Source: an uncultured bacterium
GTDB taxonomy: Bacteria; Planctomycetota; UBA8108; UBA1146
Length of the DNA: 34,407 bases
Reading direction: 5' to 3'
Assembly (NCBI GenBank): GCA_913056395.1
Contig: CAJXMG010000006.1
Coordinates: forward strand, 1-34,407
This document shows, piece by piece, positions 1-34,407 of this stretch. The position numbers were made by a program, and so were the translations under genes. Numbering within the stretch: the first letter of the stretch is position 1; every line of letters starts with the position of its first letter. The notes beneath the pieces were generated by a model. That model was not told the DNA's origin. It did not search any database and was given only the letters and a program-made list of their open reading frames with translations.

Positions 1-735
1 AACAACACTCGAGGCAGCATCGAAGACGGACTTGCTTCCTTGTCCAGCCTGCTACAAAAACTTGATTCTGGCCAAGGAATCTTTGGTGGTCTGTTGACCA
101 GTGACAAAGCCAAAACCCAGTTTCTCAACTCTGTTGAAAATCTGGAGATCCTGACCGCAAGACTCAAGGCCGGTGAGGGTCTCGTCGGATCACTGCTCCT
201 GGAGGGATCTGATCAACAGGTTCAATTTAATCGTGTCATCAGCAGACTCGACTCCGAATTGGGAGCCATCGAAGCCGGTGAGGGAACGCTGGGACTCCTT
301 CTCAAAGACCCTGAAACCCGCGAAAATCTCAAAAGGACGATCGCTGACTTGACCGTATCTGTCGACGCAATAGCCGATGCCCGGGGACTTCTCGGAGCAT
401 TCATTCATGACGAAGAGTTTGTCACCACAGTGAAAGAATCACTACTGTCAATTCGCAAGGCCACGGAAGAGCTGGGACCGGATGGCGCCGGTATGCTTGC
501 ACGCCTGATTCACAGCAAAAAACTCGGTGACGATGTTGCCTCAGCAATCGCAGCAATTTCCCAAATCAGTCAGGACATCAATAATGGTCCAGGTACCTTG
601 TACAGCCTGATCAAGGATCCCAGCCTCTTCAATGATGCGAGGGAGACCTTGACCCTCTTGCGTGATTCCACTGAAGACTTGCGTGAACAAGAGCCGGTGA
701 CCGCTTTCTTCAGCATTCTCTTCGCACCTTTCTAA
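1..735 (+). CDS. MlaD/MCE-family protein, C-terminal part (5'-truncated)
   Basis: The reading frame is open from the first base of the window to a TAA at 733-735, so the true start lies upstream. The TTG at 40 is not a credible start. The visible part (about 244 residues) consists of roughly five imperfect repeats of about 40 residues built on G-x-G-xx-G-xLL-x-D, for example GEGTLGLLLKDPETRENL and GPGTLYSLIKDPSLFNDA, followed by amphipathic helix. Such repeats are typical of the helical C-terminal region of MlaD/MCE-domain proteins, the periplasmic substrate-binding component of lipid ABC transporters. The diagnostic MCE beta-barrel and N-terminal membrane anchor would be upstream, so the family call is inferred from the tail alone. 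It ends with a hydrophobic segment (TAFFSILFAPF). The next gene starts 9 bases later, suggesting co-transcription. Confidence 0.7.
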   Translation, partial: NNTRGSIEDGLASLSSLLQKLDSGQGIFGGLLTSDKAKTQFLNSVENLEILTARLKAGEGLVGSLLLEGSDQQVQFNRVISRLDSELGAIEAGEGTLGLLLKDPETRENLKRTIADLTVSVDAIADARGLLGAFIHDEEFVTTVKESLLSIRKATEELGPDGAGMLARLIHSKKLGDDVASAIAAISQISQDINNGPGTLYSLIKDPSLFNDARETLTLLRDSTEDLREQEPVTAFFSILFAPF

Positions 736-744
736 GGGGTTTCA

Positions 745-1704
745 ATGGAGTGGTTTTATGCGATTTCCTCTTTACTGGCAGGTCTCCTGCTACTCATGTT
801 TGCTGGAGATTGGCTGATCGCCGCAGCGGTCAATCTTGGAAGTCGCTGGAATCTCTCCCCCATCTTCATGGGGACGACTGTCGTTGCTGCGGGTACTTCC
901 CTTCCTGAACTTGTCGTAGCCGTCATTGCCCAGGTAGAGGGCAGTTCCGGATTGACTCTGGGAAATGTGATCGGCAGCAACATCTTCAATATTGGAGTCG
1001 TTCTGGGGCTGGTCTTCATCTGGAAGGATCAAAAAGGGCTCGTCGGAGGCAAGACGGAAATCAGGGTTCTCACACTGCTCACGCTTGGATTTCTTGGACT
1101 GATCTATGGAATGCAGGATGACGCGGGAGTGGCCAATCTGGGCCTCATACAAGGAAGTGTGTTTCTACTGATTTTCGCAGTGTTACTGGTCTTGAACTTT
1201 TTACGGGGTAGGGCTCAGGGAGCAGGTAGCGAAATTGACGAACTCCTTGCGGATGAAAGTACTTTCAAAACTTACCTGAAACTGATTGCTGGAATGCTCG
1301 GCCTATGGATCGGAGCAGACCTGCTCGTGTCTGGAGCCAGTCATCTCGCCCAACTGATGGGGATCAGTGAAACCGTCGTAGGTCTGACCGTTGTCGCCGC
1401 GGGAACCGGTGCACCTGAACTCTTCGCCTCTATCGTCGCTCTCAGAAAAGGCTCTACCGGAATCGCCCTGGGCAATATTGTCGGCTCGAACATCTTCAAT
1501 ACGATTGCCATCATCGGAGCAGCATCTGTTGTTGCCCCCCTCCCCTTGAACATCAGTGCTCTCTCCGTGGATTTGATCGTGATGGCTGCCATGACAGGTT
1601 TGCTGGTCATGCTTGGCACACTGATCAAGGGCAGGTTGCCCGTAAAAGCTGCCGGAGTATTGCTTTTTGGAACATACTGTTGGTGGTTGATTCAGCTGAT
1701 CTGA
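745..1704 (+). CDS. Calcium/sodium antiporter (CaCA family, YrbG-like)
   Basis: This 319-residue integral membrane protein shows the two inverted alpha-repeats that define the Ca2+/cation antiporter superfamily. The first has GTSLPEL at 50-56 and GNVIGSNIFN at 73-82. The second has GTGAPEL at 220-226 and GNIVGSNIFN at 243-252. The acidic residues E55 and E225 sit where the cation-coordinating glutamates lie in NCX-type exchangers. About ten hydrophobic segments flank a short cytoplasmic loop (about 153-175), the usual size for bacterial YrbG-like proteins of about 320 residues. The expected role is Na+- or H+-driven export of Ca2+ across the inner membrane. The start is ATG preceded by AAGGGG at 734-739. 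It follows the MlaD-like gene with a 9-base gap; in Escherichia coli yrbG likewise neighbours the mla genes, so the pairing is meaningful. The substrate ion cannot be fixed from sequence alone. Confidence 0.93.
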   Translation: MEWFYAISSLLAGLLLLMFAGDWLIAAAVNLGSRWNLSPIFMGTTVVAAGTSLPELVVAVIAQVEGSSGLTLGNVIGSNIFNIGVVLGLVFIWKDQKGLVGGKTEIRVLTLLTLGFLGLIYGMQDDAGVANLGLIQGSVFLLIFAVLLVLNFLRGRAQGAGSEIDELLADESTFKTYLKLIAGMLGLWIGADLLVSGASHLAQLMGISETVVGLTVVAAGTGAPELFASIVALRKGSTGIALGNIVGSNIFNTIAIIGAASVVAPLPLNISALSVDLIVMAAMTGLLVMLGTLIKGRLPVKAAGVLLFGTYCWWLIQLI

Positions 1705-1725
1705 TTTGAGCGGCGCTGAACAGTT

Positions 1726-2595
1726 TCAGTTACCGAGCTCATAGGGCTCCACATGGATCACGACATCGTGAATGCCCGGGATCTCAGCCCTCAATCGATC
1801 TTCGACCTTGTGGGCAATCTCATGTGCGGACTCAAGGCTCAGATCCGAATCAAGTTGAATACTCAGATCCACAAAGATACCGCTGCCAAATCCTCGACTC
1901 CGAACATCCCTGACCAATCGGACCTCCGGAAATCCCTCCACCCTGCGAATGATCTCTGAGGCAGGCAATGGGGCCTTGTCGGCAAGGATACCCGCTGATT
2001 GCAAAGCGATCAGAACTCCGGAACGGGCTATCGCCAGTCCAATACAAAGAGCCACGATGGCATCCACTTCCGGATAGCCCATATCCAGCGCGATGACTGC
2101 CAACAGAGCTCCCAGAGTGGCAAGGAAATCGGATCGGGTGTGTTCACTATCCGCATGGAGAATAGCGCTGGAAAGCTCACGAGCCTTCTTTCTCTGCCAG
2201 TGCTGCAACAGATAGGTCACAACCAACGTCAAGCCAAGAAGAGGGTATCCCCATGAAAATGCTTCATGCACTTCGCTGGACTGCCAGCGCTCCATCGCCT
2301 CGCCAACGATGTTGAATGCTGCGATGAAGAGCAACAGAGAAATCCCCATCGACGAGAAGATTTCAAATTTTTGATGACCGTAGGGGTGATCTTCATCGGG
2401 AGGAGCAGCTGAGATTCGGATACCGACAAGGCCTACCAGGTTACTCGAAGCATCCAGCAGCGAGTGATAGCCGTCTGCAATCACCGAGGCCAATCCACTC
2501 ATGAATCCGAAGACGAGCTTGCAGACAGCAACGATGAGGTTGGCCCCCAATGTCAGCCACAATACTCTCGAAACTGCCGCGGAATGCTGGGTCAA
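1726..2595 (-). CDS. Cation diffusion facilitator (CDF) family transporter
   Basis: This 289-residue protein has the CDF architecture: about six membrane segments (residues 10-205), then a cytoplasmic ferredoxin-like domain (about 210-285) ending HVEP. Metal-site signatures are visible. H44-xxx-D48 lies in the second helix (DGYHSLLDASSN) and H152-xxx-D156 in the fifth (EHTRSDFLATLG). HPYGH at 70-74 is the family signature between helices. HxxxD pairs in both helices are typical of Zn2+-transporting members, but Co, Cd or Fe cannot be excluded. The likely role is proton-coupled efflux of divalent metal from the cytoplasm. The start is TTG at 2595, with AGGGGG about 8 bases upstream. It lies 11 bases downstream of the glutamate dehydrogenase stop, so it is probably the distal gene of that transcript. 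It converges with the antiporter gene, leaving only about 20 bases between the two stops. Confidence 0.92.
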   Translation of the reverse strand: MTQHSAAVSRVLWLTLGANLIVAVCKLVFGFMSGLASVIADGYHSLLDASSNLVGLVGIRISAAPPDEDHPYGHQKFEIFSSMGISLLLFIAAFNIVGEAMERWQSSEVHEAFSWGYPLLGLTLVVTYLLQHWQRKKARELSSAILHADSEHTRSDFLATLGALLAVIALDMGYPEVDAIVALCIGLAIARSGVLIALQSAGILADKAPLPASEIIRRVEGFPEVRLVRDVRSRGFGSGIFVDLSIQLDSDLSLESAHEIAHKVEDRLRAEIPGIHDVVIHVEPYELGN

Positions 2596-2606
2596 AACCG
2601 AGCCCC

Positions 2607-5600
2607 CTACTCGACCAGTCTGCGGAATCTCACACTCAAGACCTGCACGGATGCGATACTCAACTCGTCCGATCCAATTCTGCGGATATCAGACTCAAGG
2701 GCCCCAAAGCTGGGATTGGCACGCAACTCACGGATGCTTTCCTCGATCCAGCCCGGAGTCTGGGAGTCGGGGTTCGACTCACAAATTCTGGCAACCAGGG
2801 CCCACAATCCATCCAGAATCGTATTTCGGAGAATACGCATCGAAAGTGAATCCCAGCGACCGGAAAGAACAGATTCATCGCACTTGCGAACCAACGGATG
2901 TAATCCACTCTCGTTACCCAACAGATAATAAAGTCGGGCTACGTGGTCCACTCTCAGACTGTAAGTATTACTGACATCCAAAATTCTCACACCAGCAGTC
3001 AGGTATTCGAACTTGGCAAGTCTGGTCGCCAGATCTTCCGGAAACCCTGCCCCCACAGCCTCGTTGACGTAGGCATTGAACCGTTCATGTTCCGGGAGGG
3101 CCAAACAAGATGGGATCGACTGTTCGTATTCTTCCAAAGGGCTGACGCCCTCGAGAATCAAAGACTGAATCCTTTGAAGTCGATCATCATCATGAGTGCT
3201 GAGCAACCACGCCGCAGCCCGGCGTAGACATTCCTCGATCCTTACCAGAGCCTGATCCGCGGTCTCAGAATCCATCTCGGTCAGTGCGTAGATTGCCCTG
3301 CGCATCTTTTCTGCGCCCACCAGATCGTCTGCGACCAGATAAGCCTGAGCAACATGCCCTACGGATCGACCCGTTTCTCGCTCCATATCGGTGAAGAAAG
3401 AGGAGCCAGCCCTGTTGATAATCCGGTTGGTTGCCACAGTCATGGCGATTTCCCGTTTGAGTTGGTGCTGTCGAACCGCTTCGGGGAATCTATCTCTGAC
3501 CGCTTCTGGGAAGTAATCGAAGAGCAACCTTTCCTCATCGATCCTTCCCACAGGCTGCTTTAGCAATCTGCGGTATACATCCATCTTTGCGTGAGCAGCG
3601 ATAACCGCAAGTTCAGGACGAGTCAGAGACTGTCCCTCTGCATGACGCTTGGCCAATTCTTCTGGAGTCGGCAAGAACTGCTCTGATCGATTGAGGATTT
3701 CACGGTCTTCCAGAACAGAGATCGTGCGCTCAAACGAGAAGGGATCGCTGTGACTCCGGATTTCATCAAGTCCCAACAGGAGTCCCTGCTCACGGTTGTT
3801 TTCCAGAACCAACTCACATACTTCGTCCTGAACTTCCTCAAGCACTGCATTCCGCTCTTCGAAATTCAATCTTCCCGTACGGACTTCCTGTGAAAGCAAG
3901 GTCTTCAGATTGACCTCGTGGTCTGAACAATCCACACCGCCGGAGTTATCGATGAAGTCCGTATTGAGCATGGTGCCTTGACTGGAAATTTGAATCCGAC
4001 CCTTGGGAGTGACACCAAGGTTACCCCCTTCGACAAGCATGCGGCATCTCACGGAGGAAGCGGGAATCCTGCAGGCACTGTTCGCCGGATCACCCACGTC
4101 CTGGTCTCGTTCTTCATCCGCCCGGATATAGGTACCGATTCCACCATTGAAGACCATATCCACCGGCAATTTGAGGATCGCCTGAATGATCTGGTCCGGC
4201 GTGAAAGATTCTTCCGCGGGCAGCTCCAACAATTCGCGCGAGATCTCAGGCAGATCAATGGTCTTCAGTGTTCTGTCAAAGACTCCGCCTCCCTGAGAGA
4301 TCAGGTCCGTGTTGTAGTCGGACCAGTTTGATCGCTGAAGGTTAAAAAGCCTGCAGCGCTCGGCGTAGGAGGTTTCAAGATCGGGGTTCGGGTCGATGAA
4401 AATGTGTAAATGATTGAAAGCGGCGAGTAACTTTCCTTTTTTGGCGAGTATCATTCCGTTTCCAAAAACGTCGCCACTCATGTCACCGATTCCTACTACG
4501 GAATAAGGTGTCTCTTCCTCGCGGATTCCCAATCTGCGGAAGTGAATCTTTGCTTCTTCCCATGCTCCGCGGGCAGTGATGGCCAATTCCTTGTGGTCGT
4601 ATCCGTGCTTGCCTCCGGAAGCGAAAGCGTCATCCAGCCAGAAACCATGCTCTTCTGAGATGGAGTTGGCAGTATCAGAGAGATGGGCCGTTCCCTTGTC
4701 TGCTGCAACCACGAGATAGGGATCTTCACCATCCCAGCAGATGATGTTTTCAGGGTGCTCGACCTTACCGTCGATCACATTGTCGGTGATTTTGAGAAGG
4801 CCCTTGATGAAAAGTCTGTAGACCCGATCCGCCTGCTCCCGACGCTCCTGTCGATTACCTGCAGGCTTCCGCAGAACAAATCCACCCTTGGCCCCCACAG
4901 GAACAATCAGCACGTTTTTGACCATTTGAGTCTGCTGGAGACCGTAGACCTCAGTCCTGAAATCGGTCACCCGATCGGACCAGCGCAGTCCACCCCGCGC
5001 GAGAGGTCCCCCACGCAAATGGATTCCCTCCACTTCAGGATGATGGACATAGATTTCACGCCACGGTCGGGGCTGTGGACCATGGGGAAGAGCCCCGGAT
5101 TGGTATTTGTAGGCTTGAAGTGCGGGATCTGTTTCCAGATACCGTGTCGTTCTGAGGGTCGCCCGAAAGACTTCGATGATCTTTCTGAGGAACTGGTCCT
5201 GGGCACTGGAACGGACCTCGATCAGCGCTCTTTGCAGATCTTCGTAGACTTCCTGTGCTTGCTGTTTCCTGCTCTTGAGATCCAGTCCCAAGGCTGGGTT
5301 AAACCTCAATGAATAGTAATAAAGGAGGCTTTTGGTGATTTCCTGATGTTGGCACAGTGTATCGGAAGCAAACGCCACCGTGGTCGACAATCCCAACTGA
5401 TGCATGAAGTGCAATTGGTTGCGGATTAATTCCACATCTTCATGGCACAGCCCGGTTTCAATCACCAGACGATCGAGTCCATCACTGCTTCCACCTTCCA
5501 GAAAAATGCTTCTGAGAGCGGAGAGGAATTCGGTCTTGTTTCGAATCAGTGGATGCTGGTCGTCATAGATTCCATGAACCTGGAATGTATCAATGGTGAA

Positions 5601-7388
5601 GACGTCCCCTGAACTGGGGCGAACACGGTATGCATTTTGATCGACAATGCTGATTCCGAAATTGTCCAGAATCGGCAACGTGGTCGACAGGAGTTGATTT
5701 TTCCGTTGGTAAAGCCTGATTCTTGCGGAGTTTTTACTGACATCGTCTTCTGTTCTGAAGAGATTGAACTCCATTTCAGGACCGGTATCAGAACGGACCC
5801 TTTCGAGACAGGTTGCGTCCACAAAAGCTTCATGAGGACTGTGAAGTACCTGATACTCCTGAGGAAACGCATCCCTGTATCTCATGAAGAGTGCGTCAGA
5901 GTCCTCCTCGGAAACCGATTCAAGATATCGATGAAACCGCTCAGACCACGTTCCGGTCAGCAATTTCACCTGCTCCTGGATCACCGATTCTTCAACGTCG
6001 GCCAAGGCATCGGTTGCTGTGAGGAAGAACGACAAAAGCACCGTTCCATGTTTTCCGATGTGGAATCTTGAGTCGGAATAGTTCGCGCCCATGGATTCGA
6101 CCAGAATCTTTTCAATCCCTGACCGCTGCTCTTCCGAATATCCTTCACGTGGTGTGATGAGAAAGTACAACCCGCGCCGGCGATCGGACCCCATCACCAT
6201 GTGACCGTGGATCTCCCTCGATCTCTCAACGTAGTGGATCGCCTGAATCACACCCTCGATTTCCCCATTTCCAGCCTCGAAGAGAAACTCGACAGGGATT
6301 GAATTGAATGCGGTTTCATAAGATTTGTACCGCAATCCTCCCTTGGGGAATGGGTGCTGTGAAACCACCTCTTCCAGTTTTTCACGTACAAAGGGGATTC
6401 TTACTCCGGGGACCTGAAGAGCCTTGAAGGTGAACAAACCCCAGATATGAACAAACTGGAATTCTCCATCCGGTCCCTCCTCCAGAAGGAGAAAGTGGTC
6501 CAGCTTTCCTTTTCTGTGAACGAGAGATTCCTCAAAGCCTTTGAAAGCGATCAGCCTGCCTTTGGGGCAGTCTTCCGATTGAAGCGTCACCTGCCCTTGC
6601 TGCAGGATCTCCCTGTCACTCGACTCTGCAGATTCGATTCCCAGTTGAAGGGAATCCGCTGACTGAGCTCTTCCCCCCCACCTCTCGACCCCGAAAAAGA
6701 CAAAGTTGTCCAACAACAACCACTCCAGAAGTTCACGGGTCTCAACCATATTCTGCTGAGAGTTTTTGCTGGAGAGCTTGCGGATGTTGCGAATCGAATC
6801 CTGGATCACTGCTTTCATGCGTTTGTAATCGCGAACGATGACAAAAGCCTGCTCCAGCCGCATTTGAATTTCAGCTTGGAGAGTCGCCAAGAGCTCGTCG
6901 TCAGAAGATTGAGCCACCTCGAAGTGACAGATGATTTCATCGACGGCCGCAGAATCGGTTCCATCGATGGCCCGAACTCGCCCGTTCTGGTTTCGAATCA
7001 CCGGAGCACTGGCTGAGTGCTTACTGACCACAGCCAAAGAGTGGGTTTCCAAAATCAACTGGATCGTGTCAACGACGAAGGGTTGATCCTTGCACACCAC
7101 GTCGATGAAGGTACTTGCAGATTTCCTGCCACTTTTTTTCTCGGAAGTAATCCTGACCAGTATCTGATCTTTCTGACGATCGAGGAACAGGTTGAAGGTT
7201 GCCAGCAGATCGCCGGCAAGACGGCGCAGGACGCTCTCATCGTCGAGTTCATCCAGAACTGCGTCATATTGCTCAAGAAAGTCCCTGAGCAAGGGAGCAA
7301 GCTTGTCATCCACGACATGGGAATCTGCTGGATCAACGAGCCCCGCAAGGCGTCCCTGAAAGCGATTATTGCTGTCACCATTCTGCAT
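2607..7388 (-). CDS. gdhB: NAD-specific glutamate dehydrogenase, large (GDH-180 class)
   Basis: This very large protein (1593 residues from the preferred start) converts L-glutamate to 2-oxoglutarate and ammonia with NAD+, feeding amino acids into the TCA cycle. Its length fits the about 180-kDa Bac_GDH class (about 1600 residues). The order is N-terminal ACT-like regulatory regions (about 1-600), a linker, then the catalytic core. Core signatures are GGPLARGGLRWSDR near residue 790, QMVKNVLIVPVGAKGGF near 820, GIGDMSGDVFGNGM near 965 in the dinucleotide fold, and FNGGIGTYIRA beyond 1070. The C-terminal 450 residues are the helical extension of the class. I prefer ATG 7388 because GGGGGA lies 5 bases upstream. 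The longest frame begins at TTG 7451, adding 21 residues with a poorly placed GGGG. It is transcribed with the CDF gene and diverges from the small membrane protein gene at 7598. The enzyme family is near certain; the start is moderately certain. Confidence 0.95.
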   Translation of the reverse strand: MQNGDSNNRFQGRLAGLVDPADSHVVDDKLAPLLRDFLEQYDAVLDELDDESVLRRLAGDLLATFNLFLDRQKDQILVRITSEKKSGRKSASTFIDVVCKDQPFVVDTIQLILETHSLAVVSKHSASAPVIRNQNGRVRAIDGTDSAAVDEIICHFEVAQSSDDELLATLQAEIQMRLEQAFVIVRDYKRMKAVIQDSIRNIRKLSSKNSQQNMVETRELLEWLLLDNFVFFGVERWGGRAQSADSLQLGIESAESSDREILQQGQVTLQSEDCPKGRLIAFKGFEESLVHRKGKLDHFLLLEEGPDGEFQFVHIWGLFTFKALQVPGVRIPFVREKLEEVVSQHPFPKGGLRYKSYETAFNSIPVEFLFEAGNGEIEGVIQAIHYVERSREIHGHMVMGSDRRRGLYFLITPREGYSEEQRSGIEKILVESMGANYSDSRFHIGKHGTVLLSFFLTATDALADVEESVIQEQVKLLTGTWSERFHRYLESVSEEDSDALFMRYRDAFPQEYQVLHSPHEAFVDATCLERVRSDTGPEMEFNLFRTEDDVSKNSARIRLYQRKNQLLSTTLPILDNFGISIVDQNAYRVRPSSGDVFTIDTFQVHGIYDDQHPLIRNKTEFLSALRSIFLEGGSSDGLDRLVIETGLCHEDVELIRNQLHFMHQLGLSTTVAFASDTLCQHQEITKSLLYYYSLRFNPALGLDLKSRKQQAQEVYEDLQRALIEVRSSAQDQFLRKIIEVFRATLRTTRYLETDPALQAYKYQSGALPHGPQPRPWREIYVHHPEVEGIHLRGGPLARGGLRWSDRVTDFRTEVYGLQQTQMVKNVLIVPVGAKGGFVLRKPAGNRQERREQADRVYRLFIKGLLKITDNVIDGKVEHPENIICWDGEDPYLVVAADKGTAHLSDTANSISEEHGFWLDDAFASGGKHGYDHKELAITARGAWEEAKIHFRRLGIREEETPYSVVGIGDMSGDVFGNGMILAKKGKLLAAFNHLHIFIDPNPDLETSYAERCRLFNLQRSNWSDYNTDLISQGGGVFDRTLKTIDLPEISRELLELPAEESFTPDQIIQAILKLPVDMVFNGGIGTYIRADEERDQDVGDPANSACRIPASSVRCRMLVEGGNLGVTPKGRIQISSQGTMLNTDFIDNSGGVDCSDHEVNLKTLLSQEVRTGRLNFEERNAVLEEVQDEVCELVLENNREQGLLLGLDEIRSHSDPFSFERTISVLEDREILNRSEQFLPTPEELAKRHAEGQSLTRPELAVIAAHAKMDVYRRLLKQPVGRIDEERLLFDYFPEAVRDRFPEAVRQHQLKREIAMTVATNRIINRAGSSFFTDMERETGRSVGHVAQAYLVADDLVGAEKMRRAIYALTEMDSETADQALVRIEECLRRAAAWLLSTHDDDRLQRIQSLILEGVSPLEEYEQSIPSCLALPEHERFNAYVNEAVGAGFPEDLATRLAKFEYLTAGVRILDVSNTYSLRVDHVARLYYLLGNESGLHPLVRKCDESVLSGRWDSLSMRILRNTILDGLWALVARICESNPDSQTPGWIEESIRELRANPSFGALESDIRRIGSDELSIASVQVLSVRFRRLVE

Positions 7389-7597
7389 CGAGTCCCCCGA
7401 GATCCAACTTTGGTCACGAAAGGAACCGGCGGTCCTGGAGAAATCTGACAAACCCCACCGGTCTTACCTTTGCTTATATCGATTTCTGCCTAATTCTGGG
7501 AGGGAATTGACCGATAATTGTGGCCCATATTCCGAGATTTCCACCTCTGGAAGAGCCCTCAGGACATGATATCCACGTCGGAAGGAAGAGGATCCAG

Positions 7598-8278
7598 ATG
7601 AACTCCGAATCGCCCCCCAAACCCGAACCACAGCCTGTGGGCCAGACCTCTCGCCCACTCTTCAAAATGATCGGTTGTGCCACCGTTCTGATCCTGACTC
7701 TGGGGGTGGGTTTACTGATTGCCCTGTGGATGGTGACCTCAGGGGGGCTCCCTAGGGAGCCGCTGCCAATGCCCCCCATCGAAACGGTCGCTGATCCTGT
7801 GGATGTTCCACAAGAGTGGTACAGCGGAGGTGTCGAAGTCACAGCGGGTTCGGACTCATGGAATCTGACGATTCAACGTTGGATCGAAGAGGGAATCGAA
7901 TCCGGAAAGCTGGCTGTGGGAAGCGGCTTTCACTGTATCAGTGCTCCGGATGGATCACTCTCCCTCAGGGTCAGCCTCGGTATCCCTGAAGACGCGGAAG
8001 ATCAGGATTATCTGAAACGGGGCCGCTTTCTCAACTTCACCATGACCGGAGAATTCCGGATTCTCAACAAAGTCGTCGAAAGCGTTCGCCTGGATGAGTA
8101 CAGCTGGGGATTCATCTACACGCAACAACCTGGAGAAGTCATCGAGGAAGAGGCCGCCAAAAAAATCGTCGACAGGATTCTCCAGCAAGTCGGTGAGCTG
8201 GGATTTTTACCCCTCGAGATCGAAAACCTCACCCATACCCCGGGCGGAGTGACGCTTAAACTGTCACCCCGTCAATGA
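7598..8278 (+). CDS. Hypothetical membrane-anchored protein
   Basis: I do not recognise this 226-residue protein. A polar, proline-rich cytoplasmic N-terminus (about 20 residues) is followed by one strongly hydrophobic segment (roughly residues 24-46, MIGCATVLILTLGVGLLIALW), then an exported domain of about 175 residues with alternating beta-like strands and one acidic helix (EEEAAKKIVDRILQQVGELG). The topology suggests a single-pass inner-membrane protein facing the periplasm. I chose ATG 7598 because GGAAGAGGA lies 5-6 bases upstream; an in-frame ATG at 7520 would add 26 residues with no good ribosome site. It is a lone gene: divergent from glutamate dehydrogenase and convergent with the exported peptidase-like gene, whose stop is only 16 bases away. 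No catalytic motif or metal site is evident. Confidence 0.75.
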   Translation: MNSESPPKPEPQPVGQTSRPLFKMIGCATVLILTLGVGLLIALWMVTSGGLPREPLPMPPIETVADPVDVPQEWYSGGVEVTAGSDSWNLTIQRWIEEGIESGKLAVGSGFHCISAPDGSLSLRVSLGIPEDAEDQDYLKRGRFLNFTMTGEFRILNKVVESVRLDEYSWGFIYTQQPGEVIEEEAAKKIVDRILQQVGELGFLPLEIENLTHTPGGVTLKLSPRQ

Positions 8279-8294
8279 ATCAGCCAGGAATAAG

Positions 8295-10421
8295 TTACCA
8301 CCGATTGCGGAGGATCTTCTCAAATGAGAAGGAGACCGAATCGAGATCTGGCAGAAGCGAGTTGAACTCGGGAAGTTCGAAAGAGCCTCTCAACTCGTAG
8401 GCATTGCTGACTCCTACAAGGACGTAGGCACGGTGCTTGAGAGGCTTGAAGGGCTCCTGCTCGGCGACTTCTTCCTTCTTGTCTCCAGATTTCTCGCCGT
8501 CGGGAGGATCCTGCAGAGTGAGATTCCGGATTTTGGTATCCCCCGATTTCTCAGCTTCCTTCTCTTCGTCCTTCTTTGGTGGCTCAGGGGCTCGATCTTC
8601 GAACTCGAACACGAAAGCGTCCAGTCCACCCAACTTACCTTCCAGTTGAACCACGTTATCGTATTTTTTTCGCAGCGCAGGCAACAGGTCTGCCTCTACC
8701 CAATCTTCTGCAGATTGGGTCTCCTCAGATTTCGAGAGCAGACGCACACGAATCTCATTACGGGTGTCACCTCTTCGCAGAAGCACCAGGTCGCGGTCCT
8801 CGATGTCTTCCAGAATGAAATCCCATTCCGAATTGGGGCGCGTGATTTCAAACATGAAATCCATGGACGTGAAAACATCGCCCTTGATTTCACCTGCAGG
8901 ATCAGGCTTGAGGGAGAGGACGTAGGCTTGCCAATCCTTCTCCATCTCGGCAACACTTCCGAAGTACTTTTCTGCCAACTCGTTGAACTGGCGTTGGGCG
9001 ACTCTGCGCTTCTCGCCCATAAGCCAATACTCAGCCAGGAAACGTTGCCCTTTTTTGCTTTCGGGGCCATTGATCAGGTAGTGCCATACTGCCCACGAAT
9101 CCGCATAGTGGGTTCCGCTGAAACGGTTGCGTGCAAGTCCCCCCAACTTGGACAGGGGGGTGTGCTTATTTTCACGGATCTTGTCCTGAATGTGGAAGAG
9201 GCGATCCCGCGGAATCAATCCACTGACGATCTTTTTCTTTTTGTAATCCAACTTGGAGCCATCGCCGAAGTAAACGGCCATCCCTTCGATGTACCAGTTG
9301 GGGTAATTCCCCATATTGGCCATCTTCTTGCCCTGGAATGCATGCGTTCCTTCATGGGCGAGAACGGTATAGGTGGTACCGGTCAGGCCAAAGGTCCCGT
9401 GGTAGGCGACCACGTTTTGACTGGAAGGTTGATAGAACCCCCCAACCCCCGGTCCCATTCCCGTCTTGAGCATGAATTCATCGTGATTGCGATAGATTTT
9501 GACGACCGGTTTTTGGCGACGGACATCCTTGGCTTTGATCAATTTGCCCAGTGTTGAAGTGAGCGCTTCCATGATCCATTGATAGGTTCGGGAGACTTCA
9601 GGAGTGCTGTTGCACTCGATCTGCCAATTTCTGGATTTGATGATACTTCGACTGGGCCAGGGAACCCCTTCGTACTCTTTTCTCTTCTTCTCTTCAAACT
9701 TCTCCCGGTTCTCGCGGCGCTTTTCCAACTCTCGCTCCCGGCGCTTCTTTTCCTCTGGCGAGAGAGCTTCAGCGGTACTGCCTGGCGCCGGAGAAGTTTC
9801 TGGAACCCGGGGAGTGGGATTCTGGACAGGGGGTTTTTCGGGAGTACCGGTGGACTCTCCTGTTCCGCCTGGTGCGGACAACTTGCCACCGGACAGATTC
9901 CAGCCTTTGGCGATCAGCTCCTTGACCTCTGAAGGCTTTTTCCAGACTCCGTCTGTGGTCTGTCCCCAACCCAGTGCGATCCTTGCGGACTCATTCTCAG
10001 GATCCAGCTCGAGGACCCTCTGATAAGCGCTCACAGACTGGGCGGAAAGTCCCCTCTGATCCGCCCAGCGGGCAAGATCGAGAAAGGCCTTGGCAGACCC
10101 ACGACGATTGGCACTTTTTTCCCGTTTGCGAAATTCGCGGCGATCCACTTCTTCACCGCGGACCACTTCTTCAATGCGAGAACTCTCAATGGTGGTCACA
10201 CCGAAGACACTTTTGACGGAGATCTCGGTCTCAGTCTCCTCCACCAGTTCTCCGACCACTTCGCTGCCATCCTTGAGAACGACGATCACCCTCTCGCCCA
10301 GTTGCAGTACAAGGAGGTTTTCTGACTCTGTCGAACTCGCGAAGATCGGATCACCCAACCCTCCGAAGAAGAGGGTCGTCAGGATCGTGTAAAAGACAAA
10401 ACATTTTGAAGTGGTCATCAT
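8295..10421 (-). CDS. Exported HExxH metallopeptidase-like protein with TPR (DUF1570-like), copy 1
   Basis: This 708-residue exported protein has several visible parts. They are a signal peptide (about 1-29, ending near IFAS); a small Sm-like beta-barrel (about 40-87, with VVLKDGSEVVGEL and VKSVFGVTTIESSRI); one or two TPR helices (108-152, AYQRVLELDPENESARIALG); a Pro/Thr-rich linker and a very basic-acidic coiled segment (180-252); then a peptidase-like domain. That domain carries H356-E-G-T-H360 and E379 in WYIEGMAVYF, which is HExxH-x18-E, the gluzincin zinc arrangement. A further alpha/beta domain (about 515-708) contains a charged Glu/Lys linker. The fold resembles DUF1570 proteins that are common in Planctomycetota. 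Zn-dependent proteolysis in the periplasm or at the surface is plausible but unproven. It lies 15 bases downstream of a paralogue of the same order. The first of two ATGs (10421, 10418) is used; the SD is weak (GGGA). Confidence 0.82.
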   Translation of the reverse strand: MMTTSKCFVFYTILTTLFFGGLGDPIFASSTESENLLVLQLGERVIVVLKDGSEVVGELVEETETEISVKSVFGVTTIESSRIEEVVRGEEVDRREFRKREKSANRRGSAKAFLDLARWADQRGLSAQSVSAYQRVLELDPENESARIALGWGQTTDGVWKKPSEVKELIAKGWNLSGGKLSAPGGTGESTGTPEKPPVQNPTPRVPETSPAPGSTAEALSPEEKKRRERELEKRRENREKFEEKKRKEYEGVPWPSRSIIKSRNWQIECNSTPEVSRTYQWIMEALTSTLGKLIKAKDVRRQKPVVKIYRNHDEFMLKTGMGPGVGGFYQPSSQNVVAYHGTFGLTGTTYTVLAHEGTHAFQGKKMANMGNYPNWYIEGMAVYFGDGSKLDYKKKKIVSGLIPRDRLFHIQDKIRENKHTPLSKLGGLARNRFSGTHYADSWAVWHYLINGPESKKGQRFLAEYWLMGEKRRVAQRQFNELAEKYFGSVAEMEKDWQAYVLSLKPDPAGEIKGDVFTSMDFMFEITRPNSEWDFILEDIEDRDLVLLRRGDTRNEIRVRLLSKSEETQSAEDWVEADLLPALRKKYDNVVQLEGKLGGLDAFVFEFEDRAPEPPKKDEEKEAEKSGDTKIRNLTLQDPPDGEKSGDKKEEVAEQEPFKPLKHRAYVLVGVSNAYELRGSFELPEFNSLLPDLDSVSFSFEKILRNRW

Positions 10422-10436
10422 GGTTTCCCAGGGGGC

Positions 10437-12404
10437 TCAGCCCGTGTATCTGAATTTTTCGGTGTACTCTTCGAAGAACTTTTCAGCGCTTTCCCAGTCC
10501 GAGGCTTCACACTCCAAAACGTTTCCATAGATCTTGTCGGGAGAGCCAAAGAAGCCGACCGCAAAGCGGCGCTCTTCGCCCAACTGGGGAGTGTTGTTTT
10601 CACCGAGACCGATGACACGTTTGCCGTCAAAGACCGCCACCATCATGGGGTTTCCGCCCATCTGACGCTCTTGAAGCTCATCGACGTATTTCACATCGCG
10701 GAAGATGTTGCCCACCAATGAACGGGCGTAATCCTCACTCAATTCGGCATGCTGCCAGTTGGGCCAGGCATAGGTGGAGGCCCTGCGTTTCTTGGAACCG
10801 GTGCTGGTAGAAGCGACAACCTCATCGGAGTACAGCGATCCGGATTTTTCCCAGCGCCAGCCAGCTGGCTTGGTAATCTCTAACTTGATCGCTTCGCTGG
10901 AGAATTCCCGGCCGCGTTTGCGACCGATTTCTTCCACTGGCAACTTGAGGATCCAGTTCTTGTACTCCTCTTCCCATTCTTCGATGGACAAACCGGTGTG
11001 CTTGGTGATCAAGCCCTCAAAGAACTGTGCCTCTTTTTCGTAATTGCACATCCCGTCCATCTCCTGGACGTGATAGAGCCAATCCTCGAGAACCTTGCCG
11101 CCGGTATTCTCTTTGGTGGTCCATGCTTTGACGGGAGCCTGATTGCCGTAGATGCACCAGTAAAGGATTCCCCACGCATGACCGTAGAAGAATCCGCTGA
11201 AACGCTGCTGTGGCACTCTCAACAACTTGCGAAGATCGCAGTAGGAGCCGTCCTCGATCGCCTGCTGCAAGCCAACCAGCCTGTCACGGGGGATCTGGTT
11301 GATCTCCACTTTCCGGCGGCCGATCTTCGAGCCGTCACCAAAGTAGACTGCCAATCCCTCGATAAACCAGATCGGCAAGAAACGCAGGTCCTTGAAGATC
11401 ATGCCCTCGAACTGGTGGGTCCCCTCGTGCGCGAGGACTTCTTCCGTGCTGCCGGTGGAACCGAAGGATCCGTGGTATCCGGTCACGTCCTGACGCAACA
11501 GATTATAGAAACCACCGATTCCAGGACCATTTCCGGTCCAGTCCATGAACTGCTGGTGATTCGCGTGAATGTAGACATCACTACGGGGACTCTTGCGAAA
11601 CTTTCGCGGCCAAAACTTCTCGATAAAGACTTTGTCGTAGGCCTTGTAGAGGGCTTCCATCACATCGGCGTAGTAACGGGCGTTCTCCTCGGTGGAGTTG
11701 CAATAGACGATGTAGTTGGTCGTCACAATCGGCTCAACCTCGGCCCATGCCCTGCCCCGGAGTTCAACCACATAGGCATCCCTGCCCTTGAGGGATTCGG
11801 CCCTGCGTGCTGCGGAATCCGCTTCTTCCCGCTCTGCAATCTCATCGGGGGTCAGCCACTCTCCGCCGTAAAGCTGCTTGCCCTGGGCCGCCATCGCTTC
11901 TTCCAGAGGCATCCACTTTCCGTCGTGTTCGACCTCACCCAAAGCCTTGCGGGCACGTGCGTTGTTGGATTGGAGCTTGGTCGCCTCGCGGTAGGCCTGA
12001 CGGCTGAGTTCGACCTCACCCTGCTCAACAGCCCAATCCCCCAGATCACACCAGTCATTGGCGGTCTTGCAGTCTGCGGCGCGCTCTTCGTACTGCTCTG
12101 CCAGAGTTTTGAATCTTTCCCACTCGAGAAGATCTTGGCGCGAAAGTTTTGCAGTGCCAAATTTGTGCTTGATCGAGATGGAGTCTCCACTCTTCTCAAC
12201 GATCTCGCCCTCATATCTTCCACCACGGCGAAGAACCACCCTGACCCGGTCACCGACCTTCAGTGCAGAAAAATCATCGACCTCACTGCCGGAAGCAACT
12301 GGACTGGAGGCGTGGGTTTCAGCCATGAAGTCCGCAGAACAGAGGAAGCAAAGGCAAATCAGAAGACAACCACGGAGAAGGGTTGAATTGAGAGACAATG
12401 ACAT
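10437..12404 (-). CDS. Exported HExxH metallopeptidase-like protein with TPR (DUF1570-like), copy 2
   Basis: This 655-residue protein has the same layout as its downstream neighbour: signal peptide (about 1-33, with LLICLCFLCSADFMA); Sm-like barrel (about 50-97, VVLRRGGRYEGEI then IKHKFGTAKLSRQDLLEW); TPR-like helices (about 115-160); a GKWMPLEEAMAAQG-type linker frequent in planctomycete proteins; and the zinc domain. H326-E-G-T-H330 and E349 in WFIEGLAVYF again give HExxH-x18-E. Both copies share GxGxGGFY and YHGxFGxTG just before the zinc motif. They differ elsewhere, so the duplication is old. Start ATG 12404 has a textbook AAGGAG (12410-12415 on the complementary strand) 5 bases upstream; a longer frame to 12449 would add 15 non-signal-like residues and is rejected. 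It is the first gene of a probable two-gene operon. Substrate unknown. Confidence 0.83.
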   Translation of the reverse strand: MSLSLNSTLLRGCLLICLCFLCSADFMAETHASSPVASGSEVDDFSALKVGDRVRVVLRRGGRYEGEIVEKSGDSISIKHKFGTAKLSRQDLLEWERFKTLAEQYEERAADCKTANDWCDLGDWAVEQGEVELSRQAYREATKLQSNNARARKALGEVEHDGKWMPLEEAMAAQGKQLYGGEWLTPDEIAEREEADSAARRAESLKGRDAYVVELRGRAWAEVEPIVTTNYIVYCNSTEENARYYADVMEALYKAYDKVFIEKFWPRKFRKSPRSDVYIHANHQQFMDWTGNGPGIGGFYNLLRQDVTGYHGSFGSTGSTEEVLAHEGTHQFEGMIFKDLRFLPIWFIEGLAVYFGDGSKIGRRKVEINQIPRDRLVGLQQAIEDGSYCDLRKLLRVPQQRFSGFFYGHAWGILYWCIYGNQAPVKAWTTKENTGGKVLEDWLYHVQEMDGMCNYEKEAQFFEGLITKHTGLSIEEWEEEYKNWILKLPVEEIGRKRGREFSSEAIKLEITKPAGWRWEKSGSLYSDEVVASTSTGSKKRRASTYAWPNWQHAELSEDYARSLVGNIFRDVKYVDELQERQMGGNPMMVAVFDGKRVIGLGENNTPQLGEERRFAVGFFGSPDKIYGNVLECEASDWESAEKFFEEYTEKFRYTG

Positions 12405-12679
12405 CAGAACTCCTTGGTGATGATCCGCTTCAATTGGGATCATGAACACTTGTCAGCACAGTGATGCAGGGGATCACGATCTCCTTGAGAGACCGAATCC
12501 ACGCTCCGGGTAGCAGATCCTTGTCCCCGGGTTCCAGCATCATGCTTACCTGTGTGGATGCATGCTGGAGCCCTGGACAATCACCGATCTGGCGGTGTCC
12601 TCACCGCAAGTAAAACACCAATCAAAGTTTAGATGAGGGTAAGTTGTGGAGCAAGTCTGGCGGAAGCCTTAAATGGGGT
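12405..12679. other. Intergenic region upstream of the peptidase pair
   Basis: This 275-base stretch separates the pseudokinase stop from the start of the peptidase pair, all on the minus strand. It must hold the promoter of the pair, but I cannot point to convincing -35/-10 boxes. It contains a long imperfect inverted repeat (12521-12580) and a small CACCG/CGGTG hairpin (12582-12597). No open frame in it looks like a gene. Confidence 0.5.
12521..12580. repeat. Long imperfect inverted repeat (possible terminator or operator)
   Basis: TTGTCC at 12521-12526 pairs with GGACAA at 12575-12580. Inside it, TCCAGCAT (12533-12540) pairs with ATGCTGGA (12562-12569), separated by a short internal loop of G/C-rich bases. 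The apex spans about 20 bases. There is no T-run on either side, so it is not a standard intrinsic terminator. It could stop read-through from the uvrB operon, or act as a protein-binding site upstream of the peptidase pair. Confidence 0.6.
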
Positions 12680-15400
12680 TCAAGGGTGGTTCCAGAGGGT
12701 TTTTTGGGCATTTTTCATGAGCAGGGCTCGCCACTGGCTCTCTGCCACGGTCCCCTCCACCCGAATGGCGCGAATCATGACCGGGCTGTCGAAGGTCTGA
12801 AAGGCGATTCCACCCCTCCCCGGCGATTCTTCACGGGGAAAACTCAAGACCTCGCGACCATTCAGCGACATCCGGGATCCTTCCGGAGTGTCCACCAGCT
12901 CGACCTGCAATAACTGCCCGGGGGTCAACCGGGGTCCCATGACTGGCAGGGGGAAAGGCAGGGGATCTTCTCCCGAGTCGGAATCGGGCAACTCCATATC
13001 CGGTACTTTCATGATCCCGTGGGCGGGCAGAAGCACTGTTTCACCCGCGGAAGTGAAGGACGATCTCTCGGGAGGGCGAAACCCCAAACCGAACCAGAGT
13101 GGAACGTCACTTCCGGTCCAGAGAACCAGATTGAGATTGGGTTTTTCCCTGACCGTGATCGCCCCTTCGACCATGAGGCGAATCTGCTCTTCAAACTTCA
13201 ATTGTGACTGGAGATCGATCTCACCGCGAATCAGGACGCCACCTCCACGAGCCTCCTTCAAGTTCCCCTTTGAGCCACCGGACCAATCAGCGGCAATCCC
13301 CTCCGGAGAATTCCAGAGGAGATCCAATTCAAAGCGGGAATCCCCCCCTGAAATCAAATCGCCAGAATTCTGCTGTCGGGACCACTCCACTTTTGCGGCA
13401 CCGGAAAACAGACCAGCCGCGCTGGGTCCGATTTCCACTTGTGACAATATCCACCACTCTTCGAGGGTTCGCTTCCGTAAATCGGACCACTTCTCTCTGC
13501 CGAAGCGATCGATCAAAACCTCCACGGATTCTCTCAGCCTTTCTCCATCTCCTGAATCGGCGAGGGCTTTCAGTGGTTGCCACGCCTGATCCAATCGCCA
13601 CTCCCTTGTGCTGGCCATCGCTTCAGCCAAAACCGGAGACAGTCCCTGAACAACCTCTCCTGCCTCCACCCCTGCCATCCCACCCCATAGCAGGACCAGC
13701 CGTGGATCAGGAGAAGAAGCAGATCCTCCCTCTGAAGATGCCAGCCACTCCGTACTCCACTGCGGGTCGATTTCGGACCAGGGAAGGACTCTTGACTCTT
13801 TTCTTCCTGAGGGTTTAACCACCAATTCTGCCGATTCGACCTCCAGCAAACGTGCTTTCAGTTTTGATCCGGATTTCAATGGAATCGTCACTGTGGCGTT
13901 CTGTGCCAAAGACTGGCGCAAGGATCGAATCACACCCTGATGAAGATCCCCCATGAGAGATAATTCCCCGACAAACTCAGCCTTCCGCGAATCGAATCGG
14001 GTACCGGGCAACCAACCCTGCATCGTTTCGTCAACGAGTGGTTCAAATCTTCCCGTCTCGAATACCGACTCCAGAGACAGCCTCAATAAACCGGTCCACA
14101 ACTCCTGTTGGAGGGCGAGGTTCTTCCTTGCCTGCAGCAAGGTGTCTTCCAATGCCGGCAATCGACTCTCGGGCAGCCGATCCCTGACCTGATTCAGAAG
14201 CGATTCAGCAAGCTCAACTTCGCACTGGGAAGCATATTTTGCCAACTCCCCCAGTGTCCTTTTGAACAATAGGGACTCCTGCCACAAAATTGCACCTTCT
14301 ACCGCTGACCGATCCGTATCAGAGAGTGAAAGTGTGCCCAGCAGGGCACCGCTCCCCGGCAAAGAACCCGGATCAACTTCCTCACACAATCGGATCCATG
14401 CCTGCCGGTGCTGATCATCGCTCAATAGCTGATCCCACTGCACAACCCTCATCGGTAGCGGCTCTGCACGTTCCTCCCGAGGAGCCTCCTTCTTCACCTC
14501 TTGCTTCGGGGTTTGTGACTCCTCTCCGGACACTGCCGAAGAAGTCGACTGCCGGTCCTCTTTGTTCGGAGGAGTCTCTGAAGCGACTTTCCGCCCGGGT
14601 TGATTTCCCTGCGACAAATTCAAGCTCGAAGAGGGAACCCTCTCAGTCACGGAGTCTTCGGCAGGCCACAGCCAAATTAGGCTGATCACTGCCAGCAACA
14701 GCAACCCCATAACCACGGGTGGTCGAGGACCGGACCACCCTCCCATTGCCCCGGGTGCAGAAGTCCCTGCAAGCGATTTCAACTGCCACTGACTCAGCAG
14801 TTGATTCAAGGGGATTCCACTTTGTCGCAAGTCTTCCAGATAGGGTTCAACTTGCTCTTCCAAACTCAGGAAGCGACACCAGCGCCTCAATGTTTCCGAG
14901 ACCGCCGCTCGAAGAGTATCTGGATCCTCTTTCGTGTCGGTCACTGTCACCCTGCCCAGTTCACCGACGGCATACCCTCCTGCAGGTAGATGACGCAGGG
15001 ATTCGACGGGGATTCTGCCGGGACGCCAGCCCAGTTCGTGAGCGTCGAGGTAAAGGGCCAGAAGCATGCTGGCCAGTTGGGGAACCTCTTTTCCCCCCAG
15101 GTCTCCGGCTGCGGGACGAAGGCCTCCGGCTTCATCCAAAGCAACAAATCGAGCTTTCCCCACCTGCCCTTCTTCGATCACCCTCAGTGCACCGCGCCCA
15201 TCCAGCTGCACCATCCCCTGAACTTCCCGAAGAAAATCCGCTTCCAGATGAGACTCCGCCGCAGGAAGAACCTTCAGCAGAACCTTGCGATCGAGCCGGA
15301 TCTGACGAGCTTCGATCCAGATTCCCAATTCTCCGCCACCACGGATCTCAAGGGGTTGGAAACCAGGAATTTCGGGAGTGCCTTGCGCCAAAAGAATCAC
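12680..15400 (-). CDS. Transmembrane pseudokinase with exported Sm-like and LamG-like regions
   Basis: This 906-residue protein starts with a degenerate Ser/Thr-kinase-like domain (about 10-200). It has a glycine-rich GGGELG at 21-26, a VAIK-like lysine K43 (LLKVLP) and a helix-C glutamate E59 (FLREV). The catalytic loop reads HELGWRPGRIPVES (121-134) in place of the HRD...N motif, and GELG (146-149) stands where DFG should be. Catalytic Asp, Asn and Mg-binding Asp therefore all appear lost. One membrane span (about 228-246) leads to a Ser/Glu/Pro-rich linker (250-315), helical repeats (about 320-500), an Sm-like barrel (about 503-545) and a concanavalin-like beta-sandwich (about 670-885, ending IAFQTFDSPVMIRAIRVEG). 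A scaffold or sensor role is plausible; no enzyme activity is expected. Start is GTG 15400 with GAAAAGG abutting it, an unusually close spacing. It follows uvrB by 18 bases in the same frame. Confidence 0.72.
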   Translation of the reverse strand: MILLAQGTPEIPGFQPLEIRGGGELGIWIEARQIRLDRKVLLKVLPAAESHLEADFLREVQGMVQLDGRGALRVIEEGQVGKARFVALDEAGGLRPAAGDLGGKEVPQLASMLLALYLDAHELGWRPGRIPVESLRHLPAGGYAVGELGRVTVTDTKEDPDTLRAAVSETLRRWCRFLSLEEQVEPYLEDLRQSGIPLNQLLSQWQLKSLAGTSAPGAMGGWSGPRPPVVMGLLLLAVISLIWLWPAEDSVTERVPSSSLNLSQGNQPGRKVASETPPNKEDRQSTSSAVSGEESQTPKQEVKKEAPREERAEPLPMRVVQWDQLLSDDQHRQAWIRLCEEVDPGSLPGSGALLGTLSLSDTDRSAVEGAILWQESLLFKRTLGELAKYASQCEVELAESLLNQVRDRLPESRLPALEDTLLQARKNLALQQELWTGLLRLSLESVFETGRFEPLVDETMQGWLPGTRFDSRKAEFVGELSLMGDLHQGVIRSLRQSLAQNATVTIPLKSGSKLKARLLEVESAELVVKPSGRKESRVLPWSEIDPQWSTEWLASSEGGSASSPDPRLVLLWGGMAGVEAGEVVQGLSPVLAEAMASTREWRLDQAWQPLKALADSGDGERLRESVEVLIDRFGREKWSDLRKRTLEEWWILSQVEIGPSAAGLFSGAAKVEWSRQQNSGDLISGGDSRFELDLLWNSPEGIAADWSGGSKGNLKEARGGGVLIRGEIDLQSQLKFEEQIRLMVEGAITVREKPNLNLVLWTGSDVPLWFGLGFRPPERSSFTSAGETVLLPAHGIMKVPDMELPDSDSGEDPLPFPLPVMGPRLTPGQLLQVELVDTPEGSRMSLNGREVLSFPREESPGRGGIAFQTFDSPVMIRAIRVEGTVAESQWRALLMKNAQKTLWNHP

Positions 15401-15418
15401 CCTTTTCGGTGCGGGTAT

Positions 15419-17461
15419 TCAGTGTCTTTTTCTTTTTCCCCTGCGCTTGGCCGGGGACGGTGTCGCAGGTGCGGTCTCTTCGCCACGCAGACGTTGTACC
15501 TGATCACGGAGAAGGGCCGCCTTTTCAAAATCGAGAGCCTGAGCCGCTTCCAGCATCTCTTTCTCCAGTTGCTGGGCTTTGTCCTCGCGTTCTTCAACAG
15601 GAACGTGATCCACGTTCCCCTGAACCTCCTCGATCCGCTCTCGAACCTCTTCCTCAACTGTCGTCCCCAGATCACGAATCACCGTCTTGGGAGTGATTCC
15701 ATGTTCTTCATTGAACGCCTGTTGAATCCCACGACGACGATTGGTTTCGGCGATGGCCCGCTCCATCGATCCTGTGACGACGTCTCCATAAAGGATGACC
15801 CGTGCGTCGGCATTACGGGCAGCTCGTCCAATCGTTTGAATCAGTGAGGTCTCACTTCTCAGGAAACCTTCCTTGTCGGCATCCATGATGGCGACCAGCG
15901 CCACTTCAGGCAAGTCGAGGCCTTCCCGCAAAAGATTGACTCCCACGAGGACATCGTAGACGCCTTTCCGCAACTCCTGAAGAATCTCCACCCTTTCCAG
16001 GGTGTCAATCTCCGAGTGCAGGTAACGGGCCTTGATCTCGGTTTCCTGAAAAAAGTCGCTCAGGTCTTCCGACATTCGTTTGGTGAGAGTCGTGACCAAC
16101 ACCCGGTATCCGGCTGCAATGGTGACACGAATCTCTTCCAGAAGATCCGGAACCTGACCCGTAGCAGGCTTGACCTCCACGACCGGATCCAAAAGCCCGG
16201 TCGGACGATTGATCACCTCCACCACTTCACCCTGGGTTGCTTCCAGCTCGATGGGTCCGGGCGTGGCGGACAAATAAAGAGTCTGCCCGGTCACCTTGCG
16301 CCATTCGTCAAATCGCATCGGCCGATTATCCAGAGCGCTGGGAAGCCGGAAACCATGGTCGACCAGAGTCTGTTTACGGGAACGATCCCCCTCGTGCATC
16401 CCGCCCAACTGAGGCAGGGTGACATGGGATTCGTCGACCAGCGTCAGGTGGTTTTCCGGAAAGTAATCGAGCAGGTTGGGCGGCCGTTCCCCGGGGGCCA
16501 ATCCATTGAAGTGGCGGGCATAGTTCTCGATTCCTGGACAATATCCCGCTTCGTTGAGAAGCTCGATATCGTAGCGGGTCCTCGATTGCAAACGGTGTGC
16601 TTCCAGGTCCTTGCCGTTCTCCCGCAACTCCTTGAGTCTTTCACCCAGTTCCTTCTGGATTCCTGCCACCCCACGATCCAGATCCCGTTCATTGATCACA
16701 TAATGCTTCGCCGGAAAGATGGTCAGTTGATCCAACTGTCCGAGAATCACTCCACTGACCGGATGGAACTCCTCGATTCTCTCGATGGTATCGCCGAAAA
16801 GGTCTACACGATAAGCCACCTCTTCATTGGCTGCATGGATCTCAACGATGTCACCACGCGCACGGAAGGTGCCTCTGGCCGGTTCGATATCATTACGCTC
16901 ATACTGAATGTCGATCAACTTGCGCAGCAGTTCTTCCCGATCCAATTCCAAACCTTCAGACAGGTGAATCATCTTCCCCTTGAATGCTTCCGGCGAGCCC
17001 AGTCCATAGATGCAAGAGACGGAAGAGATGATAACCACGTCAGGGCGGGTCAGCAGACTGGCGGTGGTAGCCAATCTCAAGCGGTCGAGATCCGCGTTGA
17101 CTGCTGCATCCTTCTCAATGTAGATATCCCGTGAAGGTACGTACGCTTCCGGTTGGTAGTAGTCATAATAGGAAACAAAGTACTCCACCGCATTCTCCGG
17201 GAGGAATCGCTTCATCTCCGAGTAGAGCTGGGCAGCCAGAGTCTTGTTGTGCGAGATAATGATGGCGGGGCGACCTGAACGGGCGATGAGGTGCGCCATC
17301 ATGTAGGTTTTGCCAGACCCGGTTACACCGAGCAGAATCTGGCCTTCCCGACCTGATTCGATGCCTTCCGCGAGGCGATCGATGGCCTGGGGTTGGTCCC
17401 CTGCGGGTTCAAACTCGGAATGGACCACAAAGGGTGATCCGGGATATCGAAACTGCTTCAT
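15419..17461 (-). CDS. uvrB: Excinuclease ABC subunit B
   Basis: UvrB is the damage-verifying helicase-like subunit of the UvrABC nucleotide excision repair complex in the cytoplasm. The 680 residues match the family length. Visible signatures are Walker A GVTGSGKT (45-52), the beta-hairpin region starting at YYDYYQPEAYVPSRDIYIEK (about 98-118), DESHVTLPQLGGMHEGDRSR in the Walker B region, the LYLSATPG motif, the C-terminal helicase segment VGVNLLREGLDLPEV and QTIGRAARN, and a C-terminal UVR motif (ALDFEKAALLRDQVQRLR) used to contact UvrC/UvrA. The very C-terminus is Lys/Arg-rich. Start ATG 17461 begins MKQFRYPGSPF. It sits fifth in the nadC-led run of minus-strand genes, 38 bases after the HhH gene. 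A single TGA stop separates it from the pseudokinase gene in the same frame. Confidence 0.98.
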   Translation of the reverse strand: MKQFRYPGSPFVVHSEFEPAGDQPQAIDRLAEGIESGREGQILLGVTGSGKTYMMAHLIARSGRPAIIISHNKTLAAQLYSEMKRFLPENAVEYFVSYYDYYQPEAYVPSRDIYIEKDAAVNADLDRLRLATTASLLTRPDVVIISSVSCIYGLGSPEAFKGKMIHLSEGLELDREELLRKLIDIQYERNDIEPARGTFRARGDIVEIHAANEEVAYRVDLFGDTIERIEEFHPVSGVILGQLDQLTIFPAKHYVINERDLDRGVAGIQKELGERLKELRENGKDLEAHRLQSRTRYDIELLNEAGYCPGIENYARHFNGLAPGERPPNLLDYFPENHLTLVDESHVTLPQLGGMHEGDRSRKQTLVDHGFRLPSALDNRPMRFDEWRKVTGQTLYLSATPGPIELEATQGEVVEVINRPTGLLDPVVEVKPATGQVPDLLEEIRVTIAAGYRVLVTTLTKRMSEDLSDFFQETEIKARYLHSEIDTLERVEILQELRKGVYDVLVGVNLLREGLDLPEVALVAIMDADKEGFLRSETSLIQTIGRAARNADARVILYGDVVTGSMERAIAETNRRRGIQQAFNEEHGITPKTVIRDLGTTVEEEVRERIEEVQGNVDHVPVEEREDKAQQLEKEMLEAAQALDFEKAALLRDQVQRLRGEETAPATPSPAKRRGKRKRH

Positions 17462-17499
17462 GGCTGATCCAGTCAGAGATCACCTTTCAGTGTTTAAGT

Positions 17500-17922
17500 T
17501 CAGTTTTTGGTCCCCTTTGCCTGATCTGCATGACGACATTGAAAACCGGGGCAGGGCAAGGGCAATACCCAGGGGCCCGCATCCATCAGGGCCCTGTCAG
17601 GAAGCCCGGGGATCTGCATGAATGTACAACGACAGGGGAGAGCGGGAAGCCCCGCTCGCTCTCTTTCACTCCTGGCGGTGACGATCTTGGCCGCCAACCC
17701 GGGCCCGATTCCAGAGATCAACTGCAAACGTGCCAGAGGATCCGTCCTTAAATCCACCGTTACAAACGATCGGTCACCGCTGCCCTCATGCAACAATTTG
17801 AAATCGGAGCCGCCAACGGGCCAAAGTGGTCCCATCAGAAGTCCATGCAAACCAAGAAGGATGAGCCAAAAAAGAAGTGAAGCTTTCTGCCACTGGCGAC
17901 TTTCCTCCGAATTGCGATTCAA
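17500..17922 (-). CDS. ComEA-type helix-hairpin-helix protein, membrane-anchored
   Basis: This is a short protein (140 residues). It has one N-terminal hydrophobic segment (about 14-36) and then a helix-hairpin-helix domain: VDLRTDPLARLQLISGIGPGLAAKIV (56-81), matching the NxAxxxxLxxLPGIGPxxAxxIV pattern, followed by the second half (FMQIPGLPDR, 101-110). This is the architecture of ComEA, the membrane-anchored DNA-binding protein for transformation, and of smaller HhH proteins. Non-sequence-specific DNA binding outside or at the membrane is the family expectation. The tail is Pro/Cys-rich. Start is TTG 17922 with AAAGG 7 bases upstream; no ATG fits. It lies between the DUF192 gene (74-base gap) and uvrB (38 bases). 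No other competence gene is visible in the window, so a DNA-uptake role is speculative. Confidence 0.75.
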   Translation of the reverse strand: MNRNSEESRQWQKASLLFWLILLGLHGLLMGPLWPVGGSDFKLLHEGSGDRSFVTVDLRTDPLARLQLISGIGPGLAAKIVTARSERERAGLPALPCRCTFMQIPGLPDRALMDAGPWVLPLPCPGFQCRHADQAKGTKN

Positions 17923-17996
17923 CTCGTCGCCTTTCCTGATTGATCACAGCAATAGCAATCACAGCAAACTTGAAGCGGTTCAAGTTGGATTTGCGA

Positions 17997-18509
17997 TCAG
18001 CGCGGCACCAAGTTTCCTGGTCCACGGTAACCCTGCACCATTTCCCCGACTTCAATACCGCGTTTGGCAAACCAGCCAGGATTGGTTTCGAGAGCGTACC
18101 GAACCGGCTGACTTGAGCGATATCGCGGAAACAGAACGTCTCCGGGTTTGGGAGCTTTCATGGTGATGATATCGACGATCTTGCCGGCATCATCGATGTA
18201 GGCGATATCCATATCCATCAGGCAATTCTTCATCCAGAAACCTTGGGAAGAGGCCTGGGGAAAGATGAAGAGCATGCCTTCATCATCGGGAAGACTCGAT
18301 CGGTACATCAGACCCCGTTGGCGGGAAGCATTGTCTGCGGCAATCATGCACCAGACCTTGTGTCCTTTTATTTCCACCGGGTGCTTTCCGGGCCGGGCCT
18401 GAATGGGAACCGCACCCTTCTGCTGGCAACCACCGGATAGAATTGCGACGGCAAACAAGGCCAGCAGCGATACCCGTCGAAGATCGATCACCCTGCTCAT
18501 GGACATCAT
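17997..18509 (-). CDS. DUF192 family lipoprotein
   Basis: This 170-residue protein has a lipoprotein signal (hydrophobic 13-24, lipobox LSGGC with Cys28). It is followed by a DUF192 domain: VEIKGHKVWCMIAADNASRQ, RGLMYRSSLPDDEGMLFIF, FWMKNCLMDMDIAYID and YALETNPGWFAKRGIEVG are all recognisable family blocks. DUF192 proteins are small beta-barrels of unknown biochemical function, often exported. The start ATG 18509 overlaps the DUF2062 stop as ATGA, pointing to translational coupling, with AAGGG five bases upstream. ATG 18500 is an alternative. The protein ends close to the domain end, as is usual for the family. Confidence 0.9.
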   Translation of the reverse strand: MMSMSRVIDLRRVSLLALFAVAILSGGCQQKGAVPIQARPGKHPVEIKGHKVWCMIAADNASRQRGLMYRSSLPDDEGMLFIFPQASSQGFWMKNCLMDMDIAYIDDAGKIVDIITMKAPKPGDVLFPRYRSSQPVRYALETNPGWFAKRGIEVGEMVQGYRGPGNLVPR

Positions 18510-19171
18510 CCCTTCCCTTCAGTCTCAGATTTGAGGGGTCTGGAAGCGTTCGCTTTCCTGCGGGATTCACGGTAACCCTTCACCCACTTCAAAGTCAGGG
18601 GGTAAGTGGGGATTGCGGTCAGAATTCCGATGAGCGTGCCTCCCAAAGTCAGGGCCTTCAACACCGGATATCCCAACTGCTCAAGAAAGACCTTCATGGC
18701 GGTCCAATAGGTTTCCCGGCTGGCGACTTCCTGAATCTCGTTGAAAAACACCAGGAACTCATCGTAGCTCATTCCCTGATCACCCAGGATTTGTAAACCG
18801 AGCAGATACGACAGATAATAAAAGGGAATCATCGTCAGTGGGTTCGAGATATAAATGAAAATCACTGCCGCCAGACGGTTCATGGGAATCACCAGAGCCA
18901 GCAGGAACACCATGACCATCTGGATTCCAACCGTCGGTGTCCATGCGATGAACATTCCCACCGCAGCTCCGAGGGCAATCGACTCCGGAGTGTCATCCAA
19001 CTGCAACAGTTTGCGCCAGAACCCGATACCGGAGGTGTTCTCCATAGAAGTCGACGCCTCCGAGAAAGTCTCTGCGGGAGTCCCTTTGGGAGTCACTGTT
19101 TGAGAATCTTCTAGAGATGCATCTTCTGGTGAAGAGTCGGCACCTGTATCGATTTTTGATGGCTCATTCAT
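18506..19171 (-). CDS. DUF2062 domain membrane protein
   Basis: This 221-residue protein has an acidic, disordered N-terminus (about 50 residues). It then carries the DUF2062 signature of small, multi-span membrane proteins: SIALGAAVGMFIAWTPTVGIQ, a hydrophobic LLALVIPMNRLAAVIFIYISNP segment and TMIPFYYLSYLLG. Another hydrophobic stretch (ALTLGGTLIGILTAIPTYP) precedes a basic tail (KWVKGYRESRRKANA). The biochemical role of the family is unknown; it often sits near glycosyltransferase or envelope genes. Start ATG 19171 lies within the end of nadC (8-base overlap ATGAATGA), with GGGAG 6 bases upstream, so it is very probably co-translated with nadC. Confidence 0.88.
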   Translation of the reverse strand: MNEPSKIDTGADSSPEDASLEDSQTVTPKGTPAETFSEASTSMENTSGIGFWRKLLQLDDTPESIALGAAVGMFIAWTPTVGIQMVMVFLLALVIPMNRLAAVIFIYISNPLTMIPFYYLSYLLGLQILGDQGMSYDEFLVFFNEIQEVASRETYWTAMKVFLEQLGYPVLKALTLGGTLIGILTAIPTYPLTLKWVKGYRESRRKANASRPLKSETEGKG

Positions 19172-20234
19172 CCCCGGCTCCCGAATCCTCAGTCAACAAT
19201 TCCACTGACATACTCAGATCGAGAACTTTACTGGAGTGAGTGATCGCTCCCACAGAAATTCTTCCCACCCCGCTGGAGGCATGTTCCGCCAGGGTCTTCC
19301 CGTCGATTCCTCCACTTGCTTCCAAATGGGAACCATCGACAGAAATCTGATCGAGACGTGCCCGATCGATCCAGTTTGCCAGAGTAGCCGGAGAAATATT
19401 GTCGACCAGAATCACTTCGATTCCCTCTTCCAGACATGCTCTGAGGCTGGCTTCATCCTCCACCTCAATACTGATGGTTCCCGAATATCCTTCACGGGTC
19501 AGTTCGGACTTGATCCAGCGGACCTCCTCCAGAGGATTTCCTGCCAGTTCAGGGCGGGATTTCTGAAGGATCGCCCGGTGATTCTCCTTGAACATCGGAA
19601 AGTCTGCGAGGTCATGTCGGTGGTTGTTGCCCCCACCTACCGTCACCGCATACTTTTGAAACCTTCGTATTCCCGGCAGTGTCTTGCGGGTGTCATAGAT
19701 CTTCACTCCCCCTGCGATCTCAACCAGATTTGCGGTAGCGGTGGCAATCCCTGACAAGTGGCTACAGATGTTCAGGGCTGTTCTTTCTCCAGCCAACAGT
19801 GAGGTGGCCAACCCAATGGCGACAAAGATCTCTTCACCGGCTTTCACGACGGAACCATCAGCCCGTGTCTCCTCAACTCGAACATTCGGATCGAGGTGCT
19901 TCAATGTCTGGAGGACCGCTTCCAGTCCGCAGATCACCCCATCTGCCTTGGCCGTAATCACACCCTTGGCGATCAGTGGATTTCGCACCTCGCAGAAGTT
20001 GTTGCCAGAAGATGAGTTTTCGCCGGAAGCTGCAGGAACGACTGCATTCCGCAGAACAGGAGCAGTCAAATCCTCCCCTGCTGCATCTTCCTGCAACGCG
20101 GTCCCGATCCAATGCTCGAGGGCACTGCGAGTCTTCGACTGACTCCAGAAGTGGGATTCGTAATTCAGTTTGGTCTCCCTGCCAAGTAGGCAATTCTGCC
20201 TGATCAGCAATCGTGTAATTCTCGGTTTTGTCAC
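19164..20234 (-). CDS. nadC: Nicotinate-nucleotide diphosphorylase (carboxylating), quinolinate phosphoribosyltransferase
   Basis: NadC makes nicotinate mononucleotide from quinolinate and PRPP, releasing CO2, in de novo NAD synthesis. Signatures are LQEDAAGEDLT (47-57), GVITAKADGVICGLE (91-105), AGERTALNICSHLSGIAT (148-165), DTRKTLPGIRRFQKYAV (181-197) and GGGNNHRHDLADFPMFKENH (200-219), all core family blocks. An extra Ser/Asn-rich loop (about 66-84) lengthens it. The annotated start is GTG 20234 without a good SD. The first 22 residues (TKPRITRLLIRQNC...) do not look like the family N-terminus. A start nearer 20168 (CTG, with GGGAG 6 bases upstream) would give a typical length, so the start is uncertain. 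It leads the compact minus-strand cluster down to the pseudokinase. A 9-base inverted repeat flanks the annotated start. Confidence 0.95.
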   Translation of the reverse strand: MTKPRITRLLIRQNCLLGRETKLNYESHFWSQSKTRSALEHWIGTALQEDAAGEDLTAPVLRNAVVPAASGENSSSGNNFCEVRNPLIAKGVITAKADGVICGLEAVLQTLKHLDPNVRVEETRADGSVVKAGEEIFVAIGLATSLLAGERTALNICSHLSGIATATANLVEIAGGVKIYDTRKTLPGIRRFQKYAVTVGGGNNHRHDLADFPMFKENHRAILQKSRPELAGNPLEEVRWIKSELTREGYSGTISIEVEDEASLRACLEEGIEVILVDNISPATLANWIDRARLDQISVDGSHLEASGGIDGKTLAEHASSGVGRISVGAITHSSKVLDLSMSVELLTEDSGAGDE

Positions 20235-20251
20235 CCGGACTTTTGCCTACT
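20185..20251. promoter_or_regulatory. Inverted repeat around the nadC start (possible operator or leader hairpin)
   Basis: AGTAGGCAA at 20185-20193 and TTGCCTACT at 20243-20251 are perfect 9-base inverted copies 49 bases apart. They bracket the annotated nadC GTG. A smaller hairpin, AGGCA-ATTC-TGCCT (20188-20201), overlaps the first copy. If nadC really starts near 20168, the whole structure lies in its leader. A regulator site or RNA stem is possible; I do not recognise a known NAD-regulator consensus. Confidence 0.45.
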
Positions 20252-20293
20252 GGGTTTCAATCCATTGGGGTTTGCGACACTGACCCTTTTCCC

Positions 20294-20332
20294 CGCCCCT
20301 AATCTCCGCCCCTAATCTCCGCCCCTAATCTC
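20294..20332. repeat. 13-base tandem repeat, 3 copies
   Basis: The unit CGCCCCTAATCTC occurs three times without mismatch at 20294-20306, 20307-20319 and 20320-20332. It abuts a second, unrelated tandem repeat. There are no spacers between copies, so it is not a CRISPR array. Confidence 0.95.
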
Positions 20333-20335
20333 CTT

Positions 20336-20380
20336 GAGGCCCACAGACCGGTGAGGCCCACAGACCGGTGAGGCCCACAG
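20336..20380. repeat. 17-base tandem repeat, 2.6 copies
   Basis: The unit GAGGCCCACAGACCGGT is present at 20336-20352 and 20353-20369, followed by an 11-base partial copy (GAGGCCCACAG) at 20370-20380. All visible copies are identical. Confidence 0.95.
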
Positions 20381-20589
20381 GCAGGGGTTTCCTTGACCAG
20401 CACTATTTGTCCAGGGATTGCCTTTCTGACTGACAAAATTCATCTTTTGCAGTGAAACCGAGAGAGCAAAGTGGAACAAGAGAAGTTCCCCCTGATGGGC
20501 CGGAGAAGGTCGATTTTTCAATCCGGGAACCGTCCTCCGATAGGGTGGAATGTATCGCTATTTACCGTACCATCAGCAACATAACTACA

Positions 20590-20606
20590 CGACCTCGCCG
20601 AGGTCG
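20590..20606 (+). promoter_or_regulatory. Perfect palindrome in the leader of the UDP-sugar pyrophosphorylase gene
   Basis: CGACCTCGCCGAGGTCG is a perfect palindrome around one central C. As RNA it would form a 7-bp stem with a GCC loop. It ends 24 bases before the ATG. A near-identical core (CCTCGCYGAGG) occurs in the leader of the di-heme oxidoreductase gene at 29943-29953, and both leaders also carry GGGATAGA close to the ribosome site. It could be a protein-binding site or an mRNA hairpin. Confidence 0.6.
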
Positions 20607-20630
20607 AGTTGTCTTCCGGAGGGATAGAAC

Positions 20631-22049
20631 ATGCGCATTCATGTTGAGGGAGCCGAGGATCAAACTCTGGTATCCAAGTTTCTCGAGGCAGACCAGGGTC
20701 ACCTCTTCGATGACTGGGAAGACCTCGATTCGACTAGCAGAAGAGGACTGCTGGACGATCTCTCCAGGATCGATCTGGGATTCCTGCAACAATTGGTCAG
20801 TGACCATCTTACCTCCGACCCGGAAAGCCTCCCGGTTGCGACTCCCACTCCCCCGCCCATGATCTCCCTCGACGATTCGGGGCGTGAAGAAGCAAAAAAG
20901 CTCGGACTGGAATCCCTCTCCCGTGGAGAAGTCGGCGTCATGCTGCTCGCCGGCGGCGTCGGTACCCGCTTGGGTCATCCCGGTCCAAAGGGGAGTTATC
21001 CACTCCTGCCGTTGACGCAGATGACACTGTTCCAATTCTTCGCAGAGTCACTCTTGAGGAGGCAGAAGGAGGTGGGAACCGCCATCCCGTGGTGGATCAT
21101 GACCAGCCCATCCAATCACGAAGAAACGCTTCAATACTTCCGGGATCATCAATTTCACGGCCTCAACTCCTCCGATGTCATCATTTTGCCCCAGGAGGAA
21201 TTACCGGTGATCGAGCCACGCAGGGGCAAAATCCTGCGCAAGGGTCCCGGAAAGATTCTCTTCAGCCCCGACGGGCACGGCGGAGCAATTCGCCTCATGC
21301 AACGACATGCCGACCTCTTCCGTCAACGGGGAATACGGCATGTCTACACTCATCAGGTTGACAATCCTCTGGCTCCCATCGGTGACCCGGAACTAGTGGG
21401 ACTGCATCAAATCCATGGCTCCCAGTTCAGTTCCAAGGCGGTCGCAAAAACCGACCCGGATGAAAAAGTGGGCGTCTTTTGCCAAACCGGTGAGCACCTG
21501 CGAATCATTGAATACAGTGAGTTGGGTAACGAAGAGCGGAACCGACGTGATGACGATGGGAAACTGTCCTTCAGGGCTGGCAATGTCGCCATGCACGTCA
21601 TCGACCTGGACTTTGTTCTCGGTGATGAAGCCGGAAACACCCCTGCATTACCGATGCCGTTTCACATGGCAAAGAAATCGGTCAAGCATTGGTTCGATGG
21701 TGAGTGGAGCGAATCGGAGACCCCCAATTCTGTACGCTTTGAAACCTTCATTTTTGATGTCCTGCCCCTTTCTGACGAGGCCATCGTTGTGGAAGCGTCG
21801 CGCAGTCTTGAATTTGCTCCGGTGAAAAATCGTGACGGCAACGATTCACCGGAGACTTCCCGATTGGCACTTCAAATGCTGTGGGCGGATTGGCTCGAAG
21901 CAGCAGGCTATACCCTCGAGAGGAATGAAGACGGATCACCCTCCCGGACTCTTGAAATCTCACCGAAGGTAGCGGTCGACAAAGATCAGTTTATCGCGGC
22001 CTTCGAATCCCTCGAAATTCCCGAAGAAGGGCCGATTTTGATCCAATGA
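20631..22049 (+). CDS. UDP-N-acetylhexosamine / UTP-sugar pyrophosphorylase (UAP1-like UDPGP family)
   Basis: The enzyme joins UTP to a sugar-1-phosphate (most likely GlcNAc-1-P) to give the UDP-sugar for envelope polymers. The 472 residues match the UAP1-type UDPGP family rather than bacterial GalU/GlmU. A helical N-terminus (about 10-65, with DQGHLFDDWEDL) precedes LLAGGVGTRLGHPGPKG (105-121), the uridyl-binding signature LxxGGxGTRLGxxxPKG. PDGHGG at 213-218 replaces the usual PNGNGG. VDNPL (243-247), EYSEL (294-298) and GNVAMH (317-322) are further family motifs. GGAGGG 7 bases before ATG 20631 fixes the start. The stop overlaps the next gene as ATGA. The exact sugar cannot be told from sequence. 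Confidence 0.92.
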   Translation: MRIHVEGAEDQTLVSKFLEADQGHLFDDWEDLDSTSRRGLLDDLSRIDLGFLQQLVSDHLTSDPESLPVATPTPPPMISLDDSGREEAKKLGLESLSRGEVGVMLLAGGVGTRLGHPGPKGSYPLLPLTQMTLFQFFAESLLRRQKEVGTAIPWWIMTSPSNHEETLQYFRDHQFHGLNSSDVIILPQEELPVIEPRRGKILRKGPGKILFSPDGHGGAIRLMQRHADLFRQRGIRHVYTHQVDNPLAPIGDPELVGLHQIHGSQFSSKAVAKTDPDEKVGVFCQTGEHLRIIEYSELGNEERNRRDDDGKLSFRAGNVAMHVIDLDFVLGDEAGNTPALPMPFHMAKKSVKHWFDGEWSESETPNSVRFETFIFDVLPLSDEAIVVEASRSLEFAPVKNRDGNDSPETSRLALQMLWADWLEAAGYTLERNEDGSPSRTLEISPKVAVDKDQFIAAFESLEIPEEGPILIQ

Positions 22050-23521
22050 GCAGATTGCCGGTCCCACTCCTGCTGGTTGTGCTTCTGATTTCAGCCATTT
22101 CGGGGTACGCCGCACCTCTCTCAGGAGATCTCCCGAACCACCTCGATTCAGACGATCCGATCTTGGCAGCCCGCGCCCTGTCACAATTGGACCAGTTCGA
22201 CAAAACCCACATTCCTCTTCTGGTCGCCTCTCTGGAAGGACCGACCCATCCGCGAACCCGTGCCTATCTGGAATTCAAACTTGATTCCCTGTTGCGTTCG
22301 ATTTTGGAGGAAGTGGATCAATCGATTCTCGAAATGGAAGAGTTGCGAGTCAGATCTGCAGCAGATCCAGGCAATGCTGAAGTGACACTGGAGCGTAAAG
22401 AACTGCGTCAGAGATGTTCTGTACTTCTGGAAACGGCCCGTTCCGGAAAAGGAATTCTGGCAGCCAGTATCGCCCGTCATGTGGAGTGGAATTCCCTTCG
22501 ATCTCCACTGCTTCGCAGGAGCTATGACAGAATCCTTGATGACATCCTGCAAATTTGGCTGGCAGACAACCCGCAGTTTGAGACGAAGCCACTTTCTGAG
22601 CATGAGCTACGCTGGCTTTCATCGCTTCCCGAGTGGAGCCGATCGATTTTCAGTGAATCGTTCGATTTACGTCTGCAGGCAGATGCCTTTGAGCAAGCGT
22701 GGACAAACCTGTGCAGTTTCGATCCCGTTCTGGAGAAAAGAGGACGCCGGTTTCTTCTCGATATGGGCCCCCAGGCTGTGGAGTCTATTCGACTCAAAGC
22801 AGCTGAACCCGATTCCTCCGGTCTCCCCGACGATCTGATCAAAGAGTGGGAAACTAAAACCCTTCTCAGGCTTCCCGAGAAGTGGGATGGGCATCACTCT
22901 ATCCCCCTTGGAGATTGGAAAACCCTGAGCGGAGAAGAGAAACTCCAGAGACTTTCCAGATTGCTGGGAGTGATGCGTGAAGACCTTCGTCCGACACTTC
23001 ATCATGTCGCTACACAGGATGCCGACCCAGTCCTCCGAAGGCGATGTGCCGAACTACTCTCTCTTCTGGGTGATTCCAGAGGAGCACGAATATTGCTTCT
23101 GGAACGTAGATACGGAGCCAATCGCCTGGAGGTTGCCAGTCGCGATGCCATGATCAGGGCGGCTTACCAACTTCGCGATTCAGGAGACTTGCCCGGGGCG
23201 AGACTGATCCTTGAAGATCTCAATGATCGACTCCCCCACGATGCGGCAGCCCGGCATGCCCTCGGTCTGGTTCTGTTGCGCCAAAGGGAATTGCCGGAAG
23301 CGATTCTTCAATTCCGTAAATCGCTGGAACTCGCCCCTTCACGGGCGACGACGCACTACAACCTCGCTTGTGCCCTGGCATTGTCAGACCTGCCAGATGA
23401 CGCTATCGCCAGTTTGGCTGAAGCCATCAAAATGGGCTACGACCGTTTTTCTCACGCAGTCAATGATCCAGACCTCAAGTCTCTTCACGACCAACCCGAC
23501 TTCTGGGATCTGATCCCCTGA
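22046..23521 (+). CDS. Exported TPR-repeat protein
   Basis: This 491-residue protein has a signal peptide (hydrophobic 6-20, likely cleaved after GYAA). A helical region follows, with LPNHLDSDDPILAARALSQL and LRPTLHHVATQDADPVLRRRCAELLSLLGD resembling HEAT-type repeats. The C-terminus carries three TPR-like units (about 375-480): GDLPGARLILEDLNDRLPHD, ALGLVLLRQRELPEAILQFRKSLELAPS and HYNLACALALSDLPDDAIASLAEAI. The protein is probably a periplasmic scaffold for protein contacts. No catalytic motif is seen. Its ATG overlaps the pyrophosphorylase stop by 4 bases (ATGA), so expression is likely coupled, which hints at a link to envelope polysaccharide work. Confidence 0.85.
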   Translation: MSRLPVPLLLVVLLISAISGYAAPLSGDLPNHLDSDDPILAARALSQLDQFDKTHIPLLVASLEGPTHPRTRAYLEFKLDSLLRSILEEVDQSILEMEELRVRSAADPGNAEVTLERKELRQRCSVLLETARSGKGILAASIARHVEWNSLRSPLLRRSYDRILDDILQIWLADNPQFETKPLSEHELRWLSSLPEWSRSIFSESFDLRLQADAFEQAWTNLCSFDPVLEKRGRRFLLDMGPQAVESIRLKAAEPDSSGLPDDLIKEWETKTLLRLPEKWDGHHSIPLGDWKTLSGEEKLQRLSRLLGVMREDLRPTLHHVATQDADPVLRRRCAELLSLLGDSRGARILLLERRYGANRLEVASRDAMIRAAYQLRDSGDLPGARLILEDLNDRLPHDAAARHALGLVLLRQRELPEAILQFRKSLELAPSRATTHYNLACALALSDLPDDAIASLAEAIKMGYDRFSHAVNDPDLKSLHDQPDFWDLIP

Positions 23522-23691
23522 TCGGGGATTCTGAAACAGCCACCTTTGGACGAAATGCTGTAGCAGAGATGAAAGCAGCCGTTTGAACTGAAATCATGAA
23601 AACCGGTCCATCTGATAAAGTGGAACCTTAAGGCACGGCTGAAAAAGGGGATCAACAGACCAGGAAAGAATAAGGAATCAAGTAAGAAAGT

Positions 23692-23765
23692 TGGAGGCGG
23701 CACCCGGATTCGAACCGGGGATGCGGGTTTTGCAAACCCGTGCCTTACCACTTGGCGATGCCGCC
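23692..23765 (-). tRNA. tRNA-Cys (GCA)
   Basis: Read on the minus strand, the sequence folds as a full cloverleaf: acceptor GGCGGCA/TGCCGCC, a D-arm with AAGTGGTAA, an anticodon stem CGGGT/ACCCG with loop TTGCAAA (anticodon GCA), and a T-arm CCCGG-TTCGAAT-CCGGG. The discriminator is T, as expected for tRNA-Cys. The CCA end is encoded (23692-23694). The structural part without CCA is 71 nt. Confidence 0.97.
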
Positions 23766-23788
23766 CCTTTCAACTCTCTTATCTGATC

Positions 23789-26380
23789 CTAGGGATCACG
23801 ACGTTCTTCGTCAACGCCGGTCGCCAAGTTCCCACCATTTCGCAGAGCTCCCAATCTCGCGATGGCCGCATTCACCTTGGGTTGAGCGTTGCCCGACGGT
23901 GGTTTCCGCTCCTCCATTGAAGTGGGAATATCTTGCCGATCTTTATCGGATTTTTCGGGATCGCCCGCCCCAGCACTGGCAGGATCAGGACTTCTCATGG
24001 CTTTCAGGCGATCGAGGGCCGATTGAATCCCTGAAGAAGCCCCTCCTTGTCCGGAAGCAACAGCGACCGTCTCTTCCCGAGAAGTGTCGGCACTGGACGA
24101 GTCAGCCGATTCCATCACCTGAGTGGTGGACGCTTGGGGCTCACCGTGTAGGTTCTTCAGTTTTTCGGTGATTCCACCGATACTGGAGCGGACGACGGTA
24201 GCCCTCCCTGAAGAAGCGACGGAAACGGTTCCTTCCTGCTCCAGACTATTGAGCCAGCCTCTGAACTCTTCATCCATTTCGGCATGCTCTAGAAGTAACT
24301 TACGCAGATAGTTCCCATCCGTCAAAATCGCCTTCACATCGCCTCCCAATTCCGACTCGGACAGGGACCTCCGCTGACAGACCAAATTTAACAGGGGAGT
24401 TCGCCAATCTGTTCCCTTATTCAAGGTGTCGAAGCTTTGAACCGAAATCTCCCCTCCTTCGGCGAGGCTCCTTAGGCTGAACCTGCGATACCATTCTTCT
24501 TTCTCTTCGCTTGAGGCACTCTTTGATGAAATAAGAATCCTCAAAAATGAAGGATTACTCGGATCAATTTCTAGACCTTTTCCAGCAACTTCCACTCGCT
24601 GGTCGGGAGTCAGATTCATCCTGTTCAACACGAACTGAATCGAATTCAACATCTCATACTTCGGGGAATTATCCGCGATTTTATCGATCCATTTTTCAAA
24701 CAAGGAGTAATCACTATCGTTCTTTGTTAGCCAATTTTTAACTCTGTAGTTCAACAGCGATTCGTAACTCCCGTCAGGATCACAGTCCATCATCTGAATC
24801 AAATACTGACGAGCCACTTCTTGATTCCCCCGACCCGATTGAACTTCATATAAGAAATCGAGGATTTCAATCGGAACAGATTCCTTACGACTACAAGAGT
24901 GAAGAATCGCCAGAGACTCCTCGCAACCGTGAATCGTTGCACCTGACTTACCGCTCAGAACTTCACCCAGGCTTTCTCTTGCAGCGGAGATCTCACCTTG
25001 GTGGAGTTGCAACTCTACAAGCCTGAGCGAGGCTAACTCTTCTTGATAATCACGATTTTTCAACTCGCGATAGACGGGAATCGCTTCCAGAGGTTCGATT
25101 CCGGTTCTCAAGCATTCGGCCTGCCGCCACAGCGCTTTAAGTTCCATCTCGTCATCGCCAAGTGCTCTTGCGGCCTCGCCGTGCATCCGATGCAATCGAG
25201 CATCCGGCTGACGCCCCCCAACACCTGAAAGTAGTTCTGCAACCTCATTCCAGCGACCGCTTCTTTTGAGAGACTCCGCCAATCGAAGACACTCAGAAAG
25301 TTCAGATCCTGGCTCCTTAATCCAAAGCTGAACGGCTCTATCGATCGCCTCTTCGTCATGCGGATCGAGACAGACTAACTCAGTCCATGCTTGGCGAGCG
25401 GCTTCAAAACGAAGTTGTTCTGTCGACTTTCGGGCATGTTGACGAAGTCTTTGTACAGCTTCTTCATGTCGATGACTTCGAGCGCAAATCTCACCCATTC
25501 GGCCACAAATGTCAAAATCGTCGAGGCCTTTCTCCTCAGCTCTTCTCCAATGCCTAAGAGCAGATTCCGAATCCCCTACTGACATTTTTGCTTCTCCCAG
25601 CTGAAACAACTGGATCGCACTCAGCCCCTGAAGATGCCCCACCTCAAACAAGTCAAGAGCGCGGTCGAGCGCTCGCCATGAATCAGCTCGGTGACGAGTC
25701 ATTTCGAATAAATCTTTTTGACCATCTGCCATTTCTAGAAGAGATCGAACCTCTGCAGATATTTCTTCTTGCTGAATCAATGAAAAGGCTGAAGGCCCTG
25801 CAAACATCACTTCACGCAGAAGTGGTAACTCACTGATCAAATCCCAGGCTTTGTTTCGCCTTGCGCTTCGTAAAAAGGCTTGTTGAAGGTTTAATCCGAT
25901 TTCAACTCGACCACGGATTCCGGAATCAATCGGTTGGAGAAATGGGCCCTTCCAAAATCCTTCTTTCGACTTGAGAACTTCTAGTAGATCAAATGATATT
26001 TCCCCCTCGATTGCATCAGCAGCCTGCGAGGGGTCGAGGATTCCTTTCTCGAGACAGATCACACCCGGGCAACTTTTTTCTTCGAGTCCCCGTTGCTCAA
26101 GCTTTTGCAAATCACGCTGCTTAAGCAGGGAATCCTTCAGCAAAGCCCTGTGAAGTAGAGATCTGTGACCACAACGCTCTAAATCAACCAAGAGATCGTC
26201 GACGATCTCAATGCGGAAAACAGGATCTTCATTGATAGCAGAATGAAGACTCCAAACTCCTTGCCCAAAACAGCTTGTCGCACGGATAAGTGCTCGAGCG
26301 ACATCACCATCATGGGACGAAAATGGAATCTGGTGAACAGCAGTCGAATCCTCGAATTGTTCGATTGGGGGTGGGCACAT
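23789..26380 (-). CDS. Large TPR-repeat protein with disordered C-terminal tail (possible DUF4388/PATAN-like N-terminus)
   Basis: This 863-residue protein has no signal peptide. Residues about 50-145 (VDDLLVDLERCGHRSLLHRALL through GILDPSQAADAIEGEISFDLLEVLKSKEGFWKGPF) resemble the DUF4388/PATAN domain of signalling proteins; this is tentative. Residues about 200-680 are TPR-like helical repeats, for example QLGEAKMSVGDSESALRHWRRA and ARQAWTELVCLDPHDEEAIDRA. The last about 130 residues are disordered, Ser/Glu/Pro-rich, with three short amphipathic motifs (736-745, 784-796, 836-847). Start ATG 26380 has only a weak SD. Its codons are AT-richer than all neighbours from about 24240 upward (sample lines near 40% GC). 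It is a single gene next to tRNA-Cys. A scaffold or response-regulatory role is a guess. Confidence 0.78.
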   Translation of the reverse strand: MCPPPIEQFEDSTAVHQIPFSSHDGDVARALIRATSCFGQGVWSLHSAINEDPVFRIEIVDDLLVDLERCGHRSLLHRALLKDSLLKQRDLQKLEQRGLEEKSCPGVICLEKGILDPSQAADAIEGEISFDLLEVLKSKEGFWKGPFLQPIDSGIRGRVEIGLNLQQAFLRSARRNKAWDLISELPLLREVMFAGPSAFSLIQQEEISAEVRSLLEMADGQKDLFEMTRHRADSWRALDRALDLFEVGHLQGLSAIQLFQLGEAKMSVGDSESALRHWRRAEEKGLDDFDICGRMGEICARSHRHEEAVQRLRQHARKSTEQLRFEAARQAWTELVCLDPHDEEAIDRAVQLWIKEPGSELSECLRLAESLKRSGRWNEVAELLSGVGGRQPDARLHRMHGEAARALGDDEMELKALWRQAECLRTGIEPLEAIPVYRELKNRDYQEELASLRLVELQLHQGEISAARESLGEVLSGKSGATIHGCEESLAILHSCSRKESVPIEILDFLYEVQSGRGNQEVARQYLIQMMDCDPDGSYESLLNYRVKNWLTKNDSDYSLFEKWIDKIADNSPKYEMLNSIQFVLNRMNLTPDQRVEVAGKGLEIDPSNPSFLRILISSKSASSEEKEEWYRRFSLRSLAEGGEISVQSFDTLNKGTDWRTPLLNLVCQRRSLSESELGGDVKAILTDGNYLRKLLLEHAEMDEEFRGWLNSLEQEGTVSVASSGRATVVRSSIGGITEKLKNLHGEPQASTTQVMESADSSSADTSREETVAVASGQGGASSGIQSALDRLKAMRSPDPASAGAGDPEKSDKDRQDIPTSMEERKPPSGNAQPKVNAAIARLGALRNGGNLATGVDEERRDP

Positions 26381-27111
26381 CGATGAGACCTGTGATTCCC
26401 CGGGGTGGAAAGCGGGGCCCTTCAGGTAAGACTAACATCTCTTTACAAAAACCCGGTAAACCACCTCAAATCGTTGATTCAGCAGAAAACAGAGGAAGTG
26501 CGTGGGGATGTGAGGATATCGGACATTTTTTCCGGATTTAGCGTCCACCTCGATGGGATTTGCGGATATTTATCAAGTTGAGGCTCAAAACTCATCAGGG
26601 ATTTACAGGCTCAAATCGACTCAATTCAGGGTAATTTGCCCGATCCGGAACCGTTCTAAACTGCCCCACAGGCCGCACGTCTCCGCGATCTAGGCTTTGA
26701 GACTCCGAACTCTGTTAATCCGGTCACCCAGTGGGCCGTGAACTGAAGCCTAATGTATCCCCCTGCTGGCTCTGGAGCCCTATAATCAGGAAACCGACGG
26801 ACTTTCTGTGGGTTAATAATGTGTCCTCTACCGTTCATGGGAAGCGCTCAATCGCGTCACGATCGGTAGTGGGTGATTTCCGGGGCAAGATTGAGGGACC
26901 CCGGGATTCAATGATTTATAGAGCTGCCCGGGGGGGTAGTTCGCCGTTCACATTTCCAAATGCCGATTGCGGCCCGAAATCTGTTTCGTCCCCCGTCATG
27001 GAGGAATTGATCAGGGAGTAACGGCAACTTGCAAAGTTCTATCCCATTGGGAGATACGATTTTGCTGATCGGGAATGCGAGCTTATTCCTTGGGAAGGGA
27101 GTGTCCCCAAC
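26381..27111. other. 731-base intergenic region without a credible gene
   Basis: This region separates two divergent genes (TPR protein on minus, FG-GAP protein on plus). I find no coding frame with gene-like composition; a 96-codon frame at 26731-27021 has no ribosome site, domain or signal peptide and looks accidental. It contains a CCCCGGG/CCCGGGG inverted pair around 26900-26935 and the hairpin near the FG-GAP start. It may carry long promoters, a small RNA, or a decayed gene. Confidence 0.5.
27090..27110 (+). promoter_or_regulatory. Hairpin enclosing the ribosome-binding site of the FG-GAP gene
   Basis: TTGGG (27090-27094) and CCCAA (27106-27110) are inverted and enclose AAGGGAG (27095-27101), the only good ribosome-binding site before ATG 27112. 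The stem is only 5 bp, so occlusion of the site would be weak. Another short inverted pair, GGAAT/ATTCC, lies just upstream (27072-27089). Confidence 0.4.
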
Positions 27112-29679
27112 ATGCGCACTTTGCCGCTTTTCTCCATTACGTTTGCAGCGTTGATGCTGTTGCCTGGAGCCTTCAACAGCAATCCTGTCTTCGGCCAGCC
27201 GGACTGGGTGCAGTTCACCAACGAAACTGCCACGCGCATTTCTGCCAACGCACAGATCTCCACCTCGGATCCTGAAGAGAAGGATTACATTTGGGGCGAC
27301 GTCGACAACGACGGCGACATCGATCTGATCTGCGTACGCAAGCAGCCCTTCACCAGTGGTGGTGTGGGTGCCTTCAAGACCAACGTTCTTTTCATGAATG
27401 AGAATGGTGTTCTTGTCGACAGAACCAGTCTTTATGCCAGTGCTTCAGATGTTCCGGGAGACAATGGCTTCCTGACCCCCACCAACGACCGTGACGTCAT
27501 GCTGGGTGATTTCAATAATGACGGCTGGCTCGATATGGTTACCGTCATCACCCTTGCAGATGGCCAGCCCAAGCACATCTCCTACCCGCGTATTTATATG
27601 AACCTCGGTCTCGTCGGAGGCACATGGGGTGGATTCCGCCATGAAGATGCAAGGATGGAACAGTTCGAGGGCAATGCCTCCAACGGCTTCCCTCACGCTC
27701 CACGTTTCTGCTCCGCGGACATCGGTGACATCGACGAGGATGGCGATCTCGACATTTACCTCGGTGACTACGACAGTGGAGGGGCACAAACCCTCGACTT
27801 CAACGACCGCCTGCTCCTCAATGATGGCAACGGGTTCTTTACAGACGGAACTGCTTTGGTCTTCAGCGGCAGCATCGTCGTCGGAGGAAGTGCGTTCCCA
27901 TTCCAGCAGTCTGCCTTTGGAATGGCTTCGGCAATCCGCGACATGAATGGCGACGGTCACCTGGACATCATCAAGGACACCGCCCTGAACCCGCCGCAGT
28001 ATGTTGGAGTGGCTTACAACAACAACGGTGCCGTCGGATCCTTTAGTGCTCACAAGGAAAGCTTCCCAAGCATGGCGCCCTACCACATCACCGTGGGCGA
28101 CCTAAACAATGACGGTGCCAATGACATCGTGGTCACCGACGATGGCGCAGATTCTTACCTTTTGAACAACGGCAATGACGCCAGCGGACTCGCCAACTTC
28201 AATCGTTTCCTTTACGACTTTGCCGGTGGTACCGGTGCAGGTGGCGACGATGGCTTTGGCGGCAACTCAGTCATCGCCGACCTCGACAATGACGGCTGGA
28301 ACGATGTCATCATCACCGACGTTGACGTCGACATTGCAGGCTGTAACCGTCGCATGCACATCTACCACAACCTGGGAGACGCTCCCAACGTGACCCTTCG
28401 TCAGGAAAATGACGGTGCTCTCTGGCGCCCCAACGGAGTCCATGACGTGGCAGTCTTCGACATCAATGGCGATGGCTGGCTCGATATGGTCATCGGTACC
28501 TGCACAGGTACCGAGGTGTGGATGAATGAAGCGCCCATCGGGCTCAACATCGTCCCCTCCCCCAGCAACCCCACCTCTGTACCCTGCACGGACACCGTTC
28601 CGGTCAGCGTCAGCGTTGAAGCATTTGGTGGAGGAATCCTTGATCAGGCCACCGTCAGATTGCACACCTCCGCAGACGGCGGGGCATTTGTGGAAACTGC
28701 CATGGCCTCAACCGGAGGACTCAACTACGAAGGTGTGCTGGACGGCAATACCGCCACTTCCTCCATTTCATGGTTCGTCACTGCTTCACTGACCAATGGC
28801 GTAACGGAGACGACCACTACCACCACTTTGCAGGTGGCGGACAACCTCAGTCAGATCGTCGACGACTTTGAAACCGGCCTCACCGGTGGTTGGACTGTTG
28901 TCTCCGATGCATCTGTGACAGCAGGTGCGTGGGAACTGGCCAACCCGAATGGAACGGTCAGTGGCGGAATCCAGTCCCAGCCCGAGGATCCGGCCAGTGG
29001 CAACTTCTGCTGGATCACTGGTAACGGTGCTGTTGGAGGAGCTGCAGGCAGTGCGGACCTCGACGGTGGACCGACTCACCTGATCAGCCCCAGCCTGAAC
29101 CTTGCGGGAACCGATGCGACGATTCGCTTCAACCTCTGGTACGCCAACATTGAGTCCGATCCGACCCAGCTCGACGACTTTGTCGTCTCTGTTTCCAATG
29201 ACGGCGGCGTGACCTGGAACACTGCTCTCGTTGTGGGAGGCGCACTGGGCACCGGTGGCGCATGGCAAAGCTTTGAGTTCGTGGTCAGCGATATCGTGAC
29301 CCCGAGTGTGAACACTCAGGTTCGATTCACCGCTTCGGATGCACCGAACAACTCTCTCTGCGAGGCTGGAGTCGATGACTTCACCATCGAAGAGGCCAGC
29401 TGCAACGGAACCGGAGCTGTCACCTTCCAAAGGGGTGATGTCAACCTGGACGGCAGCCGTGACATCAGTGATCCGGTCAGCATGCTTCAGTTGTTGTTCA
29501 ACTCGACACCTGTGAACTGCCAGGATGCCGCCGACGCCAATGACGATGGAAACATCGATATTGCCGACGCCGTCGCAGCCCTGAGCTTCCTGTTCGGTGG
29601 AGCCTCGCTTCCCGAGCCGATTAATTGTGGTGAGGACCCCACAGCGGACAGTCTCGACTGTGGTGTGGGCTGTCCTTAA
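27112..29679 (+). CDS. Secreted FG-GAP/VCBS repeat protein with dockerin-like Ca-binding tail
   Basis: This 855-residue secreted protein has a signal peptide (about 1-28, cleavage near VFG-Q). Seven FG-GAP/VCBS-type units with a DxDxDGxxD calcium loop follow: GDVDNDGDIDLI, GDFNNDGWLDMV, GDIDEDGDLDIY, RDMNGDGHLDII, GDLNNDGANDIV, ADLDNDGWNDVI and FDINGDGWLDMV. They should fold as a beta-propeller of about 420 residues. An Ig-like segment (about 480-580) and a jelly-roll/MAM-like region (about 583-765, DDFETGLTGGW) follow. Residues 773-855 form a dockerin-like pair of EF-loops (GDVNLDGSRDISD, DANDDGNIDIADA) ending in a Cys-containing tail. Start ATG 27112 has AAGGGAG 10 bases upstream. Surface adhesion or carbohydrate or protein binding with calcium is likely; no enzyme motif is seen. 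Codon use is highly regular and rich in GAC/AAC/GGC, as for a well-expressed gene. Confidence 0.9.
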   Translation: MRTLPLFSITFAALMLLPGAFNSNPVFGQPDWVQFTNETATRISANAQISTSDPEEKDYIWGDVDNDGDIDLICVRKQPFTSGGVGAFKTNVLFMNENGVLVDRTSLYASASDVPGDNGFLTPTNDRDVMLGDFNNDGWLDMVTVITLADGQPKHISYPRIYMNLGLVGGTWGGFRHEDARMEQFEGNASNGFPHAPRFCSADIGDIDEDGDLDIYLGDYDSGGAQTLDFNDRLLLNDGNGFFTDGTALVFSGSIVVGGSAFPFQQSAFGMASAIRDMNGDGHLDIIKDTALNPPQYVGVAYNNNGAVGSFSAHKESFPSMAPYHITVGDLNNDGANDIVVTDDGADSYLLNNGNDASGLANFNRFLYDFAGGTGAGGDDGFGGNSVIADLDNDGWNDVIITDVDVDIAGCNRRMHIYHNLGDAPNVTLRQENDGALWRPNGVHDVAVFDINGDGWLDMVIGTCTGTEVWMNEAPIGLNIVPSPSNPTSVPCTDTVPVSVSVEAFGGGILDQATVRLHTSADGGAFVETAMASTGGLNYEGVLDGNTATSSISWFVTASLTNGVTETTTTTTLQVADNLSQIVDDFETGLTGGWTVVSDASVTAGAWELANPNGTVSGGIQSQPEDPASGNFCWITGNGAVGGAAGSADLDGGPTHLISPSLNLAGTDATIRFNLWYANIESDPTQLDDFVVSVSNDGGVTWNTALVVGGALGTGGAWQSFEFVVSDIVTPSVNTQVRFTASDAPNNSLCEAGVDDFTIEEASCNGTGAVTFQRGDVNLDGSRDISDPVSMLQLLFNSTPVNCQDAADANDDGNIDIADAVAALSFLFGGASLPEPINCGEDPTADSLDCGVGCP

Positions 29680-29708
29680 CAACCCGGTTCGCCCTCACGG
29701 GTGATCCT

Positions 29709-29763
29709 GTTTGACGCTCCCGACCCGTCGGCCTAGCCACAGGCCTACGGGTCGGGATCAAAC
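29709..29763 (+). repeat. Large nested hairpin downstream of the FG-GAP gene
   Basis: GTTTGA (29709-29714) pairs with TCAAAC (29758-29763). Inside, CCCGACCCGT (29719-29728) pairs perfectly with ACGGGTCGGG (29747-29756). Further in, GGCCT (29730-29734) pairs with AGGCC (29741-29745). It has no T-run. It lies between the stop codon and the intrinsic terminator, so it could protect the 3' end of the mRNA. Confidence 0.8.
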
Positions 29764-29779
29764 CTGAGCCGGGGTACTT

Positions 29780-29823
29780 CCAACTTTCAGAGACTCCTCT
29801 GAAAGTTGGAGTGCCCTTTTTTT
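29780..29823 (+). terminator. Intrinsic terminator after the FG-GAP gene
   Basis: CCAACTTTCAGAG (29780-29792) and CTCTGAAAGTTGG (29797-29809) form a perfect 13-bp stem with an ACTC loop. Seven T residues follow at 29817-29823. This is a classic rho-independent terminator, about 100 bases after the stop codon. Confidence 0.92.
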
Positions 29824-29912
29824 GCGGATATCAAGGTCAGAGCGGGAGTGCTGACCGATTTGCAGATCGCTTTCCCTTGCGGAATGCGAGGCTCTCTTGC
29901 GACCCACGTGAT

Positions 29913-29955
29913 CCTGCATTGCAGGCACATTTATGTGAGCGGCCTCGCTGAGGCC
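29913..29955 (+). promoter_or_regulatory. Three consecutive short inverted repeats in the leader of the di-heme gene
   Basis: In succession lie CCTGCA-T-TGCAGG (29913-29925), CACAT-TT-ATGTG (29926-29937) and GGCCTC-GCT-GAGGCC (29941-29955), all perfect. The last shares its core with the palindrome at 20590-20606. They occupy the space just ahead of the ribosome site GAGGGAAAG (29964-29972). Operator sites or a structured leader are possible. Confidence 0.6.
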
Positions 29956-29975
29956 AAGGGATAGAGGGAAAGATC

Positions 29976-31730
29976 ATGTTGAGATCCATCCACATCACTG
30001 CCGGTCTGTTCATTTGTGTGGTTTTCGGTTGCCTGACGATGGGGAATTCGGCCCTGGCCCAGTCTCCTCAACCCAAAGCAGGCGATCCTCTCCCCTTTCT
30101 GAACAGTGACCAGTTGGAAAGATTCTTTCTGGGAAAAGAGCAGTTTCTGAGAACCTTCAGTGAAGCAGAGGGCCTCGGCCCAGGATTCAACCAGGACTCC
30201 TGTGCCTCATGCCATGCCCTTCCCATCGGGGGAACCAGTCCCATTACGGTGACCCGATTTGGTGCTGCAGATAAAGGCGCCCCTTTTGACCCTCTGGATG
30301 CAGAGGGTGGATCGCTTCTTCAGGCCAATGCCATCTCCACAGAGTGTCTCGAAATCGTCCCGGCAAATGCCACGATCATCGCGGATCGAATTACCCCCTC
30401 CATCCTTGGAGCGGGTTTGATCGAAGCGGTCGACGGAGCAGATATCGTCGCGCTTCAATCCAATGGCGGAATGGTTCACTGGGTACCGCTTCTGGAATCA
30501 CCCACAGCGCCTCTGGCGGTCGGTCGCTTTGGTTGGAAATCCCAGCTTGCCACACTGATGTCCTTTAGTGGTGACGCCACCCTGATGGAAATGGGCATCA
30601 CCAACAGTGTTCTCGCCGCCGAGAATGCTCCCAATGGCGACACGACACTGCTTCCGATCTGCGATTCCGTCGCAGACCCGGAAGAGCCGATGGATAACGG
30701 TGTTCCCTACCTGCAAAGGATCACCGACTTCCAGATGTTCTTGGCAGCTCCTCCCCAAACACCTCGCAGTGGCATGTCCGGTGAAACGATTTTCACCGAC
30801 ATCGGGTGCGCGACCTGTCACCACCCGGAGTTCACAACGGGAACCAGCCCGGAAGCAGGTATGTCCGGCGTCACCTTCCGCCCCTACAGTGACTTCCTGC
30901 TCCATGACATGGGAGCACTGGGAGACGGAATTGCCCAGGGTGATGCTCTGGAAACCGAAATGAAAACCCCGCCCCTCTGGGGACTCAGAATTCGCGGACA
31001 ACTTCTTCATGACGGACGTGTCCTCGTGCAGGATCTCTACCAGGGAATCAACGATGCCGTCAACTGGCACTTCGGTGATGCTTTTGCCTCGCAACAGGCT
31101 TGGAACAATCTCGACAAGAGTGAGCAAGACAAGGTCGTCGCTTTCCTGGATTCTCTGGGACGAAGAGAGTACGACACGGACGGAAACAACTTCCTCGATG
31201 ACGCAGATCTTCCCGGATTTATCGATTGCTGGACCGGGGACGCCCCCGGCAGTTTCAACGCCGACTCCCCCTGTGCACTTCACGACCTGGATCAGGATGG
31301 AGACGTCGACGCATTCGATCTTTCAGGACTTGAGCAAGTCTATGAGGCAACTCCGGAAGATTGCGACAATAACGGCACGTGGGATCTGGTTCAGATTCTG
31401 ACCCAGAACGGCGATTCCAACGGTAATGGAATCCTTGATGCTTGCGAAGACCCCTTCTTCCGCAGAGGAGACGGTAACCTCGATGGTGTCGTGGACATCA
31501 GCGATGCAGTCTCTCTTCTGTCAGCCCTTTTCGGTGGTGTGGGGTTGCCCGAATGCTTCGATTCCAGCGACTCCAATGACGACGGCGCCCTCGATATCGG
31601 AGATGCGGTCTACACCTTGTCCTTCCTCTTCTCATCCGGTACAGCGATGCCTGCGCCCGGCTCAGAGACTTGCGGGCCCGACCCGACTGCGGACGGCCTC
31701 GATTGTGCAGCAGCTGTCAGTTGTCCTTGA
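29976..31730 (+). CDS. Secreted di-heme oxidoreductase (DHOR/DUF1111, peroxidase-like) with dockerin-like tail
   Basis: This 584-residue protein has a signal peptide (about 1-29, ALAQ) and a DHOR-family core with two haem c sites: C76-ASC-H80 and C278-ATC-H282. Family blocks include RITPSILGAGLIEAVDG (138-154), PYSDFLLHDMGALGDG (303-318), TPPLWGLR (331-338), LLHDGRV (343-349) and FLDSLGRREYD (390-400). The family is related to cytochrome c peroxidases and thiol-oxidoreductase-like proteins; electron transfer or peroxide reduction in the periplasm or at the surface is likely. Residues about 400-490 contain extra EF-like DxDxDG loops. Residues 497-552 form the dockerin-like pair (GDGNLDGVVDISD, DSNDDGALDIGDA), then a Cys-containing tail. 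Such a fusion to a cytochrome is uncommon. GAGGGAAAG precedes ATG 29976. It lies downstream of the FG-GAP gene but behind a terminator, so it probably has its own promoter. Confidence 0.92.
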   Translation: MLRSIHITAGLFICVVFGCLTMGNSALAQSPQPKAGDPLPFLNSDQLERFFLGKEQFLRTFSEAEGLGPGFNQDSCASCHALPIGGTSPITVTRFGAADKGAPFDPLDAEGGSLLQANAISTECLEIVPANATIIADRITPSILGAGLIEAVDGADIVALQSNGGMVHWVPLLESPTAPLAVGRFGWKSQLATLMSFSGDATLMEMGITNSVLAAENAPNGDTTLLPICDSVADPEEPMDNGVPYLQRITDFQMFLAAPPQTPRSGMSGETIFTDIGCATCHHPEFTTGTSPEAGMSGVTFRPYSDFLLHDMGALGDGIAQGDALETEMKTPPLWGLRIRGQLLHDGRVLVQDLYQGINDAVNWHFGDAFASQQAWNNLDKSEQDKVVAFLDSLGRREYDTDGNNFLDDADLPGFIDCWTGDAPGSFNADSPCALHDLDQDGDVDAFDLSGLEQVYEATPEDCDNNGTWDLVQILTQNGDSNGNGILDACEDPFFRRGDGNLDGVVDISDAVSLLSALFGGVGLPECFDSSDSNDDGALDIGDAVYTLSFLFSSGTAMPAPGSETCGPDPTADGLDCAAAVSCP

Positions 31731-31745
31731 AGACTGACTATATGC

Positions 31746-31784
31746 AAAAAAAGGGGAGTGTCCTTTGGGACACTCCCCTTTTTT
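31746..31784. terminator. Bidirectional intrinsic terminator
   Basis: AAAAAAGGGGAGTGTCC (31747-31763) and its perfect inverse GGACACTCCCCTTTTTT (31768-31784) enclose a TTTG loop. The A-run on one side and the T-run on the other let it work in both directions. It sits between the convergent ends of the di-heme gene and the lipoprotein gene. Confidence 0.95.
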
Positions 31785-31809
31785 GTTTCTATGAAAAGAA
31801 CTTTAAAAA

Positions 31810-32619
31810 TCAGATGGCCCATTCGAGGAATAAGTAAGTTCCACCGAGGTCAAAATCAACAGAAGTCCCTGAGCCGTCATCCTGAATATCGACGATAAGC
31901 GATCTATGGCCCACACCGATCAGGATTCCCGATCCTTGTCGCAAGCCCGCACGGAGAGTTGTTCCCTGATAAGTTCCGTCAATATCTCCATAACTGATCC
32001 ACAACCCGGCAACCTCAGCGTCCAACTCCAGTCCCCAGTCACCTCCCACTGGAATTCCAACAGAAGCGCCGAGACCAAAGGTCGGGACCCACTCATCAAG
32101 ACTCTCTGTTACCGAGGTCTCAGCCCCCCCTACTGATCCGGTGAGGGTCGAATCAAGAACCAGATGATCTGCGCCCCATATGTACTTCAGGCCCACTGGA
32201 CCCATTCCCAAGAGAGCACCTTTGTTGCGAATTGTCGTCAACTCAACGTTAAGGTCACTGGAAATGGTCCCCGCTTCAAAAATCTCACCACCAAAATCGA
32301 GGGTCCCTGTAAGCAAGTTGGAGCCAGCACTCGAGAAGTCGATGCTTGTCGCTTCAACTGTTCCCAATCCCAGATCACTCTCCACTGCATAAACCCAGAG
32401 AGATTCTTCCTCACCCAACCCTAAATCTCCTTCGAGATCGATCAGATCACCTGCAGACCCCAGATCGGAAGCCCGAATGGCACCTCCAGGACTGGGTGAC
32501 CAGTTCTCCCCACGAAGGCGCAATGTACCAGTGCCGCCAGCCTGACAACCGACAAGAAAAAGCATGAGCAAGCCAACGACTATACAAACCGCTGATCGCT
32601 GATTTCCGAATCGGGACAT
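31810..32619 (-). CDS. Hypothetical lipoprotein, probable beta-rich outer-membrane protein
   Basis: This 269-residue protein begins with a lipoprotein signal: hydrophobic 11-23 and lipobox LVGC with Cys25. The rest alternates short hydrophobic/polar strands rich in Gly and Leu, for example SLWVYAVESDLGLGTVEA, VPTFGLGASVGIPVGGDWGLELDAEVAG and RAGLRQGSGILIGVGHRSLIVDI, and ends in an amphipathic strand (LGGTYLFLEWAI). This suggests a beta-barrel or beta-sandwich of outer-membrane type, but a lipobox on a barrel is unusual. I do not recognise a family. AAGGGAG lies 5 bases before ATG 32619. It is 27 bases downstream of tRNA-Leu and may share its transcript. It ends at the bidirectional terminator. 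Confidence 0.8.
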   Translation of the reverse strand: MSRFGNQRSAVCIVVGLLMLFLVGCQAGGTGTLRLRGENWSPSPGGAIRASDLGSAGDLIDLEGDLGLGEEESLWVYAVESDLGLGTVEATSIDFSSAGSNLLTGTLDFGGEIFEAGTISSDLNVELTTIRNKGALLGMGPVGLKYIWGADHLVLDSTLTGSVGGAETSVTESLDEWVPTFGLGASVGIPVGGDWGLELDAEVAGLWISYGDIDGTYQGTTLRAGLRQGSGILIGVGHRSLIVDIQDDGSGTSVDFDLGGTYLFLEWAI

Positions 32620-32646
32620 AATGTCTCCCTTCTACCAGAAAAGGTG

Positions 32647-32730
32647 TGGGCGAGCCGGGAATCGAACCCGGACCCCCAAACGGGGAGGGGATTTTAAGTC
32701 CCCCGCGTCTGCCAGTTCCGCCACTCGCCC
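32647..32730 (-). tRNA. tRNA-Leu (UAA)
   Basis: On the minus strand: acceptor GGGCGAG/CTCGCCC with A73; a D-arm with GGCGGAACTGGCAGACGC typical of Leu; anticodon stem GGGGA/TCCCC with loop CTTAAAA (anticodon TAA); a long variable arm (CCCCGTTTGGGG); and T-arm CCGGG-TTCGATT-CCCGG. The long variable arm supports class II tRNA-Leu. CCA is not encoded (CACC follows). Confidence 0.97.
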
Positions 32731-32899
32731 TCTCACAGAGAATGATCCTCAAAGGGGAAAGTCGCAAGTCTTCTTGGTAATGGAAAAGGTGTGGTGCCCA
32801 CTATCAGAGCCCGGATGTGCAAAAAAAGAGAGATTCACCGGCTTATGGGACAAAATCAGCGGTATCAGAAATATCCAACCCTTCCTGAATATGTGGGGG

Positions 32900-33703
32900 T
32901 CAATCCTGGTGACAATCGCAATCAGCGAAACAATTCTTGACCTGACAATGGCAGTGACCAATCACTGGCAAATGCTGACCGGGATGATCAGAAGTGGCAA
33001 CAACACAGCAATAGTTGGTTCCGGGATAACAGTAAACGGCGAATTTGACACCATTCCGAAGGGTGTGGATTCCAGAGAAACTGTCATACTTCAAACCCAC
33101 AAGAAAAAGGGACAGATGTGAATCTGCCCCTTTGTAAAACACCTTTGGAATCTCATGCTTTCCAACCTCCAGAACCGAGACGCCCCACAGATTGAAATTA
33201 TCAAACTCGGGAACCAGTACCGCACAGTTCAGGAGCTTGGATACATAACGGGATGCTTCCGCTGAGGACCTGAAAAGGGACTCCGGCTTGTCATCTCCAC
33301 TCATCGACTGAAGGTGAGAATTAAACACCGGCTCACTGATCACTTTTGCATCCAATTGATAATTGGATACCTCCGGGTCAAAGAAACCAGGGGTTAACAG
33401 GACAAGAATCAAGGCTGCTGTTGCCGCAAGGGGCAAGATCGTTCGTCCAGACCAACGGTACTGAGGCTGACGTGCGGATTCCACGGCCAGCATCTCTGTA
33501 ACACCTTGCCGCAAACTACCTGGTGCCTCCGGTTTCCAGGCTTTACTTCGAACCAGTTCTTTCATGTGCTGAATGCCCTTTGCGGCGTCTGCACATTGGG
33601 GGCACTGGGACAAATGAAGTTGAATTTCTTCACTGGTCGGCAGATCGAGTTCCTGATCTACCCAATCGTGAAGTTTCTCCTGATAGCGGATACAATCGTT
33701 CAT
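32900..33703 (-). CDS. Membrane anti-sigma factor (zinc-finger HC2 type) with Cys/His-rich C-terminus
   Basis: This 267-residue protein has an N-terminal ZAS/zf-HC2 motif, H30-xxx-C34-xx-C37 (LHLSQCPQCAD), the sigma-binding module of group-IV anti-sigma factors. One membrane span lies at about 88-105 (TILPLAATAALILVLLTPGFF). The outer region (about 110-267) ends in an extraordinary stretch (residues 220-267) containing eight Cys and five His, including HCHC and CDCHQ. It could bind a metal or sense redox state; this part is inference. Start ATG 33703 gives a proper distance after the sigma stop (33723), with AGGA about 10 bases upstream; the longer frame to 33763 would overlap the sigma gene by 41 bases and is less likely. 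It should hold the neighbouring sigma factor inactive at the membrane until a signal arrives. Confidence 0.85.
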   Translation of the reverse strand: MNDCIRYQEKLHDWVDQELDLPTSEEIQLHLSQCPQCADAAKGIQHMKELVRSKAWKPEAPGSLRQGVTEMLAVESARQPQYRWSGRTILPLAATAALILVLLTPGFFDPEVSNYQLDAKVISEPVFNSHLQSMSGDDKPESLFRSSAEASRYVSKLLNCAVLVPEFDNFNLWGVSVLEVGKHEIPKVFYKGADSHLSLFLVGLKYDSFSGIHTLRNGVKFAVYCYPGTNYCCVVATSDHPGQHLPVIGHCHCQVKNCFADCDCHQD

Positions 33704-33722
33704 GAGCCCAGATTCCTGTCCG

Positions 33723-34295
33723 TTATCCCTTGCCGTATCCCAGTTCTGTTGCGTAACTCTCAAGACGCTCTCGCAAGAATGCGCGAGCCCTGGAAATCCG
33801 TGATCGCACCGTTCCCACGGGAATGTCGAGAACCTCTGCGATCTCGTCGTACCGCAACCCCTCGAGGTCGCACAACAACAAAGCCCTTCGGAAATCCTCG
33901 GGCAACTCCCGGAGAAATCGATTTACTTCGTCACCGAAAAGATCCAGAAATGTCTCTTCATTTTCAATCCCATCCCGCTCAAAAACCTGAACGGAATGAC
34001 GGGCATCCGCAGTGGCAACATCCGCAGCCAGTGATTGATGGACAGGCCTGCGAGCTTTCACCCTGTACCGGTCGATGAAATGGTTTTTACAGATCCTGAA
34101 GAGCCATGATTTTGCATTACTCCCGGACCTGAAGGTCGGAAATGCCTTGAAGGCCTTCATGTAAGTATCCTGGACCAGATCTTCCGCCTGGGCCCGATTT
34201 CGTGTCAGACCCAGTGAGAAGCGAAAAACATCGTCGAGGTACGGCACGAAGACCTCCTCGAACGATTGTCTCATTGATTCGCTTGTCCTGTTCAT
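33723..34295 (-). CDS. ECF RNA polymerase sigma factor
   Basis: This 190-residue sigma-70-family ECF factor recruits RNA polymerase to stress or envelope promoters. Region 2 (about 14-80) contains AEDLVQDTYMKAFKAFPTFR and AKSWLFRICKNHFIDRYR. A linker of about 40 residues (LAADVATADARHSV) leads to region 4 (about 123-180) with LPEDFRRALLLCDLEGLRYDEIAEVLDIPVGTVRSRISRAR, including the DNA-binding helix-turn-helix. Region 3 is absent, as in ECF factors. Start ATG 34295 follows AAAGGGAG by 5 bases; the longest frame (to 34400) adds 35 poorly conserved residues and is rejected. Its partner anti-sigma gene begins 19 bases downstream, a standard ECF pair. The upstream region to the window end (112 bases) contains no gene and may hold an autoregulated promoter, which I could not identify. 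Confidence 0.95.
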   Translation of the reverse strand: MNRTSESMRQSFEEVFVPYLDDVFRFSLGLTRNRAQAEDLVQDTYMKAFKAFPTFRSGSNAKSWLFRICKNHFIDRYRVKARRPVHQSLAADVATADARHSVQVFERDGIENEETFLDLFGDEVNRFLRELPEDFRRALLLCDLEGLRYDEIAEVLDIPVGTVRSRISRARAFLRERLESYATELGYGKG

Positions 34296-34407
34296 GGATC
34301 TCCCTTTCTGCGGGTCAGAAGCCTGTCCAGATACGGGGAACAGGGCCTTCCTCGCCCTTCTGTCGCCCCTGAGAGCCCAACAACTCTCCAGAGTCGACAT
34401 CCAAGCA

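Follow-up and report, generated by a model that had tools for sequence, protein, structure and literature searches.

A predicted membrane-spanning pseudokinase with a conserved N-lobe, encoded behind uvrB in a family of Planctomycetota

A gene directly behind uvrB in an uncultured marine planctomycete raises the question of what a receptor-like protein with a degenerate kinase domain is kept for. Bacterial pseudokinases have hardly been studied, and according to a 2025 review the named families come mainly from Actinobacteria, Proteobacteria, Cyanobacteria and Firmicutes (PMC12599244). The gene lies on the reverse strand at positions 12680-15400 of the window, the whole 34,407-nucleotide stretch of DNA analyzed here, and encodes 906 amino acids as called. 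A sequence-only reading had described its product as a membrane-spanning pseudokinase in a DNA-repair/NAD operon, and as a possible nucleotide or stress sensor, or a scaffold. The description as a membrane-spanning pseudokinase is backed by the fold, by a profile match and by 15 orthologues.

In the window, the open reading frame as called is separated by 18 bp from uvrB (15419-17461, reverse strand), which was assigned from its reading frame and synteny. Translation probably starts at the TTG of position 15391 rather than at the GTG of position 15400, because TTG is common to the nearest three orthologues (L030-L032); in eight members of the window's family (f1) the start is an ATG located 0-2 bp past the uvrB stop. 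Orthologues are present in 14 of the 15 other f1 genomes. They are full-length and nearly equal in length to the window protein, with one (L043) cut short where its contig stops. In the last genome (G001) uvrB is missing along with the pseudokinase gene and completeness is 82%, and for these reasons this genome is uninformative about absence of the gene. The window protein has no Pfam match even at E≤10 and an NCBIfam scan was also empty; 11 Pkinase matches are found at other places in the same genome. Reading from the N terminus, a domain with a kinase fold leads into a membrane span, which is followed by an Sm-like barrel and finally by a jelly roll of lectin-like type.

Kinase ancestry of the first domain is firmly indicated by profiles and structure prediction. 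Its N-lobe (residues 11-91; 15128-15370, reverse strand) was delimited from an alignment (A2), AlphaFold2, Foldseek and profile comparison, and its shrunken C-lobe (residues 92-212; 14765-15127, reverse strand) from the AlphaFold2 model and a profile alignment. A model built from an alignment of orthologues only, without kinases, reached a pLDDT of 84 and a pTM of 0.79, and the best 50 Foldseek matches in the PDB are protein kinases throughout (best E 4e-9). The orthologue profile aligns with active planctomycete kinases at 99% probability (hhalign, E 4e-18), and a profile of the 15 orthologues matches StkP (E 1e-4) and PknA (E 0.009) in the PDB. The predicted fold is bilobal and has the β3 Lys-αC Glu pair of the protein kinase superfamily. 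Thus, the kinase-like N-lobe proposed from sequence was borne out, including its glycine loop (residues 21-26), K43 and E59. Residues G21, G26, W28, L41, K43, E59, D89 and E90 are invariant in the N-lobe.

In contrast to an active Hanks-type Ser/Thr kinase, the window protein carries R129 in place of the HRD-Asp, S134 in place of the catalytic Asn and E147 in place of the DFG-Asp. These assignments come from profile alignment to active kinases, wherein the catalytic loop corresponds to GWRPGRIPVES and DFG to ELG. A domain that lacks at least one of the VAIK Lys, HRD-Asp and DFG-Asp within a kinase fold is a pseudokinase, and this one lacks two. Lys43 and Glu59 are invariant in 15 of 15 f1 orthologues and are also retained in two further families, f3 and f6, whereas the HRD-Asp is absent from all 15 and from two f3 and two f6 members. 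The position of the DFG-Asp is occupied by Glu in most f1 orthologues and by Asp (as DLG) in the basal members L042 and L043. The claim that all three catalytic residues are missing therefore stands for the window protein and for the majority of orthologues; common to all is only the loss of HRD-Asp. An intact HRD or DFG elsewhere in the domain, which would have spoken against this reading, was looked for and dismissed, as a motif search found no HRD-type motif anywhere in the kinase domain of any member. Only about ten residues separate E147 from the next helix in the AlphaFold2 model; the activation segment is thus missing. Judged by its sequence, the domain is very probably incapable of phosphotransfer.

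The predicted membrane span (about residues 227-246; 14663-14722, reverse strand; PPVVMGLLLLAVISLIWLWP) was recognized by eye from its hydrophobicity, and orthologues carry a hydrophobic stretch at the equivalent position. The sequence-only reading had placed an Sm-like and LamG-like half beyond it, and a model of residues 480-906 (pLDDT 80.7, pTM 0.71) agrees in predicting an Sm-like barrel, helices and a concanavalin/galectin-like jelly roll. The small β barrel (about residues 501-541; 13778-13900, reverse strand) is formed by four strands in this model, and by eye the two following genes encode Sm-like domains of a similar kind. The jelly roll (about residues 666-888; 12737-13405, reverse strand) resembles galectin-like, legume-lectin and 3-keto-glycoside hydratase structures in the PDB (Foldseek, E ~1e-5). 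The exported half of the window protein matches no Pfam family and those of other members give only weak, unrelated matches; the likeness to DUF1080 (3-keto-disaccharide hydrolase-like) ectodomains is one of fold only.

More distant members and active relatives allow the loss of catalysis to be traced stepwise, as kinases with a like exported half exist in the same phylum. The sister family f3, of the same class, has a pseudokinase directly behind uvrB. One f3 protein (L139) scores above the Pkinase gathering threshold (34.1 bits, E 2.5e-8) and has a nearly complete C-lobe, with LNQ for HRD and SSL for DFG; in a second case (L138) the reading frame is broken by a frameshift, perhaps through misassembly. 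In f6, also a sister family in this class, uvrB is followed by biotin ligase (birA) and then by a pseudokinase with a full exported half, and the two proteins carry IGS or IGA for HRD and NLE for DFG. In the f2 genome (G251), uvrB is cut off by the end of one contig, and a second contig starts partway through the exported half, which is followed by two genes that we call pep1 and pep2 (see below). No pseudokinase was seen behind uvrB in f5, and the f4 genomes examined have other genes there. In four f4 loci (L142, L143, L144 and L146) a sensor histidine kinase occurs there together with a response regulator; the histidine kinase of L142 was checked with Pfam.

A search with the exported-half profile recovered HRD-intact Ser/Thr kinases of equal domain order in other families of Planctomycetota (L177, L179 and L180), with a weaker match in L183. 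Because these active kinases share the exported half and domain order, the window protein is a catalytically dead offshoot of a receptor-kinase architecture found in planctomycetes. The stages are represented by f3, with a full C-lobe but neither HRD nor DFG, by basal f1 members that keep DLG, and by derived f1 members without an activation segment. Catalysis may have been lost once or several times; in a tree of ectodomains, which has long branches, a single clade of the 17 pseudokinase rows is not rejected (AU p 0.29). An active paralogue with a like ectodomain in the window genome was considered and dismissed, since the ectodomain profile matches the window gene alone there. A separate planctomycete kinase-like group (L063, L071 and L074) has HREIRP or HREVRP in place of HRD and is possibly a second pseudokinase family.

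The gene shows purifying selection, with a dN/dS of about 0.2 over its whole length when the closest pairs within the window's genus are compared. For the N-lobe, dN/dS is 0.00-0.03 in the closest pairs of this genus and 0.09 for L034/L035; the value of 0.23 in two very close pairs of genus g4 is noisy (dS ~0.1). As a control we used an intact-motif kinase of the same genomes. Between the window and genus g4, N-lobe identity is 68% for the pseudokinase versus 78-80% for the control, while C-lobe identity is 20-27% versus 66-68%. Constraint on the N-lobe comes close to that seen in an enzyme, whereas on the C-lobe it has been lifted. This pairing of a near-frozen N-lobe with a free C-lobe yields a clear prediction of what a dead kinase is kept for. 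Because conservation at the level of an active kinase is confined to the N-lobe, a scaffold role, one of those initially proposed, is favored.

In active kinases, adenine is sandwiched by a β2 Val and the Ala of VAIK. These residues are replaced by Trp28 and Leu41 in 17 of 17 members of f1 and f3. Among 42 scored stretches of active planctomycete kinases, none has Trp at the first site, where only V, A or I occur; at the second site, 38 carry Ala, three Leu and one Ser. Consequently, Leu41 by itself is not unusual, whereas Trp28 is. We consider it probable that the two side chains fill the nucleotide pocket and that the domain is closed without ATP, by analogy with MviN and BIR2; from W28 and L41 only, a non-nucleotide-binding pseudokinase class is predicted. 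The pockets of MviN (PMC12599244) and plant BIR2 (PMC4718504) are likewise reported to be plugged by bulky side chains, without nucleotide binding. Against a closed pocket, f6 pseudokinases have Leu at both positions, including Leu for Trp28.

The genes around the pseudokinase form a conserved block. As far as contigs reach, f1 genomes carry UDPGP and then nadC-DUF2062-DUF192-HHH protein-uvrB-pseudokinase-pep1-pep2-gdh. In the window nadC, an upstream member of an older conserved block, lies at 19164-20234 (reverse strand; Pfam QRPTase and synteny). A small ORF at 17500-17922, with a weak helix-hairpin-helix match below the Pfam cut-off, is conserved just upstream of uvrB in f1. The pseudokinase is downstream of uvrB in every f1 member with an assembled uvrB region, including all 14 other genomes that carry it, and this proximity to uvrB extends to f3 and, with the biotin-ligase gene between, to f6. 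The nadC-DUF192-uvrB block is present without a pseudokinase in f4. Of the proposed DNA-repair/NAD operon, conserved adjacency to uvrB therefore holds, but a functional role is weakened by the f4 block and by active relatives in unrelated families, which adjoin a DUF1570-like gene with no uvrB beside them. The link is conserved but probably secondary, and the nearness to uvrB, although old, may reflect shared transcription only.

Behind the pseudokinase, tandem paralogous genes for exported DUF1570-type proteins (8295-12449) are conserved throughout f1. pep1 (10437-12449, reverse strand) encodes an exported protein with Sm-like, TPR and DUF1570 regions and HExxH...E (DUF1570 22.9 bits, cut-off 22), and its paralogue pep2 (8295-10421, reverse strand) scores 19.8 bits, below the cut-off. 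HExxH is invariant across eight pep homologues and is followed by a later Glu in the DUF1570 region, which suggests that both proteins are metallopeptidases. DUF1570 is not known to have an activity, and the literature searched mentions it once, in passing. The order pseudokinase then pep1 occurs in f1, f2 and f3, and no pep gene was found near the f6 pseudokinases. A kinase gene adjoins a pep-like gene in three of 13 non-pseudokinase pep loci examined. With only three such loci a general linkage was dropped, and the association is suggestive. In L179 (G034) a biotin ligase gene precedes an active kinase (Pkinase 1e-54) with a pep-like gene 13 bp later; in L219 (G058), whose exported half is alike by eye but below the profile threshold, an active kinase is again followed by a pep-like gene. 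In L218 (G301:C221) a pep-like gene precedes an active Ser/Thr kinase gene.

Taking sequence, models and analogies together, we lean towards a receptor that is catalytically dead and binds a partner through its N-lobe, so linking an envelope sensor to the cytoplasm. Such a protein would descend from active planctomycete receptor Ser/Thr kinases. As the favored input, its exported Sm-like/lectin-like half would sense a ligand or envelope status, and its envelope partner might be the neighboring exported pair of putative DUF1570-type metallopeptidases. The conserved N-lobe would plausibly serve as the docking face, forming a homodimer or pairing with an active cellular Ser/Thr kinase; the partner is probably an active kinase. 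Docking would follow PknB and MviN, whose N-lobes are known to meet back to back, and would pass the signal inward without catalysis. PknB contact residues Leu33 and Asp76 presumably correspond to L36 and E76 of the window protein, and these positions retain Leu/Met/Ile and Asp/Glu among members. The pseudokinase domains of MviN dimerize back to back and carry family constraints in their N-lobe (PMC12599244), and such a dimer has also been reported for PknB. The kept contact surface and these precedents make docking to self or to an active kinase the favored output. It is possible, though doubtful, that only the N-lobe does the work, as a dimerization module free of nucleotide that switches a genuine Ser/Thr kinase on or off in trans on an envelope signal; bacteria would then have a counterpart to the receptor pseudokinases of the plant BIR2 type. 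However, Lys43 and Glu59 are still invariant, although an ATP-free scaffold need not keep either.

That same pair, fixed in all 15 orthologues and kept in f3 and f6, could instead belong to a switch that binds ATP, ADP or NAD and reports energy or NAD state by a change of shape, an idea to which the DFG-Asp of two basal members also lends itself. Such a nucleotide sensor, anticipated in the sequence-only reading, is unlikely: the Val and Ala of the adenine pocket have given way to Trp28 and Leu41, and the glycine loop, variable among members, drifts; moreover, the catalytic Asn is lost in f1. We give still less credence to a membrane anchor or damage sensor that works with UvrB and couples excision repair to the envelope. 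Adjacency to uvrB in f1 and f3, starts 0-2 bp past its stop in most f1 genomes and the intervention of birA alone in f6 fit this idea, but the f4 block does without the pseudokinase, active relatives do without uvrB, and the protein is mostly exported, with no basic juxtamembrane DNA-binding stretch seen by eye. A kinase fold turned to another reaction, as in AMPylation by SelO or glutamylation by SidJ, has precedents (PMC12599244) and would explain the invariant Lys43 and Glu59. This is highly improbable, as enzymes of that type require metal and ATP residues, whereas the C-lobe here has no invariant acidic residue and falls to 20-27% identity in g4. Finally, the degenerate C-lobe and fast-evolving linker might be signs of a kinase decaying without function. 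This is scarcely credible and is refuted by the selection data: the frame is open in every f1 member with an assembled locus, dN/dS is about 0.2 and the N-lobe is near-frozen.

Membrane pseudokinases are already known in EssB/YukC and MviN. Like MviN and its family ActPs3, the window protein is a membrane protein with lost catalytic motifs, a deleted activation loop, bulky pocket residues and N-lobe constraints (PMC12599244). However, MviN has Thr for the VAIK Lys, which is K43 here, and its domain follows a multi-span membrane protein on which peptidoglycan synthesis depends; nor is MviN among the 19 PDB matches of the A2 profile at E≤10. EssB/YukC of type VII secretion, also absent from these 19 matches, shares the layout of a cytoplasmic scaffold pseudokinase with a reduced activation loop, one membrane span and an exported part, but is a secretion-system component, and EssB has lost the VAIK Lys. 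The review describes ActPs1/2, GLW, CP1, DYD, DLHK and the 42-family bSTK classification from other phyla and with other motifs (PMC12599244); in the features checked, and compared by description rather than by the 42-family models, the window family appears unlike them. StkP, PknA and PknB, the best sequence matches among solved structures, have a like membrane layout but are active enzymes with other ectodomains. Closest in architecture are planctomycete receptor Ser/Thr kinases (L179, L219 and L177), which share the order of kinase, membrane span, helices, Sm-like domain and jelly roll. In L179 and L219 a DUF1570-like gene follows, as DUF1570-type genes follow the window pseudokinase. Unlike the window protein, these active kinases have a C-lobe of full size and retain HRDxKPxN, DLG or DYG, and the adenine-pocket Val and Ala.
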